NCBI GenBank assembly: GCA_913061265.1
Contig: CAJXVS010000002.1
Coordinates: forward strand, 496,001 to 560,000
Direction of reading: 5' to 3'
Length of the DNA: 64,000 bases
Origin: an uncultured Halobacteriovorax sp.
Lineage (GTDB): Bacteria > Bdellovibrionota > Bacteriovoracia > Bacteriovoracales > Bacteriovoracaceae
The position numbers were made by a program, and so were the translations under genes. The notes under the pieces are model-generated. The model ran no database searches. It had not been told where the DNA came from and worked only from the letters and a program-made list of their open reading frames with translations. Shown here one piece after another: positions 1-64,000 of the stretch (the first letter of the stretch is position 1; each line of letters begins with the position of its first letter).

Positions 1-113
1 GTTCCTGTTAGGTATTCTTCTCTCGAATAAAACCTACATCCGCATTGGCATTTCTTAGGAAAAGGGTTTCCTACAATTTCGCCTTTTAATTCTTCACAAA
101 AAATAATTGTCAT
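1..113 (-). CDS. Partial CDS, Cys-rich N-terminus, unknown
   Basis: The frame starts at an ATG read leftward from 113 and runs off the left edge of the window, giving about 37 residues that begin MTIIFCEELKGEIVGN and contain a CQCGC cluster near residue 22. A ribosome-binding sequence (TAGGTG, about 4 nt before the ATG) supports the start. The clustered cysteines suggest metal binding, but the visible part is too short to assign a family. Nothing else is seen up to 238 except a weak 8-bp inverted repeat (ACTTAGTT / AACTAAGT, 182-189 and 209-216). Confidence 0.55.
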   Translation of the reverse strand, partial: MTIIFCEELKGEIVGNPFPKKCQCGCRFYSREEYLTG

Positions 114-238
114 AATGCACCTATCAGTTTGTCTTAGTCTGATAATAAACTCTTTCTAATAAGCTATCGGTGCTTTCAGCGACTTAGTTGAGAAAAAGGC
201 TAAACTTTAACTAAGTACTTGAATTAATATAAGGCTTA

Positions 239-448
239 TTAAAAGGGATACTGCCCTAGATTGCGGCTAACAACGTGTTTTATTTGGCCTGGACCTATAC
301 TTCTCTTTAGTTCTGGAGAGGCGAAGAGCAGGGTCCCTAGGCCTTTAAGAAGGGCCTTTAGGTTCAGCTCTAAAGTGAAGTTAAAAGTCTTAGGGGCATC
401 TAGCTTATTAGTTAGCTCAAGGTTTAGGTAAGCAGATTGGTAAGTCAT
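239..448 (-). CDS. Small hypothetical protein (69 aa)
   Basis: I do not recognise this protein. It has 69 residues, no signal peptide and no cysteine. Its N-terminal half has alternating polar and hydrophobic residues (beta-like) and its middle is a Leu/Lys-rich helix-like stretch. The start is supported by AGGA 7 nt before the ATG. It is divergent from the HTH regulator at 546, and the 97-bp gap between them carries an inverted repeat that overlaps this ribosome binding site. It could be a target of that regulator. A chance open frame remains possible. Confidence 0.45.
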   Translation of the reverse strand: MTYQSAYLNLELTNKLDAPKTFNFTLELNLKALLKGLGTLLFASPELKRSIGPGQIKHVVSRNLGQYPF

Positions 449-456
449 ATAGGTAT

Positions 457-492
457 CCTGTTAAGTTTTACTGACAATACCTTTTTAACAGG
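457..492. promoter_or_regulatory. Inverted repeat, candidate HTH operator
   Basis: CCTGTTAA at 457-464 is mirrored perfectly by TTAACAGG at 485-492 with a 20-bp spacer. It lies between the divergent starts at 448 and 546, overlaps the ribosome binding site of the leftward gene, and ends about 53 bp before the HTH regulator. The centres of the two arms are 28 bp apart, so a dimer would need to bridge more than two helical turns, or each arm is a separate half-site. An operator role is inference from position. Confidence 0.4.
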
Positions 493-545
493 AGTTGAAC
501 TTTTATCAATCATTTGTTAAAAAGTATTAAAAGGTAGTACTTTAT

Positions 546-1310
546 ATGAGCAATGGTCCTAGTTTCCCCTTATTAATAGATGAACTTAAGAGAATCCTAA
601 AGAGAAAGGGGATTAAGTATTCAAAGCTCGCCTCAGAACTCTGCATGAGTGAGTCCTCAATAAAAAGGTTGATGAGTGGGGATGATGCGAATCTTTCAAA
701 ACTTGAAGCTCTTTGCGAAGTGGCGGGAATCAGCTTTCTCGACCTGGTCATCTTAACAAAAGATCAATCTCCAAAAGATTTCTTTCTTACAAAAAATCAA
801 GATGATTTCTTTGCCAAGAATACAAATTATTTCTACGTCTTTCATCTTCTTTATGAAGAGCGCTTGAGTGTCTTAGAGATTAAGAAAAAGTATAAATTAA
901 CTGAGAAGTCCATGATGACTTACTTAAAGAAATTAGAAGAGTTTGGTTTTTGTGAACGGCACGCGAACGACAAGATTGTTTGGCTGATCTCTGGCCATAT
1001 TAGTTTGCCCGCTATGACGGAACTTGGTCGTCACTTAACTAGAACTTCAATTGATAACTTAAAAGACTTAGTTGTGGACGGGGCAGGAACAGATAATAAA
1101 AAGGAAGGAACCTTTCAAATAAGCGAAGGCTACTTAAAACCAGAAACAGCTCAGCGTTTTATGGCAGAGCTTACTGAGCTGATTAAAAAAATAGCGCAAG
1201 CCTCTTCAAGAGAAGAGAGAGTTTATAAGAATGATGAGCTTATTTTATACACTTCAATCTCAAGCCTGCTTCCAATACGTCTTTACTATGAAGATGTCGA
1301 GAATATCTAA
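546..1310 (+). CDS. XRE-type HTH transcriptional regulator
   Basis: A 254-residue cytoplasmic protein predicted to bind DNA. Residues about 8-62 form a Cro/C1-type helix-turn-helix (SKLASELCMSESSIKRLMSG, then an L-x-x-L-x-x-L segment). Residues about 88-135 look like a second, winged-helix unit (LSVLEIKKKYKLTEKSMMTYLKKL). The remaining C-terminal part is helical and could mediate oligomerisation or sensing. The two-HTH layout recalls regulators common in Bdellovibrionota, but I cannot name a subfamily. An inverted repeat at 457-492 upstream may be its operator, shared with the divergent small gene. The regulated pathway is unknown. Confidence 0.75.
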   Translation: MSNGPSFPLLIDELKRILKRKGIKYSKLASELCMSESSIKRLMSGDDANLSKLEALCEVAGISFLDLVILTKDQSPKDFFLTKNQDDFFAKNTNYFYVFHLLYEERLSVLEIKKKYKLTEKSMMTYLKKLEEFGFCERHANDKIVWLISGHISLPAMTELGRHLTRTSIDNLKDLVVDGAGTDNKKEGTFQISEGYLKPETAQRFMAELTELIKKIAQASSREERVYKNDELILYTSISSLLPIRLYYEDVENI

Positions 1311-1397
1311 TAATTATCTAAAAATTTTAAACACTTAGCAGACTTTTTTGGAATTTAAGCCTAAGATTAAGGTAGGAATTTTTCAAATAGGTAATGA

Positions 1398-1940
1398 ATG
1401 GAAAGTATGGTCGACATCAAGAATTATAATCCTCAATGGAAGAATTGGTTTAAGAGGATTAGGGATCAGTTTTGGCCTCGCCTTGGTCATCTCGTTATCG
1501 ATGTTATTCACGTAGGAAGCACTTCAATTGAAGGCATGGTGGCCAAGCCTGTTATTGATGTTGATATCGTTGTTGAGAACTTTGATAAATTTGAAGAACT
1601 AAAAGCCGAAATGGAAATCATTGGATATACCCATAGGGGAAATCTAGGAATTACTGATAGGGAGAGCTTTGTTTTTAAGTACACTCCCGAGATTGCTCAA
1701 AATGTTTATGTCATCAAAGAAGATTCAACCGCCTACAGAAATCACCTTCTTTTAAAGAAGCATCTAGAAGAAAATAAACCCGATCATGAGCGCTATAAAA
1801 CCCTTAAGCAAAAGCTTTCTAAGAAAGTTAAATCAAGGGATGAGTATGGGCAGAAGAAGACAAAACTAATCCTTGAGTTCTTGCAAACTCAAGGAATGTC
1901 TCATGATGAAATTGAATTAATTAGAAGCGAAAACCTATAA
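1398..1940 (+). CDS. GrpB-family nucleotidyltransferase-like protein
   Basis: A 180-residue cytoplasmic protein of the GrpB/UPF0157 family, which has a nucleotidyltransferase-like fold. The signature is clear: HVGSTS at residues 38-43, followed by KPVIDVDIVV with the paired acidic residues Asp54 and Asp56 expected to bind metal. A basic helical tail follows (YRNHLLLKKHLEENK). Family members are thought to transfer nucleotides, but their substrates are not known, so no reaction is claimed. The ATG is preceded by AGGTAATGA. The 3' end overlaps the convergent S1/P1 nuclease gene by 6 bp. Confidence 0.85.
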   Translation: MESMVDIKNYNPQWKNWFKRIRDQFWPRLGHLVIDVIHVGSTSIEGMVAKPVIDVDIVVENFDKFEELKAEMEIIGYTHRGNLGITDRESFVFKYTPEIAQNVYVIKEDSTAYRNHLLLKKHLEENKPDHERYKTLKQKLSKKVKSRDEYGQKKTKLILEFLQTQGMSHDEIELIRSENL

Positions 1941-2768
1941 AGCGTCGTTGATTAGCTTAGCTAACCTAAGACCTGCTTGAAGTAATCTTTTTTCCATTAA
2001 TGGAATTAGCTTATAACCATAAGTATAACCAACCTTCGGCAATTGATCGACGGGAAGGTTCAATTCCTTATTGCAGTAGTTTCTAAGGATAACTCCATCC
2101 TTTGCAGCGACTTGATTCACTTCTTCAGGATAGAGTGTAGGTCTTAGATCAGCAGACTCCTTGGCCCATGAAAGGGGCGATCCATTATTGAGGTCTCTAT
2201 TTTCTTTCTTTGATTTGATATCAATGAACTTTGAGTACTCAGTAAAACTTAAGCGAGTAAACTCGATAAGTTTCTCATCCCATAATTTATGAAGATTAGT
2301 TTCCTCTCCTTGATAAACCACTCGGCAACGATTCCCACCGCGGTCTAGTCCATTACCGACATGAAGAGGTTGATGAATATCTCCTACTAAATGAACCAAG
2401 AACTTAAGTGCAAAAGCTCTCTCACTCTTAGTGGCTTTTTTATTCTTTAAGGTTTCTAGGTTTTTTTCAATAGAGACTACTAATGAGCCGCTATTATCAG
2501 TGCGGTTGTAGTCAGTTGCTGTGTCGGGCCAGTCAGTATAATGCCAACTATAGGTATGACCAAAGTTGTCTGGGTCTGACTTAATCTTATCAGGCCAGTT
2601 TGAAACTCTTGCTAGAGATTCTCCGTCTAAAAGTTTTTTGACTCTTCTTTTTGTAAGAAGCTTAAGGTGATCTTCTGCGATTTGTCCGACTATCCTGTGC
2701 CCAGTTGGTCCCCAAGCAAACGACGCCGTACTTAGAAGCATAGCTCCTAGAACGATGATCGATTTCAT
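1935..2768 (-). CDS. Secreted S1/P1-type zinc nuclease
   Basis: A 277-residue exported nuclease that would cleave single-stranded nucleic acid and remove 3'-phosphates, using three zinc ions. The signal peptide (MKSIIVLGAMLLSTASFA) is followed directly by Trp19, and in this family the first mature residue is the tryptophan that binds zinc. Other ligand motifs are visible: WGPTGHR, HYTDWPD, HLVGDIHQPLH, DRGGN and NLHKLWD. The longest frame begins 31 codons upstream, but the internal ATG has AAGGGG before it and begins the signal peptide, so it is chosen. A secreted nuclease would suit scavenging of prey or environmental nucleic acids (inference). Confidence 0.9.
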   Translation of the reverse strand: MKSIIVLGAMLLSTASFAWGPTGHRIVGQIAEDHLKLLTKRRVKKLLDGESLARVSNWPDKIKSDPDNFGHTYSWHYTDWPDTATDYNRTDNSGSLVVSIEKNLETLKNKKATKSERAFALKFLVHLVGDIHQPLHVGNGLDRGGNRCRVVYQGEETNLHKLWDEKLIEFTRLSFTEYSKFIDIKSKKENRDLNNGSPLSWAKESADLRPTLYPEEVNQVAAKDGVILRNYCNKELNLPVDQLPKVGYTYGYKLIPLMEKRLLQAGLRLAKLINDAL

Positions 2769-2993
2769 AATTTCCCCTTCATATAATGAGGATCCCCCCG
2801 GATCCTGCGCGATGCATTTAAAATACCTCGCTATTGCATCATTGCCAAAAGCCTTTCGCACAGTAATTTCATCTTACATTTGAAGAAAAGCAGTTTTCAG
2901 CACTTAGATGAGTTCTGACATGTGAATTTTTTAAGTGGTAACAAGATGCATCCCTTTGTATATTGGCGAAAACTTAACTTAAAAGGATATCAA

Positions 2994-3374
2994 ATGAGCC
3001 TAATAAAGATCGACGGTCTAAACGTTCTGACTGCATACATGCACAACCTTAACGAAGGGGTGGCCTTCTATAGAGATATTCTAGGCTTTGAAGAGACTAA
3101 AAATATGGAGCCAGGGATTCTTATGGAGCACCCGCAGGCAGAGATCATGCTTTACCTAGAAGGGGAGAGACAAAGAAGAGAATCAGCTAGTGAGAACTTT
3201 AACCATATTAGCTTCTGTCTTAACGCGTCAAACGGAGTCAATGATGCCAAAGAAAAGCTAGAGAAAGCGGGTATTGAAATCTTCATGGAATATGGAGAGT
3301 TTGATGGAGATTTCGCTGGGATTCAGTTCTGTGACCCAAGTGGAAACGTTATTGAAATCGCTGGTCAACCTTAA
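2994..3374 (+). CDS. VOC (glyoxalase/dioxygenase) fold protein
   Basis: A 126-residue protein of the vicinal oxygen chelate superfamily. The beta-alpha-beta-beta-beta pattern is visible: NVLTAYMHNLNEGVAFYRDI at the start of one module and CDPSGNVIEIAGQP at the end of the second, the usual terminal motif with the Glu ligand. Members include glyoxalases, dioxygenases and resistance proteins, so the substrate cannot be deduced. The start at 2994 is used because AAAAGGA precedes it at good spacing; the longer frame from 2922 has no such site. It stands alone. Confidence 0.8.
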   Translation: MSLIKIDGLNVLTAYMHNLNEGVAFYRDILGFEETKNMEPGILMEHPQAEIMLYLEGERQRRESASENFNHISFCLNASNGVNDAKEKLEKAGIEIFMEYGEFDGDFAGIQFCDPSGNVIEIAGQP

Positions 3375-3423
3375 TTGGCCCCGATAAAATTTTAAAAAAC
3401 AAATAACTCTAAGGAAGGATTAT

Positions 3424-3963
3424 ATGAAACTTATCTCAATCTTTGTTGCCGTATTATTTTGCGCTTCAGCCTTTGCTACTACTGCTGGCTTTAAGCATGG
3501 AAATGATTATGAAGCCGTTAGCTATGACGGAAGTGTGACAGCTAGTTGCTCTACAGGAACAAGAACTCATTACTGTTCAGCTTACGGACTAAACCCAACT
3601 ATCTATACAAAACTAGTTACTGCTCAAAGAGTAGATGCCAATAAGTATGAAGTTTCGGCCACTCATGAGTCAGGTAAGAGAGTGACTAAAGACGGTAAGT
3701 TTAAAGGAACTGAATCTAAAGGGATCAACCTATGGATCAGAACTCTTTTTCAAAAGCCGCTTTTAGCTTTTGGTCTTAACAAGATCGATTATAAGATCAT
3801 GAAAAAGAAGACTGTCGTTCAAAGTGGAAGCTTTGAAGTGATGGTTAATCAAGGTGAAAGAAAGAGATGCCGTAGTGGATATATTCGTATGTCTGGTAAT
3901 TCTTGTGAAAACACTACTTCAGTTTGTAATGAGTATTTTAATAGAGGTTACTGCCGTAACTAA
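3424..3963 (+). CDS. Secreted hypothetical protein, Cys-rich C-terminus
   Basis: A 179-residue protein of unknown function. The N-terminus is a Sec signal peptide (MKLISIFVAVLFCASAFA) with a likely cleavage after residue 18. The mature part has a pair of cysteines near its start and a C-terminal segment with five cysteines in about 33 residues (KRCRSGYIRMSGNSCENTTS and on to YCRN), probably disulfide-bonded in the periplasm or outside the cell. The strong AAGGAAGGAT ribosome binding site supports the start. A hairpin just downstream probably terminates transcription. Confidence 0.7.
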   Translation: MKLISIFVAVLFCASAFATTAGFKHGNDYEAVSYDGSVTASCSTGTRTHYCSAYGLNPTIYTKLVTAQRVDANKYEVSATHESGKRVTKDGKFKGTESKGINLWIRTLFQKPLLAFGLNKIDYKIMKKKTVVQSGSFEVMVNQGERKRCRSGYIRMSGNSCENTTSVCNEYFNRGYCRN

Positions 3964-3973
3964 TTATTCAAAT

Positions 3974-4007
3974 GGAAGGTTCTAGAAAGAGCCTTCCTTT
4001 AATTTCT
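3974..4007 (+). terminator. Probable rho-independent terminator
   Basis: GGAAGG (3974-3979) pairs with CCTTCC (3992-3997), with inner TCT/AGA pairing, followed by a T-rich tail (TTTAATTTCTT). It follows the secreted gene ending at 3963. It overlaps the last codons of the convergent msrA, so it may also reduce read-through from the other side. Confidence 0.5.
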
Positions 4008-4473
4008 TAAAGACATCAAGACCAATATGACAATAACCACCTGGGTTCTTCGCTAGGTAGTGCTGATGATTCGATTCAGCATCATAGAATTTATCAAAAT
4101 CTTCAATTTGAGTAACGACTGTAGGACCTAGAGACTTGATCTTATCTAGGGCGATAGAGGATTGCTCATCAGTTGTAGGAAAGATGGCCGATCTATATTG
4201 AGATCCAACGTCAGGCCCTTGGCGGTTAAGCTCTGTAGGATTATGCATAAAGAAAAAAGCATCTAAGAGACGATCAAAGCTAATGATCGAAGGATCAAAC
4301 TCCACTAGAACAACTTCAGCGTGACCAGTATCTTTACGGCAAATGTCTTCGTAGGTTGGGTTTAGGCTTTGGCCACCTTGGTAGCCACAGGTTGTTTTAA
4401 GGACTCCAGCAAGCTGCTTAAAGGCGTGTTCAACGCCCCAAAAACAACCTGCTGCAAAACTAACTCTTTCCAT
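3982..4473 (-). CDS. msrA: Peptide methionine sulfoxide reductase A
   Basis: A 163-residue cytoplasmic enzyme that reduces methionine-S-sulfoxide in proteins and free methionine. The GCFWGVEHAF motif places the catalytic Cys at residue 10. Other family landmarks are TTCGYQGG, DTGHAEVV, FFFMHNPT and GSQYRSAIF. The length is typical for a single-domain MsrA without a fused MsrB. No MsrB gene is in the window. The start overlaps the stop of the upstream helicase gene (TAATG), so the two are probably translated in a coupled way from one message. Confidence 0.95.
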   Translation of the reverse strand: MERVSFAAGCFWGVEHAFKQLAGVLKTTCGYQGGQSLNPTYEDICRKDTGHAEVVLVEFDPSIISFDRLLDAFFFMHNPTELNRQGPDVGSQYRSAIFPTTDEQSSIALDKIKSLGPTVVTQIEDFDKFYDAESNHQHYLAKNPGGYCHIGLDVFKKLKEGSF

Positions 4474-6578
4474 TATCTTAAACTGATTTGAATTTTTTTA
4501 TAACGACCATCTCCAAGAGAAGTCGTTTGAACTTTTTTATCATCATGAAGATGTTGATGAACAATTCTTCTCTCTGCTGAGTTCATTGCATTAAGAGTTA
4601 CAGGCTTACTTGAATCAAGGACTTTCGCCACCATTTGATCAACCATTCCAGTGATCTTAGCTTCATCAATCTTATCTCTTCCACGGCTAGGAGACCTTTT
4701 AGAACCTCTATCCTTGCTATTACCTCTGTCATTACGATCGCCTGCTTTTGCTGCGCGGGCCGGACCATTCTTTCCAAAGCTCATATTGATTCTAATATTT
4801 CCTGGAAGGTGAACTCTTGTTGTTACATAAACTTTTACAAGTTGCTCGTAAGCAAAGAGGAGTTCTTTATCATTAAGAGAGAATAATCTTTCGTCACTTC
4901 CTGAGAAGTTGATATTGATATTCTTCTTATCTTTATCAAAGTTAACTTTAACAAAGACATTCAATCTTGAAATCTTCACCATTTCCATTAGAAAAGGAAG
5001 AAGAAGCTTCTTATAGATTGGCTTAAGAGTGAACTTATAAGTTGTAGTGCGCGCTCCAAAGAAGAAGAACTTCTTAGGTCCTTGCTTAGTGATATCCCAC
5101 TTTAAAAGGCTGGCATCGTTTACTCTATAATAACCAAGAGCATTCTTTTGAGCCTTATCAAGAGACTTAGTTGTCGTAACGAAGATTCTTTTATCATCCT
5201 TACTTTCACTTCCTACCCAAGTTGGAGTTTGAAGAAGTTCATAAGGCTTAAACACCGGTGGCTTCTCATCTTTGAAGTCACGTTTAGTGTTTGTTTTTCC
5301 TCTTGAATCTTTTCTATCACCTCTATCATTTCTGTCTTTTCTATCTCTTCCGCCGTCTCTTGAAGCGTTACGATCAACGACTTGAAGAGTTTTATAGTCA
5401 ATATAAGGTTTCTTTGGAAGATTCTTGGCGAAGTCTTCGTCTGTTAATTCCATACGTGGGATCTTTGAACCAATGAGTTCTGAAATAGGATCTAGGTATT
5501 CACAATCTTCGTGAGCGCAAAAACTAACGGCCTTACCATTTGCTCCTGCTCGTCCTGTTCTACCGATACGGTGAACATAGTTAGCGGCCTCTTGAGGAAG
5601 GTCATAGTTAACAACAAAGTTAACGTCTTTAATATCAAGTCCACGAGCGGCAACATCTGTGCAAACAAGAATGGTGATTTCCTTGGCACGGAACTCTTCC
5701 ATTAATTTAGTTCTTTTATTCTGGGCCAAGCGACCTGAAATGGGCTTTGCCTTGAACTCCATTGTTGTTAACCATTCGGCCACAACATGAGTCATGAATT
5801 GTGTATTACAAAAGACTAGAGCGTAAGCATCTTCGATATTACGAAGCATGTTTACAAGGAGAGGCATCTTCTCGGCGCCAGTTACCATCGCTAGTGAGTG
5901 ATCAATATGATCAACCAGTAAGCTATCTGCGTTTAGTCTTAATTCAACTGGGTGAGAGCGGAATTTATAGGCCGTATTAAGAACGTCCATATTACTTGTG
6001 GCAGAGACCATGATCAGCTGACGGTGATCAGACATCTTGCTTAAGATAAATTCAATATCTTTTTTAAAGCCCATATCAAAGAGACGATCAGCTTCGTCAA
6101 AGACAACACCTTTAGTGTCGATAAGATCAACGCATTTTTGCTTGATCAAATCCACAAGACGACCAGGAGTCGCGATTAAAACAAAAGGGTGCTCTTTTAG
6201 AAGACCTTTTTGAGTATCAATATTTTCCCCACCAATAAGGCAAGTCGATGTGATTCCTAGAGGCTTTCCAATTTGAGTGAAGACTTTTTGAGTTTGCTGA
6301 GCAAGTTCTCTCGTAGGGCTTAGAACAACATAAGAAACTTTTCTTTTGTCGTTACCCATAAGTTCTTCATCACGAAGGATTTGTTCGATAATAGGGATGG
6401 CGAAAGAGCCAGTCTTTCCACTTCCTGTTTCCGCTTGAGCGAAGATATCTTTTCCGTCTAAAACAGGAGCGATAGTCATCTCTTGGACAGGGGAGGCATT
6501 TTCAAATCCGATTCCCTTAAGGGAAGCGAGTAGTTCTGGTTTGAGTTCAAACTCAGTAAAAGGTGTATTTGTTTCCAT
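4473..6578 (-). CDS. DEAD-box RNA helicase fused to Jag-like module
   Basis: A 701-residue ATP-dependent RNA helicase. Core motifs are in order: Q motif near residue 30, AETGSGKT (49-56), PTRELAQQ (88-95), TPGRL, DEAD (161-164), SAT, DVAARGLDI and HRIGRTGRAG. After an Arg/Asp-rich linker (about 404-440), residues about 464-517 resemble the Jag N-domain (SLDKAQKNALGYY, then KKFFFFGA). Residues about 540-600 resemble the Jag KH domain but lack its GxxG loop (the aligned position reads LNDK). Residues about 640-701 are a clear R3H domain (MNSAERRIVH, with Arg670 and His674). The fusion is unusual and points to a structured-RNA or ribosome-linked role. The gene is followed by msrA with a TAATG overlap. 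Confidence 0.92.
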   Translation of the reverse strand: METNTPFTEFELKPELLASLKGIGFENASPVQEMTIAPVLDGKDIFAQAETGSGKTGSFAIPIIEQILRDEELMGNDKRKVSYVVLSPTRELAQQTQKVFTQIGKPLGITSTCLIGGENIDTQKGLLKEHPFVLIATPGRLVDLIKQKCVDLIDTKGVVFDEADRLFDMGFKKDIEFILSKMSDHRQLIMVSATSNMDVLNTAYKFRSHPVELRLNADSLLVDHIDHSLAMVTGAEKMPLLVNMLRNIEDAYALVFCNTQFMTHVVAEWLTTMEFKAKPISGRLAQNKRTKLMEEFRAKEITILVCTDVAARGLDIKDVNFVVNYDLPQEAANYVHRIGRTGRAGANGKAVSFCAHEDCEYLDPISELIGSKIPRMELTDEDFAKNLPKKPYIDYKTLQVVDRNASRDGGRDRKDRNDRGDRKDSRGKTNTKRDFKDEKPPVFKPYELLQTPTWVGSESKDDKRIFVTTTKSLDKAQKNALGYYRVNDASLLKWDITKQGPKKFFFFGARTTTYKFTLKPIYKKLLLPFLMEMVKISRLNVFVKVNFDKDKKNININFSGSDERLFSLNDKELLFAYEQLVKVYVTTRVHLPGNIRINMSFGKNGPARAAKAGDRNDRGNSKDRGSKRSPSRGRDKIDEAKITGMVDQMVAKVLDSSKPVTLNAMNSAERRIVHQHLHDDKKVQTTSLGDGRYKKIQISLR

Positions 6579-6643
6579 AAGGAGCCTTATACCGTTTTCA
6601 AAGCTAACTGACTATAAGACTCGTGAATAAAGAAAGCAGGGCG

Positions 6644-7402
6644 TTAGAAGATCTCGTATTTCTTCACTTGCTCTAAAACCTCTTTAATCGAGGCTAAGAT
6701 ACCATCTTGATTAGGGAAGTCTCCAAAATCCATGAATTGCTTTTTCTCGAGGAGTTGATCAAAGTTTCGGTCAACTTTTTCTTCAACAACAGAGCCTGCT
6801 TCGTAACCAAGTTTATTTACTTTAAAGAGCCATTTTACTTCTAGCTTTGAGTCAATAATCCTAATGTGTTGATTGAGTTTCTCTACCCGCGCAAAATCCT
6901 TTCCCCCGGGGCAAGTGTACTGAATATCGATAAAGCCAGCTTTGTTCTTTAAAGACTTTCTTTTAAATCGAAAAAAGTTCTCAAAGATCTCGATGTATTT
7001 TTCTAATATCTCTATTGGGAGAATGCTTAATTCTAGAAAGCCCCCTTCAAGGAGATCGTCAGTGGCCCCGTAGTAAATATAAGGACCATTAGATTTCTCT
7101 GAAATAGCTCCATCCGTAGGAAGCTTAAATTCCCATTCTAGGCTGGCCTCGCCTTTGGCGCTTAGCTTCTCACCTTGTTTAAAAGAGAGCTGCTGCTTGT
7201 TAGTGATACCTTTTTCTTTCTTGGCCTTAAGCTTCTTGGCATCTGTTTGCGCTAGGCTAACGCCATACTGCCCAAGATCAAGTTCTTCATCGCTATGGTT
7301 TCTGAGCGTGAGAGAACCCTTTAGGCTTTCGCCTTGGCGGTGGGATTCCCCTTGGATATCTACCGAGAATTCAAGTGGTTGCTTAAAAAATGTCCCTTTC
7401 AT
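6644..7402 (-). CDS. Spo0M/arrestin-like protein
   Basis: A 252-residue cytoplasmic protein without signal peptide. The first half reads as an arrestin-type beta-sandwich: paired strands with GESHRQGESLKGSLTLRN, then a basic insertion (KKLKAKKEKGI) and a strand rich in Trp, Glu and Phe ending near residue 140. This resembles sporulation-control Spo0M-like proteins, which are found in many non-sporulating bacteria. The second half is another beta region ending in a helical tail. The function is unknown. The family assignment rests on fold-like pattern rather than on exact motifs. Confidence 0.5.
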   Translation of the reverse strand: MKGTFFKQPLEFSVDIQGESHRQGESLKGSLTLRNHSDEELDLGQYGVSLAQTDAKKLKAKKEKGITNKQQLSFKQGEKLSAKGEASLEWEFKLPTDGAISEKSNGPYIYYGATDDLLEGGFLELSILPIEILEKYIEIFENFFRFKRKSLKNKAGFIDIQYTCPGGKDFARVEKLNQHIRIIDSKLEVKWLFKVNKLGYEAGSVVEEKVDRNFDQLLEKKQFMDFGDFPNQDGILASIKEVLEQVKKYEIF

Positions 7403-7485
7403 GATCTTGCCTTGTTTTTAGTTTTAAGAATTATTACCATGGTATTACGAAATTTAAATTAGCCTCGCGTTAAAAAAGGTCATCT

Positions 7486-7851
7486 ATGAAGATTGAGAAT
7501 GTAGCAGTCCTAGGAGCATCGGATAAACCTGACAGGTATAGCTATAAGGCTTTTAAGATGCTTTTAGAAAATAAACATATGGTTTCTTTAGTGTCTCCTC
7601 GATTAAAAGAGGTTGAAGGGCACAAGGTCGTCAGCTCTTTAAAAGAATTAACAAATATTGATACTCTTACTTTGTACGTTAATAAGAGTATTTCAAGTTC
7701 ATTAAGTGAAGAGATCATCGAGTTAAAACCTAAGCGAGTGATCTTTAACCCTGGCTCTGAGAATGAAGAGCTCTCTATTGAGTTAAATAAAAAGGGGATT
7801 GAAACTGAAGAGGCATGTACTTTAGTTCTCTTAAGAACGGGACAGTTTTAA
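7486..7851 (+). CDS. CoA-binding (YccU-type) domain protein
   Basis: A 121-residue single-domain Rossmann protein of the CoA_binding_2 family. The nucleotide-binding start is visible (NVAVLGASDKPDRYSYKA), as are the second strand (VSLVSPRLKEVEGHKVVSSL) and the later FNPGSENEEL. Members bind CoA, but the physiological role is unclear. It opens a tight three-gene cluster: the next start is 1 nt after its stop, and the parvulin gene follows that one. Confidence 0.8.
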   Translation: MKIENVAVLGASDKPDRYSYKAFKMLLENKHMVSLVSPRLKEVEGHKVVSSLKELTNIDTLTLYVNKSISSSLSEEIIELKPKRVIFNPGSENEELSIELNKKGIETEEACTLVLLRTGQF

Positions 7852-7852
7852 G

Positions 7853-8593
7853 ATGCGGATCTTTTTAGTCTTCCTTGTCTTGATCTCTTCTTGCTCGAAC
7901 TTAAGCCGAGAACTCAGAATCGATTCGAATCAGCATCTTGCTATTTCTCCTAGAGGGCCAGGCCTTAAGCCAGGTCTTATTTTGGTTCCTGATTGTTTTG
8001 GAATAGGTGATTATTTTATCGAGAGAGGAAGTCAATTAGCAGATCTTGGATTTCACGTCCTGATTTTGGATATGAATGGAAAGGGATTAATCACTCTTCT
8101 CCCTGGAGAGTCTGAGAAGTTTTGTGAAGGTCAGAAAACCCCTCTCTTAGTTTTAAAGAAGGCCATTCAGGAATTAAAAAATATTGACGGTGTTGATGCA
8201 CAAAATATCTCCGCTATTGGTTATGAAAAAGGGGCAGATTTTCTCTTTGAATTGGCAAGGACAGGGGAAGATTTTAGCTCTATTACTTTAATACAAGGAA
8301 GCTTAGAGAGTAGAGAAATCGAGAGCTCTTTTTCTAACTTTAAGCTTTTGGTCTTAAGTGGAGCCCTTGACCCAAGTATTAATTCTAAAAGAATTAGTGG
8401 GTTTAAGAATGAATTAAAATTGAACCAGGTTACTTATGAGTTTCAAAGTTTTCCTGGGGCAAGAAAAGGTTTTTATAAGCCTTCTTCAACAAAGCTTGGT
8501 GATGATTTTGATCTACCGTTTGCTTATGATGAAGAAGCTGATAAGACATCTTTTAACAAAATAAAAGAATTCTTAAAAAATACATTGAGGTAA
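7853..8593 (+). CDS. Dienelactone-hydrolase-like lipoprotein, catalytic residues lost
   Basis: A 246-residue lipoprotein: the signal peptide ends in LISSC with the lipidated Cys at residue 14. The rest follows the dienelactone hydrolase alpha/beta fold (LILVPDCFG, ADLGFHVLILDM, SAIGYEKGADF, SGALDPS, FPGARKGFY). The nucleophile elbow, normally G-x-C/S-x-G, reads GYEKG with Glu125 in place of the nucleophile. The usual catalytic His (GxxHGF) is Lys205. Only Asp173 of the triad remains. It is therefore probably a binding or structural protein rather than a hydrolase. It sits between the CoA-binding gene and a parvulin in one cluster. Confidence 0.75.
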   Translation: MRIFLVFLVLISSCSNLSRELRIDSNQHLAISPRGPGLKPGLILVPDCFGIGDYFIERGSQLADLGFHVLILDMNGKGLITLLPGESEKFCEGQKTPLLVLKKAIQELKNIDGVDAQNISAIGYEKGADFLFELARTGEDFSSITLIQGSLESREIESSFSNFKLLVLSGALDPSINSKRISGFKNELKLNQVTYEFQSFPGARKGFYKPSSTKLGDDFDLPFAYDEEADKTSFNKIKEFLKNTLR

Positions 8594-8596
8594 AAA

Positions 8597-8872
8597 ATGA
8601 GCGACAAGATTACAGCAAGCCATATTCTAGTAGATCAAGAGTTTGAGGCCACTGATTTAGTTAAAAAACTTGAAGAGGGAAAGACTTTCGAAGAGTTAGC
8701 TAATGACTTCTCTAAATGCCCTTCTGGAAAATCCGGAGGAAGCCTTGGTGAATTTGGAAAAGGCATGATGGTAGCCCCATTTGAAAAGGCCGCTTTTGAA
8801 TTAGCTCCAGGACAGGTCTCAGGACCCGTAAAAACTCAGTTTGGTTATCATTTAATTAAGCGAGAATCTTAG
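8597..8872 (+). CDS. Parvulin-type peptidyl-prolyl isomerase
   Basis: A 91-residue stand-alone parvulin domain that accelerates cis-trans isomerisation at proline. Family landmarks are ASHILVDQ at the N-terminus, FEELANDFSKCPS, GGSLGEFGKGMM, F-x-x-A-F and the terminal FGYHLIKR. There is no signal peptide, so it is cytoplasmic like E. coli PpiC. The start is 3 nt after the preceding stop, so it belongs to the same transcript as the two genes before it. Confidence 0.93.
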   Translation: MSDKITASHILVDQEFEATDLVKKLEEGKTFEELANDFSKCPSGKSGGSLGEFGKGMMVAPFEKAAFELAPGQVSGPVKTQFGYHLIKRES

Positions 8873-9008
8873 TTAAGTAACTGATTTTAGGACTGTCATA
8901 AGTTTTGACATAAAGTTATTACAAGCTTTTGGTTATGCGCTGCGTATAAATGTATTTTTTTGGTACAACTGATTATCTACTAATCCGTGAAAACCAAAAA
9001 GGAACCTT

Positions 9009-10565
9009 ATGCGTCCTCTTTTAGCTTTAAGTATTGCTTCCTTATTTGCAGCTCCTAGCTTTGCTGCTGATGAAAGACCTATCTGTGAATTCGTTAAGGA
9101 GCACTTAGCAACAAGTTTAAACCTTCACGCTGTTTGTAAGCCCACTTATTCTGCTTATTGCAAGAAGACTCCCACTAATATCAAGAAGGGATGTACTTCT
9201 TATAAGCGTGGATCAAAGAATACTAATATCAAGATCGCTGGCTTTAATGTTTATAACCTCGGAATGGGACAAGACTTTAGTGGAAATAAACTAACAGGTC
9301 TTAAGCAAAATCATATCCTAGCAGAAACCATCGCTCAGTTTGATCTAACTGGGGCTGTAGAATTAAAGCATCTCGCTAAAGAAGACCGCTCTTATAATCA
9401 GAAACTTCTTGCGGCCATAGCCGATTTAAAATCAGGAAAAAGAACTAAATTAAAATTCATCTCAAGAACTAAGGAAAAATCTGAAATTGGACTTTCTGAT
9501 ATTCAAGATCAGTTTCGTGTTCCTGAGTACCTAAAGGTTCTGAATGAACTTATCCAAAAAGACTCTAACTACGCCCTTGTTCTTGCGAATGATCTTTTTC
9601 CAAGGCTAGCCGATGATCTTCTTAATAATGAAATTTCAGGATTTTTCTATAAAAGAAATAAAGTAAATCTTCGTCCTACTTTATACTGCGGTAAAAAAGT
9701 AGGAGCTTGTACTGTTAAGACTGAAGATCTTCCTGCTGAAATGGCGAGAAAACCTTTTCTGGCTACGTTTAAAGCCGGGAAGATGGAGTTCACTATGGCG
9801 GCCGTGCATTTTCGTTTTCGCGCCCCTACTAAGAAAGTCAATAAGAAACCAGTTCTAGACGAAGCTCTTTATAACCCTATGCTTGAGGTCTTTAACTTTG
9901 AAAAAGAAACGGGCTATGTCTACAACGTAAAGATCAAGTCTCATAAGAAAGAGAAAGAAGAAACTCATTCACGGTTCGCTGAAGCTAAGATGACGATAGA
10001 CTTTCTAGGAAAAGCTAAGGCTGCTGGAAAGATCAAAGATCCAATTCTTTATGGAGATTTTAACCTCGCCGCTCCAAGAGCAAACTCACCATTACCTGAG
10101 AGGGAAAAAGATGAACCTAAACAAGCGGCCTTTAAGATGGCTTGGGATAAGATCCTACTAGGAATGGAAGGGGCTGATGTTTATATCAACACTGCTTCGA
10201 CTGTTGGAAAAATTGGTCTCGGAAGTAAGTTTGATCACCTGGTTCTTGCTAAAAAAGGCGCTCTTTCAAAATGTAATGTAGACGAAGCTAAGGTCTTCGA
10301 TTTTACCGACGCTTCGATCTTTCCTACAGGGCATGAATTAGTAAAAAAGATTAATAAAGAAGAATTACTAAAGTCGTTCTCAACTGAACTTAACTTTAAG
10401 TCAGCTACGACCATGAAGCATCGCTACACTAGTGGAAAGATGGATTTCTGGGAAATTGGTGTTGATAACAAGCTTATAGGTTCCTACGTTGAAGGAACTA
10501 ATGTTGTCTTTAGCCAGTCAATCTCAGATCACCTACCAGTATATATGAACTGCAAGACTAGATAA
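9009..10565 (+). CDS. Secreted endonuclease/exonuclease/phosphatase-fold protein
   Basis: A 518-residue exported protein with signal peptide MRPLLALSIASLFAAPSFA. The EEP superfamily pattern is recognisable: GFNVYNLG (Asn), GAVELKHLA (Glu117-118 region, metal ligand), LYGDFNLA (Asp/Asn), SKFDHLVL and the terminal SDHLPVYM (Asp-His). It may cut nucleic acid or remove phosphates, but several insertions, including a lysine-rich central stretch, separate it from named nucleases. A run of cysteines near the mature N-terminus (C25, C43, C51, C62) suggests disulfides. It is followed 18 bp later by another secreted gene, probably in one operon. A TTGACA at 8905-8910 is a possible -35 element upstream. 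Confidence 0.72.
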   Translation: MRPLLALSIASLFAAPSFAADERPICEFVKEHLATSLNLHAVCKPTYSAYCKKTPTNIKKGCTSYKRGSKNTNIKIAGFNVYNLGMGQDFSGNKLTGLKQNHILAETIAQFDLTGAVELKHLAKEDRSYNQKLLAAIADLKSGKRTKLKFISRTKEKSEIGLSDIQDQFRVPEYLKVLNELIQKDSNYALVLANDLFPRLADDLLNNEISGFFYKRNKVNLRPTLYCGKKVGACTVKTEDLPAEMARKPFLATFKAGKMEFTMAAVHFRFRAPTKKVNKKPVLDEALYNPMLEVFNFEKETGYVYNVKIKSHKKEKEETHSRFAEAKMTIDFLGKAKAAGKIKDPILYGDFNLAAPRANSPLPEREKDEPKQAAFKMAWDKILLGMEGADVYINTASTVGKIGLGSKFDHLVLAKKGALSKCNVDEAKVFDFTDASIFPTGHELVKKINKEELLKSFSTELNFKSATTMKHRYTSGKMDFWEIGVDNKLIGSYVEGTNVVFSQSISDHLPVYMNCKTR

Positions 10566-10583
10566 TCCCCAAGGAGAATACGC

Positions 10584-12557
10584 ATGAAGCTTAAAACGAT
10601 GAAGATTGGATTGATGACAGCAGGTTTAGGCCTTGCCATTAATTCTCAAGCGGCCAGTTCTTGGGCAACTTATTGTAGTGATGGATCCGTGGTTCAAAAA
10701 AGCCATGAAGCTCCTGTTGTTAACTACTCTAACTCTACAGTTAAAAAAGCTGCTCTTAAGATGTCTAAGATTGAAGCGATCGAAATCGCTGGTAGAAAAG
10801 CTGATGGAAAGTTCGTCTCTGATAATAAAACGGGTGAGCCTTTAAAGAATAAAAAAGGTGAGACTTATGTTAAGTCTGTGGCCTTTAATCCTTATACAGA
10901 TTTTGAAAAAGTTTATAATCTTTGCGCCACTTCTACTAAGAACAAAGGTGAGTGTAAGGGATCACAAAAAGCTCCAGAAGGTATCGGACAGAATACTCAT
11001 AATATGCTCACCATCCTTTGTGGAGAGTATAGAGATAATCTAAGCATGCTTAAGAAGAAGCTTCAGTGGCTTGGTAAAGCCGATATCACTAAGCCGGGCG
11101 TTCAAAAGTATTCTAAGAGCAAGAAAGTTTTCGATCAACTAACAGGCCCAGGTTATAAGGGCATGATTCAAATCTCAAATTCTTTAAGAACTCTTCGTCT
11201 TGAAAGACTTGGTTCTGCTGGACATCGTAGCTTAGAAGTAGATCAAAGATCAGTTCAACCTATGACTATTTGTGAGTACCGCTATATTTTATCTGAATAC
11301 CTAGCGAAAGGAAAAAATCTAAGTTCTCACGATGATGCTGGCTTTAAAGCTTATGAAAGTGGAAGAGCCACTTTTGCTAAGACTTGTACAAAGTCAGACC
11401 TAGCTCATGTTTATGAGTTCAGAGGAGACGGTAACCTTAAAGCGCAATCAATTGAATCAAACGGAATGCTTTGGTTCTCACGTGCCTTCTCAAGTTCATG
11501 TACAAAAACAAAGACGGCTCAGAAATATAAAGGCGCCATGACTGATAAAGACTGTAAAGAGTATTTCGCCTCTCCTTACAAGACTCGTGAGAAGATCAAC
11601 GAGCAAGCTTTTCTAAGAATGTTCTTCTACCCAGATACTGCTCAGGGCCTAGATATTAAAGACATCATGAAGAGATACACAAAGTCAGATAAGAAAGGTT
11701 ATATCATCGTCACTGAAGATATCACAGGGGACGGCGTAGGGGAGATGATTGTTCTTGATCCTAAAGTTGTTGCTACCTGTTCATTTTCTGTAACAAATGA
11801 AAGCCCTGGAGCTTGTCAGCTTCTAAAGTATCGTGAAGTTGTTGGTGACTTTGAGAACAACACCTATAAAGAAATCAACGAAGCTACAAAAAAGATTACT
11901 ATTATTACTGCGCTTGCGGGAAAAGATGCCATTGGAACAAACTCTGAATATAAGAAAGTAATCTCCAATGCCAATTATTGGGCCAAGAAGATCTACGGAT
12001 CAAGTAAGAAGTTCCTTGAAGGCGTTAAGCTTATCACTGAAGTTCACCCTAGCTTTAAGCCAGAGTACCTAAAAGCAAAGGACCGTGGCTTCACAAGAAT
12101 CTTTAAAGATAAGAACGAAGCATGGGAGAGAATCACAACAGCACTTGATCGTCATACTGATTGGTACTCTGTTGATACTCTTCACGTAAAATCAGGTTAC
12201 TTTAAAAATACTTTTTCACCCTTTGTTGCTTCTTCATACTATATCTACAACTCACACACTTTTGTGATGCCTGGGTATGCTATGGGTAAAGACTATGACC
12301 AAGGAAGAATGCATTGGATGTTTGTTCAAAAAGTAAAAAAGAACAAATGGTTTCCAGCTGAGAAGATGAATAAAAAATGGCCAATCCCTGCTAATAGCTT
12401 TGATATGATGAACCAGTGGTTTGACGAAGTCACTTTCTCAAACTCAGGTCTTGGAGCATCAGAGAATGGTTGGGACCGTGCAGGAAATGTTAAAGCCTCT
12501 GAAATTGAATCAATCTTCTGGCTCTACGAAGCTGAGAAATTTGAGCATCACCATTAA
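10584..12557 (+). CDS. Large secreted hypothetical protein (657 aa)
   Basis: I do not recognise the family. The protein begins with a signal peptide (about residues 1-23, ending NSQA) and has scattered cysteines, including CATSTKNKGEC, CEYRY and C-x-Y pairs, which suggests a disulfide-stabilised extracellular protein. DITGDGVGEMIVLD near residue 380 resembles a calcium-binding EF-hand or FG-GAP loop. The C-terminus ends in three histidines. Its start lies 18 bp after the EEP-type gene with a good AAGGAG, so the two are probably co-expressed and may be co-secreted. A broken signal-peptide gene follows 1 nt after its stop. Confidence 0.72.
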   Translation: MKLKTMKIGLMTAGLGLAINSQAASSWATYCSDGSVVQKSHEAPVVNYSNSTVKKAALKMSKIEAIEIAGRKADGKFVSDNKTGEPLKNKKGETYVKSVAFNPYTDFEKVYNLCATSTKNKGECKGSQKAPEGIGQNTHNMLTILCGEYRDNLSMLKKKLQWLGKADITKPGVQKYSKSKKVFDQLTGPGYKGMIQISNSLRTLRLERLGSAGHRSLEVDQRSVQPMTICEYRYILSEYLAKGKNLSSHDDAGFKAYESGRATFAKTCTKSDLAHVYEFRGDGNLKAQSIESNGMLWFSRAFSSSCTKTKTAQKYKGAMTDKDCKEYFASPYKTREKINEQAFLRMFFYPDTAQGLDIKDIMKRYTKSDKKGYIIVTEDITGDGVGEMIVLDPKVVATCSFSVTNESPGACQLLKYREVVGDFENNTYKEINEATKKITIITALAGKDAIGTNSEYKKVISNANYWAKKIYGSSKKFLEGVKLITEVHPSFKPEYLKAKDRGFTRIFKDKNEAWERITTALDRHTDWYSVDTLHVKSGYFKNTFSPFVASSYYIYNSHTFVMPGYAMGKDYDQGRMHWMFVQKVKKNKWFPAEKMNKKWPIPANSFDMMNQWFDEVTFSNSGLGASENGWDRAGNVKASEIESIFWLYEAEKFEHHH

Positions 12558-12558
12558 G

Positions 12559-12768
12559 ATGAAGAACATTTTAAGCATAGCCCTTATATTATTGATTGGA
12601 GTAGTACAGGCTTAAGAGATCGATAGCTTTACTAAAAGATATTCTCTTAGAGAAGACGCTACTCCAGTACTCAATAAACTTACGAATGTAAGGATTGAGA
12701 AGGCCCTTAGGAAGGCGAATAAGAAAGGTATCTGCAGCCAATCGAGGTTAGAAAAACTTCTTGCTTAA
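12559..12768 (+). pseudogene. Broken secreted-protein gene (in-frame TAA)
   Basis: An ATG 1 nt after the preceding stop opens an 18-residue peptide, MKNILSIALILLIGVVQA, which is a complete signal peptide with a good AxA-like end. It stops at TAA (12613-12615). The same frame then continues for 50 open codons that read like protein (EIDSFTKRYSLREDATPVLN and on) up to a second TAA at 12766-12768. After that the frame is open again to a TGA at 12892-12894, with less protein-like content. The simplest reading is a secreted protein, third in the operon, inactivated by nonsense mutation. Stop-codon readthrough is a less likely alternative. Confidence 0.5.
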
Positions 12769-12909
12769 CTTCTTCCCGAGTTATCTTGTCTAACTCTAAA
12801 AAGACCAATCTGTGACCTTAATCATCTTTTTGCAGTAATACTCCAAAAATTTAAAAACTTTCTTCTTCTAGGTCTTCCAAATAATATTTTTTGAGGGGAT
12901 AATAAGAGC

Positions 12910-13410
12910 ATGTTTGGATTAAAAGAAAGAATTCTCATTGTTGACGATCAAAAAGATATTAGAGAGCTGATCATTATGCTCTTTGAAGATATTGAGTGTA
13001 TTGAATGCTTTGTGGCAGAGGATGGGGAGCAAGCGCTTAAGATTCTAGATGAGTTTGCCATTCATGTCATCGTCACAGATATCAAGATGCCAAATATTGA
13101 TGGGGTTGAACTTTGTAGAACTGTCAGAGATAAAGGCTTTAAAGGTCCTATCGTTGTCGTGACTGGAGAGGCCTCTGGAAGTCAGTACAGGGAACTATGC
13201 CAATTAAAGATTAACAATGTCTTTCTAAAACCTATTGATCTTGATTTTCTCAAAGAAGAACTTAGAAAAATATTAGATAATGAAATTCTTAAGGATGTTG
13301 AAAGTGAGATTTTAGGATCTGTAGCCTCTCAGTTAGGTAGTAAAGAAGCTTATTATAAATTAAGTACTAAAGAAAAGGTTAAACTCCTTATGCAGGCGGT
13401 AGATGCTTAA
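12910..13410 (+). CDS. Response regulator, receiver domain
   Basis: A 166-residue cytoplasmic signalling protein. Residues 6-120 are a complete CheY-like receiver: acidic pair Asp12-Asp13, phosphoacceptor Asp57 in VTDIKMP, Thr85 in VVVTGE and Lys107 in FLKP. The C-terminal 45 residues are helical (VESEILGSVASQLGSKEAYY) and match no output domain I know. No partner kinase is adjacent; the only histidine kinase in the window is 43 kb away. GAGGGG lies upstream of the ATG at somewhat long spacing. Confidence 0.88.
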   Translation: MFGLKERILIVDDQKDIRELIIMLFEDIECIECFVAEDGEQALKILDEFAIHVIVTDIKMPNIDGVELCRTVRDKGFKGPIVVVTGEASGSQYRELCQLKINNVFLKPIDLDFLKEELRKILDNEILKDVESEILGSVASQLGSKEAYYKLSTKEKVKLLMQAVDA

Positions 13411-13427
13411 ATTCTTTTGAGTCGCCA

Positions 13428-15608
13428 CTAAGGAAGATCTTCAATCTTCATATTATAGTCAAACCAAAATCCAGCATCACCATGAGAGTTATTTTTGATC
13501 ATTTTATATCGATCGATTCCACCTAGGTCAAAGAAGTAGGCTAGGCTGATTCCCCCTCTGGCTTCGTTTGTTGAAATGGCAGCGGGGAAATTATTGAGCT
13601 TGTAGAAGTCATTTCCTTTTCTATCGACGAAGATTGAAATTGAATTCATGGCCGCTGCTCCCAAAGTCATACCATAGGAGTGGTATTGGTCATTGCCGCT
13701 TTTATCCTCGAAGTAAGTGATTCCTAGGTCCCAGGCCATGCCGGTTGAGACTTCCATCCTTGATCTATAAATATCGTCTCCTCCATCTTCTAAGAAGGTA
13801 GCAAGGGCGTAGTGAGCAGTGGCCCCTTGAGTATAGCGTGAGCCAAGATAGTTATCATTTCCAGAGCCCCCATTATGAAAAATTCCCCAGCCAAAATAAT
13901 AGCCAGCTCCTTGAGAGAAGTTTCCTGCTGTAAAATGATCAGTTCCGGATTCATCACTTAAGACTCCAATACCTCCAGACATAAAGCCTCTAAAGCCAAA
14001 ACCCATTCCTTGTGAGAAGCTGCGGAAGATTCCAGTGGTTCCATAACTTGAAGGGTAGAGCCCGCGGGCTTCGTAGGTATCATTGCCTTTTATATCTTGA
14101 AGAAGAGCGACTCCACCAGAGACGGCCACACCTTGTGAGAAGAGTTTGGCTTCATATGAATCATTACCCTTGTAGTCAATTAGAGCCGCGACCGAGTAGA
14201 GGGAGTAGGCCTGGGAATGTGAAAGACTTTTATAGCTATCATTTCCATTTTCATCCATAAGAAAACCGCCTCCACCGAGGCTTGCTCCCTGAGAGAGCCT
14301 GCTTCCAAGATATTTATCATCGCCCTCTTTATCAATATGGATGCCAAGGCCAAGGATTCCACAGCCAAAGGAGCAGTTCTTTGCTCCTTCGTAAGTATCA
14401 TTCCCGGCTTTATCAATTAACATGCTAAAGGGTCTTCCATCATCAGCGCTTCCGTAGCCTCCTGTATAAAGATCATCCCCACCTAAGTCGATGAGAAGCG
14501 TGACACTACTAGGCTTGGTTTTGTACCAATTTTTATTCTCATCTCCAATGAGGATGAGGCCATACTTGCTTTGTATGCTTATCTGTTTTTTTTTCTGTCT
14601 TCGAAGATAGTTAGAGAGAGAACTTAAAAGTTTGTCATTGTTGAGGGCCATAGCGCTTCTTCTGGCATTCATGACTTTTTTAAGGTCTACTTTTTTCAAG
14701 ACTTCATGAAGAGGAGTGAATCGTTTTAAGTCCTCTAAGTCACGAAGCATGATGTTCTTGTCCATATAATCTAAGAATTCTTCGTAACCTTTAAAAAAGA
14801 CAATCTTCTCTTCTCTAGCGATCTCTTTATAAGCGGCGAAGATATCTCTATAGACGAGATCAAGTACCTTTTTAATAAAGACAATAGGATCACCACCGTT
14901 AAACTTTATCGCTTTTCTATGGGGTATCTTCAGATCAATCAAACCTTCAAGAGTTGTCCATTTCTTTGTGCCTTTTAAGTTCTTAATTATTGAGTTTGAG
15001 ACATTTGAAAGTTCAAAGGGATTTCTTTGAACGTAAGTAACCATATTACGGCGGTAGAAGTCAGCTTTATCAGTCATCAAAGAAAAGGTATCAACTAATT
15101 CTTGATAATCATCTTCTAGCTTATGGATTGCCATCTTTTTATTATTTATCTTTGTAAAAGGTTCGCTTTGTTTCATTATAAAAGCTGGCAAGAGGTCTTT
15201 ATCTTTAGGCGCCATGATCTTTGGACCATTTCCATAGACCCGGCGTTCAACATGGCCCTTTATCTCAAGAGGAGAGAGCTCGCTGCCTCTAAGAACGCTA
15301 AAGACTATTTCTTTTTCTCTATCGTAATTTCGTATGAAGCTAGCAAAGCTATCTTTATCTGTGACCCAGACTCCATTTACTTTAGTGATGAGATCATTAC
15401 TTTTAAGGCCCATCTGGCTTGCGCTAGCCCCAGGGATAAGAAAGCCAAGCTTGATTGCAGGCTTTGATGAATTGGGAATCGTAACAGATTCAATGACAGC
15501 CCCAATATAGTTCTTACCTATAAACTTTCTCTCTTTTGTAAGGGGAGGCTTAACCGAAGTTGAAGAACAGGACGCAGTAAGAAGAATCATTATTAAAAGA
15601 ATTTTCAT
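13428..15608 (-). CDS. PDZ lipoprotein with twelve G-[GN]-D-x-Y repeats
   Basis: A 726-residue lipoprotein (LLTASC, lipidated Cys14) that would face the periplasm or the cell surface. Residues about 35-118 form a PDZ domain (GFLIPGASASQMGLKSNDLITKVNG region). Residues about 120-365 are helical and lysine-rich. Residues 376-701 contain twelve copies of a motif like GGDDLY, AGNDTY or KGNDSY, mostly every 25-28 residues, often with a following SQG or TQG. This suggests a solenoid or propeller, possibly calcium-loaded through the Asp residues. No protease triad is visible. It is last in an apparent operon after the EF-hand and Smr genes. The function is unknown. Confidence 0.75.
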   Translation of the reverse strand: MKILLIMILLTASCSSTSVKPPLTKERKFIGKNYIGAVIESVTIPNSSKPAIKLGFLIPGASASQMGLKSNDLITKVNGVWVTDKDSFASFIRNYDREKEIVFSVLRGSELSPLEIKGHVERRVYGNGPKIMAPKDKDLLPAFIMKQSEPFTKINNKKMAIHKLEDDYQELVDTFSLMTDKADFYRRNMVTYVQRNPFELSNVSNSIIKNLKGTKKWTTLEGLIDLKIPHRKAIKFNGGDPIVFIKKVLDLVYRDIFAAYKEIAREEKIVFFKGYEEFLDYMDKNIMLRDLEDLKRFTPLHEVLKKVDLKKVMNARRSAMALNNDKLLSSLSNYLRRQKKKQISIQSKYGLILIGDENKNWYKTKPSSVTLLIDLGGDDLYTGGYGSADDGRPFSMLIDKAGNDTYEGAKNCSFGCGILGLGIHIDKEGDDKYLGSRLSQGASLGGGGFLMDENGNDSYKSLSHSQAYSLYSVAALIDYKGNDSYEAKLFSQGVAVSGGVALLQDIKGNDTYEARGLYPSSYGTTGIFRSFSQGMGFGFRGFMSGGIGVLSDESGTDHFTAGNFSQGAGYYFGWGIFHNGGSGNDNYLGSRYTQGATAHYALATFLEDGGDDIYRSRMEVSTGMAWDLGITYFEDKSGNDQYHSYGMTLGAAAMNSISIFVDRKGNDFYKLNNFPAAISTNEARGGISLAYFFDLGGIDRYKMIKNNSHGDAGFWFDYNMKIEDLP
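13506..14483 (-). repeat. Coding repeat array, about 27-residue period
   Basis: This segment encodes residues 376-701 of the PDZ lipoprotein. The motif G-[GNTI]-D-x-[YF] begins at residues 376, 401, 428, 454, 480, 507, 554, 582, 609, 637, 664 and 696. One unit (507 to 554) is longer, with an insertion. The copies are conserved at protein level but diverged in DNA, so the array is old rather than freshly expanded. Confidence 0.8.
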
Positions 15609-15638
15609 TAGGAAATTATAGCATTAAATGCGTGAAGT

Positions 15639-15860
15639 TTAATCGACGTTAATGATCATGGCCCCTTTATTCCCAGGTTCGAACATATGTTCAATTCCAT
15701 GATCGAGGAGATAATACATCAATTGCTTTTGGATTTTGCCGTGGCCGGTGATGACTTTTATATAGTCCTCACGGCCATCTAGTCTAATCTTGCCAATGAC
15801 ATTTTCTATATGCTCAATGGCCTCTTCAACTAAATAGCCGTGAAGATCTACGGTAATCAT
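15639..15860 (-). CDS. Stand-alone small Smr domain protein
   Basis: A 73-residue protein consisting only of an Smr (small MutS-related) domain: TVDLHGYLVEEAIEHI carries the LDLHG-type motif and VITGHGK the TGHG motif. Smr domains nick or cleave nucleic acid or rescue ribosomes in other proteins. Here there is no MutS2 part and no long extension. It starts 3 nt after the EF-hand gene stop and is followed 30 nt later by the PDZ lipoprotein gene, so it is probably co-transcribed with both. Confidence 0.88.
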   Translation of the reverse strand: MITVDLHGYLVEEAIEHIENVIGKIRLDGREDYIKVITGHGKIQKQLMYYLLDHGIEHMFEPGNKGAMIINVD

Positions 15861-15863
15861 TGA

Positions 15864-16271
15864 TTATGCGCTTTTGTCTTTGCTATGAAGTTGGCAAGCA
15901 CCATCTTTACAGTCGGTTTGCTTGTGTTGCTTCTTCATCTTACACTTTCCACCTTTACAGCAACCCTTGTCTTTCATAGAACATTTTCCGTCTTTAGTGC
16001 AGCAGCTTGTTTTAGTTGCGCACTTAGTACCTGACTTACAATCACCTTTTTTCTTATGGCACTTTTTTTTCTTTTTACATTTTGGCATTTCTGCAGCGTC
16101 GATAGTTCCGTTTCCATCTTTATCGTACTTGCTAAATTTCGCGTCAGCATGAGCTGTGAATTCAGCTTTTGAAACTGAACCATCTCCGTTTGTATCCATC
16201 TTCCCAAAGTTTCCGTGTGAAGCACATGAACTTAGGGCAACCATTGTAATTAGCATGAGAAACCATTTCAT
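15864..16271 (-). CDS. EF-hand lipoprotein with Cys/Lys-rich tail
   Basis: A 135-residue lipoprotein (MVALSSC, Cys at residue 16). Two EF-hand calcium loops follow: DTNGDGSVSKAE and DKDGNGTIDAAE. The C-terminal half is unusual: twelve cysteines (as KC, SCC, GCC, DC pairs) among many lysines, with a few histidines, resembling a metallothionein-like metal trap. A periplasmic calcium sensor or heavy-metal buffer is plausible but not shown. It is the first gene of the apparent operon with the Smr and PDZ genes. Confidence 0.75.
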   Translation of the reverse strand: MKWFLMLITMVALSSCASHGNFGKMDTNGDGSVSKAEFTAHADAKFSKYDKDGNGTIDAAEMPKCKKKKKCHKKKGDCKSGTKCATKTSCCTKDGKCSMKDKGCCKGGKCKMKKQHKQTDCKDGACQLHSKDKSA

Positions 16272-16372
16272 AACATCGTCCTTTTAAAAGTTATTTAATT
16301 AAGGGTTATTATAAAATCTCATCGGATTAGAAGCAATATAGGTAAAGTAAACTTTATGTGAATTCTTTTGGT

Positions 16373-16424
16373 AAAAAGGGTCCTAGTTCACCTATTGGAG
16401 TGAGAGAGGGTGAGGCTAGGACCC
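16373..16424 (-). terminator. Rho-independent terminator
   Basis: Read on the minus strand, GGGTCCTAG pairs perfectly with CTAGGACCC (plus coordinates 16416-16424 and 16378-16386). Further imperfect pairing continues inside (TCACC/GGTGA), and the stem is followed by TTTTT. It lies just after the stop of the 16431-16877 gene and insulates it from the EF-hand gene. Confidence 0.75.
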
Positions 16425-16430
16425 ATTTAG

Positions 16431-16877
16431 TTAAGTTAAATGCTTTAAAAACTCTACAATCTTCCATCTAAGACGGTTTGTGACGAGTTCTTCATTGGAA
16501 TGGTAGGTACCCCATTCTTCTTGTTTAGTGTTCCTCCTATTTCGGATAAGGGTTAAGAGTTTATATTCATTTTCAAAACTATCGAAGGAGTTTATTTGGT
16601 GACCAGTTTGATCGGTCTTAATATGCCCCATTTCTGATAACTTTTTAAAAACGTCTAGATAGACTTTTACTTGAGCGAATGGCGCCGCAGGATCTCTAAG
16701 TTTTCCTAGGAGCTGTTTCATTAAAAACCTGGAGGCAAGAGCTCTGTTCTTTGGTTCTAGGGAGGGATGCATGGCCGTCGTGGCCAATTCAAGAAGAGTG
16801 CTTCGTTCTGCAAAGAGGCTTGAAGGGGAGTGAGTGCCTCTAGCGTTATTAATAGTGATCTTAGTTGCTGCGTTCAT
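16431..16877 (-). CDS. Hypothetical protein (148 aa)
   Basis: I do not recognise this protein. It has no signal peptide, membrane segment or cysteine pair. The N-terminus is Ser/Thr/Asn-rich and the rest is predicted helical with basic patches (LIRNRRNTKQEEWG). The start has an excellent ribosome binding site (GGAGGTAAGA then ATG), and a strong terminator follows the gene, so it is a real single-gene unit with probably high expression. Confidence 0.7.
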   Translation of the reverse strand: MNAATKITINNARGTHSPSSLFAERSTLLELATTAMHPSLEPKNRALASRFLMKQLLGKLRDPAAPFAQVKVYLDVFKKLSEMGHIKTDQTGHQINSFDSFENEYKLLTLIRNRRNTKQEEWGTYHSNEELVTNRLRWKIVEFLKHLT

Positions 16878-16984
16878 TCTTACCTCCAGGTTTTTGATTC
16901 GTTAGATATAAGGTAACCCTGGACTCTGTGAACTTTGTCAGAGCAATGAAAACTAGCTGTTAAAGGATATAAGTACTTGAAATC

Positions 16985-17683
16985 TTAGGCTGCGTCTGTG
17001 TAATTATTATCTGCTTTTTGATCTTCATCAAGAATATATTCTATCAATTGATGAGAGAGAACCCTTTGAATAGCGTTCATCATCTTTGGCTTTTTGTTAA
17101 TAAGCGCCTTTAGCGATTCCTTTTCCCAGAAGAAGTATAGTACCTCTCCTATGGCGCAGACATCTGCCTTAGTAGGCTCATCTGTCATAAAACTCATCTC
17201 TCCAAGAAAGTGCCCTTTACCAAGGCGAGCAACTTCTCTTCCTTTAGAGCGAACACTTACTTCTCCCTCTATGATGACCATCAAAGCTTCAACGGTAGTT
17301 TGTTGCTGAATAAGGGTTTCGTTTCTTTTACTCGTTCTTAGAAATCCATCCTTAACTAAGCTCTTAAACTCTGCGCTTGTTAGATCGGGAAAAAATCGAT
17401 CATGTAAATAAGCTTCGTGTCCTTCTAGCTTGAAGTTTCTTTTCTCTAAGAAGATAAAAGTAATTTGAATAATATTAGTAATGATGAAAATACAATTCCA
17501 TTGGATAGGAACCCAAAGAGGCTCAGCTGGAACATAGAAGTTATAAATGATGGAAGTTGCACTCGCAAAGATGGCAAGTCCTCTTAGCCAAAGAATATTT
17601 CGAACCAGAAAGGAGAAGAAGATAAGCGTATAAGCTAGGTGTCCTGCTAGTTGTAAATTTTCAGTTCCAATAAATTCTTCCAT
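16985..17683 (-). CDS. Popeye-like membrane cyclic-nucleotide sensor
   Basis: A 232-residue protein with three N-terminal membrane segments (about residues 10-31, 33-52 and 60-79) and a cyclic-nucleotide-binding fold from about 95 to 215. The layout and several motifs (HLAYTLIFFSFLVRNILWLRG, IQWNCIFIITNIIQ, then F-x-DLTSAEFKSLV) match the animal Popeye-domain proteins, which are cAMP effectors. The phosphate-binding cassette reads FLGEMSFMTDEPTKADV, with Lys where canonical cassettes have Arg. It may couple cAMP or cGMP levels to a membrane partner. It is divergent from ampG; shared regulation is possible. Confidence 0.75.
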   Translation of the reverse strand: MEEFIGTENLQLAGHLAYTLIFFSFLVRNILWLRGLAIFASATSIIYNFYVPAEPLWVPIQWNCIFIITNIIQITFIFLEKRNFKLEGHEAYLHDRFFPDLTSAEFKSLVKDGFLRTSKRNETLIQQQTTVEALMVIIEGEVSVRSKGREVARLGKGHFLGEMSFMTDEPTKADVCAIGEVLYFFWEKESLKALINKKPKMMNAIQRVLSHQLIEYILDEDQKADNNYTDAA

Positions 17684-17818
17684 TAGGAACGTATCGGTTT
17701 ATAGTGAAGGGATACTTAGTATTTGATTAATCTAGTCGGGGACAAAATGATCTCTGTTTAAGCCGTTTGAATTTTGCTACGATTTTAGTATTAACAAACA
17801 TTTAGAAAGGATAAGACC

Positions 17819-19396
17819 ATGACGGAAACGGCCAAAAAACCTTGGATGGAAAGCCTAAAAGTTTTCTTAGATAAAAGATCTATTACGATGCTTTTTTTAG
17901 GCTTCTCAGCTGGTCTGCCTATCTTGCTTATCTTCTCTTCTTTATCTTTGTGGCTTCGTGAAGCTGGGGTTGCAAGATCGGCCGTGACTTATTTTTCTTG
18001 GGCGGCCCTTGGTTATTCTTTTAAATTCATTTGGGCGCCTCTAGTGGATAAGCTGCCTCTTCCCATTCTAACAAAGTTATTAGGGAGAAGAAGAAGCTGG
18101 CTCTTAGTTTCTCAAATAGCCATCATGATCTCTATTTGCTGGATGGCCGTGACTGATCCAGCCTCTTCAGGATTAACTCAAATGGCCATGGCCGCAGTCC
18201 TGTTAGGATTTTCTTCAGCCACTCAAGATGTCGTCATCGACGCTTTTAGAATTGAATCTGCTGAGAGTGATCTACAAGCCATTCTTGCAGCTACTTATAT
18301 TGCAGGTTACCGCTTAGGTATGATTGTGGCAGGAGCTGGTTCTTTATACATAGCCGCTTATTTTGGCACGACGATGGAGAATTATAATCATAGTGCGTGG
18401 ATGTATACTTACTTTATTATGGCCGCCTTTATGCTCTTAGGAGTTGCAACAACTCTATTAAGACCAGAGCCAAAAGTACCTTTAAGCGATACTCATCATT
18501 CAACTAAAGACTACGCTACGTTCTTCTTTCTCTTTTTAATTATTGTAGCCTGCTTTGTTTCTACTTTTGTTTTCACAGACGAAATCGTAAAGGCCGCTAA
18601 GGCAAGCTTAACGGAACTCTTTAACAATAAGGCCCTTGCCGGCTTTATCGTTGGAAGTATTAGAATGCTAGTGGCCCTTGGTGTAGGGATAGCTGTAGCT
18701 CTTGGTATTGGAAAATCAGGAGTTGTTAATACGGCAATGATTGAAGAAGGATATATTCATCCCGTAAAAAACTTCTTTGACCGCTATGGAAAGTCATTAG
18801 CTTGGTCACTATTGTGTTTAGTGGGTCTTTATAGAATTTCAGATATTGTCCTTGGAGTTATTTCAAACGTCTTTTATCAAGACATGGGATTCACCAAGAT
18901 TGAAATCGCCAATGCTGTTAAAACCTTTGGGGTCTTTATGAGTATCTTAGGTGGTTTTCTTGGAGGAATCTTAACAACTAGATTTGGCGTTATAAAGATG
19001 CTTTGGTGGGGGGCGATCTTAGCCGCTGGAACCAATCTTCTCTTCATGCTTTTAGCCGTGACGGGTAAGAGTAATTTTATGCTCTATTCAGTCATCGCAG
19101 CCGATAACTTAGCCGCTGGTCTTGCTAGTGCCGCTTTTGTGGCCTTTCTATCAAGCCTTACGGACGTCTCTTTTACAGCCGTTCAGTACGCTATCTTCAC
19201 ATCTTTAATGACTCTACTTCCAAAAGTTCTTGGAGGTTACTCAGGGGGAATCGTTGATTCTATTGGGTATCAAGGCTTCTTTATCTTTACTACTTTGATT
19301 GGAATACCAGTTCTTTATATCGTGCATGTCTGCGGTAAGAAGTTTGATCTTCGGGATGGGGCAAGCGAGAACGCGATCTATTCTGAAGAAGACTAG
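17819..19396 (+). CDS. ampG: AmpG-family muropeptide permease (MFS)
   Basis: A 525-residue inner-membrane transporter of the major facilitator superfamily, AmpG branch, which imports GlcNAc-anhMurNAc peptides released from peptidoglycan. Diagnostic stretches are FLGFSAGLPILLIFSSLSLW, WAALGYSFKFIWAPLVD, LLGRRRSWL and SSATQDVVIDAFRIE. A central loop and about fourteen hydrophobic segments match the long AmpG form. In a predator this could also recover host wall fragments (inference). AGAAAGGAT precedes the start and a strong bidirectional terminator follows. Confidence 0.88.
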   Translation: MTETAKKPWMESLKVFLDKRSITMLFLGFSAGLPILLIFSSLSLWLREAGVARSAVTYFSWAALGYSFKFIWAPLVDKLPLPILTKLLGRRRSWLLVSQIAIMISICWMAVTDPASSGLTQMAMAAVLLGFSSATQDVVIDAFRIESAESDLQAILAATYIAGYRLGMIVAGAGSLYIAAYFGTTMENYNHSAWMYTYFIMAAFMLLGVATTLLRPEPKVPLSDTHHSTKDYATFFFLFLIIVACFVSTFVFTDEIVKAAKASLTELFNNKALAGFIVGSIRMLVALGVGIAVALGIGKSGVVNTAMIEEGYIHPVKNFFDRYGKSLAWSLLCLVGLYRISDIVLGVISNVFYQDMGFTKIEIANAVKTFGVFMSILGGFLGGILTTRFGVIKMLWWGAILAAGTNLLFMLLAVTGKSNFMLYSVIAADNLAAGLASAAFVAFLSSLTDVSFTAVQYAIFTSLMTLLPKVLGGYSGGIVDSIGYQGFFIFTTLIGIPVLYIVHVCGKKFDLRDGASENAIYSEED

Positions 19397-19410
19397 AAAA
19401 AATAAACCAA

Positions 19411-19441
19411 AAAAAAGGAGCCTTAAGAGCTCCTTTTTTTT
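19411..19441. terminator. Bidirectional rho-independent terminator
   Basis: GGAGC (19417-19421) pairs with GCTCC (19429-19433). The stem is flanked by a run of A on the left and a run of T on the right, so it can end transcription from both sides. It separates the convergent ampG and typA genes. Confidence 0.88.
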
Positions 19442-19446
19442 AACAA

Positions 19447-21285
19447 TTATTTTTTAGATCTAACAACTGACCTTTTGTTCTGGGCCAACTCTTTCTTTCT
19501 GATTCGAATATTGAGAGGAGTCACTTCAACCCACTCATCATTATCAATCCAATCCATCGCCCATTCAAGAGTTCTAGGTCTTACTGGAGGAAGGATGATG
19601 TTCACATCTTTACCAGCCGTTCTCATTGAACTTAAATGTTTTTCACGAACACAGTTAAGATTAGCTTCGTTTACTTTATTATGTTCACCAATAACTTGGC
19701 CTTCGTAACACTGCTCACCTGGCTTAACGAATTGCTCACCATTTGGAAGAAGGTTAAACAGAGCATAAGGAGTAATTTTTCCTGCTCTATCAGAGATAAG
19801 CGCGCCATTTTGACGGGCATTCATGTCTCCAGCGTAAGCTTTATATCCAAGGTACTCAGAGGACATAAGGCCTTCACCACGAGTATCAGTTAGGAATTGT
19901 GAACGGTAACCAATAAGACCACGAGAAGGAATATCAAATTCAACTCTTGTTCTATCTTCAGAGATTGGGCTCATTCCTGACATAAGACCTTTTCTTGTTG
20001 AAAGGGCTTCAGTAATGGCACCTGTTGTATCATTTGGAACATCCATAACAACTTTTTCGTATGGTTCAGTCTTTTGCCCATCTTCTTCTTTAAAAAGAAC
20101 TTCAGGACGGCTAATCATAAACTCAAAACCTTTTCTTCTAAGTTCTTCGAAGATAATAGCAAGTTGAAGCTCACCACGGCCTTTAAGTTTATAGATCTTT
20201 GGGTCATCAGTAGCGGCATATTGAAGGGCCACGTTTAACTTACAAGAATCATCTAAGAATTCTTCGAGCTTTCTTGAAGTTAAGTACTCACCTTCTCTTC
20301 CTGAAAGAGGAGAAGTGTTTACTGAGACATTAACAGCAACTGTTGGTGGTTCAACATAGATTCTCTCTAATGCTTCTTCGTTACCTTGAACAACAATCGT
20401 GTCCCCGATAAAACCATCTGTCATACCAGCAAGAAGAATAATCTCACCGGCTGAGGCCGTGTCAGTATCTGTCGTCGCTAATTTATCATAGACTTGAATA
20501 TTAGAAGCTTTGAAGTTTCTGTTCTTTCCTTCAGCTACCATACAAGTATAGTTTTCGTGTTTCTTAATCGTTCCTCTTTGAATTCTACCAACAACCTGCT
20601 GACCTAAAAATGAAGAGTAGGCCAAGTTAGCTACGAGCATTTGAAAAGGAGCTTCTTTATCTAATTTAGGAAGTGGGTAATAGTCACTTACGATAAAGTC
20701 TAAAATATCGTGCATGTTTTCTTTTTTCTCATTTGGATCAAGAGTGGCCCAACCTTCTTTAGCAGAAGAGTAGAGAAAAGGAATATCAATATCAAAGTCT
20801 TCGATCTCAAGAGACATAGCAAGGTCGAGAAGTAAGTCTTCAACTTCGCCTTTCACTTCTTGGATTCTTTCATCAGGGCGGTCAATCTTATTGATGATCA
20901 CACCAACTTTTAGATTTAATTTAAGGGCTTTCTCGAGAACAAAACGAGTTTGTGGAAGAGGACCTTCAGAGGCATCAACTAAAAGAAGAATACCATCGAC
21001 CATGATCAATCCACGTTCAACTTCTCCACCAAAGTCAGCATGGCCTGGAGTATCGAGAAGATTAATCTTAGTGTCTTTCCAAAAGATAGCGCAGTTCTTA
21101 GCTGTAATTGTAATCCCACGTTCTTTTTCAATTTCGCCGGAATCCATGACTCTGTCTTCTACAGTATCTCTTTCTTCGTAAACTCCTGACTGAACAAGAA
21201 GTCCATCAACAAGAGTAGTCTTACCGTGGTCAACGTGGGCAACAACGGCAATGTTTTTAATATTCTTAAAATCCTGAACGCTCAT
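19447..21285 (-). CDS. typA: Ribosome-associated GTPase TypA/BipA
   Basis: A 612-residue translational GTPase related to EF-G, involved in large-subunit assembly and stress adaptation. Motifs: G1 AHVDHGKTT (about 16-24), RGITI switch I, DTPGHADFGGEVER (G3) and NKIDRPDER (G4). BipA-specific stretches include GREGEYLTSRKLEEFLDD and SRGLIGYRSQFLTDTRGEG. The length is normal. It starts 5 nt after the stop of the upstream DUF938 methyltransferase, so the two share a transcript. Confidence 0.97.
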   Translation of the reverse strand: MSVQDFKNIKNIAVVAHVDHGKTTLVDGLLVQSGVYEERDTVEDRVMDSGEIEKERGITITAKNCAIFWKDTKINLLDTPGHADFGGEVERGLIMVDGILLLVDASEGPLPQTRFVLEKALKLNLKVGVIINKIDRPDERIQEVKGEVEDLLLDLAMSLEIEDFDIDIPFLYSSAKEGWATLDPNEKKENMHDILDFIVSDYYPLPKLDKEAPFQMLVANLAYSSFLGQQVVGRIQRGTIKKHENYTCMVAEGKNRNFKASNIQVYDKLATTDTDTASAGEIILLAGMTDGFIGDTIVVQGNEEALERIYVEPPTVAVNVSVNTSPLSGREGEYLTSRKLEEFLDDSCKLNVALQYAATDDPKIYKLKGRGELQLAIIFEELRRKGFEFMISRPEVLFKEEDGQKTEPYEKVVMDVPNDTTGAITEALSTRKGLMSGMSPISEDRTRVEFDIPSRGLIGYRSQFLTDTRGEGLMSSEYLGYKAYAGDMNARQNGALISDRAGKITPYALFNLLPNGEQFVKPGEQCYEGQVIGEHNKVNEANLNCVREKHLSSMRTAGKDVNIILPPVRPRTLEWAMDWIDNDEWVEVTPLNIRIRKKELAQNKRSVVRSKK

Positions 21286-21290
21286 AGTAT

Positions 21291-21896
21291 CTACCTAATT
21301 TTTTTAAAGATAAGTGTTTGGTTATTTGCAGGCATGGCAAAGTCTTCTTGAAGCTGAAAGCCTGCATTTTCAAACATTTTATTAACATTTTTGAAGTCTC
21401 TAATACCCTGATGCGATGCCCTTTGTCTCAATAATTGATGGAATTCTTCATTAGAAGGGGAAGTAAATTCACCATCATAGGTAAATGGTCCATAAACAAT
21501 AAAAACTGAGTCCTTTTCGAGATTAGCTCCGCTTAAGCTAATGAGCTCCTGAACCATCTCCCAAGGCATTATATGGAAGGTATTGGCCGTATAGACGATA
21601 TCGATATTGGCGGCAGGAAAGGAGTCCTCTCCTAGGTTAAAGCTTAGAGGACCTTCGATATTAGAGAGGCCTGCTTCTTCAATCCAGGCCTTGATTCCTT
21701 CGTGATTCTCCATCCTGTCTGAGGTAACCCAGGTAAGATCTGGAAACTTAGGGGCAAAATAGACCGCATGCTGACCTGTGCCAGAGCCCACTTCGAGGAG
21801 GCGCTTATGATCCGGTAGGTAGGCGCTAAGGATGTTTAGGATGGGTCCCCGGTTTCTTTCACAAGAAGGGGAGAAAGGTTTTTGTCTCTGGTTCAT
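21291..21896 (-). CDS. DUF938 family SAM methyltransferase-like protein
   Basis: A 201-residue cytoplasmic protein of the DUF938 family. The N-terminal signature FSPSCERNRGPIL is followed by the SAM-binding glycine motif LLEVGSGTGQHAVYFA. A family motif YTANTFHIMPW and the later YGPFTYDGEFTSPSN are also present. Substrates of this family are not known. It lies upstream of typA in the same direction with a 5-nt gap, and is divergent from the GreA/GreB-like gene. Confidence 0.87.
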   Translation of the reverse strand: MNQRQKPFSPSCERNRGPILNILSAYLPDHKRLLEVGSGTGQHAVYFAPKFPDLTWVTSDRMENHEGIKAWIEEAGLSNIEGPLSFNLGEDSFPAANIDIVYTANTFHIMPWEMVQELISLSGANLEKDSVFIVYGPFTYDGEFTSPSNEEFHQLLRQRASHQGIRDFKNVNKMFENAGFQLQEDFAMPANNQTLIFKKIR

Positions 21897-21939
21897 GAAG
21901 GTATTTTAGTTATTTCTAAAGCTTTGGTAAGATGTATCT

Positions 21940-22419
21940 ATGAAAAAAGAGAAAATACTGAAGATCCTCATTAATAATGTCCAAAATGAATTAAATGGCC
22001 TGAAAGCTGCCTATGACAGTACCCATTCTTTGATGACGGCTCCTGATATGAAGTCTGAAGGGAAGTACGACACACGTGGTATTGAAGCTGGTTATTTAGC
22101 AGGGGCTCAAAAAGTAAGGGTCGCCGAACTAGAAGGTGACCTTGAGATGCTTAAAGAGATCAAGCCTCGCGCCTTCAAAAAAGACGAAGAAGTGGCCATC
22201 GGTGCCCTCGTCGAACTTCAATTAAACGATCAAAAGAAAAAATACTTTATCTCCCCAACGGCCGGCGGAACATTAGTTGATATTGACGGAGAGGGGATCT
22301 TAGTCATCTCTGTTTTTTCTCCTATTGGTTCGGAGGCTTTGAGTTTAAAGGTTGGTGAGATCTTTGAATTAGAAACTAAGACGACCCCAAGAGAATATAA
22401 GATCATTGGAATAGAGTAG
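21940..22419 (+). CDS. GreA/GreB-like elongation factor family protein
   Basis: A 159-residue protein with the two-domain Gre layout: an N-terminal coiled coil with the conserved SEGKYDTRGIEAGYLA tip region, and a C-terminal FKBP-like domain (IGALVELQL, SPIGSEALSLKVGE). Gre factors enter the RNA polymerase secondary channel and trigger transcript cleavage. The tip here is acidic (E, D), which fits activity, but it belongs to the divergent Gre-like group rather than to classical GreA or GreB. A hairpin terminator follows. Confidence 0.78.
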   Translation: MKKEKILKILINNVQNELNGLKAAYDSTHSLMTAPDMKSEGKYDTRGIEAGYLAGAQKVRVAELEGDLEMLKEIKPRAFKKDEEVAIGALVELQLNDQKKKYFISPTAGGTLVDIDGEGILVISVFSPIGSEALSLKVGEIFELETKTTPREYKIIGIE

Positions 22420-22430
22420 AAATAAAAAGA

Positions 22431-22460
22431 CCACCTATTCAGGTGGCCCGTTCATTTTAA
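22431..22460 (+). terminator. Probable terminator hairpin
   Basis: CCACCT (22431-22436) and AGGTGG (22441-22446) form a tight hairpin with a 4-nt loop directly after the Gre-like gene. The tail (CCCGTTCATTTT) is only moderately T-rich, so termination may be partial. Confidence 0.55.
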
Positions 22461-22532
22461 TATTTTTAATTGCTTCCCCAAGCGCACTATAGACCAATCA
22501 GATAGTCTTAAGCTGAAGACAACTTACCAGAG

Positions 22533-22628
22533 GTGACGAAGTAATGTAACGCTTCACGTAAAACTTATAGATGTCTAAGTTATTGATACTAAAGAGTTAT
22601 GAGAGAACCTCAAAAAGAACTTCGTCAC
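22533..22628. repeat. Long-range inverted repeat, 10-bp arms
   Basis: GTGACGAAGT at 22533-22542 is the exact reverse complement of ACTTCGTCAC at 22619-22628, which touches the 3' end of the tetR gene. The 76-bp spacer is AT-rich and shows no gene. It lies between convergent genes and could form a long stem in either read-through transcript. It could also be chance. Confidence 0.35.
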
Positions 22629-22629
22629 G

Positions 22630-23268
22630 CTACTTCCAAGTGTCTGGATTGGCCTTAATTTGATTGAGCATCGCCTCGACAAGGTTATAGATCGACTTCT
22701 TTTTAGCAGCCGGCTGAAGGCTAGGCTCATTCTTCATTTTTTCTTTAAGCATAGGGGCGTTCATCATCATGGAAAAGTGGATGATATTGCTAAAGATCAT
22801 CTTTACCGCCCAATGAATGGCCTCATAAGGAACTTCGTCCCCAAGCTCATGGCGGATCTTCTTAAGGAAAACCGCTTGGCCGGGAGGCCCCATATTACCT
22901 TTGCAGTCGAGGAAGATCTCATCCGGTAGGCTATCTAGTTTTTCATTAAGGATGATCTTAAAAGAATTGAGAAGGGAGGTTCCATTTGTTGAGAAAAACT
23001 CGAAGACACGCCAAGAAAATTCTTGTGTGTTGATATCATTATCTTCCCCAATACGTGTGACAGAGTCTTCCATCCATTTATGATTTCTTTGAAAGACTTC
23101 TGAATACAAAGTTTCTTTATTGGTGAAGTGATAATTAACAGCAGAGAGGTTAACATCCGCGAGCTTTGCAATCTCGCGAATAGAAGTTCCTGAAAACCCT
23201 TTTTCTGCAAATAGCTCGTTGGCCACATCAAGGATCTTCTCTTTTGTATCTTTTTCTTTAGCGTTCAT
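22630..23268 (-). CDS. TetR/AcrR-family repressor of efflux operon
   Basis: A 212-residue transcriptional regulator. Residues about 10-57 hold the TetR helix-turn-helix (EKILDVANELFAEKGFSGTS, IREIAKLADVNLSAVNYHF), and the C-terminal helices form the ligand-binding and dimer domain. It is the last gene of the tolC-RND-tetR operon and overlaps the end of the RND gene by 11 bp. A duplicated palindromic 18-bp site next to the operon promoter (27853-27888) is its likely target, giving negative autoregulation. The inducing compound is unknown. Confidence 0.92.
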   Translation of the reverse strand: MNAKEKDTKEKILDVANELFAEKGFSGTSIREIAKLADVNLSAVNYHFTNKETLYSEVFQRNHKWMEDSVTRIGEDNDINTQEFSWRVFEFFSTNGTSLLNSFKIILNEKLDSLPDEIFLDCKGNMGPPGQAVFLKKIRHELGDEVPYEAIHWAVKMIFSNIIHFSMMMNAPMLKEKMKNEPSLQPAAKKKSIYNLVEAMLNQIKANPDTWK

Positions 23269-26200
23269 TATGGGCCATCTCCTTTTTCATAAAAGGTAGT
23301 TTTATACTCAATAGCTTTTCTTGAAGTTTAGATAAATCTTCTAAGATTGCATAGGCGCAGGGAACCCAAATCAGGGTCAGGATAGTCCCACTCGTTAGTC
23401 CCCAGGCCATGGCCAGAGTCATAGGGATGAGAATGGGATCATTCCCGCCAATTCCGTAAGCTGTTGGAAGAAGACCACTAATAGTCGTTAGAGAAGTCAC
23501 AAGCACCGCCCGAAGCCTCATGCCTGAAGCTTTGACTAGAATTTGATGCAGTTCTAGTTTTCCTTCTGCTCTCATTTGATCGATAAAACTAATGAGAACG
23601 ATGCCTGAGTTAACGATAATCCCGCCAAGGCCGATGACGCCAATTAGGGCCAAGAAGCTAATAGGTCTTTGGTGAAAATAAAAGGCCACTGAAAAACCTA
23701 AGAGTCCTAATGGGATAGTCGACATAATAATGGCCGGTCTTAAGTATGACTTAAAGAGAAAAACCAGAAGGGCAAAGATCCCGATGAGGCTCAACATGAG
23801 GGCCTGCGCCAGTGATTCCATACTCTCTTTTGTGTTTTCTGCTGCTCCACCAAACTTAATACTAACACCTGGGTACTTTAGATGAAGTTCATCAAATAAT
23901 TTGACGAGCTTTTTATTAGCAACCATTGAGGTAATCTTATCTTCAGAAACATTACCAGTTAGTGTCTTTGAAATCTTAAAATCAAAACGCTTAATTTGCG
24001 GGGTACCTTGCTCCACTCTAAATTTTGCAAATGTTCCAAGAGAGACGAGGTTACCTTGCTTATCTAGGATTCTAATATTCTTTAGATCTTCGATCGATTT
24101 TCTAAAAGGTTCTTTATAACGGACGATCAAATCAATATCTTTATTATTTAGAGTTACTTTAGCTGTTCTATTACCACTAACAGCTGTCTTAATCGTCTGC
24201 CCAATATTCTTTACATCAAGTCCAAGGCGGTCAGTTTTTTCGTAATCAATATCAACAAAGATCTCATCATCACCGATTACATCATCGATGCGAAGGTCAC
24301 TAATACCTTCAACCTTTTCAAGCTCAGCCTTTATCCCATTTACCATGCCGTAGATCTCTTCTACGTCATTAGATCTAAACGTAGCTTCAATAGCATTTCC
24401 AACCGGTGGACCATTGACCAGTGCTTCGTACTCTAGAGACATAATAGAGTCTTCTGTCACTTCTCTAAGAGTCTTTAATACATCAGTAGAGGCCATATTT
24501 AATTTATAGTCTTCGCTAACATAGATACTTAACATACCTACACTATTTCCTTCTTTGGCTTTTGGATCCCCGGGACCCATAGAGGCTGCACCAGCGCGGC
24601 CTATGATATGAGTTACATCATCCCCAAACTTAGCCTTAACTTTTTGTGAAAGTTTTTCTATGGCCTTAGTGGTCTCTTCAATCTTAGTTCCCTTAGGGGT
24701 TTCAACTCTTGCTATATAAGCTTCTGTTTGCTCAGCAGGGAAGAGGATAAACTTATTGGCCTTTACCATCATGAAAAAACTGAAGACAATGACGATACCG
24801 AAAATGCCGCTTACAAAGTATCTTCGGCTGACAAGTTTCTCCATTAGGTTTTCAAACTTTGCTTCAAATTTTCCAAACCAATCAACATGCTCATTCTCTA
24901 CTTTTTGCTTAACAACCTTTCCCGCCCATTTAAGACGCATGGGTAAAAAGAAGAAACTCTCTGCCAAACTAATGATAAGTGAGATAGAGACGACAACTGG
25001 GATCCATCTAATGAATTGCCCCATGACACCTTTAGTAACAAGCATAGGCATAAAAGCCGCGATAGTTGTAAAGGCCGTGGCCGTAATAGGAAGCCATAGA
25101 GTTCTTACTGATTCACTAGCGGCTTCCCCAGGAGGGAGTCCATCTTGGCGTAGCCTCGTAAAGTTCTCTGCAATAACCACTGAGTTATCAACTAACATAC
25201 CAAGGGCGATCACAAGGGCGAGTACTGTAATGGTATCGATATTCATGCCAAAACTTGGCATAACGCCAAGGGTTCCCATAACCGCTAAGGGAAGAGAAAG
25301 AGAGGCGACAAGACCAATTCTTCCTGGAAGGAAAAAGAATAGAAAGACGACGACAAGGACAAGTCCACTTAAAGCATTGCTGCTTAGGACATCAACTCTA
25401 TTGGCAACTTTTGTTCCTTCATTATTATAAATATAAAAATGGTAACTTGGATTTCTCTTTTTAAACTGATTCATCTTAGCTTTAATTTGATTCACCATCT
25501 CGACAGTATCAGCGCCACTTTTCTTGGTTACAATAGCTAAAGTAGAAGCTTCTCCATTATGAGAAGCATAGGTTGTTAATTCTTCTTCCCCATCAAGGAC
25601 TTCAGCCACATCTTTTAAGAAAACAGATTGTCCCGTGAAGTTAGAACGGATAACAATATTTTCTAGTTCTTCCTTGGTTTTAACCTTTCCTTCAATTCGA
25701 ACTAGCTTCTGAACTGAATCACCTTTAATAGCGCCCCCAGGAGTATTGGTGTTGCGGCTTCTTACTTTATTGAGAACTTCATCAGTAGAGATATGAATGG
25801 TCTTAAGTTTTTCAACATCAAGTTTTATATGAAAGGCCCTTTCTGCATAACCTGTTAGCCTAACCGATTTAACCGTTCTGAGGTCTTCAATATCTTCTTT
25901 TAAAGCGTCTGCTAAGAGGTCTCTCTTCCTATCTACATTGCTTCCTGTAATAGCAAATTCAAAAACAGGAAATTCTTCACTGTTCATCTCTGTAAATTTA
26001 GGAGCGTCTCTTAAATCTGAGGGAAGACCTGTCGTTCTATCAACGGCTTTTTGAATATCGGCCATGGTCTCATTAACATCAACTCGAGGGTCATCCATAT
26101 CGACAACAACGACAATAGTTGAAAGACCGGCTTGAGAAATAGAGCGGACTCTTTTTAAACCAGCAACACCTCTAATTTCGTCTTCAAGAGGCTTGGTTAT

Positions 26201-26389
26201 CTTGGTCTCAATATCTTTGGCCGTAGCACCTTCATAAGAAGTGATGATTGTTCCCGTTGCCATAGAGACAGAAGGAAAAGATTCAGCATTCATCTTACCT
26301 AGTCCCATTAATCCAAAGACTACAAGGCCTATAGAGAGAACAACGGTAAGTTTTGAGTTTTCAATAAAAAAACTAGCGAGGGTTTTCAT
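23258..26389 (-). CDS. RND-family efflux permease (AcrB-like)
   Basis: A 1043-residue inner-membrane proton-driven pump. The first helix (SKLTVVLSIGLVVFGLMGLG), the duplicated periplasmic domains (FPSVSMATGTIITSYEGATA, SEEFPVFEFAITG) and the two helical halves (SLPLAVMGTLGVMPSFGMNI; STIPLGLLGFSVAFYFHQRP) are typical. In the fourth helix the paired Asp of AcrB is Asp-Asn (GMLVDNSVVIAENF), leaving one acidic residue. Start and tolC stop share a base (TAATG). No periplasmic adaptor gene is in the operon or elsewhere in the window, so an adaptor must be encoded elsewhere or be absent. Confidence 0.95.
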   Translation of the reverse strand: MKTLASFFIENSKLTVVLSIGLVVFGLMGLGKMNAESFPSVSMATGTIITSYEGATAKDIETKITKPLEDEIRGVAGLKRVRSISQAGLSTIVVVVDMDDPRVDVNETMADIQKAVDRTTGLPSDLRDAPKFTEMNSEEFPVFEFAITGSNVDRKRDLLADALKEDIEDLRTVKSVRLTGYAERAFHIKLDVEKLKTIHISTDEVLNKVRSRNTNTPGGAIKGDSVQKLVRIEGKVKTKEELENIVIRSNFTGQSVFLKDVAEVLDGEEELTTYASHNGEASTLAIVTKKSGADTVEMVNQIKAKMNQFKKRNPSYHFYIYNNEGTKVANRVDVLSSNALSGLVLVVVFLFFFLPGRIGLVASLSLPLAVMGTLGVMPSFGMNIDTITVLALVIALGMLVDNSVVIAENFTRLRQDGLPPGEAASESVRTLWLPITATAFTTIAAFMPMLVTKGVMGQFIRWIPVVVSISLIISLAESFFFLPMRLKWAGKVVKQKVENEHVDWFGKFEAKFENLMEKLVSRRYFVSGIFGIVIVFSFFMMVKANKFILFPAEQTEAYIARVETPKGTKIEETTKAIEKLSQKVKAKFGDDVTHIIGRAGAASMGPGDPKAKEGNSVGMLSIYVSEDYKLNMASTDVLKTLREVTEDSIMSLEYEALVNGPPVGNAIEATFRSNDVEEIYGMVNGIKAELEKVEGISDLRIDDVIGDDEIFVDIDYEKTDRLGLDVKNIGQTIKTAVSGNRTAKVTLNNKDIDLIVRYKEPFRKSIEDLKNIRILDKQGNLVSLGTFAKFRVEQGTPQIKRFDFKISKTLTGNVSEDKITSMVANKKLVKLFDELHLKYPGVSIKFGGAAENTKESMESLAQALMLSLIGIFALLVFLFKSYLRPAIIMSTIPLGLLGFSVAFYFHQRPISFLALIGVIGLGGIIVNSGIVLISFIDQMRAEGKLELHQILVKASGMRLRAVLVTSLTTISGLLPTAYGIGGNDPILIPMTLAMAWGLTSGTILTLIWVPCAYAILEDLSKLQEKLLSIKLPFMKKEMAHNER

Positions 26390-27840
26390 TATAATTTCCT
26401 ATTTAATTCACAAGGGGTTTCAGAAAAGACTGTGAAGTAGTCCATTAATAGTCCAATCACTGCAAGCTTCGTTGAGATTTCATCTAGGTTTGATTGAAGG
26501 TAGGCATCTTGCTCTTGAACTAATTGCTGAGCTGAAATTCTGGCCTGTGAGTACTTTCTTTTTGATACTTTTAAAGACTGACTAAGATATTTTGTATTTT
26601 CTTTTTGGTTAAAGACAATCTCATTCAAAAGATTCACGGATTTTATAGTTTGAAAATGATAAGCATTTACTTTTCCAGCCGCTTCTCTTTTTTGAGCCCC
26701 ATACATCTTTGTCGTGATCTCATCTTGAATCTGTCTTGTGTTTTTCTTGGTGCTTCCAAGGGGCATACTAAACTGAAGACCGACAGAGAGGCTTCCTCTT
26801 CCATCGTCACTTAAGTCATCGAGGGAGTCTGACTGAGAAAAGGCTTTTCCCGTTGATTCATATTCACCGATCAGTTTTAAATCAACACTGTCATAGTTCT
26901 TAACCAGTTTTCTTTGAGAAGCTTCTTCTTGGTTTAAGAATTCAACCACTTCATCATACTTTGTGAAGTCCATGGGAGCTTCTTTGTACTTACTAATAAA
27001 AGCTGAACAGGCCAAGACGTCTTGAACAGTTTTATCAATATCATAGGGAGCTAGTTCAAGCTCACTTTCAGATAGGTTTGGCAGGAGCAACTTAAGCTGT
27101 TGCTGTAGTTTACTTTTTTCCCATCTGATAGAGATCATGCTGGCCTTTCTTGAAGAGATCTGTGAATTGTAGCGAGCAAGTTCTCCTCTATCAGCGACTC
27201 CACTTTTAAATCTCTTATTGGCATCTCTAAGTTGTTTTTCTGAAGAACTAAGTAAGGTCTTTGTAATCTTTAAGGCTTCTTCGTTAGCGACTAGTGACCA
27301 ATAGATCTTTCTAATATTATTTTTGAAAGTCGCCACTTGAATATCTCTTTCAGCTCTTGCTCTTCTACTTGCTGATGCCGTCATCTCTAAGTTGGCGCGA
27401 GAGCTTCTTCCAAAGAGGTCTTTATAAAGATCAACACTTAAAGAAAGTCCATAACCCGTTGTCGTAGCATTAGTTAATTGAGTGTTTGTGGATTTCTCAG
27501 TAAAGACCTTTCCTCCTAGAGCCGCTCCGTATTGAAGGGGCTTGCTAACAGACAAGGTGAGTGCCTTATACTTACTCGTTACGGGAATAAAAGTGTTCAG
27601 AGATTTTTCATCACTATCTAGTGCATTCGCCGAAGCACTTAAGGTAGGTGAGAAGATGTCTTCAGCCTTTGCTCTAGAAGCATCTGTGCTTAAGAACGAA
27701 GCTTCAAGCTTTTGCAGCGTAGGAGGACTCTCTTTTAAGAGCTTATAAAGAACGTCCTCATTAAGCTTTATGCTTGTAGAGGCATTCGCTGCAAAGACAG
27801 TGAAGAAGATAAGGGCGAGAATAAAGATCAGGTTTTTCAT
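26389..27840 (-). CDS. TolC-family outer-membrane efflux protein
   Basis: A 483-residue exported protein forming the outer-membrane channel of a tripartite pump. The signal peptide is MKNLIFILALIFFTVFAANA. The rest has two coiled-coil repeats typical of OEP proteins (SRRARAERDIQVATFKNNIR, ANKRFKSGVADRGELARYNS, SKRKYSQARISAQQLVQEQD). The longest frame starts 25 codons earlier, inside the operator/promoter, so the start at 27840 before the signal peptide is chosen. It is the first gene of the operon with the RND pump and TetR. Confidence 0.9.
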   Translation of the reverse strand: MKNLIFILALIFFTVFAANASTSIKLNEDVLYKLLKESPPTLQKLEASFLSTDASRAKAEDIFSPTLSASANALDSDEKSLNTFIPVTSKYKALTLSVSKPLQYGAALGGKVFTEKSTNTQLTNATTTGYGLSLSVDLYKDLFGRSSRANLEMTASASRRARAERDIQVATFKNNIRKIYWSLVANEEALKITKTLLSSSEKQLRDANKRFKSGVADRGELARYNSQISSRKASMISIRWEKSKLQQQLKLLLPNLSESELELAPYDIDKTVQDVLACSAFISKYKEAPMDFTKYDEVVEFLNQEEASQRKLVKNYDSVDLKLIGEYESTGKAFSQSDSLDDLSDDGRGSLSVGLQFSMPLGSTKKNTRQIQDEITTKMYGAQKREAAGKVNAYHFQTIKSVNLLNEIVFNQKENTKYLSQSLKVSKRKYSQARISAQQLVQEQDAYLQSNLDEISTKLAVIGLLMDYFTVFSETPCELNRKL

Positions 27841-27852
27841 ATATAGTCCTAT

Positions 27853-27888
27853 TTCAAACGTTCGTTTTAATTCAAACGTTTGTTTTAA
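27853..27888. promoter_or_regulatory. Tandem 18-bp operator (predicted TetR sites)
   Basis: Two back-to-back copies, TTCAAACGTTCGTTTTAA (27853-27870) and TTCAAACGTTTGTTTTAA (27871-27888), differ at one base. Each contains AAACG-TT-CGTTT-type dyad symmetry, as TetR dimers prefer. The pair sits 13-48 bp upstream of the tolC start and abuts the predicted -10 element, which is ideal for repression. Confidence 0.75.
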
Positions 27889-27915
27889 AATAGGCCTGTT
27901 TTGGATAAAAATCAA
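27887..27915 (-). promoter_or_regulatory. Predicted promoter of tolC-RND-tetR operon
   Basis: On the minus strand TTGATT (27910-27915) is followed after exactly 17 bp by TATTTT (27887-27892), a plausible -35/-10 pair. Transcription would start inside the duplicated operator. Both hexamers deviate from consensus, so the call is moderate. Confidence 0.5.
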
Positions 27916-27985
27916 GGAAGAAGTTGATTCCTAAATTATTGAAAATATAGGAATAGTTACCTTTTTGTTGCTGGAGAAGACTCTA

Positions 27986-29170
27986 CTAGATTTCTTTGTA
28001 GAGGGATTGAAGCTTTTTGAGGATTGATTGAAGCTCCCAATCTTCAGCATCGGCTAGGGATTCTTTTAGTTGTTTTGCAGACTGCTTAAGTTCGTTAACA
28101 TTCTTTAGCACTTGGGAGGCCTTATCTGAGTGGGAGGCCGTCATAGTTCCTACCTCTTCAAGTAATTGCCCCATAGTTTGAGTTATGGCAGAGGTGCCTT
28201 TTTCAACATCAGCCTTTAAGAGCTCTAGGTTCTTAACCTTAGCTTCCTTCGGATGAGCCAAGGCCCACTCCTTATAAACTCTTCCTCTTAGGATACTCCT
28301 AGCTCGGCTATCTTTTACAGCAAACTCAAGACCAGTTTTTATATCGGTTATATAAACAAAGTCTGGGTCATTCTTTTTTATGCTGAACTCCCAAGCCCCT
28401 TGTCCTGATTCAGATCCTTCTAGTTTCATCTTTACCACATCTGGATTCTTAGTTGCTGTCGATGTTGCTGAAGTGCTTGGCTTATAAGGATTTAAGGAAG
28501 GGTTTCTTTGAACTTCTTTTTTAGCAACATCTGAAAAATAACCATCAACCCAAGATTTTGATTCAGTAGACTTATCTTTCATCTTAGAGAAATTAACTGC
28601 CATACTTGTGGACTCAAAATCGTCAATATCATTAGCAAGTTCTTTTAAAGCCGCCTTAGTTTCAGAAGTCATAGGCTCGCCTTTTTCAAGGGCCTTAAGA
28701 CCTTTACTAAGAGCCGCATCTCCATCTGTGTAGGCAGAATTTCTTAGGAAGCCAGAGGTTTCCTCATTCAAGACTCTAGCAAAACTATTTTCTAAACTTA
28801 TATGGCGTTGATTTAAAGTTCTTTCAAAAATCTGATTTGATATTTCAGATGGCTCAAGATAACCCTTTGAGCTCAAAAGATTATCTAGTTTTTCTTTTGT
28901 TTTAAAGAACTGAGCCTCTGACTTTATGGGGCCGTTGTTATGAGCTTCTGTGAGAAATTTGGCTATGTCTTTTTCATCAGTGCTACTTAGACTTTTTGGA
29001 AGAACATCCTTAACTTCGCTAACTTGGGTTTGAAGTTTCTCTGCCCTGATAGGGAAGCGTCCATTTATCCGGCCTTCGACAACTCTAGATAGGGCCGCAG
29101 CTCCCTTCTCGCAGGTAAAAGCTGGCGCGCTTATAAAGACAATAAGGAAAAGATAGATTCTCACATCCAT
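27986..29170 (-). CDS. Secreted helical hypothetical protein (394 aa)
   Basis: I do not recognise this protein. A signal peptide (MDVRIYLFLIVFISAPAFT) precedes a long, mostly helical, charged protein rich in Lys, Glu, Ser and Leu, with coiled-coil-like heptads at the end (LLEEVGTMTASHSDKASQVL, LKQSAKQLKESLADAEDWEL). A short segment near residue 250 is beta-like (GAWEFSIKKNDPDFVYITDI). There are no catalytic motifs. It follows the peroxiredoxin-like gene by 21 bp in the same direction and may share its transcript. Confidence 0.65.
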   Translation of the reverse strand: MDVRIYLFLIVFISAPAFTCEKGAAALSRVVEGRINGRFPIRAEKLQTQVSEVKDVLPKSLSSTDEKDIAKFLTEAHNNGPIKSEAQFFKTKEKLDNLLSSKGYLEPSEISNQIFERTLNQRHISLENSFARVLNEETSGFLRNSAYTDGDAALSKGLKALEKGEPMTSETKAALKELANDIDDFESTSMAVNFSKMKDKSTESKSWVDGYFSDVAKKEVQRNPSLNPYKPSTSATSTATKNPDVVKMKLEGSESGQGAWEFSIKKNDPDFVYITDIKTGLEFAVKDSRARSILRGRVYKEWALAHPKEAKVKNLELLKADVEKGTSAITQTMGQLLEEVGTMTASHSDKASQVLKNVNELKQSAKQLKESLADAEDWELQSILKKLQSLYKEI

Positions 29171-29191
29171 CTTTTCGGTTGTCTGAGTAAA

Positions 29192-29896
29192 TTACTTAAG
29201 TTTCTTGAGAAGCTCTAAGGGGTCGATTCTATTAGTATAATCAGCATCTGCCCAAGCGTAGCTGATCATCCCATCCTTTTGAACCACGTAAGTTCCAGGA
29301 AGAGGTAGTTCGTCGTTTGAATTATCTTGAGCTTTCTTAAGATCAATCCCAAACTTCTTGTAGATAACAGAGACTTTTTTATCGAGTTTAAAAGCGATTC
29401 CAAATTTTTTGGCGATAGTATTATTTACGTCACTATACATTTGGAAGCTAAACTTATTCTTACCCATAAGTTTTTTGATTTCCATTTCCTTGTCAGGAGA
29501 GACAAAGATCAACTGGTAACCTTTCTTTTTAAATTCATTATATTCTTTTTGGTAGGCTGCAAGTTCTAAACGGCAGTATGGACACCATGATCCACGGTAG
29601 AACTTTAAAACCACAGGGGACTTCTTTAGAAATTCATTAAAAGGCTTTCCACCGATATGAAAGTCAGGAACCTTAACTCCCGCTTGAAGGGAATTTTTTT
29701 CTATACCTGTTTTTCTAAGCTCATCTGTGGCCCGCTTAAATTCCTTTTTAACTTCAGTATTCCCTTTTTTAGCTCCTGCTGCCTTTCTTGCGGCTAGTTG
29801 CTGAGTTAAGGTTTCAGCGGCAAAGATCTCAAGTGGAGAGGCCACGAAGACTAATAATATAAGAAAGCTTTTGACGGCGAGTAAGTTTTTTTCCAT
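29192..29896 (-). CDS. Exported peroxiredoxin/thioredoxin-like protein
   Basis: A 234-residue protein with an N-terminal signal segment (FLILLVFVASPLEIFA), so it is probably periplasmic. The thioredoxin fold is clear: VPDFHIGGKPFNEFLKKSPV, then FYRGSWCPYCRLELAAYQ with a redox CxxC pair, LIFVSPDKEMEI and the cis-Pro strand LPLPGTYVVQKDG. It belongs to the AhpC/TSA-like group that carries a CPYC site rather than the classical peroxidatic Thr-x-x-Cys. Likely roles are peroxide reduction or thiol maintenance in the envelope. It is divergent from the membrane protein gene at 29961. Confidence 0.82.
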   Translation of the reverse strand: MEKNLLAVKSFLILLVFVASPLEIFAAETLTQQLAARKAAGAKKGNTEVKKEFKRATDELRKTGIEKNSLQAGVKVPDFHIGGKPFNEFLKKSPVVLKFYRGSWCPYCRLELAAYQKEYNEFKKKGYQLIFVSPDKEMEIKKLMGKNKFSFQMYSDVNNTIAKKFGIAFKLDKKVSVIYKKFGIDLKKAQDNSNDELPLPGTYVVQKDGMISYAWADADYTNRIDPLELLKKLK

Positions 29897-29960
29897 GATG
29901 ACCTCTTAAAGATGTTAAAGAAAATTTATAACAAAGCCCCTAAGCGAGGTCGAGATTAAT

Positions 29961-30800
29961 ATGAAGCAAAAGTTCAAAATTACCATTCCTTTGGCCATCT
30001 TAGTCACCTTAATAACCGTTATTTATCAACGCTCTACAGGCCCTACCTACCCTAAGAAGGTGATGATTGGTAAAGATGGCGCGGCGCTTAAGGTTAAGTT
30101 TCCAAGAAGTCATGGGGGAGAGACAAACGCTCCTATTGAAGTACCTAAAGTCGCCTCCAATATGCAGGGGACAATAAGCTATAAAAGATATCCTACCAAT
30201 GACCTATGGACGACAGTTCAATTGACTGAAGATGGAAATTTCTTAAAGGCGACATTACCTAATCAGCCACCAGCGGGAAAACTTATTTATTTTCTAAGCC
30301 TAGATATTGATGGAGAGATTCAAAAAGTGGGAACCGAAAAAGACCCTATCTTTATTCGTTATAAGGGTGAAGTACCAACCTATATCTTAGCGCCGCATAT
30401 TTTCTTTATGTTCTTATCAATGCTCTTATCTGTCTTGGCCCTTTTTGAAGCGGCCTTTAAGACCAGTAGCTTTGCTAAGATTTCTTATCTTACGACTGGT
30501 AGTCTTTTTGTAGGTGGAATGATCTTAGGACCTATTGTTCAAAAGTTCGCCTTCGGTGTTTATTGGGCAGGCTTTCCTTATGATTGGGATTTAACTGATA
30601 ATAAGCTTCTGATCTCTTTTCTCTTTTGGTTTGGTGCCGCCTTAATCAACATGAAAAAGCCAAACAGAGTGGCTTCAATGATCGCCGCTGTTGTTCTTCT
30701 TTGCATGTACGCTATTCCCCATTCAACAATGGGTAGTCAGTACGATTATAAAAAAGGATCTGTTGAAACTAAGACTGATGGCTTTAAGGACAAACTTTAG
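29961..30800 (+). CDS. Membrane protein with periplasmic N-domain
   Basis: A 279-residue integral membrane protein I cannot assign. One N-terminal anchor (about 7-22) is followed by a soluble beta-rich domain (about 30-135, with YKRYPTNDLWTTVQLTEDGN). Four further membrane helices lie at about 140-162, 168-192, 215-230 and 236-256. His and Trp residues lie at the membrane borders (APHIFF, YWAGFPYDWDLTDNKL). The C-terminus is charged. The 3' end overlaps the convergent DUF2231-like gene by 17 bp. Confidence 0.7.
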   Translation: MKQKFKITIPLAILVTLITVIYQRSTGPTYPKKVMIGKDGAALKVKFPRSHGGETNAPIEVPKVASNMQGTISYKRYPTNDLWTTVQLTEDGNFLKATLPNQPPAGKLIYFLSLDIDGEIQKVGTEKDPIFIRYKGEVPTYILAPHIFFMFLSMLLSVLALFEAAFKTSSFAKISYLTTGSLFVGGMILGPIVQKFAFGVYWAGFPYDWDLTDNKLLISFLFWFGAALINMKKPNRVASMIAAVVLLCMYAIPHSTMGSQYDYKKGSVETKTDGFKDKL

Positions 30801-31236
30801 ATTTAACACCGGTGCCATGATCGTAAACGGCAATGGCGCCGCTATGTCCGGTTTCAACTAAGTAATAAGTCCCTGCGATTAAAAAAGGGAAACAGATAAG
30901 AAAGCACCACTTCTTTGCCAGCTTCATCTGTAGCGGCTCGTATAAAAGTCCCACTAGAAAATAATACAAACTGATATGGGCCAGGTCATCATGACGCTGG
31001 AGTAAGGCCAGTGAACAAGCGCTGTTCTTTACAATTTCATAGGCCTCATCACCGAGGAAAAGATTAATCATAAAGGCTAAAAGCCCACCGTAGAAAAAGA
31101 AGCGAAACGCGAAGGTCCATACCTTCTTATAGTCTTGGTCTTTACCAAATGCGTCAAAGACCAACCATAAGGGTGAGATGGCCAATAGAACTATTGGAAA
31201 ATGGGTAAAGAGGGCATGATAAAGCTCAGTTCGCAC
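30784..31236 (-). CDS. DUF2231-like membrane protein
   Basis: A 150-residue inner-membrane protein with four hydrophobic segments. The motifs at both ends fit the DUF2231 family: HALFTHFPIVLLAISPLWLV at the N-terminus and HSGAIAVYDHGTGVKS at the C-terminus, with conserved His residues that could bind haem or metal. No biochemical role is known. It overlaps the convergent neighbour at its 3' end and is divergent from the M28 peptidase gene. Confidence 0.7.
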   Translation of the reverse strand: MRTELYHALFTHFPIVLLAISPLWLVFDAFGKDQDYKKVWTFAFRFFFYGGLLAFMINLFLGDEAYEIVKNSACSLALLQRHDDLAHISLYYFLVGLLYEPLQMKLAKKWCFLICFPFLIAGTYYLVETGHSGAIAVYDHGTGVKSKVCP

Positions 31237-31291
31237 TTAGGTTTCCAGATTTTTTATGATACGCATAAAGCTTATTATAGAGAGGTACATA

Positions 31292-33133
31292 ATGAAAAGA
31301 GCATTGCTTCCAATATTCTTATTTCTGAGCTTAATTTTTATCGCCAGCACTCCAAGGGTTTCATCTCTTTTGCTTGAAACCCTCGAGACCTTGGCCTCTG
31401 ACTCCCTTGAGGGAAGGCAGCCTGGTACTCCTGGATCTGATAAAGCTGTGGCCTATTTAGAAGAGAAGCTTAAGAAGATTGGTGCCATGGGTTTAGGTAG
31501 AGGTGGCTATCAGCAGGGCTTTACTATTTTTACGAAAATGGAAAAAATAGGGGATAACTACTTTAGAACTGAAGACTTTAGAGCAGATAAGTTTCAACCT
31601 CTATCGATGTCTCTCTCTGGTGATCTGAAGAGTACTGACTTGGCCTTTGTTGGTTATGGAATCTCAATTCCAAAGTCTGATCAAAAATTAACTTATGATG
31701 ACTATGATGGAATTGACGTAAAAGGTAAGATTGTCATCTTTATGAGCGGCGACCCTGCCATTGGTAACGCTCAGTCAAAGTTCCGTGACCCAGCTTATAT
31801 TACTTATAGAACACTCTTTTATAAAATGAGAAACGCAGTTGCTCATGGAGCCGTTGGCGCTATCTTAGTTCAAGACCCACTAAGCCTAACCCGCTCTGAA
31901 GAGGACCCTTTCTTTGATAATAGAGAAGGGGGCGGGGATAGGATGGACCTACTCGCTGGGCAAGTTAAGATCTCTGCGATCGATTCACTTTTAAAATCGA
32001 GAAGCTTAAAGAGTTTTCAAAAAGAAATTTCAACTTCGCAGAAGCCTATTAGTTTTTACTTGAATAAAACGGCGAACCTAAGTGTTCATTTAGAAAAGAA
32101 AACCGGAAGAGTCTCTAATCTTATGGCCTATCTTCCAGGTAATGATCCTATACTTAAAAAAGAAGTGATCGTTATTGGCGCTCATATGGATCATCTCGGT
32201 TATGGTGGACCAAGTTCTCTTGGAGATAGAAGAGTCCGCGCTATTCATAATGGCGCCGATGATAATGCTTCAGGGTCTGCTTTAGTTATGGATCTCTTGA
32301 GCGAGCTTAAAGATAAAAACCTAAAGCGCTCAGTCATTGCAGTCTTTTTTAATGCTGAAGAAATAGGTCTTTTGGGATCAGCTCACTTTGTTTCCTCATG
32401 GGCCCGTTATGAAAGTACCTATGGTTCGATCAAGGCCATGCTTAACTTTGATATGGTGGGAAGGCTTAATAAGAAAGTTCAGGTCATGGCAGCAGATTCT
32501 GCTCCTGAGTGGATGGAAACTTTAAAGAATGTTGAATCAAGTGATAGAGATCTCTTTGAGTTCCTAGGTCCTTCAGTAGGATCAAGTGATCATGCTTCTT
32601 TTGCAGCGGCTAAGATTCCCGTTCTCTTTTTTACGACAGGCGGTCATGACGATTATCATCGCCCTAGTGATGATTCTCATAAAATCGATTATTCCGGACT
32701 TATGAAGATTAGAGGTTTCGCTGAAGCTTTAATTACAAAGATCGATGACTCAGATCAAGTCCTTACTTTTAACCCTAACTTTTCAATGGGTGGAGGCAGC
32801 GGTGGAAACCGAGGTTATGGAGCTCATCTTGGGTGCGTTCCTAAGTTTGGTCAAAGTGATGATGTCGTAGGAGTTCTTTGTACTGGGACTTCTCCAAACT
32901 CACCAGCAGAAATGGCGGGACTTATTGCTGGAGATGTTCTGACTAAGATTGGTGATATCGATATTAAATCAATTTATGATCTGGCCTTCGCTCTTAAGTA
33001 CTATAGAGCAGGAGATAAAGTTCTTCTTAAGTGGAAGCGTGCTTTAGTCGAATTTAAAAAAGAAATCCTCCTCACTCGTAAGGGCAGTAAGTCTCTTCAC
33101 TCATGTCACTTTCCGAGCCTTCATGAACTATGA
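31292..33133 (+). CDS. Exported M28 metallopeptidase with PDZ domain
   Basis: A 613-residue zinc aminopeptidase. After the signal peptide (MKRALLPIFLFLSLIFIAS) comes the N-terminal peptidase segment and a protease-associated insert (about 100-260). The catalytic part carries the two-zinc ligands in order: GAHMDHLGYG, NGADDNASGS, FNAEEIGLLGS, NFDMVGR and DDYHRPSDD. A PDZ domain closes the protein (SPAEMAGLIAGDVLTKIGDI). The start at 31292 is preferred over 31256 because GAGAGG precedes it and it begins the signal peptide. It overlaps the flavoprotein gene by 11 bp, suggesting translational coupling. Confidence 0.93.
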   Translation: MKRALLPIFLFLSLIFIASTPRVSSLLLETLETLASDSLEGRQPGTPGSDKAVAYLEEKLKKIGAMGLGRGGYQQGFTIFTKMEKIGDNYFRTEDFRADKFQPLSMSLSGDLKSTDLAFVGYGISIPKSDQKLTYDDYDGIDVKGKIVIFMSGDPAIGNAQSKFRDPAYITYRTLFYKMRNAVAHGAVGAILVQDPLSLTRSEEDPFFDNREGGGDRMDLLAGQVKISAIDSLLKSRSLKSFQKEISTSQKPISFYLNKTANLSVHLEKKTGRVSNLMAYLPGNDPILKKEVIVIGAHMDHLGYGGPSSLGDRRVRAIHNGADDNASGSALVMDLLSELKDKNLKRSVIAVFFNAEEIGLLGSAHFVSSWARYESTYGSIKAMLNFDMVGRLNKKVQVMAADSAPEWMETLKNVESSDRDLFEFLGPSVGSSDHASFAAAKIPVLFFTTGGHDDYHRPSDDSHKIDYSGLMKIRGFAEALITKIDDSDQVLTFNPNFSMGGGSGGNRGYGAHLGCVPKFGQSDDVVGVLCTGTSPNSPAEMAGLIAGDVLTKIGDIDIKSIYDLAFALKYYRAGDKVLLKWKRALVEFKKEILLTRKGSKSLHSCHFPSLHEL

Positions 33134-34253
33134 TGTTATTGTCATTGGCGCAGGTGCCGCAGGTTTAATGGCCGCGGCGACGGCCGGTAAACGAGGGCTT
33201 AAGGTCCTCTTATTAGAACATAATAAATCAGCCGGTAGAAAGATCCTCATCTCGGGAGGAGGAAGGGCCAACTTCACAAATCTTTCGGCAACTCCTAAAG
33301 ACTACCTTTGTTCAGACCGAAATTTTCACCGTTTTGCTCTAAAAGAATACCGAGAAAAAGAATTCATTTCTCTCGTTGAAAAATACAAGATCAAGTACCA
33401 TGAAAAAAAATTAGGTCAGCTCTTTTGTGATGTAAGTGCAAAAGAAATACTCGGCATGCTTTTAAATGAATGCAAGATAGGAAAGGTCGATATCGTCTAT
33501 GGTGCTAGCAATATAAAAGTCAGCGAGAACTTTCATCTTAGCTTTAGAGGGGGCGAAGCAACCGCCCCTAAGTTAGTCCTTGCAAGTGGTGGACTAAGCA
33601 TCCCTACTATTGGCGCTACTGACTTTGGACAAGTCTTAGCCAAAGCTTATGGGCATAAGATAATTCCAATGAGGGCCGCTCTTGTAGGATTAAAGACTGA
33701 GGGCATGAGCTCACTTTCAGGAATCTCTCAAGTGGTTGAAGTAAAAGTTGGGAAATTTAAAGTAGTAGAGGACATGCTGATCACTCATAAAGGGCTTAGT
33801 GGTCCAGCTATCTTAAAGACTTCTTTATATTGGCAAAAAGGGGATCTTATCAAGATCAACTGGCTGCCTGATACGAACTTAGATGAACTTTTTGTTCAAT
33901 CTAAGAAAACCTTTGCTTCTCTATTAAAGGATAAGTTTCCTCAGAGGCTTTTAGAGTTCTTAGTTCCTGAGCAAAAAAAGGTTTTAAATGAAGTTTCTAA
34001 AAAAGAAATAAATAAAATAAAAGAGAGGCTTCGCTCTTATGAAGTCACTCCAAGTTCTACTGAAGGTTATAGAAAGGCGGAAGTCACCGCTGGTGGAATT
34101 GATACTAAAGACGTCGATCAAAAAACGATGGAGAGTAAACTGGTTCCTGGGTTATTCTTTGTAGGAGAAGTCCTCGACGTCACTGGTCAGTTAGGCGGCT
34201 ATAACTTTCAATGGGCCTGGTCTTCAGGAGTTGTAGCTGGAAGAAGTGTTTAG
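33123..34253 (+). CDS. HI0933/BaiN-like FAD-dependent oxidoreductase
   Basis: A 376-residue flavoprotein. It starts with the FAD Rossmann motif DVIVIGAGAAGLMAAATAG and the HI0933-family signature SAGRKILISGGGRANFTN. The C-terminal signature reads AEVTAGGIDTKDV and then FVGEVLDVTGQLGGYNFQWA. Family members are predicted NAD(P)H- or menaquinol-linked reductases, and some hydrogenate unsaturated bile acid rings. The physiological substrate here is unknown. It overlaps the M28 gene upstream and touches the convergent DUF2288 gene. Confidence 0.92.
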   Translation: MNYDVIVIGAGAAGLMAAATAGKRGLKVLLLEHNKSAGRKILISGGGRANFTNLSATPKDYLCSDRNFHRFALKEYREKEFISLVEKYKIKYHEKKLGQLFCDVSAKEILGMLLNECKIGKVDIVYGASNIKVSENFHLSFRGGEATAPKLVLASGGLSIPTIGATDFGQVLAKAYGHKIIPMRAALVGLKTEGMSSLSGISQVVEVKVGKFKVVEDMLITHKGLSGPAILKTSLYWQKGDLIKINWLPDTNLDELFVQSKKTFASLLKDKFPQRLLEFLVPEQKKVLNEVSKKEINKIKERLRSYEVTPSSTEGYRKAEVTAGGIDTKDVDQKTMESKLVPGLFFVGEVLDVTGQLGGYNFQWAWSSGVVAGRSV

Positions 34254-34564
34254 TGAAGTGGCTCGTCTTCAAAAAGAGAGATTAAAACATAAGGCTGAAT
34301 GATGATAAACTTGGCCATCTTTAAGTTTACTTTAGAATCCCATTTCGTAACTTCTTCAACAGTTGGTTGCCTAAGAGCGCCAGATTCGAGCCATAGCTTT
34401 ATAAACTCAACTTTATCGTGGGCCACAGCAACAGCTGCGTCGAGTAGGTCCATTCCAGAGACTATATAAACAGCTTTATTTTCATGGTGCTGCTTAAGAG
34501 GGGCCCAATCTGTTTCTTCAACTTCTGTTTTTAATTTTTCTTTTAATTCGTTTAATTCTTTCAT
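34250..34564 (-). CDS. DUF2288 family protein
   Basis: A 104-residue cytoplasmic protein of the DUF2288 family: LKTEVEETDWAPLKQHHENK, then the hydrophobic MDLLDAAVAVAHDKVEFIKLW and the terminal FIIIQPYVLISLFE, all in the family order. Function unknown. Its start overlaps the stop of the upstream membrane protein gene by 1 nt, so the pair is co-translated. The 3' end overlaps the convergent flavoprotein gene by 4 bp. Confidence 0.8.
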   Translation of the reverse strand: MKELNELKEKLKTEVEETDWAPLKQHHENKAVYIVSGMDLLDAAVAVAHDKVEFIKLWLESGALRQPTVEEVTKWDSKVNLKMAKFIIIQPYVLISLFEDEPLH

Positions 34565-34995
34565 TACTTTATTTCTCTGTAATCGACTTCTATATCGTCA
34601 GATTTAAGGTCAGCTTGTCTTCTAGAACCACCGGTTCTTACCACTCTTACCTGGGTGTTAAGTACGGACTTCTCTCCTGATTCTCCTGAAATGGCCACTA
34701 GCCAGCTGATCACGACAAGAACTGGGTTTACTTCCCAATAGGTGATTGTTGCAAGTGTTGCTACGAGAACACGCGGAGCAAAGATAAAGCCTAGCCACCA
34801 AAGAAGCCCTCCAAAAGGAATACTAGAGAAGAGCAGAGTTAGGCGCGGGAAAAGAGTGATAAAAATAAGAAGAAAGACACCATGATTTTCCCAGTAGTTC
34901 TGATCTAAAAAAGGAACCTCAGTATAGGTCATCAAAAGGGTGGTTGCTCCCGTAAGGGCCAGAAAAGCAAAGGCAAATTTAAGTAGTGAATTCAT
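34564..34995 (-). CDS. Small integral membrane protein (143 aa)
   Basis: I do not recognise a family. Three to four hydrophobic segments (about 5-22, 38-57, 60-82 and 85-103) are followed by a charged cytoplasmic tail ending in DDIEVDYREIK. The repeated Trp, Pro and Gly at segment borders (FGGLLWWLGFIFAPRVL) recall small inner-membrane proteins seen in many proteobacteria. It is upstream of the DUF2288 gene with a 1-nt overlap and follows the CDP-alcohol phosphotransferase-like gene by 32 bp. Confidence 0.65.
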   Translation of the reverse strand: MNSLLKFAFAFLALTGATTLLMTYTEVPFLDQNYWENHGVFLLIFITLFPRLTLLFSSIPFGGLLWWLGFIFAPRVLVATLATITYWEVNPVLVVISWLVAISGESGEKSVLNTQVRVVRTGGSRRQADLKSDDIEVDYREIK

Positions 34996-35027
34996 GCATG
35001 GGTTCTAACATTAAAAAAACAAGTTTT

Positions 35028-35573
35028 CTAGGCGCTTTGAAGAGGCTTCACAAAGTCTTTTTTGAGTATTCGGATTATATAGTCGATAGCCGAGAGGCTG
35101 CTTATGATCATAACGACTTTTAAGAGCTCCTGAGGGAAGGTTCCGCTATTTAGATAAAGGATGAAGGCGGCCATTTGTAGGGCAATTGTAAGGGATCCTG
35201 ATAGGCGGTAGGGAATCCTATGCAAGACTTCAATTCCTTGAGTAAAGATAAGAAAAAGACCTGCCCCTAAGACCACAATATCTTTAGAGATAAAAAGAAG
35301 AAATTTCCAAGTTTCCATTCCTGAAGCAAAGTAAGTCGTCAAAGCGACTGAAAGAAGCAAAAGCTTATCAGCGATAGGACCTAAGGATTTACCCATCTTA
35401 GAATGCCAATTAAGACCAATGGCCATGACTCCATCTAAGTGCGTGAAAAGCACGAACATTATCAACGGGAGCCTTAATGATAAAGGAGCGAAGGGATAGT
35501 AAGTGGCCACGCAAACTCTAAGGATTGTAAGGGCATTTGGAATCACTCTAAATGAATTATTAAAGTCCATCAT
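35028..35573 (-). CDS. CDP-alcohol phosphatidyltransferase-like, degenerate site
   Basis: A 181-residue membrane protein with about five or six helices, resembling PgsA-type enzymes (IPNALTILRVCVA at the N-terminus is the usual entry). The catalytic signature D-x2-D-G-x2-A-R-x8-G-x3-D-x3-D is present with exact spacing but altered: Thr44, Asp47-Gly48, Ala51-Ile52, Gly61, Gly65, Asp69. Thus the first and third Asp and the Arg are lost, and metal binding is unlikely to be normal. It may be a non-catalytic relative. AGGGGGATC precedes the start. It leads the small operon with the 143-residue membrane protein and DUF2288 genes. Confidence 0.72.
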   Translation of the reverse strand: MMDFNNSFRVIPNALTILRVCVATYYPFAPLSLRLPLIMFVLFTHLDGVMAIGLNWHSKMGKSLGPIADKLLLLSVALTTYFASGMETWKFLLFISKDIVVLGAGLFLIFTQGIEVLHRIPYRLSGSLTIALQMAAFILYLNSGTFPQELLKVVMIISSLSAIDYIIRILKKDFVKPLQSA

Positions 35574-35661
35574 GATCCCCCTAGTTTAATAGGTGTTTAA
35601 AGCCTGGGCTAGGAGGGGTTAATTATTCTTGTTTTTATAGTGGAGTTGAAAGCTTGGTTCT

Positions 35662-36210
35662 TTATAAGAGACCTTTTGAAAGCTTAAGCCTGATTTCACT
35701 TAACATCTTTCCTAGTTTGTTTAAGCCGCTTCCATCCCCTGCGTCGCCCCAGTATTTATCTCTTGGAGTATGTTCAATTAGGGGGGACTTTCCCGTTGAG
35801 AGGAGAAGCTCTTTTAAGTTTTCATGTTGAGTAAACTTTGCGACTAAGGCCTTATACATAATGGCATCTTTTACTTCTTTCCAGTTTGCTCTTTTGGGAA
35901 GGCTCTTTTGCCTGCCTCTTTTTGCGGCCTCTTCAGGTGAAGTGGCAGCGCGAACATATTCTTGAAGCTTTTCTTGATCGTACTTATGAGCTTGATAGTA
36001 GTGCTCACTTGTTCCCCAAAGCTTATTATCAACAATAATGGGAAAGAGGGCAAAGTTAGAAAACTCACCATAAAGATTCTTACGGCTATAAAAATTTAGA
36101 GGAGCAGAATCTTCTCGCTGAACTATGGGAGTCCATGTCTTATGTTTTGCAGGCCCACTAGGAGTAGAGCAAGAACTTAGTAAGAAAAGAAAAAGAAGAA
36201 AGAGTTTCAT
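35662..36210 (-). CDS. NADAR-domain lipoprotein
   Basis: A 182-residue protein combining a lipoprotein signal peptide (MKLFLLFLFLLSSC, Cys14) with a full NADAR/YbiA domain: GEFSNFALFPIIVDNKLWGT, SEHYYQAHKY, RAATSPEEAAKRGR, the DAIMYKALVAKF helix and KYWGDAGDGSGLNKLGKML. NADAR proteins cleave N-glycosidic bonds in ADP-ribose-type or riboflavin-precursor compounds and normally act in the cytoplasm. Export as a lipoprotein is odd and suggests an envelope or extracellular substrate. A structured intergenic element lies upstream, between this gene and the divergent hydrolase. Confidence 0.82.
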   Translation of the reverse strand: MKLFLLFLFLLSSCSTPSGPAKHKTWTPIVQREDSAPLNFYSRKNLYGEFSNFALFPIIVDNKLWGTSEHYYQAHKYDQEKLQEYVRAATSPEEAAKRGRQKSLPKRANWKEVKDAIMYKALVAKFTQHENLKELLLSTGKSPLIEHTPRDKYWGDAGDGSGLNKLGKMLSEIRLKLSKGLL

Positions 36211-36270
36211 AAGGGCCTCGATAAGTTTAAGGCATTGATAACATTTTCTAGAAGGGATTGTCTTTCAGAT

Positions 36271-36332
36271 GCCGACCTAATACAGCTCTCAAAAGGGGTC
36301 TATCGCGCATGAGTATTCTGTAGAAGGTCGGC
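36271..36332. other. Structured intergenic hairpin, candidate RNA element
   Basis: Three nested paired blocks are visible: GCCGACCT (36271-36278) with AGGTCGGC (36325-36332); TACAG (36281-36285) with CTGTA (36318-36322), separated from the first by a symmetric 2x2 internal loop; and CTCA (36288-36291) with TGAG (36310-36313). The 18-nt apical loop holds AAAGGGG. Such multi-block pairing is unlikely by chance and suggests a folded RNA or a protein site. Strand and function are unknown. The rest of the 273-bp gap shows no gene. Confidence 0.5.
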
Positions 36333-36483
36333 TTATTGAGCCCACTTATAACAAAAAACTCGATTCTTTCTTTAGGGAGACGAAGAATTTAATAAGCCTA
36401 AGTTATTGAAACTACAATTATAAAGCTGTGAATGACGAAGAAGAAGCTTAAGAAATGCTCTAAGATACCGAATATAAAGAGGT

Positions 36484-37257
36484 ATGTTTAAGATCTTAGA
36501 TTATATTTACTTGGGAATGAACCTCACCACCTTGAAAAAGGATGTTGAGGACGAGGGTCTTTATACTCAGTTCTCAAAGAAGGTTATCAAGGGGGATGAC
36601 TCCTGTGTTTGGATCTGTTTTCCCGGATGGAATATGCCCATCGATAGGGCCTTAGGAATTGGTTTTTTACCTAACGAGGGAACGCAAATTATTTACCAAG
36701 GGCCTATGAGTATTATTGGTCTTACTCCTAAGCAAACGGAAGAATCATTATTAAATCTAAAAAAAGATGTAGAGATGACCTTAAAAGAAGAAGGCCTAGA
36801 TAAGCTTCCTTTAAAGGTCTTTGGTTTTAGCGCAGGAACACTCGCTTCGTTTTGGCTTGCTAATCAAATGAAGGCTTCAGAGATCATCACCGTTGCCCCT
36901 GGCTATCGATTAGGAGAAGGGATCTATAATTCCTTAATCACTCTTGAGACACGAAAGAAATTACACGAAGCTGGCTGGAATAAAGTTAGCTATGATGAAC
37001 GAGTGGCAGAGTACAACCAAGAAAATAATATTGATAACCTGCCCATAGGAAAGGTTATGGTCTTTGCTGGAAAGCATGACACCTATGTCCCTCACGATCA
37101 TTCATTAGTTCTTGTTAAGAAATTAGAGAAGGCAGGAAAGAAGCCAAAGTTCTACTCTTATGATCATCTCGATCATGTTTCAATTGCTCTATATTTAGGT
37201 TGGTTAAATAAGCGAGGCAGGGATCCTTATAATCTCTCTACAAAGAAAGCTGCTTAG
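36484..37257 (+). CDS. Alpha/beta-hydrolase fold protein
   Basis: A 257-residue cytoplasmic protein with the serine hydrolase pattern: VWICFPGWNMP near the oxyanion strand, nucleophile elbow FGFSAGT, acid in FAGKHDTYVP and His in YDHLDHVSI. All three catalytic residues appear present. The substrate is unknown; short esters or lipids are typical. The start is uncertain: GAGG lies only 1 nt before the ATG at 36484, and an internal ATG at 36517 is possible. The 3' end overlaps rlmN by 20 bp. Confidence 0.75.
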   Translation: MFKILDYIYLGMNLTTLKKDVEDEGLYTQFSKKVIKGDDSCVWICFPGWNMPIDRALGIGFLPNEGTQIIYQGPMSIIGLTPKQTEESLLNLKKDVEMTLKEEGLDKLPLKVFGFSAGTLASFWLANQMKASEIITVAPGYRLGEGIYNSLITLETRKKLHEAGWNKVSYDERVAEYNQENNIDNLPIGKVMVFAGKHDTYVPHDHSLVLVKKLEKAGKKPKFYSYDHLDHVSIALYLGWLNKRGRDPYNLSTKKAA

Positions 37258-38275
37258 CTTTTAATTGTCCGCAAGCCGCCAAGATCTCATCGCCTTTAGT
37301 TGTTCTCACCATTGTCATTAATGAATAAGAAACGAGAATCTTCTTAAAGCGCTCAACATCATCGGTGCTTGGCTTTTTATATTCAGATCCTGGGTATGGA
37401 TTAAAGGGAATCAAGTTGATCATGGCCCTTTTTCCAAGGATTATCTTGGCCAGTTCATGAGCGTCTGAGTCTCTATCAGTCATTCCTTTAATAAGAAGAT
37501 ACTCATAAGTGATAACTTGCCTATGATGAAGGGGAAGCTTATCTAAGACCTCCATAACTTCTGGTAGAGGCCATCCTCTATTGACGGGAATAAGCTTATC
37601 TCTAACTTCTTTTATAGGTGAGTGAAGGCTAAGGGCCAAGTTAACGGGAGGCATTTCATGCCATCTTTTTAACCCTGGGAGATAACCAACAGTTGAAAGA
37701 GTTATTTGTCTTGGGCTTAGGGCCAGACCTTTCTCTGCGGTGAAGACTTTTAAGGCCATCTTTACTTCTTCAAAGTTATGAAGAGGCTCACCCATTCCCA
37801 TCATGACAATATTAGGACGTGGCTCGTTAGATCCCTTTTCAGCTTTTAAGAATTCATAAGCAAAAAGGTATTGGCCCACTATCTCGCCGGCCTCTAGGTT
37901 TCTTTTGAGGCCCATGGTTCCTGTATAACAAAAGTCGCAGTTCATAGCGCAGCCCACTTGGGATGAAACACAAAGAGTGTAGCGCTTATAAAAAGGGATG
38001 AGGACTGCTTCAACCTTTTCTCCATCATGAAGCTCAAGAAGAAACTTTATGGTCCCGTCTTTGGCCCTTTGTATAGAACTTGGTTTTGGAAGCTCAGAAG
38101 TGAATTCATTTTCAAGTTGCTCTAAGACTGTTTTTGAAAATTGAGGAAGAAGTTTTTTATTTCTGCCGTTATAGATATAACGGCAAAGAATATCGGCGCA
38201 AGAAGTTGAATGGCCCCCTTTTAGGAGCCATGATTCAATTCTTTCTAAATTATTGCCGTAAAGACTGGGTAACAT
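37238..38275 (-). CDS. rlmN: 23S rRNA/tRNA adenine-C2 methyltransferase RlmN
   Basis: A 345-residue radical-SAM enzyme that methylates A2503 of 23S rRNA (and A37 of some tRNAs). The iron-sulfur motif reads CAMNCDFC after SSQVG. Further landmarks are GTMGLKRNLEAGEIVGQ, NIVMMGMGEPLHN, LSTVGYLPG, LALSLHSP and the C-terminal catalytic Cys in LAACGQLK. The radical-SAM CxxxCxxC spacing is intact. The order is typical of RlmN; I saw no feature favouring Cfr. It follows the UvrD-tudor-like gene by 11 bp. Confidence 0.95.
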   Translation of the reverse strand: MLPSLYGNNLERIESWLLKGGHSTSCADILCRYIYNGRNKKLLPQFSKTVLEQLENEFTSELPKPSSIQRAKDGTIKFLLELHDGEKVEAVLIPFYKRYTLCVSSQVGCAMNCDFCYTGTMGLKRNLEAGEIVGQYLFAYEFLKAEKGSNEPRPNIVMMGMGEPLHNFEEVKMALKVFTAEKGLALSPRQITLSTVGYLPGLKRWHEMPPVNLALSLHSPIKEVRDKLIPVNRGWPLPEVMEVLDKLPLHHRQVITYEYLLIKGMTDRDSDAHELAKIILGKRAMINLIPFNPYPGSEYKKPSTDDVERFKKILVSYSLMTMVRTTKGDEILAACGQLKAKQLSL

Positions 38276-38286
38276 TGGATCATCTT

Positions 38287-38784
38287 CTATTTATTATGAA
38301 CGAGGCGTTTCTTACCATGACCAGGAAAAGAAGCGTAGACAAACTCTGGCTTCACTTCAAAGACAAGACCTTTTCCAAACTTTGGATGATCAAGGATATC
38401 GTCCATTACATATTCATTTCTAATTGAATACGCCTTTGCCTCACCTTTTGCATTTTCTAAATCGATTCCACCTTCAATAGGGTCAGCGACATAAAAAGAC
38501 TTAAAGCCACCACGAGTTGTCGGCTTAAGATCGATATCTAGCCAAGTATCAAAATGGCAGGTCTTATTTTCTATCTTTGAGATTTTACACTTTCCAACAA
38601 TTAAGGGAGATCCGTAACCTTCTGAGACTCTATGGATAAAGACCCAATCGTTTTGTCCCATGGCCACAATACATTTATCGAGGATTTCTTGCTTAGGCGA
38701 AAGAGTTGTTAAAACTTCTCCAGTCCAATTTTTTGCATGCTCTAGTCCAGCGACTGGACCTCTTACCATTAAATATAAAGCCAT
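38287..38784 (-). CDS. Protein with UvrD-type C-terminal (tudor-like) motif
   Basis: A 165-residue cytoplasmic protein. The N-terminal 110 residues are beta-rich and unknown (MALYLMVRGPVAGLEHAKNW). The C-terminal part, DDILDHPKFGKGLVFEV and then ASFPGHGKKRLVHNK, matches the small SH3/tudor-like domain found at the end of UvrD/PcrA helicases, which contacts RNA polymerase there. A second copy of this motif is in the small gene at 42631. The start at 38784 has GGAGAAATC before it; the longer frame begins without a site. It lies between tatD and rlmN in the same direction. Confidence 0.6.
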   Translation of the reverse strand: MALYLMVRGPVAGLEHAKNWTGEVLTTLSPKQEILDKCIVAMGQNDWVFIHRVSEGYGSPLIVGKCKISKIENKTCHFDTWLDIDLKPTTRGGFKSFYVADPIEGGIDLENAKGEAKAYSIRNEYVMDDILDHPKFGKGLVFEVKPEFVYASFPGHGKKRLVHNK

Positions 38785-38858
38785 GATTTCTCCGTGTATC
38801 TTAAGTCCGCTTATTCTAAGGGAAAACCTACATTTAGTCACTTACTGTTAAGCGTCAA

Positions 38859-39533
38859 CTAAAGAGGCTTGCCGAAGGCATTCTCAGCGTTCTCTAAGAC
38901 TATCTGGTGAAGGTTATCGACTTTAAGCTTAAGGAGATCTGCGGCCTTATCATAAACATCTTCAATCGATTTATGATTCATATCATCAGATTCTAAAAGG
39001 ATGCGGTGATTTGGTATATGTGACAATGACTTGAAGCCCCCGGAGTTTTTATTAAAGAGCTTCTCTCCATAACTAAAGAAAGAATTGTATCTAAGGAGCT
39101 GGGCCGACATCTCAGGTTTCCCATTATAGTCGTGAAAGATAAGAGAGCCTTTATAGTTCTTCTTCTTAATGACATTTAAGATATCAGGGAAGGCGCGGAC
39201 ACAATGGATGATGACGGCATGAATATTATGATCAATGGCCATTTGAATTTGTTTTTCAAAGACTTCTAACTGATCGTTAAATGAAGTTTTGATACTTCTA
39301 TCTAAGCCCGCTTCACCTAGGGCCATACATTTCTCATGGACTACATATTCATTAACAAATTCTATTGCTTCATCAATAACAAGCTCGTCAATATACCAAG
39401 GGTGAACACCAATACTAAAAGGTCCTTGTGGTTGAAAGCCCTCTTCTAAGACTTCTCTGATATCGACACTGACAATCTGGTTCTCTCGATTTTCTGGATT
39501 CCCTAAATGAGTATGGATGTCGAGGAGTTTCAA
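38859..39533 (-). CDS. TatD-family metal-dependent hydrolase
   Basis: A 224-residue cytoplasmic amidohydrolase-fold protein, shorter than E. coli TatD (about 260). Metal-binding motifs are DIHTHLG at the N-terminus, GVHPWY, GEAGLDR, VIIHCVRAF, IFHDYNG and LLESDD. Members act as DNases or quality-control enzymes. Its start overlaps the tcdA stop by 4 nt (ATGA), showing coupling. The relatively short length and FHDYNG in place of FHCFSG mark it as a divergent TatD group. Confidence 0.88.
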   Translation of the reverse strand: MKLLDIHTHLGNPENRENQIVSVDIREVLEEGFQPQGPFSIGVHPWYIDELVIDEAIEFVNEYVVHEKCMALGEAGLDRSIKTSFNDQLEVFEKQIQMAIDHNIHAVIIHCVRAFPDILNVIKKKNYKGSLIFHDYNGKPEMSAQLLRYNSFFSYGEKLFNKNSGGFKSLSHIPNHRILLESDDMNHKSIEDVYDKAADLLKLKVDNLHQIVLENAENAFGKPL

Positions 39534-40321
39534 GTTGATATTCTCTTGATGGCCTGATGAGCGGCCGCAAAACCAAAGGCCCCTGTGAGAAAAGAAGCTG
39601 AGCCAAGTCCTGAGGCGCAGTCGAGTTTGAGGCGGTCTTGTCTTCCATTGGTTTGGCAGACTTCACCATCTTCACCTAAGTAGGAAACTTCTTCTAAGGA
39701 GTAGACACAATCAACTCCGAAGGGAGTCGATTTATCGCGGGTAAAATTATATTGGCGCTTAAGGTTCTTTCTCATTAAGAAACAAAAGGGATCTTTTTCA
39801 GTGAAGGCCAAGTCATTTGATCTTATTAAAGTAGGATCACTCTTTCCTCCAGCTCCGCCAACGGTGCAGATTTGAATCTTTCTTTTTACGCATTCATCTA
39901 TAAGGAAGAGTTTATTCCACATGCTATCAAAGGCATCGATTATATAATCATAGTTATAGGAGAGGATTTCTTCGGCGGTCTCTTTTGTAAAAAACTTCTC
40001 TATTAAGACAACTTTGCAGTCAGGGTTTATCTTTAAGATCCTTTCTTTCATGACTGAAATTTTACTAGAGCCCACTGTTTCATCAAGAGCATGAATCTGG
40101 CGGTTAACATTTGAGAGGCAGACCTCATCCATATCAACTAAAGTGATCGCTCCCACGCCACTTCTGGCCAAGGCCTCAACGGCCCAAGAGCCAACTCCGC
40201 CAATACCCATGACGCAAACATGGGAGGCCTTGATCTTGAGTTGGGCCTTCTCACCTAAGAGGCGAGAGATCCCGTTAAATCTGATTTTTTCTAATTCAGG
40301 CATAGGTGCTTTTAACTCCAT
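39530..40321 (-). CDS. tcdA: tRNA t6A37 cyclase TcdA (E1-like)
   Basis: A 263-residue ThiF/E1-like enzyme that uses ATP to cyclise t6A to ct6A at tRNA position 37. Landmarks: GIGGVGSWAVEALARSGVG (ATP site), LVDMDEVCLSNVNRQIHAL, RILKINPDCKV, DYIIDAFDSMWNKL and CTVGGAGGKSDPT. The C-terminal GFAAAHQAI segment is also typical of CsdL/TcdA. It is the first gene of the tcdA-tatD-tudor-rlmN series. A second t6A-acting enzyme, TrmO, is encoded at 55034. Confidence 0.93.
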   Translation of the reverse strand: MELKAPMPELEKIRFNGISRLLGEKAQLKIKASHVCVMGIGGVGSWAVEALARSGVGAITLVDMDEVCLSNVNRQIHALDETVGSSKISVMKERILKINPDCKVVLIEKFFTKETAEEILSYNYDYIIDAFDSMWNKLFLIDECVKRKIQICTVGGAGGKSDPTLIRSNDLAFTEKDPFCFLMRKNLKRQYNFTRDKSTPFGVDCVYSLEEVSYLGEDGEVCQTNGRQDRLKLDCASGLGSASFLTGAFGFAAAHQAIKRIST

Positions 40322-40364
40322 GGGAAAATATCGTCAATATAACGCTTTGCGTGATCCCTTTTTG

Positions 40365-40378
40365 CCATGATCTCATGG
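40365..40378. promoter_or_regulatory. Palindrome, candidate enhancer site
   Basis: CCATGA (40365-40370) and TCATGG (40373-40378) form a 6+2+6 dyad centred about 82 bp upstream of the -24 element at 40453. Sigma-54 activators usually bind dyads at about this distance. A second short dyad, ACGC-TTT-GCGT, is at 40342-40352. Both assignments are by position and symmetry only. Confidence 0.35.
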
Positions 40379-40452
40379 TGTGAAAAGGAACCGGTGCAAG
40401 GATGCTTAGTTATGACGCGGCGAAAAGGTACCGAGAACTCTAGAATCGACTT

Positions 40453-40468
40453 TGGCACGGCCCTTGCT
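40453..40468 (+). promoter_or_regulatory. Sigma-54 (RpoN) promoter
   Basis: TGGCACG-GCCC-TTGCT matches the -24/-12 consensus (TGGCACG-N4-TTGCW) at every position, with the required 10 bp between GG and GC. The predicted start site is near 40480, giving a 5' leader of about 40 nt before the ATG at 40522. This is the only such site I found in the window. Confidence 0.9.
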
Positions 40469-40521
40469 TTAAGGACAGCAACCAATAAATGCACACGACG
40501 TGCAGAGAGAGAGGAGAGGTT

Positions 40522-41373
40522 ATGAACTTTAAAGGTTTAACAACATTAAATTTAAGTGCGGCGTTATTGGCCGGAGTATTATTTGTTTCAACAGCTACAG
40601 CATCTACGCCACAGGCGCGGAGGTTAGCCCGGCAAGTTTCCCTAGAAACATCAACGGTCTATAGAACTGCTGATCGCCAAGCTCGTCGTTTTGATCAACG
40701 TGAAGATAGAGCCCTTATGAACTTAAGAGACGTTCAAGATTCTGCGAGAGACCTTGAGATGGACATCCAAAGTTCACGTCCAGCAAGAACACAACAATCA
40801 CTACAGAGACTAGAGCAAGCTACTCAAAGAGCTTCTAGAACTCTTATCAACTTAAGCGCTTATAGATTAATCAATCGTCAGTTCAGAAATATTGAAATGA
40901 ATGTTAGCCAAATCAGACGTGAGTTAAGAAATGGCGGCGGACATGGTCAAGTTAACGTGGCTCCACAAGCGAGACAGTACAAGCAAGCTATTACTTCAGT
41001 AATCCAAGACTTAAGAAGTAGAATTCGTCCAGGTCAACAAAGACCAAGACTAAGAAACGCTATCCAGTCTTTAAGAAGCTTAAAGATGGAAGCTGAGACT
41101 TTTCTTCAAACTGCTAGAAATGCTCAAAGACCAAGAAGAGTTAAGCGTGCTTTCGAGCAACTCTCTTCAACTCATAGAATGACTCGTCAGAGCACAGTTA
41201 ATATTCTTCAGAGAACAGGAACTATGCACTTAATGAGACAAGCATCTCAAACACTAAGAAGAATCGGTCAAAAGCTTGAAAGAGTTGGTGGTGGATTCGG
41301 AGGCGGAGGTCACAACGGTGGTGGTTTCGGCGGTGGATTCAATGATGATTTTGGATCATTCCCAAGACACTAA
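40522..41373 (+). CDS. Secreted arginine-rich helical protein
   Basis: A 283-residue exported protein with signal peptide (LNLSAALLAGVLFVSTATAS). The mature part is almost wholly helical and very rich in Arg, Gln, Ser and Leu with few Lys, unlike its lysine-rich neighbours. It ends in a Gly/His/Phe/Asp tail (GGGFGGGGHNGGGFGGGF). No enzymatic motif is visible. A structural, nucleic-acid-binding or surface-coating role is possible. Expression is from a sigma-54 promoter. The strong GGAGAGG site supports the start, and a terminator makes it monocistronic. Confidence 0.78.
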   Translation: MNFKGLTTLNLSAALLAGVLFVSTATASTPQARRLARQVSLETSTVYRTADRQARRFDQREDRALMNLRDVQDSARDLEMDIQSSRPARTQQSLQRLEQATQRASRTLINLSAYRLINRQFRNIEMNVSQIRRELRNGGGHGQVNVAPQARQYKQAITSVIQDLRSRIRPGQQRPRLRNAIQSLRSLKMEAETFLQTARNAQRPRRVKRAFEQLSSTHRMTRQSTVNILQRTGTMHLMRQASQTLRRIGQKLERVGGGFGGGGHNGGGFGGGFNDDFGSFPRH

Positions 41374-41423
41374 AAACAATTGCGCCAGAAACTTTTTCCC
41401 AGAAGAGAGTTTCTCATATAATC

Positions 41424-41449
41424 GAGCCCTGCTAACGCGGGGCTCTTTT
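41424..41449 (+). terminator. Rho-independent terminator
   Basis: GAGCCC (41424-41429) pairs with GGGCTC (41440-41445) with additional GC/GC pairing inside the loop, followed by TTTT. It closes the transcript of the arginine-rich secreted protein. Confidence 0.85.
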
Positions 41450-41559
41450 GGTTTTAGACCTTATTCCTAATATTTAGCTCCTTTATAAATTCTTTTTTTC
41501 CTGACTCTTTTAGTTTTGTGGTGTTAGGATTTGCTCAAATTTTTATTTAGGGAAACACC

Positions 41560-42030
41560 ATGAAATCACTAATTACTTTGATCGCCGTTTTATTCTCATT
41601 TAGCCTTTGGGCCTTCGTTAATCCGGTAGAGCAAGAATTTTCTTTAGACGATCCTGAGGCCCTTGAGTTTAGTTTTCCTCACGTAGTTCAAATTGAATCA
41701 GTTGAAGTCATCGCAACTCTTTTTTCAAAACCTCTAGTAAGAATAATTGGAGTGGCCAATGATCAACCCTTTGATTTAACCAAGTCGATCTCAAGAGATG
41801 GTCCTTCTAGTGAAGGGATGTTCTTAGTGAAGACTGTTCTTTGGAAAGAGAGCATTGGTGGTGAGAGCTGTGAAGAAGCTATTGATAAGCAAGTTGTTAT
41901 TAATTTCAAGGTAAGTAAGAAGTCCCTTAGAACCAGTAGCTACGAAGTGGCTGCCTTAAGATATGTGACACCAGATCTTTGTCACTCACCCTTTAATGTA
42001 AGAGAGTTCTCTTACTCACTTAATAAATAA
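41560..42030 (+). CDS. Secreted hypothetical protein (156 aa)
   Basis: Unknown family. A signal peptide (MKSLITLIAVLFSFSLWA) precedes a beta-rich domain with a short acidic start (EFSLDDPEALEFSF). Two cysteines (in GESCEE and PDLCHS) could form a disulfide. The start codon of the next gene shares the last base of its stop, so the two are co-translated. AGGGAAACACC precedes its ATG. Confidence 0.65.
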   Translation: MKSLITLIAVLFSFSLWAFVNPVEQEFSLDDPEALEFSFPHVVQIESVEVIATLFSKPLVRIIGVANDQPFDLTKSISRDGPSSEGMFLVKTVLWKESIGGESCEEAIDKQVVINFKVSKKSLRTSSYEVAALRYVTPDLCHSPFNVREFSYSLNK

Positions 42031-42509
42031 TGAAGAATAAAAACTTTATCGTTATTTGGATTATTATTACGGCCGGGATCTATTATTTCTGGAGCCTCCG
42101 TAACGTGGAAAAAAAGGCTGAGCTTACGACTAGTAAAGTTCTTGAAGAGAATATTGTGTCCTCAGAAACTGAGACAAGCAAAGTTGATGAAGAGAGTCCT
42201 GAGTCTGAATCAAGTGAAGCCTCTGAAGAAAACCCAGAGGCTGAAGTTGTTGAAGAGGCTAGGCCAGAGGTGCCAATCGACTTAAAGGATGATCCATTGA
42301 GTGTTGATTTAGATACACTTCCTCCTTGGCTTAAAGGCCGTATAAATAATGTCCTCTCCCAAATAGAGGGTATGTGGGATCCTAATGGAACTAAGGTTAT
42401 CGAGATTGGCAAAAGAATGGATGCTCTAGAAGTGGCTTTAGAGGAAGACAATACCCAGCAAGTGCAAAAGATCCTTGCAGAAATGGAAGTTATAATTAGC
42501 GAAAAATAG
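42030..42509 (+). CDS. Membrane-anchored acidic protein (159 aa)
   Basis: Unknown family. One N-terminal membrane helix (NFIVIWIIITAGIYYFW) is followed by a low-complexity, Glu/Ser-rich linker (about residues 35-80) and a short helical C-terminal domain (WLKGRINNVLSQIEGMWDPN onward). The topology suggests a periplasmic stalk carrying a small domain. It overlaps the preceding secreted gene by 1 nt, so the two products probably act together at the envelope. Confidence 0.65.
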   Translation: MKNKNFIVIWIIITAGIYYFWSLRNVEKKAELTTSKVLEENIVSSETETSKVDEESPESESSEASEENPEAEVVEEARPEVPIDLKDDPLSVDLDTLPPWLKGRINNVLSQIEGMWDPNGTKVIEIGKRMDALEVALEEDNTQQVQKILAEMEVIISEK

Positions 42510-42630
42510 TTAAATCAATAACTTTGGCCTGCACTATAAGAAGCGGGCTAACTCCTCTACACCCTCGTATTTCTGTACATTTTATTCTTATTTAGATATA
42601 GTTCCCGTTCATTAAACGAAGGATTATGAA

Positions 42631-42867
42631 TTGAGCCGAGTACAAGGTCTTAGGACTAAAACACAAAAGAAAAAGTATCTAAAAGAACTTATGGATGCTG
42701 AGGCTATTCGTCCCGAAGTTTATAATATCAAGAACTCATACGAAGTTGGTGATTTTGTTAATCATCCTAAGTACGGTGATGGTTTTGTTGAAGAGATCAT
42801 GACTGAAACAAAGATGAGAATCTTCTTTATTGATTCAGAAAGAGTCTTCATTCACAGTAAGGCATAA
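42631..42867 (+). CDS. Small protein with UvrD-type tudor-like motif
   Basis: A 78-residue protein. The start must be the TTG at 42631: AAGGAT is correctly spaced before it, while the nearby ATG (42626) opens only a two-codon frame (ATG-AAT-TGA). The N-terminal 35 residues are basic and helical. The rest, YEVGDFVNHPKYGDGFVEEI then RIFFIDSERVFIHSKA, resembles the C-terminal tudor-like domain of UvrD/PcrA and the C-terminus of the protein at 38287. An RNA polymerase or DNA-binding role is inference. Confidence 0.6.
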   Translation: MSRVQGLRTKTQKKKYLKELMDAEAIRPEVYNIKNSYEVGDFVNHPKYGDGFVEEIMTETKMRIFFIDSERVFIHSKA

Positions 42868-42868
42868 C

Positions 42869-43003
42869 CTACATAATCATAGGTTCTTCGCTTAAAAGTA
42901 TCGACTTTATAAATTCAGCTTCGAGCTCTCTAAGAGTAGCACTCTCTAATTTTTGACGTTCTTCAATGCTTGAAAGAAGGTTAAAAAGCTTTTCGATATT
43001 CAT
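42869..43003 (-). CDS. Small acidic helical protein (44 aa)
   Basis: A short frame on the minus strand begins MNIEKLFNLLSSIEERQ and ends EEPMIM. It is amphipathic and acidic, as a small helical hairpin would be. AAGGATTCAAAG before the ATG gives a ribosome binding site at good spacing. No family is known. It fills most of the gap between the 78-residue gene and the FAN1-like nuclease, and runs opposite to both. Confidence 0.45.
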   Translation of the reverse strand: MNIEKLFNLLSSIEERQKLESATLRELEAEFIKSILLSEEPMIM

Positions 43004-43109
43004 CTTTGAATCCTTTGATATTAGGCTTACTTATATTCTACATTATGGATGCAGGGAGTAAACAGCCTTTGGTATCGTCAACTTTACATTCATCTTATAT
43101 ATTCGCCCT

Positions 43110-44753
43110 ATGGGACTAGAACAGGTCAACTTGAAGGAAGGTTATTACTTAACCAATTTCCTTTCGCTTATTAACTTTGTGAAAAAACAATATGGAGACA
43201 TCCTTTTGAAGGATGAGCTTTTGTTTATAAAGAAATTTAAGGCCCTCCCTAAAGACTCGGCCCGTCTCTACGTACGCCTCATTTCCCGCTCAAGACCTCT
43301 CTATCGTTTAGATAAACTATCCTACTCAGAGATTCCTGATGCTAAGAAAGCCGCGCTTTGTTTGGCTAAAGAGGGCTTCCTTGTCTTTGATGGAGACTGG
43401 GAGAGTATTGATCTTATCTCTCTTTTTACAAAGCCAGATTTGATTGAGTTCTTAAGGGGAGAAGATAATAAGATAAAGTCTAGTTCTTCAAAAGAACAAG
43501 TGACGGAGGAAGTCTTAGAGAATCACGAAGCTGAATTTTATAAGTGGGTCAGCATAAACTTTCATACTCTATGCCCCTTAGGCGATGAGATTGAAAGCCT
43601 CTTTCGACTCTTGTTCTTTGGTAATTTAGAGCAGAGCTTAAGTGAGTTTATCTTAGAGGACTTAGGTGTCTTAAGGTATGAGAAGTACCGCCTTACAAAG
43701 AAAGACCGATACTTTGAAGACCGTAAGGTTATAGATGAGACTCATTTAATTATTGATCTTCAAGGGCAACTCTATTTTGCAAGAGAAGAGGGAGACTCTG
43801 AACTTGTTGAACAGTTGATGAAACTGGTCTTAAAGATTAAATCAAAGAGCCTTAAGAGAAAGATTCAGAAACTATGCCGAATGGCGGGGCAGTTCTTTGA
43901 GAAGCAAAAAGAATTTGAAAGAGCTCTTTTTTACTATAAGAAATCAAGCCTTCCTCCTGCTAGGGAGAGAAGAGTTCGGGTGCTCTCAAAACTGGGACAT
44001 GACAAAGAGGCCCTGAAGTTTTGTAAGAAGATGAGCATGGAGACTTATGATGATAGTGAGGATGAATTCCTAAAGCAGTTTCCTGAGAAGTTAAAAAGAA
44101 ACTTAGGCTTAGAATATAAAAAATCCGTTAGAGAAACCTTTGAAACTGAAGATCTCCATGTCTCCAATCCAAAAGGTGAGAGAATAGAAACTTGGTCTCT
44201 TAAAGCTCTAGAATTGAGCGGTCTCAAGGGTTTTTATGTAGAAAATTACTTATGGACCTCCCTTTTTGGGCTGATCTTTTGGGAAGAGGTCTTTAAGTCT
44301 AAGCCAGGGGTCTTCTTTAACCCCTTTCAAAGAGGTCCGAATGACCTTTATACGGAAGACTTCTCGTTAAATCGAAAAGCGCTTATAAAGAAACGTTTAA
44401 ATTGGATTGGAACTGAGGGCTGGGTAGAGACCATCCTTGAGAGGTATTCAGAGAAGAAAGGCACTGCTAATCATCTAGTGAGATGGAAACAGATTAAAAA
44501 GACTGAAGTAGGCATAGTTCTTAAAAGAGTCCCTCCTGAAGATATAAAAGCCATTATGCAAAGAATGTCTAAGAGCTTAAGGCTTCATAGCTCAGGATTT
44601 CCTGATCTTTTTGTCTATCATCCTAGGAAGAGAGGCTATTGTCTGGTAGAAATCAAAGGCCCTGGTGATCAATTACAGCAAAGTCAGAAAAGATGGCTTC
44701 GCTACTTTAAGGAAAAGAAGATTCCATGCAAAATTTTAAAAGTATCTTATTAG
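43110..44753 (+). CDS. FAN1-like VRR-NUC structure-specific nuclease
   Basis: A 547-residue cytoplasmic nuclease resembling bacterial FAN1, which processes 5' flaps and interstrand crosslinks. The N-terminal winged-helix part carries the typical SARLYVRLISRSRPLYRLDK. The central helical region is TPR-like (EFERALFYYKKSSLPPARER). The FAN1-type stretch LWTSLFGLIFWEEVFKSKPG leads to NPFQRGPNDLY. The C-terminal VRR-NUC motif GFPDL-x14-EIK places the metal and catalytic residues at Asp499, Glu514 and Lys516, followed by GPGDQLQQSQKRWL. All catalytic residues are intact. The 3' end overlaps the next gene by 28 bp. Confidence 0.87.
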   Translation: MGLEQVNLKEGYYLTNFLSLINFVKKQYGDILLKDELLFIKKFKALPKDSARLYVRLISRSRPLYRLDKLSYSEIPDAKKAALCLAKEGFLVFDGDWESIDLISLFTKPDLIEFLRGEDNKIKSSSSKEQVTEEVLENHEAEFYKWVSINFHTLCPLGDEIESLFRLLFFGNLEQSLSEFILEDLGVLRYEKYRLTKKDRYFEDRKVIDETHLIIDLQGQLYFAREEGDSELVEQLMKLVLKIKSKSLKRKIQKLCRMAGQFFEKQKEFERALFYYKKSSLPPARERRVRVLSKLGHDKEALKFCKKMSMETYDDSEDEFLKQFPEKLKRNLGLEYKKSVRETFETEDLHVSNPKGERIETWSLKALELSGLKGFYVENYLWTSLFGLIFWEEVFKSKPGVFFNPFQRGPNDLYTEDFSLNRKALIKKRLNWIGTEGWVETILERYSEKKGTANHLVRWKQIKKTEVGIVLKRVPPEDIKAIMQRMSKSLRLHSSGFPDLFVYHPRKRGYCLVEIKGPGDQLQQSQKRWLRYFKEKKIPCKILKVSY

Positions 44754-45445
44754 TTCTATGCCTCTATCCAAGTATCTCACTTGCCAAAAACTTTGGGATG
44801 AGCCTTGGTGGATTTTTTAGCTCCCAATCCGTTTTTAGAGGAGCTCAAACTTGGCCTAAGCCCTCTATGATGGCGGGTCCTTCATTTACTTTTTTTGAAA
44901 AAGTCTCTCTTAAAGGTCCCTCGTTGACGTATAGTTTTCTCGATAAAAAATCTCCCTTTAGCATAGAAGCTGGAGTTCACCTCCTAAGTGATGGTAAACC
45001 TCTTATATCTTTAGGTAGTCATGATGAGGATTATCGAAATCAAAGGAGTTCGACCTTTGAGTTTCAGACTAAATTCTCTTTTAAGTTTAGAGGTTTTTCA
45101 GCAGGGCTTATGTTGGCAAAGGATCTTGATGAAACAAAGGCCCTCTATAGTGAATTAAATTTTGGTATTCCAGCTTATATTAAATTTTTAAGTTTAGAGT
45201 ACTTAATAGGTATCGGGGAGAAAGGGGCTAATCAGTACTCCTATGGACCAAGTGCCGTAAGCGGTGTTGGCTGGCAACAATTTTCTTTAAGTTATCTTAT
45301 GATTAATCTGCCTTGGGATGGAGTCATTATCAATTCAGCTTCTTATTCAAAAGTTCTTCAAGATGAGAATAAAACCGCAGATTATATTCGTTCTAACGAA
45401 GGAAACTTTGTTTTCAGAACCATCCTCGTTTGGAACCTTCTCTGA
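44726..45445 (+). CDS. Outer-membrane barrel-like protein (OmpV/MipA-like)
   Basis: A 239-residue exported protein with signal peptide (FKSILLVLCLYPSISLA). The mature part alternates polar and hydrophobic residues with many Gly, Tyr and Phe, and ends in a hydrophobic strand (NFVFRTILVWNLL), as in outer-membrane barrels. The pattern (FSSQSVFRGAQTWPKPSMMA, SLTYSFLDKKSP) is closest to MipA/OmpV scaffolding proteins, but not decisively. It starts within the end of the nuclease gene, with AAGGAAAAGAAG upstream, and stops at TGATG shared with the next gene. Confidence 0.6.
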   Translation: MQNFKSILLVLCLYPSISLAKNFGMSLGGFFSSQSVFRGAQTWPKPSMMAGPSFTFFEKVSLKGPSLTYSFLDKKSPFSIEAGVHLLSDGKPLISLGSHDEDYRNQRSSTFEFQTKFSFKFRGFSAGLMLAKDLDETKALYSELNFGIPAYIKFLSLEYLIGIGEKGANQYSYGPSAVSGVGWQQFSLSYLMINLPWDGVIINSASYSKVLQDENKTADYIRSNEGNFVFRTILVWNLL

Positions 45446-46317
45446 TGGGACAAAAGAAACCTAAAGGCCCTATTGTCTTTGATAAATTCTACGAAGAAGT
45501 CTACAAAGAGCGCTGGCCCGAATTAAAAGAGGCCATGAAAGCCTCTAAAAAGATTGCCTCTCTTTTGAATCCCTATAGCGACGCTGAGACTAAAGGGGAT
45601 AAGCTTTGGGAAGGGGTCTTAGAAGGAGCTAGTTTTGATAAGCCTTCTGGAGATCCTTTTAATTATTATCTTTTAGACGCTGCTTCCATCTTAAGCGCTC
45701 GCGCTTTAGGGGCAACAAGTGAACATAAAGTCTTAGACATGTGCGCCGCTCCTGGCGGGAAATCTTTGGCCATCCAATTCTTTCGTAAAGAAGGGGAACT
45801 AGTGGTCAATGAGTTAAGCCGAGATAGAAGGACCCGTCTTCGGCGTGTTCTTGATTCCTATATTCCAAGTGAGAAACAAGAAAATATTCGAGTTACGGGC
45901 TTTGACGCCACTACTTGGTGCCTACATGAAAAAGAGGCCTTTGATAGAATCCTTTTAGATGCCCCCTGCTCAAGTGAGCGCCATCTTCTAGAATCTCCAG
46001 ATAAGCTAGAAGATTGGAAGCCAGGGCGTAGTAAGAGGCTCTCAACCCTTCAATATTCCCTTCTTTCATCTGCTCTTCAGGTTCTAAGGCCTGGGGGGAG
46101 AATTGTTTACAGCACCTGTTCTATTTCTCCCCTAGAGAATGATAGGGTGGTTGAGAAGCTCTTTAAGAAGCGAGGGGACAGTATCAAGCTCATAAGAGAA
46201 GAACTGCCCCTAGGTGAAGAAACTGAATTTGGAAGCATCATTCTGCCTGACCGCGGAGGATGGGGTCCACTTTATATAAGTATAATTGAGAAAAATCATG
46301 GCGAAGAAAGTTTGTAA
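45445..46317 (+). CDS. RsmB/NOP2-Sun family RNA m5C methyltransferase
   Basis: A 290-residue SAM-dependent enzyme that methylates cytosine C5 in RNA. Motifs: VLDMCAAPGGKSLA (motif I), DRILLDAPCSSERHLL (motif IV with catalytic PC) and YSTCSISPLENDRVVE (motif VI with TC). The lack of a long N-terminal RNA-binding domain and the overall order resemble NSUN4-like members. The ATG at 45445 overlaps the preceding TGA (TGATG); a TTG five codons earlier is the other possible start. The next gene starts inside its end. Confidence 0.88.
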   Translation: MGQKKPKGPIVFDKFYEEVYKERWPELKEAMKASKKIASLLNPYSDAETKGDKLWEGVLEGASFDKPSGDPFNYYLLDAASILSARALGATSEHKVLDMCAAPGGKSLAIQFFRKEGELVVNELSRDRRTRLRRVLDSYIPSEKQENIRVTGFDATTWCLHEKEAFDRILLDAPCSSERHLLESPDKLEDWKPGRSKRLSTLQYSLLSSALQVLRPGGRIVYSTCSISPLENDRVVEKLFKKRGDSIKLIREELPLGEETEFGSIILPDRGGWGPLYISIIEKNHGEESL

Positions 46318-47131
46318 GAAAGTAGTACAGAAAGGCGACCCCCTTATCGCATGTGATTTTGTGGCGTCGAAGGTAGACCTTTCTAAAGAGAAGGTTAAGA
46401 AGGCCATGATGAATGGTTCTTGTTGGCTCAAGAAGCAAAGAATTCGCGGTCTCCACAGAATCAGAAAGGCCAAGACTCCCATTAGAGTTGGGGATACTAT
46501 TGAATTTTATTTCGATCCAGATATTGAGTTTCCAAGTGTAGAGGGCTTTGATGTCTTCTATGAGAATAAGCACTTTGGTGTTTGGAAGAAAGTTCCTGGC
46601 ATGCTCTCTCAGGGGACTCGTTATGGAGATGCCGGATCAGTTTTAAAAGAAGTCGCCGCCAAAAGAAAACAGGCCTTCTTAATTCACCGCCTCGACCGCG
46701 AAGTAGGAGGCCTAATCGTTGTTGGTTACTCTAAACAAGCGGCTACAAAACTCTCAGAACTCTTTAGAACTGAAAGTGTAGAAAAGTATTACCGCGCTTG
46801 GGTGAAAGGAATTCCAAAACAAAATGAAGGGCTTATCGAAAAGCCTCTTGATGATAAAGCCTCTAAAACTTCTTATAAGGTTATTGATAAATTTGAAGAT
46901 AAGGCCCTTCTCGATATTCGAATCTTTACGGGAAGAACTCATCAAATTAGAAGACACCTCGACTTTATAGGCCATCCCGTAATTGGCGATCCTCGCTATG
47001 GAAAAGGGAATAAGGACGACCGCGGGCTTCAGCTTGTCAGTTACAGAATCGCCTTTGAAGATCCTTTTTATAAAAGGTCACTTGATCAAAGCCTTGACGA
47101 TGAAGACTTAGATGATTTTTTAACTATCTGA
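46298..47131 (+). CDS. RluA-family RNA pseudouridine synthase
   Basis: A 277-residue enzyme converting uridine to pseudouridine in rRNA or tRNA. An S4-like N-terminal segment (VDLSKEKVKKAMMNGSCWLK) precedes the catalytic domain, with signature HRLDREVGGLIVVGYSK (catalytic Asp) and later TGRTHQIRRHLDFIGHPVIG. The exact target position cannot be read from sequence. The ATG at 46298 is inside the end of the methyltransferase gene; a TTG four codons earlier is less likely. The two RNA-modifying genes probably form one message. Confidence 0.9.
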   Translation: MAKKVCKKVVQKGDPLIACDFVASKVDLSKEKVKKAMMNGSCWLKKQRIRGLHRIRKAKTPIRVGDTIEFYFDPDIEFPSVEGFDVFYENKHFGVWKKVPGMLSQGTRYGDAGSVLKEVAAKRKQAFLIHRLDREVGGLIVVGYSKQAATKLSELFRTESVEKYYRAWVKGIPKQNEGLIEKPLDDKASKTSYKVIDKFEDKALLDIRIFTGRTHQIRRHLDFIGHPVIGDPRYGKGNKDDRGLQLVSYRIAFEDPFYKRSLDQSLDDEDLDDFLTI

Positions 47132-47152
47132 TTTCACATCAACTTTTCTATT

Positions 47153-47210
47153 TGTCTATCATATGTCTATGTATGGCTTAGACATGTCTATGTTATCCTA
47201 TACCTGTCTA
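47153..47210. promoter_or_regulatory. Phased TGTCTA repeats, predicted CarH/LitR operator
   Basis: TGTCTA occurs at 47153, 47164, 47185 and 47205, giving steps of 11, 21 and 20 bp. Imperfect copies lie at 47174 (TGGCTT) and 47195 (ATCCTA), so six sites fall on one face at about 10.5-bp steps. TAGACATGTCTA at 47179-47190 is a perfect 12-bp palindrome. The array ends 12 bp before the first gene of the operon that encodes a CarH-like repressor. Tandem 11-bp repeats are what the Thermus CarH tetramer binds. Confidence 0.72.
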
Positions 47211-47221
47211 AAGGAGGAGTT

Positions 47222-48595
47222 ATGAAAGTTCTCATAACCGGTGCCACAGGTTTTGTGGGTAAGTATGTTTTAAAAGAATTGGCCGAAAGAGGTCATGAAA
47301 TAGTTGTTGTTTCTCGAAATATTGAGAAGGCCAAGACGAGGATCGATATCCCTCATGAAGCTTTTAAGTGGGATCCACTTAACGAAGAACTTCCACTTGT
47401 TGCCCTCGAAGGGGTTGAGGCAGTGATTCACTTGCTCGGTGAAAATATTGCTGCAGGAAGATGGACTGATGCTCAAAAAGAGAGAATCTATAATTCAAGA
47501 GTCATAGGAACTAAGAACTTAGTCTCAAGCATTAACAAAGTTGAGTCCGTAAAGAGCTTGGTCTCTTCTTCAGCTGTTGGTTTTTACAAGATTGATACTG
47601 GGGAAGATCTTAATGAGCATAGCCCCAAGGGTGATAATTGGCTTAGTACTGTCTGTGATGATTGGGAGAATGAAGCTAAAAAAGCTGAAAATCTAAGAGG
47701 TGTTATCTTAAGGACTGGCGTTGTTCTAGGTCACGACGGTGGCGCCATGGCCAAGATGATGCTGCCCTTTAAAATGGGGGCCGGCGGAATTTTAGGAAAT
47801 GGTAAACAATGGATGAGCTGGATTCATGTTAAAGACTTAGCCTCAGTTTATGTGGACGCGATTGAGAAAGATGAGTACTCAGGTGTTTATAATGCTGTCT
47901 CTCCAAAAGCGGTTAGTAATCATAGTTTTACTAAGGCCTTAGGCAGTGTTCTATCAAGGCCTACCATCTTTCCTGTGCCTAAGTTTGCTCTAAAGGCGCT
48001 CTTCGGAGAAATGGCGAGTATCCTCCTTGATTCCCAAAAGGTTATTCCAAAGCGTCTAATTGATAGTGGCTTTAAATTTGACTATGTTGATATCAAAGAG
48101 GCCTTTGAAGATGTTTGTCATAAAAAAAAACTGGGCCAGAGCCCTATCAAAGTGACTCATCAAGTATTTGAACAATACCAATGGCTCCCTGGTAAACGTG
48201 AAGAGGTATTCTCTTTCTTTGGAAAGCCAGAAAATTTAGAATCTATCACTCCTGAGTGGCTAAAATTTAAAATCATAAGAAAGAGTCATGAAGAAGTTAT
48301 TGAAGGGGCAACCTTTGATTATAAGTTAAAAATAAAAGGATTCCCTATTGTTTGGAAGTCCGTTATCGAACGCTTTAACCCAGGGCATGAATTTGTAGAT
48401 TGGCAAATTAGCGGACCTTATAAAGTTTGGTATCACACCCATAGCTTTAAAGATTATAAAGGCGGAACCTTAATGAAGGATCAAATTTATTATAAAGTTC
48501 CTTTTGGCTTTATTGGTGAACTCCTTCTTGGTGCCTATATTAAAAATGATGTTCAAAAGATTTTTGAGCATAGAAGAAAATCGATCGAGGGATAG
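47222..48595 (+). CDS. TIGR01777-type epimerase fused to SRPBCC domain
   Basis: A 457-residue cytoplasmic protein in two parts. Residues 1-300 form a short-chain dehydrogenase/epimerase of the TIGR01777 (YfcH) group: ITGATGFVGKYVLKELAERG (NAD site), VIHLLGENIAAGRWT, LVSSSAVGFY and GAGGILGNGKQWMSWIHVKD. Residues about 315-457 are an SRPBCC/cyclase-like ligand-binding domain (WLPGKREEVFSFFGKPENLE and on). Its substrate is unknown, but similar genes recur in light-response gene clusters with photolyases. A perfect AAGGAGG site and the TGTCTA array lie upstream. It is the first gene of the operon with the B12 regulator and photolyase. Confidence 0.88.
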   Translation: MKVLITGATGFVGKYVLKELAERGHEIVVVSRNIEKAKTRIDIPHEAFKWDPLNEELPLVALEGVEAVIHLLGENIAAGRWTDAQKERIYNSRVIGTKNLVSSINKVESVKSLVSSSAVGFYKIDTGEDLNEHSPKGDNWLSTVCDDWENEAKKAENLRGVILRTGVVLGHDGGAMAKMMLPFKMGAGGILGNGKQWMSWIHVKDLASVYVDAIEKDEYSGVYNAVSPKAVSNHSFTKALGSVLSRPTIFPVPKFALKALFGEMASILLDSQKVIPKRLIDSGFKFDYVDIKEAFEDVCHKKKLGQSPIKVTHQVFEQYQWLPGKREEVFSFFGKPENLESITPEWLKFKIIRKSHEEVIEGATFDYKLKIKGFPIVWKSVIERFNPGHEFVDWQISGPYKVWYHTHSFKDYKGGTLMKDQIYYKVPFGFIGELLLGAYIKNDVQKIFEHRRKSIEG

Positions 48596-48597
48596 AT

Positions 48598-49539
48598 ATG
48601 GAAAAGACGGATTATTCAATTCAGTTTGTTTCAAATATTACAGGGATAAATCCCCATACCATACGCGCATGGGAAAAAAGGTACTCAGCAGTCGTTCCTA
48701 AAAGAAATGAAAGTGGTAGAAGAGTTTATAATAACGAAGAAGTAGAGAGGCTACAAATGCTTCATGATTTAGTTGATATCGGAAACAATATCTCTGATAT
48801 CGCTAATCTTCCTCAAGATCAGCTGACTAATCTTCATAAGCAGTATATAACAAAAGGTTCTTCAAAGAAGAAGAAGGAAACAATAGATATAGATTTTAAT
48901 AGAGTTCTTCAAAATTTGATACTGGCCTTAGATAATTATAAACTTGATATTATCAACCATGAATTTGAAAAAATAACCAATGATCTTGACCCTAGGGCCT
49001 TTGCTTTAGATTTGATTGTTCCTTTGTTGCACGAAGTAGGAATTCAGGTTCAAAGTCGAAGAATAAATATAGGTCAAGAGCATAGCCTATCTGCAATCAT
49101 TCGTTTTCACGTAGGAAAGTTCCTTTATAGTAATACTAAATCAGAGGCTGTTAAGAAAAAACCCCCTTTGATCTTAACAACTCCAGAAGGTGAACTTCAC
49201 GAATTTGGTATCATGATTAGTGCCCTTTTATGTGTTCACTATGACATTAACTATATTTATCTCGGAACTAATATGCCTGGAGATGCTTTAGCCGATACGG
49301 CTAAACAAATTGAGGCAGGAACTGTTTTAATAGGGGTTAGTCCCTTTATGAACTATGATAAACCAGACTTTACTCAAAATTATATTAAGGATCTCTCGTC
49401 GAGCCTTCCAGAAAAAACTAAATTATGGGTTGGTGGTGGAAATTTAGACTCAAGTATTTACCCGGAAGCCATGATAAAGATTATTCCTTCTTTGCAAAAT
49501 CTAGATATGGAACTGAGTAAAATGAGCACCATTGAATGA
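48598..49539 (+). CDS. CarH/LitR-like B12-dependent MerR regulator
   Basis: A 313-residue repressor that would bind DNA in the dark with adenosylcobalamin and release it after light. Residues 1-70 are a MerR winged helix (FVSNITGINPHTIRAWEKRY). Residues about 100-180 form the helical bundle and 190-300 the cobalamin-binding Rossmann domain. The lower-ligand motif E-x-H-x-x-G is intact (Glu199, His201, Gly204), and the EH pair of the W-x9-EH motif is present (Glu161, His162). The tryptophan itself is Val151, so photochemistry may differ. The gene starts 2 nt after the epimerase stop and overlaps the photolyase start by 4 nt. Confidence 0.9.
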   Translation: MEKTDYSIQFVSNITGINPHTIRAWEKRYSAVVPKRNESGRRVYNNEEVERLQMLHDLVDIGNNISDIANLPQDQLTNLHKQYITKGSSKKKKETIDIDFNRVLQNLILALDNYKLDIINHEFEKITNDLDPRAFALDLIVPLLHEVGIQVQSRRINIGQEHSLSAIIRFHVGKFLYSNTKSEAVKKKPPLILTTPEGELHEFGIMISALLCVHYDINYIYLGTNMPGDALADTAKQIEAGTVLIGVSPFMNYDKPDFTQNYIKDLSSSLPEKTKLWVGGGNLDSSIYPEAMIKIIPSLQNLDMELSKMSTIE

Positions 49540-50918
49540 AGGGCTTAGTCTGGCTTAGAAGGGATCTTAGGCTTCACGATCAAACGGCACTCTCTTTTGC
49601 TACTAAAGAATGTCATGAGGTAGAACTAGTTTTTATCTTTGATAAAGAAATTTTAGGTAAATTGAAAGACAAGACTGATAAAAGAGTCAGTTTTATCTAT
49701 GAATGTTTAAAAGAAATTGATGAAAAAGTTGGGATCCACGTCCTCTATGGTGATCCAAATATTGAAATCCCAAAACTTTTTAAAAAAATCAAAGCTGATA
49801 AACTCTTCTTTAATAGAGATTATGAGCCTTCTGCTTTAAAAAGAGATGCTACTGTGATGAAGTCGATTTCAAAAGTAGCCTCTTATAAAGACTCTGTCTT
49901 TTTCGAGCCACACGAGGTATTAAAGAATGATGGAAAGCCCTATACTGTCTTTACTCCTTTTAAGAAAAAATGGTTAGAGCGCTTTAATAATTTGGGAAAG
50001 AATGTCTCAGACTTTAAAGTGAAAAAATCTAAAATTAAAAGGCCGACACAGAAATTTAATGAAAAAATATTTAAAAAAATAGGTTTTACTTATAACCCCG
50101 CCATATTTAAGGGAGGGGAATCCTTTGCCAAGTCTGAGTTGAAAAAATTTGAAAAGAAAATTGATCGGTATGATGAGTGCCGTGATTTTCCGTCTGTCGA
50201 TGGAACTAGTAACCTATCTGTTTATATTCGTCATGGTTGCCTTTCAATCAGAGAACTTATCAACTTCTCTTTAAAGGATTCTAATAAAGGAAGAGATATT
50301 TGGCTGAGCGAACTAATTTGGAGAGAGTTTTATCAGATGATTTTAGCTCAGTTTCCAAAAACTATTAAGAATTGTTTTAAAGAAAAATATGAACGAATTG
50401 ATTGGCGAGGTGGCTCAAAAGAGTTTAGGGCCTGGCGTGAAGGAAAAACAGGTTTCCCTATTGTTGACGCTGCTATGAGGTGTTTGAACGAAACAGGGAC
50501 AATGCCAAACCGTCTTCGTATGGTGACAGCTTCCTTTTTATGTAAGACTCTTCTTGTTGATTATAAAAAAGGTGAGAAATACTTCGCTGAAAAGCTTTTA
50601 GATTTTGACCTTGCTGCTAATAATGGTGGTTGGCAATGGTCCTCTAGCACAGGCTGTGATTCACAGCCTTATTTTAGAATCTTTAACCCTTATACACAGT
50701 CAGAGAAATTTGATGGAGATGGAATCTTTATCAAGCAGTGGTGCCCGGAGCTTCGGGGGTTTTCTTCAAAGAAGATTCATTCTCCAGCAGACGCTGACAT
50801 GATAGAACAAAGTGAAGCTAGTTGCCGTATTGGTGTGGATTATCCTTATCCGGTCGTTGACTATAAAAGAAAAAGGGAAGAGGCCATGAAGATGTACAAA
50901 GAAGGCATCTCTACTTAG
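49536..50918 (+). CDS. phrB: Deoxyribodipyrimidine photolyase
   Basis: A 460-residue flavoprotein that splits UV-induced pyrimidine dimers using blue light. The antenna Rossmann domain starts at LVWLRRDLRLHDQTAL. The FAD-binding helical domain has WLSELIWREFYQMIL, TGFPIVDAAMRCLNETG, MPNRLRMVTASFL, DLAANNGGWQWSSSTG and FRIFNPYTQSEKFD, all typical of class I CPD photolyase. Overlap with the B12-regulator gene (ATGA) implies coupled expression and light control. The 3' end overlaps the convergent small His-rich gene by 8 bp. Confidence 0.95.
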   Translation: MKGLVWLRRDLRLHDQTALSFATKECHEVELVFIFDKEILGKLKDKTDKRVSFIYECLKEIDEKVGIHVLYGDPNIEIPKLFKKIKADKLFFNRDYEPSALKRDATVMKSISKVASYKDSVFFEPHEVLKNDGKPYTVFTPFKKKWLERFNNLGKNVSDFKVKKSKIKRPTQKFNEKIFKKIGFTYNPAIFKGGESFAKSELKKFEKKIDRYDECRDFPSVDGTSNLSVYIRHGCLSIRELINFSLKDSNKGRDIWLSELIWREFYQMILAQFPKTIKNCFKEKYERIDWRGGSKEFRAWREGKTGFPIVDAAMRCLNETGTMPNRLRMVTASFLCKTLLVDYKKGEKYFAEKLLDFDLAANNGGWQWSSSTGCDSQPYFRIFNPYTQSEKFDGDGIFIKQWCPELRGFSSKKIHSPADADMIEQSEASCRIGVDYPYPVVDYKRKREEAMKMYKEGIST

Positions 50919-51117
50919 TCTTTTTAGGCGTGGCTTTTTTATTTTCCAGATTCACTTCGTGCTTATGGTCTTTGTGTGAATGGACTTCATTTTTTTTAGA
51001 AGCGGCTTTTACTAGGTACTTAACCCATAGGGGAGAGTTTGAGTCCGCCGTTGGGTGATCATCGCAAGCGATGGTGGGTGTGGATAAGAAAAATAGTAAA
51101 AACAGTACCTTTTTCAT
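50911..51117 (-). CDS. Small periplasmic His/Lys-rich protein
   Basis: A 68-residue exported peptide with signal MKKVLFLLFFLSTPTIA, then CDDHPTADSN and a His-rich segment (NEVHSHKDHKHEVN) that could bind divalent metal, ending in Lys/Thr-rich residues. Function unknown. The start at 51117 is preferred over 51144: AAAGG precedes it and it begins the signal peptide. Confidence 0.6.
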   Translation of the reverse strand: MKKVLFLLFFLSTPTIACDDHPTADSNSPLWVKYLVKAASKKNEVHSHKDHKHEVNLENKKATPKKTK

Positions 51118-51174
51118 GCTACCTTTATCGACATATTTATCCATTCACTAAAACCAGTAAAACCAGGAAGTTTT

Positions 51175-52881
51175 ATGAAGTTCACCCTTATAGTTTTCAG
51201 CCTCTTACTAGCCTTTTCTTGTACCAAAAAGAGAGTTAATGACTCGGGTAAAAAAGTTCTCCGCGTCTATACTCAAGACGTTCAGGGTTTTGATCCGGTC
51301 TACGCAGCTAATGTCTCTACTGCGAAAGAAGTAGCAAAGGTCTATGAAGGACTTCTTGAATATCATTATTTAAAGAGACCCTATGAACTGCAGGCGAATC
51401 TCGCGACGGGCATGCCAGAAGTTTCTAAAGATGGTCTCACCTTTACCTTTAAGATTAAAAAAGGAGTGATGTTTCACGATGATGCTTCTTTTCCAAAGGG
51501 TGTTGGCCGTGAGCTAGTGGCAAAAGACTTTGTCTTTTCCCTCATGAGAATTGCTGACAAAAAACTAGGTTCCTCAGGTTGGTGGCTTTTTGATAAAAGA
51601 ATTGAAGGTCTTAATGAATGGAGAGAAAAAGGAGAATCAAATTATGATCTTCCTGTCTCTGGGCTAAAGGCCATTGACTCTCATACTCTTCAATTTAAAC
51701 TAAACAAGGTCTACCCTCAGTTTATGTACGCCTTGGCCATGTGCTATAGCTACGCTATTCCAAGAGAAGCGGTTGAGAAATACGGAAAAGACTTTCCTAT
51801 GAAGGCCATTGGAACTGGTCCTTTTATCTTAAAAGAATATGTAGTTAAATCTAAGTTTCGCTATGAAAAAAATCCGGCCTATAGAGATAAGTTCTTTCCA
51901 ACTGAAGCTGCACCTCAGTACGCAGAGTTTGTTAAGAATTATGGAGGGAAGAAGCTACCTTTAGTCGATGAAATTGATGTGCAAGTCATTCTTGAGAACC
52001 AAACCCAGTGGTTAAATTTCTCTGCAGGAAAGATTGATTATCTTGATATCCCCAAAGATAATTTCGACTCTTCGATCATAGGTAATAAGCTCTCTGATGA
52101 TCTAAAAGAAAAAGGGGTTCACCTAGAAGTGGCACCAAGTCTTTCTACTTATTATGTGGCCTTTAATCAATCTCATAAGATTCTTCAAAACTTACATATC
52201 AGACGTGCCATAAGCCTCTCCATAGATATAGATAAATTTAATAAGCTCTTTTATAACGGGACGGGACTAACAGCTCAGTCCATCATTCCTCCTGGGTTAT
52301 CGGGATATACAAAGGAATACACAAACCCTTGGAAAGGAAAGAACATAGCTAAAGCTAAGATTGAATTGGAAAAGGCGGGATATCCAAATGGCAAAGGCTT
52401 ACCAAAGATTACGTTAGACGCTCTCAATAAGACTCATCATCGTCAGCAATCTGAATATATTCGAAAGGAATTAGAAGAAGCAGGTATCATTGTTGAGGTC
52501 ATCAATAGTCCTTTTCCTGAATATAAAAGAAGGATTCAAAATAGAGATGTTATGCTTCTCTCTTATGGTTGGATCGGCGACTACCCTGATGCGGAGAACT
52601 TCTTTCAACTTCTCTACGGTCCGAACAAGCCTCCTGGAACTAATTACGCCGGCTATAATGACTCTAAATTCAATAGGCTTTATGAACGAAGTACGGTCAT
52701 GATGCCATCAAGTGAGAGGACTAAAATCTATGAACTTATGAATATGTTAGTCGCCGATGATCTTCCTTGGGTTTATTTAATTCATCTTCAAGAGTACTTT
52801 CTTTTTCATGATCACTTAAAGAATTTCTTAAAGTCAGACTTTATCTATGGCTTTGAACAGTACTTAGACGTCGTAAGATAA
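51175..52881 (+). CDS. Oligopeptide-binding lipoprotein (ABC SBP family 5)
   Basis: A 568-residue solute-binding protein of the OppA/DppA family: lipoprotein signal (LLLAFSC, Cys16), VLRVYTQDVQGFDPVYAANV, the SBP_bac_5 stretch TFTFKIKKGVMFHDDASF, RRAISLSIDIDKFNKLFYNG and the C-terminal LINMLVADDLPWVYLIH-like end. It would capture peptides in the periplasm for an ABC importer, but no oppBCDF genes are next to it, so it must work with permeases encoded elsewhere. It ends 1 bp before the convergent ung. Confidence 0.92.
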   Translation: MKFTLIVFSLLLAFSCTKKRVNDSGKKVLRVYTQDVQGFDPVYAANVSTAKEVAKVYEGLLEYHYLKRPYELQANLATGMPEVSKDGLTFTFKIKKGVMFHDDASFPKGVGRELVAKDFVFSLMRIADKKLGSSGWWLFDKRIEGLNEWREKGESNYDLPVSGLKAIDSHTLQFKLNKVYPQFMYALAMCYSYAIPREAVEKYGKDFPMKAIGTGPFILKEYVVKSKFRYEKNPAYRDKFFPTEAAPQYAEFVKNYGGKKLPLVDEIDVQVILENQTQWLNFSAGKIDYLDIPKDNFDSSIIGNKLSDDLKEKGVHLEVAPSLSTYYVAFNQSHKILQNLHIRRAISLSIDIDKFNKLFYNGTGLTAQSIIPPGLSGYTKEYTNPWKGKNIAKAKIELEKAGYPNGKGLPKITLDALNKTHHRQQSEYIRKELEEAGIIVEVINSPFPEYKRRIQNRDVMLLSYGWIGDYPDAENFFQLLYGPNKPPGTNYAGYNDSKFNRLYERSTVMMPSSERTKIYELMNMLVADDLPWVYLIHLQEYFLFHDHLKNFLKSDFIYGFEQYLDVVR

Positions 52882-53556
52882 TTATAAGCTCCAGTCTATT
52901 GGTTTAGATCCGATAGACTTGAGGTGTTTATTTGTTTGAGAAAAAGGCTTACTTCCAAAGAAGCCCCTATAAGCCGCGAGGGGAGAGGGATGAGGAGACT
53001 TTAAGATAAAGTGTTTCTTCTCATCGAGGGCGTTTGCTTTCTTTTGAGCTGGTGCGCCCCATAAGATAAAAACAAGGTTCTCTTTTTTCTCGTTGAGTAC
53101 TTTTATTACTGAGTCCGTAAATTCTTCCCAGCCTTTTTTTTGATGAGATCCCGCTTTGCCTTCTTCAACCGTTAGGACAGAATTGATAAGAAGCACTCCT
53201 TGCTTCGCCCAGGGCTCTAAAAATCCATGCTCTGGAGTACTTAAACCTATATCGGATTCAAGTTCTTTATAAATATTTCGAAGACTAGGAGGAGTCTTGA
53301 CTCCTTTTTTAACTGAGAAGGCCATGCCATGAGCTTGATCAGCTCCGTGATAAGGGTCTTGTCCAATAATGACAACCCTTACTTTATTAAAAGGGGTCTT
53401 ATCAAAGGCAGAAAAGACTTCTTCAGCTTTTGGGTAGATGATCTTTTTTTTCTTGATTTCTGATTTTAAGAACTTTTCAAGATCTTTCATATAGGGAGCT
53501 TCAAGAACTGGGCCTAAAGCTTTCTTCCATGATTTTTCTATATTATCTAATTGCAT
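52882..53556 (-). CDS. ung: Uracil-DNA glycosylase
   Basis: A 224-residue family 1 UDG that removes uracil from DNA. Catalytic and binding motifs: [17 protein letters not shown] (Asp general base), [33 protein letters not shown] and [18 protein letters not shown] (His). Length and order are standard. It overlaps the upstream DUF4442 gene by 14 bp. Confidence 0.97.
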
Positions 53557-53989
53557 TTTTTTTCTTCACCCAAAGAGTCTTTTCTACGAAAGCTACTGTA
53601 TCACCGCGTTCATCTTTTACTTCTATTTCAAAGATCGGCTCAGTCTTACCTTCAATAGAGACTAATTTAATGATCTCTTCTACCCTTGAATCAGGAATTT
53701 GAAAATGAGCCTTAACCAGACCCTTGCCGGGCTTCTTAAATTTAATATTGGCGGCCTTATCCCAGACTAAGTATTCTTTGCCTAGTTTCTCCATAAGGAT
53801 GAGCATATAAAAAGGATCACACATGGAATAAAGAGAGCCTCCATAATGAGAGCCTACATAGTTCTTATTATAAAAGCGAAGGGGCATAGAGACTTCAAAC
53901 TCATCCTCAAGTAAACCCACTAGTCGAACTTTGATCCCACTGGCAAAAAAGGGAGGCCAAAAGCCTAAATACTTAAGAAGCTTATTCAT
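53543..53989 (-). CDS. DUF4442 hotdog-fold (thioesterase-like) protein
   Basis: A 148-residue cytoplasmic protein of the DUF4442 group, with the hotdog thioesterase fold seen in the pattern [30 protein letters not shown], where Gly-Gly-Ser and Asp occupy the usual active-site helix. A run of strands follows, ending in [11 protein letters not shown]. Acyl-CoA hydrolysis is possible but unproved for the family. It is co-directional with and overlaps ung. Confidence 0.78.
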
Positions 53990-54121
53990 TGTTAGGTCCT
54001 TGAATTGGCATTTTTAGCAGAATTAGGTACTTATATCGTGTTTTGCACTGCGCGCAACGCTTGTCAAAGCCACCGTAATTTCATATCTTATGCGCACTTT
54101 CTAATTCTATCGGAGAAAACT

Positions 54122-54352
54122 ATGGAAGTCGTTAAGCAAACGGATGAGTACACTGTAATTAAGAAGAGATCAGGACGCTTTGGAGTTAAGAACTCTGCAG
54201 GCAAATGGATCAATGGTGAAGACAAAGTGAAAATCCTCATTGCTGAAGGTTTAATCAAAGCAGCTATGCCGGCCGAAAAGCCAGCTGAAGAAGCTGTTTC
54301 TGAAGAAGCCCCAGTTGTTGAGGAAGCCGCGGAGCAACCAGCAGCTGAATAA
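54122..54352 (+). CDS. Small protein with Ala/Glu/Pro-rich tail (76 aa)
   Basis: A 76-residue cytoplasmic protein: a basic N-terminal half (YTVIKKRSGRFGVKNSAGKW) and an acidic, low-complexity tail (EKPAEEAVSEEAPVVEEAAE). The start at 54122 is chosen because CGGAG lies 7 nt upstream; the longer frame from 54005 has no site. The family is unknown. A strong terminator directly follows, so it is a single-gene unit. Confidence 0.7.
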   Translation: MEVVKQTDEYTVIKKRSGRFGVKNSAGKWINGEDKVKILIAEGLIKAAMPAEKPAEEAVSEEAPVVEEAAEQPAAE

Positions 54353-54377
54353 TTTCAGAACTTATCTTTAAAGATTG

Positions 54378-54407
54378 AAGGGAGCTTATGCTCCCTTTGT
54401 CGTTTTT
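54378..54407 (+). terminator. Rho-independent terminator
   Basis: AAGGGAGC (54378-54385) pairs perfectly with GCTCCCTT (54390-54397) across a 4-nt TTAT loop, followed by TGTCGTTTTT. It ends the transcript of the 76-residue gene and lies upstream of the next start, which argues against starting the Hsp20-like protein at the TTG at 54375. Confidence 0.88.
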
Positions 54408-54416
54408 GGAGGCCTT

Positions 54417-55034
54417 GTGAAAAAAAACTCATCATACTTTCTTACTTTTTTTATGGGCGCCATCTTTGGTGCTTTTGTCATCATTAACTTTTGGGAACCA
54501 AATCTTAAAAGACCTGTTAGTAGTACCGAAGACAAAGGCGATATTAAGATAAAAAGGTTTGAGAAAAACTTTGATATCAAGCCTAGTAGACGTAGAGCTA
54601 ACAGCAAATCAAGAGATCTCTCAGACGATATGGAAAAAGATATTGATGATCTTCAAAAGCAAATGCAAAACGCTTTTAAGGGCTCTGGAGCTTTCTTCAA
54701 GATGATGGAAGACTCAATCGAAGACGCTACTAAAGACATCATGGGAGCCCCCGTTGGTGAAATCGTTGAAAAGATAACTAGCGAAGCCGTTATCTTAGAA
54801 CTTGATGTTACTAATATTGATAACTCTAGCTTAAATATCGAGGTTGTAAACGACATGGTTTCCATCTCCGGTGAAGCAAGAGTCGAGCAAAAGTCTAACT
54901 CAGGCTCTCGCGTTATGGTGAGCTCTTTTAATAGAAGCCATCCTGTTCCTGAAGGCACAAAGGCTTCAGCTTTAAGAATCGAAAGTGTAGGAAAGAATAA
55001 AGTTCAGCTTATTTTTCCTAAAGAGGATAGATAG
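54417..55034 (+). CDS. Membrane-anchored Hsp20/alpha-crystallin-like protein
   Basis: A 205-residue protein. The GTG at 54417 is used because GGAGG lies 4 nt before it and a terminator precedes it. A membrane anchor (YFLTFFMGAIFGAFVIINFW) is followed by a charged, flexible linker, a helix (DDMEKDIDDLQKQMQNAF) and an alpha-crystallin-type beta domain (VILELDVTNIDNSSLNIEVV, VSISGEARVEQ, then FNRSHPVPEGTKASALRIES). An envelope-facing small heat-shock chaperone is plausible. Its stop overlaps the trmO start by 1 nt (TAGTG). Confidence 0.78.
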   Translation: MKKNSSYFLTFFMGAIFGAFVIINFWEPNLKRPVSSTEDKGDIKIKRFEKNFDIKPSRRRANSKSRDLSDDMEKDIDDLQKQMQNAFKGSGAFFKMMEDSIEDATKDIMGAPVGEIVEKITSEAVILELDVTNIDNSSLNIEVVNDMVSISGEARVEQKSNSGSRVMVSSFNRSHPVPEGTKASALRIESVGKNKVQLIFPKEDR

Positions 55035-55723
55035 TGGAGCTTAAAACCCTCTGTCATATCAAAACCCCTTTTAAAGATAAATTTGGAATCCCAAGGCAAA
55101 GCGGTCTCATTCCAGAAGCAACAGGAATATTAACTTTTCCTAAGAATAACTTCCATAAAGAATGCCTTCGGGGGCTAGATGGTTTTTCACATATTTGGTT
55201 AAGCTTTATCTTTCATAAAGTTCTAAGCGAAGGTGAGAGAAGCTTAGTTAGGCCCCCTCGCCTTGGAGGTAAGGAGAAGATGGGAGTTTGGGCAACTCGC
55301 TCGCCGCATAGGCCTAATCATTTAGGTCTTACTGTTGTAAAACTTTTAAAGATTGTTGAAATCGATAAGACAATTCAAGTTCATGTTGGAGGGGTTGATC
55401 TCCTAGATGGAACACCAATTGTCGATATCAAGCCTTATGTTCCTTATTGCGATAGTATTGAAGCTAGTTCAGCATGGGTTCCCAAGCCTGAAGATGTCTT
55501 TAAACCAAAGATTAGCTGGATCGAAGGGCTTAGAGAATCAATTAAGGAAGAGGAAGCTGTTCTTATTGAAAAGGTTTTAGAGCAAGACCCTAGACCTTCT
55601 GCTCAAAAGATTGATAAAGAGTCTTATACTTTTAATATTTTTAACTATGAAGTTAGATTTAAAAATGGTTCATCTGAATTTTTAGTAATAAGCATTGAAA
55701 AAATTATGAATGGTAATCCCTAG
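55034..55723 (+). CDS. trmO: tRNA m6t6A37 methyltransferase TrmO (TsaA family)
   Basis: A 229-residue SAM-dependent enzyme that N6-methylates t6A37 in tRNA-Thr. The TsaA/YaeB pattern is clear: IKTPFKDKFGIPRQSGLIPE, LRGLDGFSHIWLSFIFH, GVWATRSPHRPNHLGLTVVK, VGGVDLLDGTPIVDIKPYVP. A C-terminal extension (about 170-229) is present as in E. coli TrmO. The start is GTG, coupled to the Hsp20-like gene. The 3' end overlaps the convergent histidine kinase gene by 20 bp. Confidence 0.92.
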   Translation: MELKTLCHIKTPFKDKFGIPRQSGLIPEATGILTFPKNNFHKECLRGLDGFSHIWLSFIFHKVLSEGERSLVRPPRLGGKEKMGVWATRSPHRPNHLGLTVVKLLKIVEIDKTIQVHVGGVDLLDGTPIVDIKPYVPYCDSIEASSAWVPKPEDVFKPKISWIEGLRESIKEEEAVLIEKVLEQDPRPSAQKIDKESYTFNIFNYEVRFKNGSSEFLVISIEKIMNGNP

Positions 55724-58172
55724 AAAGGACTTCTTTTAGATCGTCAAAGAGGAGAGGCTTTTTTAATACATCGTTCATTCCTGAATTCAGACAAGTCTGA
55801 ATATCTTCGTCGAAAACATTTGCCGTCAACCCAATAATTACCTGATCTTTAAACTTACCCCCGAGGGCACGAATCTTTTTTGTCGCTTGAACACCATCTA
55901 GAACAGGCATTTGCCAATCCATTAAAATTATATCGTACTGTTTCTTTTGAATCTCTTCCAGGGCAAGTTGACCATTTCCAACAATATGAATTTCAAATCC
56001 AAACTTCAATATCATCTTCTTAATTACTAGCTGATTAATGGGATTGTCTTCTGCCACTAGAATTCTTAGCTTCTTTGGGAAATTTAAAAGTTTAATTTCT
56101 CTAGTTTTATCTTTTTCTAGATCTAGCTTTTCTACGAGGGGAAGTGTAAATGAAAAAGTAGATCCCCTACCTTGCTCGCTGTTTACCTCTACTTTTCCCC
56201 CTTGTAATTCAACTAAGTTCTTTACAATGGAGAGACCTAGCCCGGTTCCTCCAAAACGTCGAGTTGTGGAAGAGTCTGCTTGAACAAAAGGACTAAAGAG
56301 TTGTTCAACTTGATCTTTTGGTATACCGATTCCAGTATCTTTTACTAAGAAGATAATCTGATGATCTCCTTTAGCATTAATCTCAAGCTTGATGCTTCCT
56401 TCTTGAGTGAACTTGACTGCGTTATTTATTAAATTGAGCAAGACTTGAGTAAGTCTTGTGGGATCCCCATTGATTTCTTCTGGAAGTATAGAGTCGATAT
56501 TATAAGAAAAATCAATTCCTTTTTCTTCAATAGAACTGCTCAGAATCCTTTCGATCTTTCTAACTTCGTCACTTAATGAATAGTTTAGTTTTTCAAAAAC
56601 CAATTTTCCTGATTCGATCTTAGAGAAATCTAGGATGTCATTAATGATATGATACATCTGCTTACTAGATGCCTCAGCAATCTCAAGCAACTCAGATTGC
56701 TCACTTGAATAGCCTTCATAAGTTATTAAAATCTCTACAGGACTTATGATCCCATTGAGAGGAGTTCTGAGCTCGTGAGACATGGTCGCGAGGAAATTTG
56801 TCTTAGCCTTACTGGCTTCTTCTAATTCTTTTGTTCTTTCGAAAACTTTTTCTTCTAAGTAAAAGTTTGTATCTTTTAATTTTCTCTCATTTTCTTTAGC
56901 CTCAGTGATATCCTCTACGCTGGACCAAATATATTTTTGCCCAAATTGATCAATAATCTGACCATTTAAACGAACAGGAATTTGTCTTCCATCTTTGTGG
57001 ATATAATATTTTTCGTATGGACCGTACTTACCCGTTTTATTTAAGCTCTCAAGTAGGGCAGCTTCTTCCTTTTCATAAGACTTTGGAGTTACATCCCAAT
57101 AGGTTAATTTTAAAGTCTCTTCTTTTGAATACCCAATAATTTTACAATAAGCTGGATTTACGTCTACCAAGGATCCATCCATATCACACAGTGCTAGCCC
57201 TACTGGAGAGGTTTCAAAAAGCATTCGAGCATACTTTTCTCTATCTTCAAGTTTCTTAGTGTTTGATTTGATGGCCCTCTTTAATGTGAAACTCCAAATT
57301 AAAAGGAGTAGAAGAGTTATTATTGAAATTCCTATAACCTTAAAGAGGAGGGTATAATCTTGTTTTAAATCAATATTTATCCACTTCTTTTTCAGAGCCT
57401 GAATCTCTTCATCAGAAATAGAATTAACACCTTTTGTTAAGATTCCTATTAAGATCTCTTGATCTTTATGAGCGCTAATGCCAAGAGACAGGTCCATGCC
57501 TTCAGTTTTTCCGATAAACTTTAAATTACTCAATGATAATTTTTCTATGTGAAAACTAGCGGAGGAGATAAAGTCTATCATGACATCAAGTTGATTCCCG
57601 GAAACTTTAGTCAGTCCATCTTGAGAGTTTTTGACAAGAGTAAGCTTTAGCTCAGGATGCTTTCTTTTTAGAATTTCAACATAAGCGTAGCCTTCAATTA
57701 CTCCAATTCGTTTACCTTTTAATTGGTGAATATCGTGTATGTTTTTTTGACTTAACCTACCAATGATAACATTTTGAATATTTAAATAAGGAGGGGTAAA
57801 GAGCATCTTTTTTAAACGATCTGGTGTTTTTGCAACCTGGGGGAAAATATCACATCTTCTCTCAGCAAATGCCACAAGGGAATCGCTCCAACTTTCTGTT
57901 GCCAAAACTTCTACATTTATTCCTAGTCTCTCTCTTAATAACTCAAAATAATCAGCGGAAAACCCCTTGTGAATTCCATTTGAGTCAATATACTCAAGTG
58001 GCTCCCAATTAGGATCAATACACATTTTGATTATTTTCTTTTTAGCCAAGTACTCTCTTTCAAGTGTACTTAGTTTCACTTTTTGGTCGGCTATATTTTG
58101 ACCAGCAAAGGCAGCAAAGGCATCAAAGGCATCAAAGGCCAATAAGAATAAGAGGAGGGTTATTTCTCGCAT
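55704..58172 (-). CDS. Hybrid histidine kinase with periplasmic binding domain
   Basis: An 822-residue inner-membrane sensor. Order: signal peptide (1-23), periplasmic SBP_bac_3-like domain (about 45-270, [16 protein letters not shown]), transmembrane helix (about 277-295), PAS domain (about 313-425), HisKA with His466 in [12 protein letters not shown], HATPase (N box [29 protein letters not shown]), and a receiver with Asp752 in [10 protein letters not shown]. It would sense a small ligand in the periplasm and relay phosphate internally. No output gene is adjacent. The ATG has no ribosome binding site and an in-frame TAA lies 4 codons before it. Confidence 0.92.
58103..58138 (-). repeat. Four 9-bp tandem repeats in signal peptide
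   Basis: On the plus strand CAGCAAAGG occurs twice, followed by CATCAAAGG twice. The array encodes the [12 protein letters not shown] stretch of the kinase signal peptide. Because the unit is 9 bp, slippage would keep the frame and only change signal peptide length by three residues. Confidence 0.85.
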
Positions 58173-58220
58173 GCTAAAGAATTATAACATGCTTAAAATA
58201 GGAAGGTTTCTAAGAGAAGC

Positions 58221-60146
58221 TTATTCCTCTAGGGAAGGAAAATACTCAACTTGCTCATTGATTTTGTGATTCAAAGGAAGAACGGAGCCTAGTTCATCAA
58301 TAGCGTATGTGCTCTCAGGCAAATTAAGAGTTTTTCTTAGTTTCTCCATTGTCTCAGGAGCAAAGGGAGAGAGCATTATCATCAGGTTCTTTAGAATGAA
58401 GAAGCTTGAATAAAGAGCATCCTTTCTTTCAGTTTCATCATGGCGATCGTCGTGAGGCTTAAATTGTGTAAAAAGCCCATTGATGATCCGAGCATAATTC
58501 TCAACCATAAAAAGAAGTTTTGCGTATTCTCCGCGCTCCATCATACGGACGTAGTTTTGTACGACTTTATAAGTTTCTTTCTTCGTTTTTCCAATGAGTT
58601 TCCCTTCAGGAATAACTCCATCAAATTTATTATGACAGGCTGAAATTGGTTTTTCGATAGCGGCGTTTAAAGGGCCTGCAAGGAACTTATTTCTTTCTTT
58701 AAAGACTTCAAAGTCAAAGTTAGAGTTCTTCTCTCCAAGAGAGAGGATGGCCAGGAAGTATCTTATTTGGTCAGAGCTGTAACCCATTTCTTTAGTGAGC
58801 TGATCGCCCATATAGAAATTGCCCTTTGATTTACTCATCTTCTCGCCATCCATATGAAGATGATAGTTTCCAAAGACATCAGTCATTTGAAATTCACCTT
58901 TGATTGGTTGGCGCATAGGATCTTCTTGTGTCCCAAGCCACATCGCTCCCTGCATAAGAACGTAAAAATAGATATTATCTTGTCCTAAGAATTGATAAAC
59001 CTTTGCCTTTGGGTCTTTCCAATAATCAACATAGGATTCTGGGTCTAGGCCTTTTTTTATAAGAGCGGTCTTTGTAAAAGAAATAGGTGCGATCAAGGAA
59101 TCAGGCCAAACATAAAGAGTCTTTCCCTTCATCTCAGCATCAATTTCTTCTGGAACTGGGATGCCATTGGCGACATCACGAGTAATAGAGCGGTGGGCCC
59201 AACCATCGACGTAGGAGGTTTCAAAGCCTTCGTCTTTAAGCATCTTATTTCCAAGTTCTAATTCAGATAGGTTTTCAAATTGGGCTACAATTGTTTTCCC
59301 TGGAGCGTACCTGCTTTTTAGTTTGGGTAGTGTCTCTTTCAATTCTTTAAACTTCTCTTCGTGAACCTTAGAGAAGCTTAGAGAGGGAAGAACCGTACTA
59401 AAGGTTTCAAGGTAGACAACCTTTCTCCAAACTTTAGCTTTTGTGGCGATCCAATCCTTTAATTGATCAGAGACCTTCCACATATCAAGCCACCAATGGG
59501 CCGTAGGCTTTAAGATGGGAGTAGCTTCACTTACTGTTGATTTAGGATTTTGTAATTGCTTTGGCTCGTAAACAGAGCCGCAATCATCACATTCATCACT
59601 ATATGCTTTTTCATTGGGACAATCTGAATTTGGGCAAGTTCCATAAACAAATCGATCTGGAAGAAACATTTCTAATTCTGTATCAAACCACTGCTCTGTA
59701 GTTTTCTTTGTAAGCATATTATTCTTTGAGAGCTTTCGCATGAAGTCTTGGCATAACTCTACATGATGAGAATAACTCTCTTCTCTAGAAGTCCCAGTGT
59801 AGGTATCCATTGAAATATGGTAATCATTTAAGGTTTGTGTTTGCTTGGCGTGAACTCCATCAACAAACTCTTTTGTTGAAAGGCCTTGCTGCTTGGCCAC
59901 AACTTCAGAGTTTGATCCATGATCGTCAGTTCCAAAAACAAAGAGAACATTCTCCTTGCCAATTAAGAGGCGCTGCCAACGAGCGTAAATATCTGCTGGA
60001 ACAATACAACCAGCTAAGTGACCCATATGAATGGGGCCATTTGCGTAAGGCATTCCTGAAGTAACAACAGACTTTGAAGGTCTATTGATCCGGCCTAACA
60101 CTTGAGAAATCTGCTCTTGAAGTTCTATTAAATCTTTATCGCTCAT
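58221..60146 (-). CDS. metG: Methionyl-tRNA synthetase
   Basis: A 641-residue class I aminoacyl-tRNA synthetase. The HIGH-type motif reads HMGH (in SGMPYANGPIHMGHLAG), the KMSKS motif is KMSKSKGN, and the zinc-binding knuckle is CPNSDCPN with CDDCGS. The C-terminal tRNA-binding EMAP-like extension seen in E. coli MetG is absent. The ATG at 60146 is preferred to the TTG two codons upstream. It follows menB by about 25 bp in the same direction. Confidence 0.96.
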   Translation of the reverse strand: MSDKDLIELQEQISQVLGRINRPSKSVVTSGMPYANGPIHMGHLAGCIVPADIYARWQRLLIGKENVLFVFGTDDHGSNSEVVAKQQGLSTKEFVDGVHAKQTQTLNDYHISMDTYTGTSREESYSHHVELCQDFMRKLSKNNMLTKKTTEQWFDTELEMFLPDRFVYGTCPNSDCPNEKAYSDECDDCGSVYEPKQLQNPKSTVSEATPILKPTAHWWLDMWKVSDQLKDWIATKAKVWRKVVYLETFSTVLPSLSFSKVHEEKFKELKETLPKLKSRYAPGKTIVAQFENLSELELGNKMLKDEGFETSYVDGWAHRSITRDVANGIPVPEEIDAEMKGKTLYVWPDSLIAPISFTKTALIKKGLDPESYVDYWKDPKAKVYQFLGQDNIYFYVLMQGAMWLGTQEDPMRQPIKGEFQMTDVFGNYHLHMDGEKMSKSKGNFYMGDQLTKEMGYSSDQIRYFLAILSLGEKNSNFDFEVFKERNKFLAGPLNAAIEKPISACHNKFDGVIPEGKLIGKTKKETYKVVQNYVRMMERGEYAKLLFMVENYARIINGLFTQFKPHDDRHDETERKDALYSSFFILKNLMIMLSPFAPETMEKLRKTLNLPESTYAIDELGSVLPLNHKINEQVEYFPSLEE

Positions 60147-60171
60147 GATCAATATTCTACTTTAGATCCCT

Positions 60172-61071
60172 TTAGTAGTGGTAGGGAAAATCTGAAAAAT
60201 CTTGTTTTCTTTTTTCTAAAAAGGCGTCTCGTCCTTCTCTTGCTTCGTCACTTCCGTAAGCTAATCTCGTGGCCTCACCTGCGAAGAGCTGCTGCCCTAC
60301 CATTCCATCATCTGTTAAGTTAAAACCATACTTAAGCATTCTTTGCGCAGTAGGAGATTTCCCGTTGATCATGGCTCCCCATTCAAGGGCCACATCTTCA
60401 AGCTCTTTATGAGGAACTGACTTATTAACCATTCCCATTTGAAAGGCTTCGTCGGCTGAATAGTCTAAACCTAAAAAGAAGATCTCTCTCGCTCTTTTTT
60501 GCCCAACCATCTTAGCAAGGTAAGCACTTCCGTAACCTGAATCAAATGAGGCGACATCTGCATCAGTTTGCTTAAAAATAGCGTGCTCTTTAGAGGCCAA
60601 TGTTAAATCACAAACGACGTGAAGAGAATGTCCTCCACCAACGGCCCAACCGGGAACAACGGCGATAACAACCTTTGGCATAAAGCGGATAAGTCTTTGG
60701 CACTCTAAGATATGAAGCCTGCCCATAGCTGCTGGGTCATTAGCTTTTTCTTGATCATCACCTTCGTACTTATAACCATCACGGCCACGGATTCTTTGAT
60801 CGCCACCAGAGCAGAAGGCCCAGCCGCCATCTTTTGGTGAAGGTCCATTTCCAGTTAAAAGAACAGAGCCCACATCACTTGAACAACGAGCATGATCTAA
60901 GGCGCGGTAGAGTTCATCAACAGTCTTTGGGCGAAAAGCATTTCTGCAATCAGGTCTATTAAAAGCGATCCTTACGGTCCCTTGGTTTTTGGCCCGGTGG
61001 TAAGTAATGTCCGTAAAATTAAAGCCTTGAACTTCGTCCCATAAATCACTATTAAAGATTTCAGATACCAT
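60172..61071 (-). CDS. menB: 1,4-dihydroxy-2-naphthoyl-CoA synthase MenB
   Basis: A 299-residue crotonase-fold enzyme that closes the naphthoate ring in menaquinone synthesis. MenB hallmarks: FNRPDCRNAFRPKTVDELY, FCSGGDQRIRG, VPGWAVGGGHSLHVVCDLTL, QTDADVASFDSGYGSAYLAK and the C-terminal FLEKRKQDFSDFPYHY. GGGAG precedes the ATG. No other men gene is in the window. It implies that the organism uses menaquinone. It lies upstream of metG. Confidence 0.96.
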   Translation of the reverse strand: MVSEIFNSDLWDEVQGFNFTDITYHRAKNQGTVRIAFNRPDCRNAFRPKTVDELYRALDHARCSSDVGSVLLTGNGPSPKDGGWAFCSGGDQRIRGRDGYKYEGDDQEKANDPAAMGRLHILECQRLIRFMPKVVIAVVPGWAVGGGHSLHVVCDLTLASKEHAIFKQTDADVASFDSGYGSAYLAKMVGQKRAREIFFLGLDYSADEAFQMGMVNKSVPHKELEDVALEWGAMINGKSPTAQRMLKYGFNLTDDGMVGQQLFAGEATRLAYGSDEAREGRDAFLEKRKQDFSDFPYHY

Positions 61072-61138
61072 AGAATACTCCCTCGATTGAGAGACTTTAG
61101 TATCCTAGTTGGCTTCATTAGTAAATTTGTGCAGAGTC

Positions 61139-61933
61139 CTATGAGGAGGCTGAGTCGTACTGCCTAAGCGCCTTATTCCAGATCTTTACGAGAATAAGTG
61201 TGGAGATAACAATGGCCAAACACATTCCCGCTAAATAATGCCAATTGGATTTATCTAGAATGAAGTGAACAGGTCCTGATCCTATCAAAAGGAGGGGGAC
61301 GCCAATGGTAAAGATCTTTTGGTAAGTGTACTTATAAATAAAGTCAGGCCAGCGGGCCATCTGCTGCATCTGCATTCTTAAGAAGTTTATTCCCATGCCT
61401 TCCACTAACCAAAACATGGAGGTGCAGAGGATGAACTCAAGAACACATAAAAGTGAGAGACCTAAAAGAAGAAGCGGTGGTATTAAAAGCCAGTCGTACC
61501 AAAGAAGACCAATCTTACTTCCATAATAAATAAGAAGTCCCCATGCCACGGGCGCTGTTAATAGAGAGCTTGGTTTTAGATAACGGAAGAAGCAAATAAA
61601 GATAGAATGAGTAGGTTTTAATAAATCAAAGTCAAGCTCACCAGTTCTAATCTTAAATCCAAGCATCCAAAAGTTCGATGAAAAGACGCCCATATGAATG
61701 GTGTCTATATTGAGCATAAAACAAATAAAAAATAAAAGCTGATACCTATTCCAAGGACCAATGGTTTGCATATGATCAAAGAGAAAATCTACAGAGAAAA
61801 GGACCGAGAAATAAAAGAAGATATCCATTAAAACTAACAAGATAAAACTGGTTCTAAAGCTTAAGGCCTCACTAACACTTGTCGTAACAAAGTAGCGGTA
61901 AACGCCTAAGTAATGTTTAAGGGAGCTAATCAT
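61139..61933 (-). CDS. ABC-2 type transporter permease (subunit 2)
   Basis: A 264-residue inner-membrane protein with six predicted helices (FRTSFILLVLMDIFFYFSVL, YQLLFFICFMLNIDTI and on), of the DUF990/ABC2_membrane_6 type. The ATG at 61933 shares a base with the preceding permease stop (TAATG); the longer frame starting at 62011 lies inside that gene and is rejected. It would pair with the other permease as a heterodimer driven by the ATPase. The substrate is unknown. Confidence 0.85.
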   Translation of the reverse strand: MISSLKHYLGVYRYFVTTSVSEALSFRTSFILLVLMDIFFYFSVLFSVDFLFDHMQTIGPWNRYQLLFFICFMLNIDTIHMGVFSSNFWMLGFKIRTGELDFDLLKPTHSIFICFFRYLKPSSLLTAPVAWGLLIYYGSKIGLLWYDWLLIPPLLLLGLSLLCVLEFILCTSMFWLVEGMGINFLRMQMQQMARWPDFIYKYTYQKIFTIGVPLLLIGSGPVHFILDKSNWHYLAGMCLAIVISTLILVKIWNKALRQYDSASS

Positions 61934-62733
61934 TACATCCCCGCCGCAGTGTAGAGGCGCATGCCTTTTTTCCAAATCAAATGATTTATATAAGCAAAGA
62001 CAGCTATCCAAAAGGTTAAAACTGAATACCCAAGGGTAAGATTAACTTCCTGACCCATGAAGATCTTAGCTGGAAAGTAACTCATATAGGGAAAGGGAGA
62101 ATACTTTAAAGCTCCCACTAGCCATTCGGGGTAGAGCTCTAAGGGAAAGATATAACCTGATAAGAAGCTAACAATAATAGAGAGAAGAACTCTCATGATC
62201 CAAGTCTCTTCTAACCAAAAGGCGAGAAGCCCTGTGAAGTACTGCATCGTGAACCAGAACATTCCCATGAAAAGTGTAAAGGAAAAGCCTGTTAAGATAA
62301 TACTTAAGGAAGGAAATTCTATAAAGCCGAAGAAGACGGCCAAGCAAAGAGTTATTGAACTGACAAAGACTTGAAGGATTTGAAAGCTAACAAAACCCGC
62401 TGTATGAAACTCCCAAAACTCAAATGGGTAGATAAGATACGAAGAGATTCGCCCGAGTCTTATATCTTCACTTAAGTTCATGGCGGCATAACCTTGACCA
62501 AGAAGACTAATGATAAGAGTCCAAATATGATAGTGCATCATGTCCGAGAAGTTATAACCTTTGATGACAGGAGTGCTACTACCTTCATAAATTGATGACC
62601 AAAGATTGTACTTGATAAAAAAGAAAACAAGAAAGGGTCCCACTACTTGTAAAAAGAAGTTAAGACGGTAGGCCGTGTACTTAGACCATGAAATACGAAT
62701 GGTTTGCCACCACTTAAGCAGGTAGGTTTGCAT
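61933..62733 (-). CDS. ABC-2 type transporter permease (subunit 1)
   Basis: A 266-residue inner-membrane protein with about six helices and an amphipathic N-terminal segment (YLLKWWQTIRISWSKYTAYR), typical of the DUF990/ABC2_membrane_6 pair. Charged motifs such as LSEDIRLGRISSYLIYPFEF match this family. The gene overlaps the ATPase gene by 20 bp and the second permease by 1 nt, giving a three-gene export operon. Confidence 0.85.
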   Translation of the reverse strand: MQTYLLKWWQTIRISWSKYTAYRLNFFLQVVGPFLVFFFIKYNLWSSIYEGSSTPVIKGYNFSDMMHYHIWTLIISLLGQGYAAMNLSEDIRLGRISSYLIYPFEFWEFHTAGFVSFQILQVFVSSITLCLAVFFGFIEFPSLSIILTGFSFTLFMGMFWFTMQYFTGLLAFWLEETWIMRVLLSIIVSFLSGYIFPLELYPEWLVGALKYSPFPYMSYFPAKIFMGQEVNLTLGYSVLTFWIAVFAYINHLIWKKGMRLYTAAGM

Positions 62734-63739
62734 GGTCCCTCTGCGCTCGTAAAACTTCAGGGTTAGTCATAAGAGTCTTCATTACTCTTTCTATTGGCAT
62801 CTTTTCCGTATTAAATTCTATAACCGGGTGAAGATCTAAGACCTTCTTCCCAACTTCGCGGAGATTCTCTTCAGGAACTCTAATGTCCACACTCGTGCGG
62901 CCTTCATTCCATTCACCATGAAACTCGTCTAAGTAACCGCAGCAAGGAATCTCTTCAGAGAAAGTAAAACTGACGGTCTTTTCATTGCCTAAGATATTTT
63001 CAAATTTTTCCAAAGGACCATCGTAAGCTTTAGTGCCATCAAAGATGAGAACAAGACGCTTACAAAGCGCTTGAACATCGGCCATATAATGACTGGTGAT
63101 GATTATGGTGGTTCCATTTTTCTTATGAAAATCTAAGATGAAGGCCCTAATATTCTCTTGGGCCACTAGATCAAGGCCAATGGTGGGCTCGTCTAAGAAG
63201 ATGACATCTGGATTATGTAGAAGAGAGGCCATAAGCTCCATCTTCATTCTCTCTCCAAGAGAGAGCTTTCTTACGTGTACATGGAGAAGATCAACAACTC
63301 CTAAAAGTTCACTCATATAATCTAAACGTTGTTTGAATTCCTGATTAGAGAGTTCATAGAACTTTTGTAAAAGAAGGAATGAGTCCATGGCGGGAATATC
63401 CCACCAAAGCTGAGACTTTTGTCCCATAACTAAAGCAATCTTCTTTTTAAATTCTTTCTTACGCTCCCAAGGACTGTGGCCATTGATGGTCAGTTCGCCA
63501 CTTGTAGGAACGATAATTCCTGTGAACATCTTCATAAGCGTCGTCTTACCGGCACCATTAGGACCTAGAAGACCAATAATTTCGCCTTTATTTATTTCAA
63601 GATTAAAACCATGGACGGCTTTTTTGATTGAATACTTTCGATTAAAAAAAGATTGAAGAGAGCCTTTAAGGCCTGGCTTTTTTTTATAACTTTTGAATTG
63701 CTTTGTGAGGTTTATAACCTCGATAACTTTTTGAGACAT
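62714..63739 (-). CDS. ABC transporter ATP-binding protein
   Basis: A 341-residue ATPase. Walker A reads GLLGPNGAGKTTLMK, the signature LSLGERMKMELMASLLHNPD, Walker B VIFLDEPTIGLDLVA and the switch His is in IIITSHYMAD. The long N-terminal extension before Walker A (FKSYKKKPGLKGSLQSFFNR) and the C-terminal domain are typical of ATPases that partner DUF990-type permeases. The start at 63739 is chosen because of the AAAGGA upstream; that site lies in the loop of a hairpin (63738-63765). Confidence 0.93.
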   Translation of the reverse strand: MSQKVIEVINLTKQFKSYKKKPGLKGSLQSFFNRKYSIKKAVHGFNLEINKGEIIGLLGPNGAGKTTLMKMFTGIIVPTSGELTINGHSPWERKKEFKKKIALVMGQKSQLWWDIPAMDSFLLLQKFYELSNQEFKQRLDYMSELLGVVDLLHVHVRKLSLGERMKMELMASLLHNPDVIFLDEPTIGLDLVAQENIRAFILDFHKKNGTTIIITSHYMADVQALCKRLVLIFDGTKAYDGPLEKFENILGNEKTVSFTFSEEIPCCGYLDEFHGEWNEGRTSVDIRVPEENLREVGKKVLDLHPVIEFNTEKMPIERVMKTLMTNPEVLRAQRDHANLPA

Positions 63740-63765
63740 GACCGGCCATTCCTTTGTCCGGTCAT
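63738..63765 (-). promoter_or_regulatory. Hairpin over ABC ATPase start
   Basis: ATGACCGG (plus coordinates 63738-63745) and CCGGTCAT (63758-63765) pair perfectly across a 12-nt loop. On the minus-strand mRNA the loop holds AAAGGA, the ribosome binding site, and the 3' arm runs into the ATG. The structure could tune initiation of the transporter operon, or it may bind a regulator as DNA. Confidence 0.45.
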
Positions 63766-63778
63766 CATATTTCAATGA

Positions 63779-63940
63779 TTATATTAGTTCAATTGATCCT
63801 GTCACCGCTGGGCCTCTATAGACCTGGGTCTTGCTTACTGCAGGGGATCTAAAATTAGTCCCTTCTTCTTTTGTATGCGCCGTATTCATCAATAAAAGTG
63901 TCGTTAGGCTGATAAGTAAAAGAGTAATTGTCTTAAGCAT
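63779..63940 (-). CDS. Small secreted peptide (53 aa)
   Basis: A 53-residue exported protein: signal segment MLKTITLLLISLTTLLLMNT, then a short polar mature part (AHTKEEGTNFRSPAVSKTQV onward). Unknown function. GGAGG six bases before the ATG at 63940 is a very strong ribosome binding site, so the longer frame from 63976 is rejected. It lies 39 bp before the ABC exporter operon in the same direction. Confidence 0.65.
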   Translation of the reverse strand: MLKTITLLLISLTTLLLMNTAHTKEEGTNFRSPAVSKTQVYRGPAVTGSIELI

Positions 63941-64000
63941 AAGGAACCTCCATTTGTTCTCACTGATATAATACATTGCGACATTTATGCCAGTTCTTGG

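Follow-up and report, generated by a model that had tools for sequence, protein, structure and literature searches.

A DEAD-box helicase carrying a KhpB-type Jag_N-KH-R3H module in Halobacteriovorax and related genomes

The window, the whole 64,000-nucleotide stretch of an uncultured Halobacteriovorax sp. contig analysed here, encodes a 701-residue protein in which a DEAD-box helicase continues into what is almost certainly a complete KhpB-type module, with Jag_N, KH and R3H domains at its C-terminus. KhpA and KhpB are RNA-binding proteins of many bacteria that have been recognised recently; KhpB is also called Jag or EloR. The preliminary description of this DNA had claimed a helicase fused to a complete Jag/KhpB-like module. 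The open reading frame is indeed uninterrupted, and the same architecture recurs in 41 intact frames from related genomes. Both halves are of known kinds, and we found no description of their union in the open-access literature searched. The arrangement is new in this sense, as had been suggested, but it is an old, family-wide trait and no one-off of this genome. Its parts are located as follows.

4473-6578, minus strand: fusion ORF, DEAD-box helicase plus Jag_N-KH-R3H, 701 residues, uninterrupted; ATG at 6578, stop at 4473-4475
5424-6578, minus strand: helicase core, residues 1-385, main motifs all intact
5250-5366, minus strand: first linker, residues 405-443, rich in K, R and D, pLDDT <50 in the full-length model
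5025-5183, minus strand: Jag_N-like domain, residues 466-518, placed by profiles and the tail model
4776-5015, minus strand: KhpB-type KH domain, residues 522-601, placed by profiles and fold match
4866-4877, minus strand: LNDK in place of the GxxG loop, residues 568-571
4668-4769, minus strand: second linker, residues 604-637, basic and charged, low model confidence
4482-4652, minus strand: R3H domain, residues 643-699, R670-x3-H674 intact
3982-4473, minus strand: msrA (peptide methionine sulfoxide reductase), a neighbour outside the fusion

Helicase core and C-terminal module

Judged by its motifs and domains, the protein is a DEAD-box RNA helicase. Pfam places DEAD at residues 29-197 (9e-43) and Helicase_C at residues 237-345 (4e-30). 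The two RecA-like domains contain motifs I, Ia, Ib, DEAD, SAT and VI, with AETGSGKT at position 49, PTRELAQQ at 88, TPGRL at 137, DEAD at 161, SAT at 192 and HRIGRTGR at 336, and these motifs are intact in nearly all relatives as well. The best NCBIfam equivalog for the core is CshA (2e-107), at 360 bits against a cut-off of 646; the other equivalogs shown for the core also score under their cut-offs. The complete core with all its motifs is shared with CshA and other bacterial DEAD-box helicases, but where CshA has a basic tail the fusion has the KhpB module.

In the tail of the single protein, R3H is the sole part that Pfam detects (4e-12). Its R670-x3-H674 is invariant in 26 of 26 relatives, which upholds the earlier view of this R3H domain as convincing. 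Because Jag_N and KH give no Pfam match in the fusion protein as a single sequence, we turned to profiles of its relatives, sampled as 26 sequences of the C-terminal part. Pfam Jag_N matches 9 of these (best 8.7e-7) and KH_KhpA-B matches 4 (best 0.0013), while NCBIfam Jag_EloR matches all 26, with a best value of 3.9e-30 and 2.8e-17 for the fusion protein of the window. The Jag_EloR score of the C-terminal part, 63.4 bits, lies below the equivalog cut-off of 145 bits, so we call the protein a carrier of a KhpB-type module rather than a Jag/EloR equivalog.

The profile of the 26 relatives aligns with 3gku, a solved KhpB homologue from Clostridium, over positions 10-230 of 230 (E 8e-26). To rule out that R3H drives this alignment, it was trimmed from both sides. 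Jag_N and KH together still match 3gku in hhalign (P 95.7, E 8.5e-9). Five shuffles of the alignment columns give P of at most 1.5, and KhpA or the helicase core as the target at most 0.5. The fused KH domain matches the KH of stand-alone Jags from sister families with P 98.2. Jag_N by itself reaches P 22-50 against 3gku and is the weakest of the three domains, so its assignment leans on the joint alignment, the Pfam matches of the relatives and the structure model.

An AlphaFold2 model of the tail (residues 455-701) has a mean pLDDT of 84.9. Compared with 350,542 PDB chains, it matches 3gku (3e-15) and the Thermus KhpB/EloR structures 9lrg (2e-8) and 9lri (3e-7), and no other entry falls below 0.001. 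The whole-length TM-scores are low (0.29-0.53), which we read as the same folds differently placed on flexible linkers. The full-length model has a pTM of 0.41, with an uncertain arrangement of the domains. The profile search and structure prediction called for in the preliminary description thus both lead to KhpB, and profile, profile-profile and structure comparison agree on the order that it had proposed, Jag_N followed by KH and R3H.

The GKRG of 3gku aligns to LNDK at residues 568-571, confirming the earlier observation that the KH domain lacks GxxG, and the canonical loop is absent from all 26 relatives. Among these, G occupies position 1 in none and position 4 in 7, and N occupies position 2 in 23. 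Of 14 stand-alone Jags from the phylum, 13 have G at position 4 and only 1 has it at position 1. Since the first G is missing from 13 of the 14 sister-family proteins, erosion of the loop predates the fusion and was taken further in the fused lineage; a loss due entirely to the fusion is rejected on the same grounds. The tail model has a continuous helix at this site, which we do not claim because the full-length model breaks there. In pneumococcus, KH-KH dimerisation is controlled by I61 of KhpA and L239 of EloR (PMC6403258). The matching residue is L, I or V in 26 of 26 fused proteins (Leu580 here) and Y, F or I in the sister stand-alone Jags. Within the KH part, G106 and D108 are conserved.

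Distribution, genome context and origin

We sampled 291 genomes spread over the phylum. Helicase-sized R3H frames are confined to Halobacteriovoraceae/Bacteriovoracaceae, the family of marine predators to which the window belongs, where 41 of the 45 family genomes having R3H contain an intact fusion ORF with the R3H motif, one per genome. Records under the names Halobacteriovorax marinus and Bacteriovorax sp. BSW11_IV contain the fusion; in G187 and G219 it appears to be split between contigs or frames. Two genomes have a free jag instead: in G117 (L073, 1783-2541) it adjoins neither yidC nor mnmE, and in G286 (L072, 1598-2182 and 2080-2613) it has an RG-rich N-terminal part and is frame-broken. 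The helicase orthologue is absent from both at E 1e-80. At the same threshold it is also absent from the 20 family genomes without R3H, several of them 98-100% complete, so the fusion gene seems to be gained and lost as a unit. The family-only distribution holds for the sampled phylum, since bacterial and archaeal genome contigs at large were scanned only once, with one short peptide pattern. A 474-residue R3H frame in G198, which by eye resembles a P-loop ATPase joined to R3H, was considered as a second fusion type in the phylum and set aside. Some family members without R3H, such as G016, G088 and G091 (99-100% complete), apparently have no KhpB-type R3H protein and keep KhpA.

The genome of the window has one R3H domain, that of the fusion, and no match to Jag_N. 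The preliminary description had asked whether a stand-alone jag is also present; none was detected, the gap between yidC and mnmE being empty. The single yidC sits on another contig than the fusion and is followed by mnmE with no intervening gene (gene names by sequence inspection). An mnmE-like frame likewise directly follows yidC in those family genomes where the sequence is readable beyond yidC, and the fusion lies outside this neighbourhood, in which stand-alone KhpB/Jag/EloR genes are found. Other families of the phylum keep jag between yidC and mnmE, in line with the earlier statement that Jag is usually a separate protein encoded near yidC; the yidC-jag-mnmE arrangement is known from Gram-positives (PMC10117718). 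The mnmE of this genome (L078, 2819-4297) has a run of GPIGP-type repeats in the G domain region, and two other family genomes (L110 and L116) have low-complexity frames at the same place. One KhpA is encoded in the genome, with GKQG and Ile61 intact, and its gene adjoins apparent ffh and rpsP genes. Across the family, KhpA is found in 65 of 73 genomes.

Downstream, the start of msrA shares one base with the fusion stop (TAATG), an overlap that suggests translational coupling of the two genes. An msrA-like gene directly follows the fusion in L080 and L081, which belong to the same genus, and nowhere else. Upstream lies a 252-residue ORF (6644-7402, minus strand) with no Pfam match, kept as a neighbour in the same two loci. 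Both were considered as conserved operon partners and dismissed; neighbours conserved only within the genus are uninformative. An Rfam search at gathering scores found no structured RNA around the fusion gene.

Helicase trees group the fused proteins in a single clade (SH-aLRT 98-100), whose sister group is the unfused orthologues from other families; paralogues fall elsewhere. The tree of the Jag part places fused L075 outside, and non-fused family members near or among the fused ones. It is compatible with a single origin without demonstrating it, and the case for a single fusion therefore rests mainly on the helicase tree. Taken together, these sequence comparisons strongly support a course in which khpB left the yidC operon and joined one particular helicase.

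The unfused helicase orthologues have an RG-rich basic tail without a folded module, which ends in an amphipathic motif like KVxGFFKKLFG in 21 of 21 cases (amphipathic C-termini in L147-L158, L160, L176-L179, L181, L183, L187 and L198). In the same families, most stand-alone Jags have no Jag_N and start with MTGFFGKLFGKK or a similar sequence (L036 and L042-L059). The likeness between the helicase ends and the Jag starts may reflect a shared address or partner. As short basic-hydrophobic ends are common, we keep it as a lead.

A proposed role for the KhpB arm

While the tail resembles KhpB/Jag/EloR (3gku, 9lrg, 9lri) in domain order, fold and profile, and in the co-encoded KhpA, it differs in forming the C-terminal arm of a helicase, in its distance from yidC and in a KH domain without GxxG. 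Several helicases with added RNA-binding domains offer further comparisons. DbpA, which acts on 23S rRNA, has a DEAD-box core and a C-terminal RRM that picks RNA. Human DDX43 is without Jag_N or R3H, and SMUBP-2 (IGHMBP2) is an SF1 helicase without KH or Jag_N. DbpA is like the fusion in having a folded RNA-binding domain appended to a DEAD-box core, although the modules are unrelated; its RRM is mentioned in PMC11317155. In DDX43 a KH domain is attached to the DEAD-box core, but it is N-terminal with its GxxG loop intact; it sets the substrate preference and processivity of that helicase (PMC7949032). SMUBP-2 likewise joins R3H to a helicase, an analogous and not an orthologous case, and two structures of its R3H, 2lrr and 1msz, turn up in the weaker part of the fold matches to the tail model.

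We give about even odds (probability about 0.5) to the reading in which the KhpB arm targets the helicase to KhpA-linked RNAs, which the core then remodels. The module would serve as the C-terminal RNA-targeting arm of the helicase. R3H and the two basic linkers would hold single-stranded RNA, and the KH domain, lacking GxxG, would chiefly provide a surface for dimerisation with KhpA. KhpA, with its GxxG intact, would provide a second RNA contact, and the ATP-driven core could open nearby duplexes or remodel ribonucleoproteins on the RNAs picked by KhpA-KhpB. The logic would be that of the DbpA RRM or the DDX43 KH, in which an appended module picks the substrate for an unspecific core. The intact helicase motifs, the failure to detect a separate jag, the adjacency of yidC and mnmE, the single clade of fused proteins, the retention of KhpA, the hydrophobic dimer position and the precedent of the DDX43 KH speak for this reading as a whole. 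The presence of KhpA is not specific support, as KhpA is also kept in family genomes without the fusion. The lack of a conserved operon partner past the genus and the uncertain domain arrangement in the full-length model speak against the reading, and it is possible that the fused KH domain, having no GxxG, has lost KhpA binding as well.

The arm could instead work independently of KhpA, as a clamp in which KH is a structural relic and R3H with the basic linkers raises the non-specific affinity for single-stranded RNA, much like the disordered basic tails of other DEAD-box proteins. The loss of GxxG in 26 of 26 relatives fits such a clamp, as does the fact that a basic RG-rich tail suffices for the unfused orthologues, which have no folded module. 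We regard it as unlikely, since Jag_N and KH would be superfluous for a mere clamp, and yet the whole three-domain module is kept, including G106, D108 and the hydrophobic dimer position. It is also conceivable that the protein acts primarily as Jag, being the cell's KhpB for envelope or elongation control, with the helicase a passenger or merely co-localised. This would agree with the fusion being the sole R3H protein found in the genome, with free jag undetected, and with the control of the elongasome by EloR/KhpA in pneumococcus (PMC6403258). The conservation of the helicase motifs across the family makes such a role improbable. Fusion-less family genomes miss helicase and Jag together, so neither resembles a passenger, and KhpB is not known to control the envelope in the phylum.

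Pfam on its own, which detects just R3H in the tail, would also fit an assembly or frame error joining two genes, or an isolated R3H domain, but the probability of an artefact is negligible. Misassembly is ruled out by the recurrence of the fused ORF, intact, in 41 genomes with one copy each. An R3H domain standing alone is excluded by the profile alignment to 3gku, the R3H-free hhalign comparison and the fold match, the entire module matching solved KhpB structures in both sequence and fold.

Returning to the targeting of the helicase by its KhpB arm, the failure to detect a free copy here hints that helicase and KhpB normally act together on the same RNAs. As a tentative extension, the fusion might act as a motorised KhpA-KhpB chaperone of RNA, choosing RNAs via KhpA/KhpB and remodelling them with ATP within a single polypeptide. 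If this is true, free KhpB in other members of the phylum may pair with the orthologous DEAD-box helicase, perhaps through the similar amphipathic motifs at the ends of both, and the fusion would suggest that a widespread bacterial RNA-binding protein has a helicase as its partner. The permanent attachment provides a concrete, testable link between RNA binding by KhpB and ATP-driven RNA remodelling, and suggests where to seek such a link in organisms with separate proteins.

Follow-up and report, generated by a model that had tools for sequence, protein, structure and literature searches.

The window, by which we mean the whole 64,000-nucleotide stretch of DNA analysed here, carries on its minus strand an ATG-started open reading frame for a predicted lipoprotein of the NADAR superfamily (Table 1). 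The NADAR domain, which a sequence-only reading had already assigned to this frame, is borne out by two profiles: PF08719 matches with E = 3.2e-35 and 122.2 bits (cut-off 35.1), and TIGR02464, the model for riboflavin intermediates N-glycosidase, with 130.9 bits (equivalog-domain cut-off 73.7). The model of NADAR family anti-phage proteins, NF053876, scores 84.7 bits, below its threshold of 240. This is the sole PF08719 match in the genome, whose nearest kin are Halobacteriovorax bins. The closest solved chain is E. coli YbiA (phmmer, 2.3e-46). An AlphaFold2 model of the protein has a mean pLDDT of 87.2 and is less confident around the active-site loop (block means 61 and 79); with Foldseek it retrieves YbiA first (2b3w, E = 1.7e-15, 48% identity over the structure alignment) and the ADP-ribose-bound NADAR 8bau next (E = 2.0e-7).

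Table 1. Features of the NADAR locus in the window, and the two family-B genes found elsewhere in the same genome
Feature	Position	Strand	Basis
Exported YbiA-type NADAR lipoprotein (predicted), 182 aa	35662..36210	-	ORF, profile and fold matches
Shine-Dalgarno-like GAGG	36216..36219	-	5 nt upstream of ATG; putative function
Lipoprotein signal peptide, residues 1-13, MKLFLLFLFLLSS	36172..36210	-	sequence; heuristic class SPII
Lipobox Cys14, predicted lipidated; Ser at +2, not Asp	36169..36171	-	sequence; putative acylation
Linker, residues 15-37	36100..36168	-	alignment
NADAR domain, residues 40-177	35680..36093	-	Pfam profile; AlphaFold2 model
E69 ... K76, counterparts of P. nicotianae NADAR E43 and K50	35983..36006	-	invariant 34/34
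Active-site loop E146-H-T-P-R-D151-K-Y-W154, equivalents of E125, D130, W133	35749..35775	-	E/D/W invariant 34/34
CDP-alcohol phosphatidyltransferase, next gene downstream	35028..35573	-	88-nt gap
Peptidase_S9-like hydrolase, divergent upstream neighbour	36484..37257	+	beside NADAR only in L015, L016 (same genus) among the loci compared
Family-B gene, own genome, contig C1	L194:3998-4663		profile match, below Pfam cut-off
Family-B gene, own genome, contig C7	L195:4001-4636		profile match, below Pfam cut-off

The export signal and the active site

The protein begins MKLFLLFLFLLSSC-S, and its first 14 residues have the make-up of a lipoprotein signal: Lys2, a nine-residue hydrophobic run (L3-L11) and, as in bacterial lipoproteins, a lipobox (L11-S12-S13-C14) that ends in Cys, here the only one in the protein. 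The lipobox at Cys14 thus stands as the sequence-only reading had described it. That reading had also named an objection to itself, a start codon downstream of the lipobox. Do we find one? Between codon 1 and Met118, which is already inside the domain, there is no in-frame ATG, GTG or TTG, and the GAGG sits just ahead of the ATG, so the objection fails and a downstream start can be rejected. Cys14 would then be lipidated, and with Ser at +2 the protein is presumably sorted to the outer membrane, following the E. coli rule. In the alignment, the linker shows an H-Y-x3-P-x-T-P-like pattern common to many orthologues.

As for catalysis, seven residues of the Phytophthora nicotianae NADAR bind ADP-ribose or take part in its cleavage according to excerpts of PMC11543638: E43, K50, R79, W89, E125, D130 and W133. 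Mapped by hand from the alignment to 8bau (whose chain numbering is that of the paper plus two), they correspond to E69, K76, R100, W110, E146, D151 and W154 of the window protein, and all seven are invariant across the 34 proteins of family A, the group of exported relatives described below. A catalytic Glu in the last strand marks the YbiA subfamily, with Asp in BC4488 and His in phage (excerpts of PMC11125620); here E146 lies in strand 144-146 of the model and is invariant in all 34, which places the window protein in that subfamily. With the seven residues kept, the window enzyme is probably active, and N-glycosidase chemistry on ADP-ribosyl or ribosyl-phosphate derivatives is compatible with the fold and with these invariant residues.

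One may still ask if an exported NADAR could be a binding protein or a relic, and not an enzyme at all. We know of no activity measurement for any exported NADAR, which leaves room for such a proposal; but the invariance of all seven catalytic and ligand residues in 34 of 34 proteins speaks against it, as does a model whose confidence is high through most of the domain and lower at the active-site loop, and we find it very unlikely.

Export signals across the Bdellovibrionota

A screen of 368 Bdellovibrionota genomes gives 67 with a PF08719 match and 39 with a match over the cut-off, for a total of 40 over-cut-off matches. Family A comprises the 34 of these that are YbiA-type single-domain proteins, all of which we read; several of the carrier genomes are metagenome bins. 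Signal classes come from home-made scripts, one strict and the others looser. The strict script reports a signal peptide in 33 of the 34 proteins; the 34th, L102, fails it by having an Arg within the hydrophobic stretch, and is lipoprotein-like by eye. Some members have a lipobox and others a plain Sec signal, so that export, and not lipidation, is the conserved trait.

The homologues used as controls behave differently. We collected 80 homologue loci, 22 of them from the Bdellovibrionota (21 family A and the fusion protein L025; two of the 22 were placed in the phylum by sequence identity with genomes G145 and G034) and 58 from outside it, and the strict script finds a signal peptide in none of the 58. 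A looser script, which sets the domain start only roughly in weaker matches, finds none in 30 Myxococcota loci (one per genome, from 48 matches in 40 of 282 genomes, with at least two repeats, as L148 and L149 duplicate sequences of the 58) and none in six viral loci. As far as signals can be read from sequence, exported family A is restricted to the Bdellovibrionota in the sets compared. A phage origin was rejected, the six viral YbiA-like loci being signal-less and no viral locus having been found for the second family described below.

These controls bear on the simplest doubt, that the protein is a cytoplasmic enzyme whose hydrophobic start reflects misannotation or mere coincidence. Such a doubt could appeal to the literature on NADARs, which in the excerpts at hand describes none as exported. 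However, the frame offers no other start before the domain, signals are present in 34 orthologues (33 by script) vs. none of 58 and none of 36 controls, and the relatives keep signals of differing sequence and type. We regard a cytoplasmic location as extremely improbable. The envelope location put forward by the sequence-only reading is, on the contrary, well supported by the lipobox, by export kept across the clade with two signal types, and by a cysteine pair in 26 of the 34 relatives.

In our careful tree (93 rows, 147 columns) the 34 exported proteins form one clade with bootstrap 100 and SH-aLRT 96, the bootstrap of this tree being not fully settled. The exported label requires a single change on the tree, or two if L025 is counted as exported; 500 shuffles need 27.8 changes on average. 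The nearest non-exported row, in a quick tree, is a Myxococcota (Polyangia) protein, L033, with support 88. The cysteine pair has the form C-x4-C (C-Y-W-[GA]-D-C) in the active-site loop: both cysteines are present in 26 of 34 proteins, neither in eight, and a single one in none. The positions are K152 and A157 (just past the loop) in the window protein, which with its genus belongs to those without the pair. Neither cysteine occurs in any of the 44 non-exported homologues readable by script, 14 of the 58 not fitting the pattern. The pair requires two changes on the tree, and two cysteines that are gained or lost as a unit next to the active site are consistent with a disulfide in an oxidising compartment; we infer a disulfide in these family A relatives.

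Other NADARs in the phylum are of different types. Four of the 40 over-cut-off proteins (L007, L123, L124, L126) have no clear signal by eye and do not belong to family A; in L007 a hydrophobic stretch is present with no start codon ahead of it. L008 is a 585-aa frame with a hydrophobic start lacking a preceding ATG, several cysteines in its middle part and a divergent C-terminal NADAR. The fusion L025 (the same protein as L095) is about 452 aa long when counted from its ATG. Between a signal-like start and a C-terminal NADAR it has a long stretch in which no Pfam family exceeds its cut-off. It lies outside the clade of exported proteins and is perhaps a second gain of export. Among the Myxococcota, L060 (Myxococcaceae bin SSF57) is a 430-aa frame with a signal-less NADAR followed by a macrodomain-like stretch, which by eye would be two different ADP-ribose-handling folds in a single protein, and L074 (Polyangia bin 8_bin.71) shows, again by eye, tandem NADAR domains in one frame.

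The surroundings of the window gene tell us little. No terminator-like site was found in the gap between it and the CDP-alcohol phosphatidyltransferase gene, which is not adjacent to the NADAR gene in the relatives compared and is therefore probably unrelated to it. Among the loci compared, no neighbour of the window gene is conserved outside its genus. A conserved partner was rejected after ten neighbour proteins of other loci had been scanned and no common partner appeared: eight matched Pfam families (thioredoxin, APH, MacB, transglycosylase, Band-7, FKBP, methyltransferase and DUF4010), and two had no Pfam match. A nucleotide theme is absent from the family A neighbours.

A second, divergent family with export signals

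Besides the matches over the cut-off, 31 weak PF08719 matches of 20-28 bits point to a separate, divergent family of NADAR fold, which we call family B; 18 of these were read at first, and 48 family-B loci in all. A family-B model (L014, mean pLDDT 91.5) retrieves the three solved NADARs first, and a profile comparison of the family with YbiA gives E = 2.6e-5. Its nearest models are those of phage gp30.3 (PF08010) and of NADAR (PF08719), each of which gives the four members that were scanned 25-34 bits. It differs from them in three respects: these scores lie under both curated cut-offs; by eye, Asp-His stands at the Glu-His position of YbiA; and a hydrophobic signal is present at every one of the 48 loci read, with a lipobox-like site in 25. 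The rule behind this last count is loose, accepting an ATG, GTG or TTG start and a hydrophobic stretch alone, and L189 passes it solely by way of a far upstream ATG. Applied to 18 family-B loci, the strict script leaves two without an ATG-started signal and two more without a recognised cleavage site. By profile search, family B is matched in 110 of 358 Bdellovibrionota genomes (in G175 only weakly) and in 2 of 282 Myxococcota genomes, where neither match has a signal by eye.

The window genome itself holds two family-B genes, one for a lipoprotein (L194) and one for a protein with a Sec signal (L195). The latter stands in a tight row of genes: Exo_endo_phos_3, NADAR, type I phosphodiesterase/nucleotide pyrophosphatase, aldolase II, ARD and HAD. 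The first three gaps measure 31, 7 and 5 nt, and an adenosine deaminase gene is convergent to the row. By eye, the Exo_endo_phos_3 neighbour has a signal-like start and the pyrophosphatase neighbour a lipoprotein-like one. A nuclease-family neighbour is found at 4 of the 48 loci (L195, L013, L197, L199), and a pyrophosphatase neighbour also at four (L195, L197, L199, L203). Either partner occurs at five loci, from three genera together, L203 (genome G059) and L013 (G033) coming from other genera.

Are the two families equivalent? In one genus, g71 (24 genomes, G154-G177), family A occurs in 12 genomes (L098, L099, L101, L103, L106-L109, L114, L116, L119, L122), family B in nine (L184-L192, the weak G175 match being excluded), neither in three and both in none. 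The hypergeometric probability of zero overlap is 1.7e-4, a value that takes no account of kinship and is not to be read literally. The exclusion hints at equivalence, but it is not general, since the window genome and at least eight more carriers (G001, G002, G015, G034, G062, G110, G111, G145) have both families. A swap of family B by family A at the same locus in g71 was rejected because the families sit at different loci; nine of nine g71 loci have the same gene next to family B, and family A has no neighbour in common with family B. Family A in g71 is found in a variety of gene contexts, which gives the impression of frequent relocation, judging from flanks of about 1.4 kb for most.

A shared task for the two families would suit a protective role, in which an exported NADAR removes ADP-ribose placed by hostile ADP-ribosyltransferases on the envelope or the secreted nucleic acids of the predator. 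NADARs do act as the antitoxins that counter DarT1 and YarT (excerpts of PMC11125620 and PMC11543638), and families never found together in g71 perhaps do one job. On the other hand, the known targets of NADARs are nucleic acids located in the cytoplasm, no ADP-ribosyltransferase was recognised among the neighbours scanned, and the g71 pattern is weakened by kinship and by the co-occurrence just described. We consider protection of this kind quite unlikely. A link to DarT itself is rejected, with a match in one of 34 carriers and none in the window genome, and a DarTG1-type antitoxin is further disfavoured by the Glu that the window protein has where such antitoxins have their catalytic Asp. 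The full DarT match in a carrier is that of L141 (G068).

Proposed substrate and role outside the cytoplasm

An exported, active NADAR has to find its substrate beyond the cytoplasm. Our best explanation, to which we assign a probability of about 0.45, is an outer-membrane N-glycosidase acting there on ribosyl- or ADP-ribosyl-N-linked nucleotides, probably derived from prey. Sec would export the window protein, Cys14 would receive the lipid, and the outer membrane would then hold the lipoprotein on its periplasmic or its outer face. The enzyme would cleave the N-glycosidic bond that joins a ribose (of ADP-ribose or of ribose-5-phosphate) to a base or an exocyclic amine. The substrate would be nucleotide material released, probably, from prey or dead cells, and modified or ribosylated nucleotides would thereby enter salvage. 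NADARs remove ADP-ribose from guanine in DNA and RNA (excerpts of PMC11543638 and PMC11833690) and also act on riboflavin intermediates (as cited in the excerpts of PMC11543638), and the secreted predator nuclease Bd3507 reportedly rises late during growth inside prey (excerpts of PMC12546842). A periplasmic or extracellular nucleotide salvage also fits the family-B gene row. For the extracellular or prey-derived ADP-ribosylated material that the sequence-only reading had suggested, this row is the sole contextual support, and an indirect one, as it surrounds a paralogue in the same genome and not the window gene.

Could the name of the equivalog be taken literally? In that case a riboflavin-intermediate N-glycosidase of the TIGR02464 type would have moved to the envelope and would degrade riboflavin precursors from prey, which agrees with the TIGR02464 score and with the 48% identity to E. 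coli YbiA. Riboflavin intermediates, however, are scarce and unstable outside cells. In addition, lumazine synthase (RibH) is absent in 7 of the 34 carriers, and none of these seven has a RibA match above 110 bits, so the exported NADAR appears not to be tied to the riboflavin pathway of its owner. Among the seven, two are bins with a completeness below 90%; when the count is limited to carriers of at least 90% completeness and no more than 5% contamination, lumazine synthase is absent in 5 of 27. The strong RibA match is absent in 12 of 34, including all seven RibH-less carriers. In 29 of the 34 carriers, including most of those without a strong RibA match, a frame of 421-489 aa matches GTP_cyclohydro2 with about 50-66 bits. 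The window genome has a full RibA and RibH, so that for this genome alone a riboflavin-related substrate could still apply. Finally, E. coli YbiA cleaves guanosine-ADPr too (excerpts of PMC11125620), and the equivalog name therefore does not fix the substrate. A riboflavin-only role is thus weakened, and we judge it unlikely.

Several known systems come close to the window protein. E. coli YbiA is soluble. It has in common with the window protein the domain (2b3w, TIGR02464), the predicted fold and the catalytic Glu and Lys. Unlike YbiA, a 168-residue chain whose match begins at residue 12-15, the window protein has a lipoprotein signal and a linker, and 26 of its 34 relatives have the active-site cysteine pair. 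The DarT1-associated antitoxins (BC4488; G. lovleyi 8bat) share the NADAR fold, the distal-ribose Glu and the phosphate Lys, but their catalytic Asp, N-terminal extension and DarT partner, described in excerpts of PMC11543638, are absent in our case. The myxobacterial YarT-YbiA pair is of the same YbiA subfamily; it has an ADP-ribosyltransferase toxin as partner and the excerpts of PMC11125620 mention no signal, whereas the window protein is predicted to be exported and no ADP-ribosyltransferase is seen nearby. The Phytophthora nicotianae NADAR (8bau), for all seven of whose ADPr-site residues the window protein has equivalents, is eukaryotic, has an insertion in the fold and is not a lipoprotein.

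Among the literature matches listed for NADAR, YbiA, Bdellovibrio ADP-ribosylation and prey nucleases, as far as their excerpts go, we found no exported NADAR, and the excerpts of PMC11125620, PMC11543638, PMC11833690, PMC12546842 and PMC9503650 mention none. The fold and the chemistry are known; the export, its phylum-wide pattern, the cysteine pair and family B appear to be undescribed within those matches. The automatic name "riboflavin biosynthesis intermediates N-glycosidase" is doubtful for the exported NADAR genes.

A normally intracellular, YbiA-like enzyme that carries an export signal, in a phylum where its relatives are predicted to be exported as well, hints at a so far unstudied function in nucleotide processing outside the cell. 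As a tentative extension, the two exported NADAR families, together with exported nucleases and pyrophosphatases, may strip ribosyl and ADP-ribosyl groups from the nucleic acids and cofactors of the prey, an extracytoplasmic ADP-ribose and nucleotide chemistry that would take place at the cell surface or in the bdelloplast. If this were true, these would be the first NADARs with a site of action beyond the cytoplasm. Excerpts of the literature treat NADARs as intracellular enzymes, and the exported pair of families would provide a testable site for extracellular N-glycosidase chemistry. It would also offer stand-alone, perhaps disulfide-bearing NADARs that could be purified as secreted proteins, and would bear on how predators recycle the nucleic acids and cofactors of their prey.
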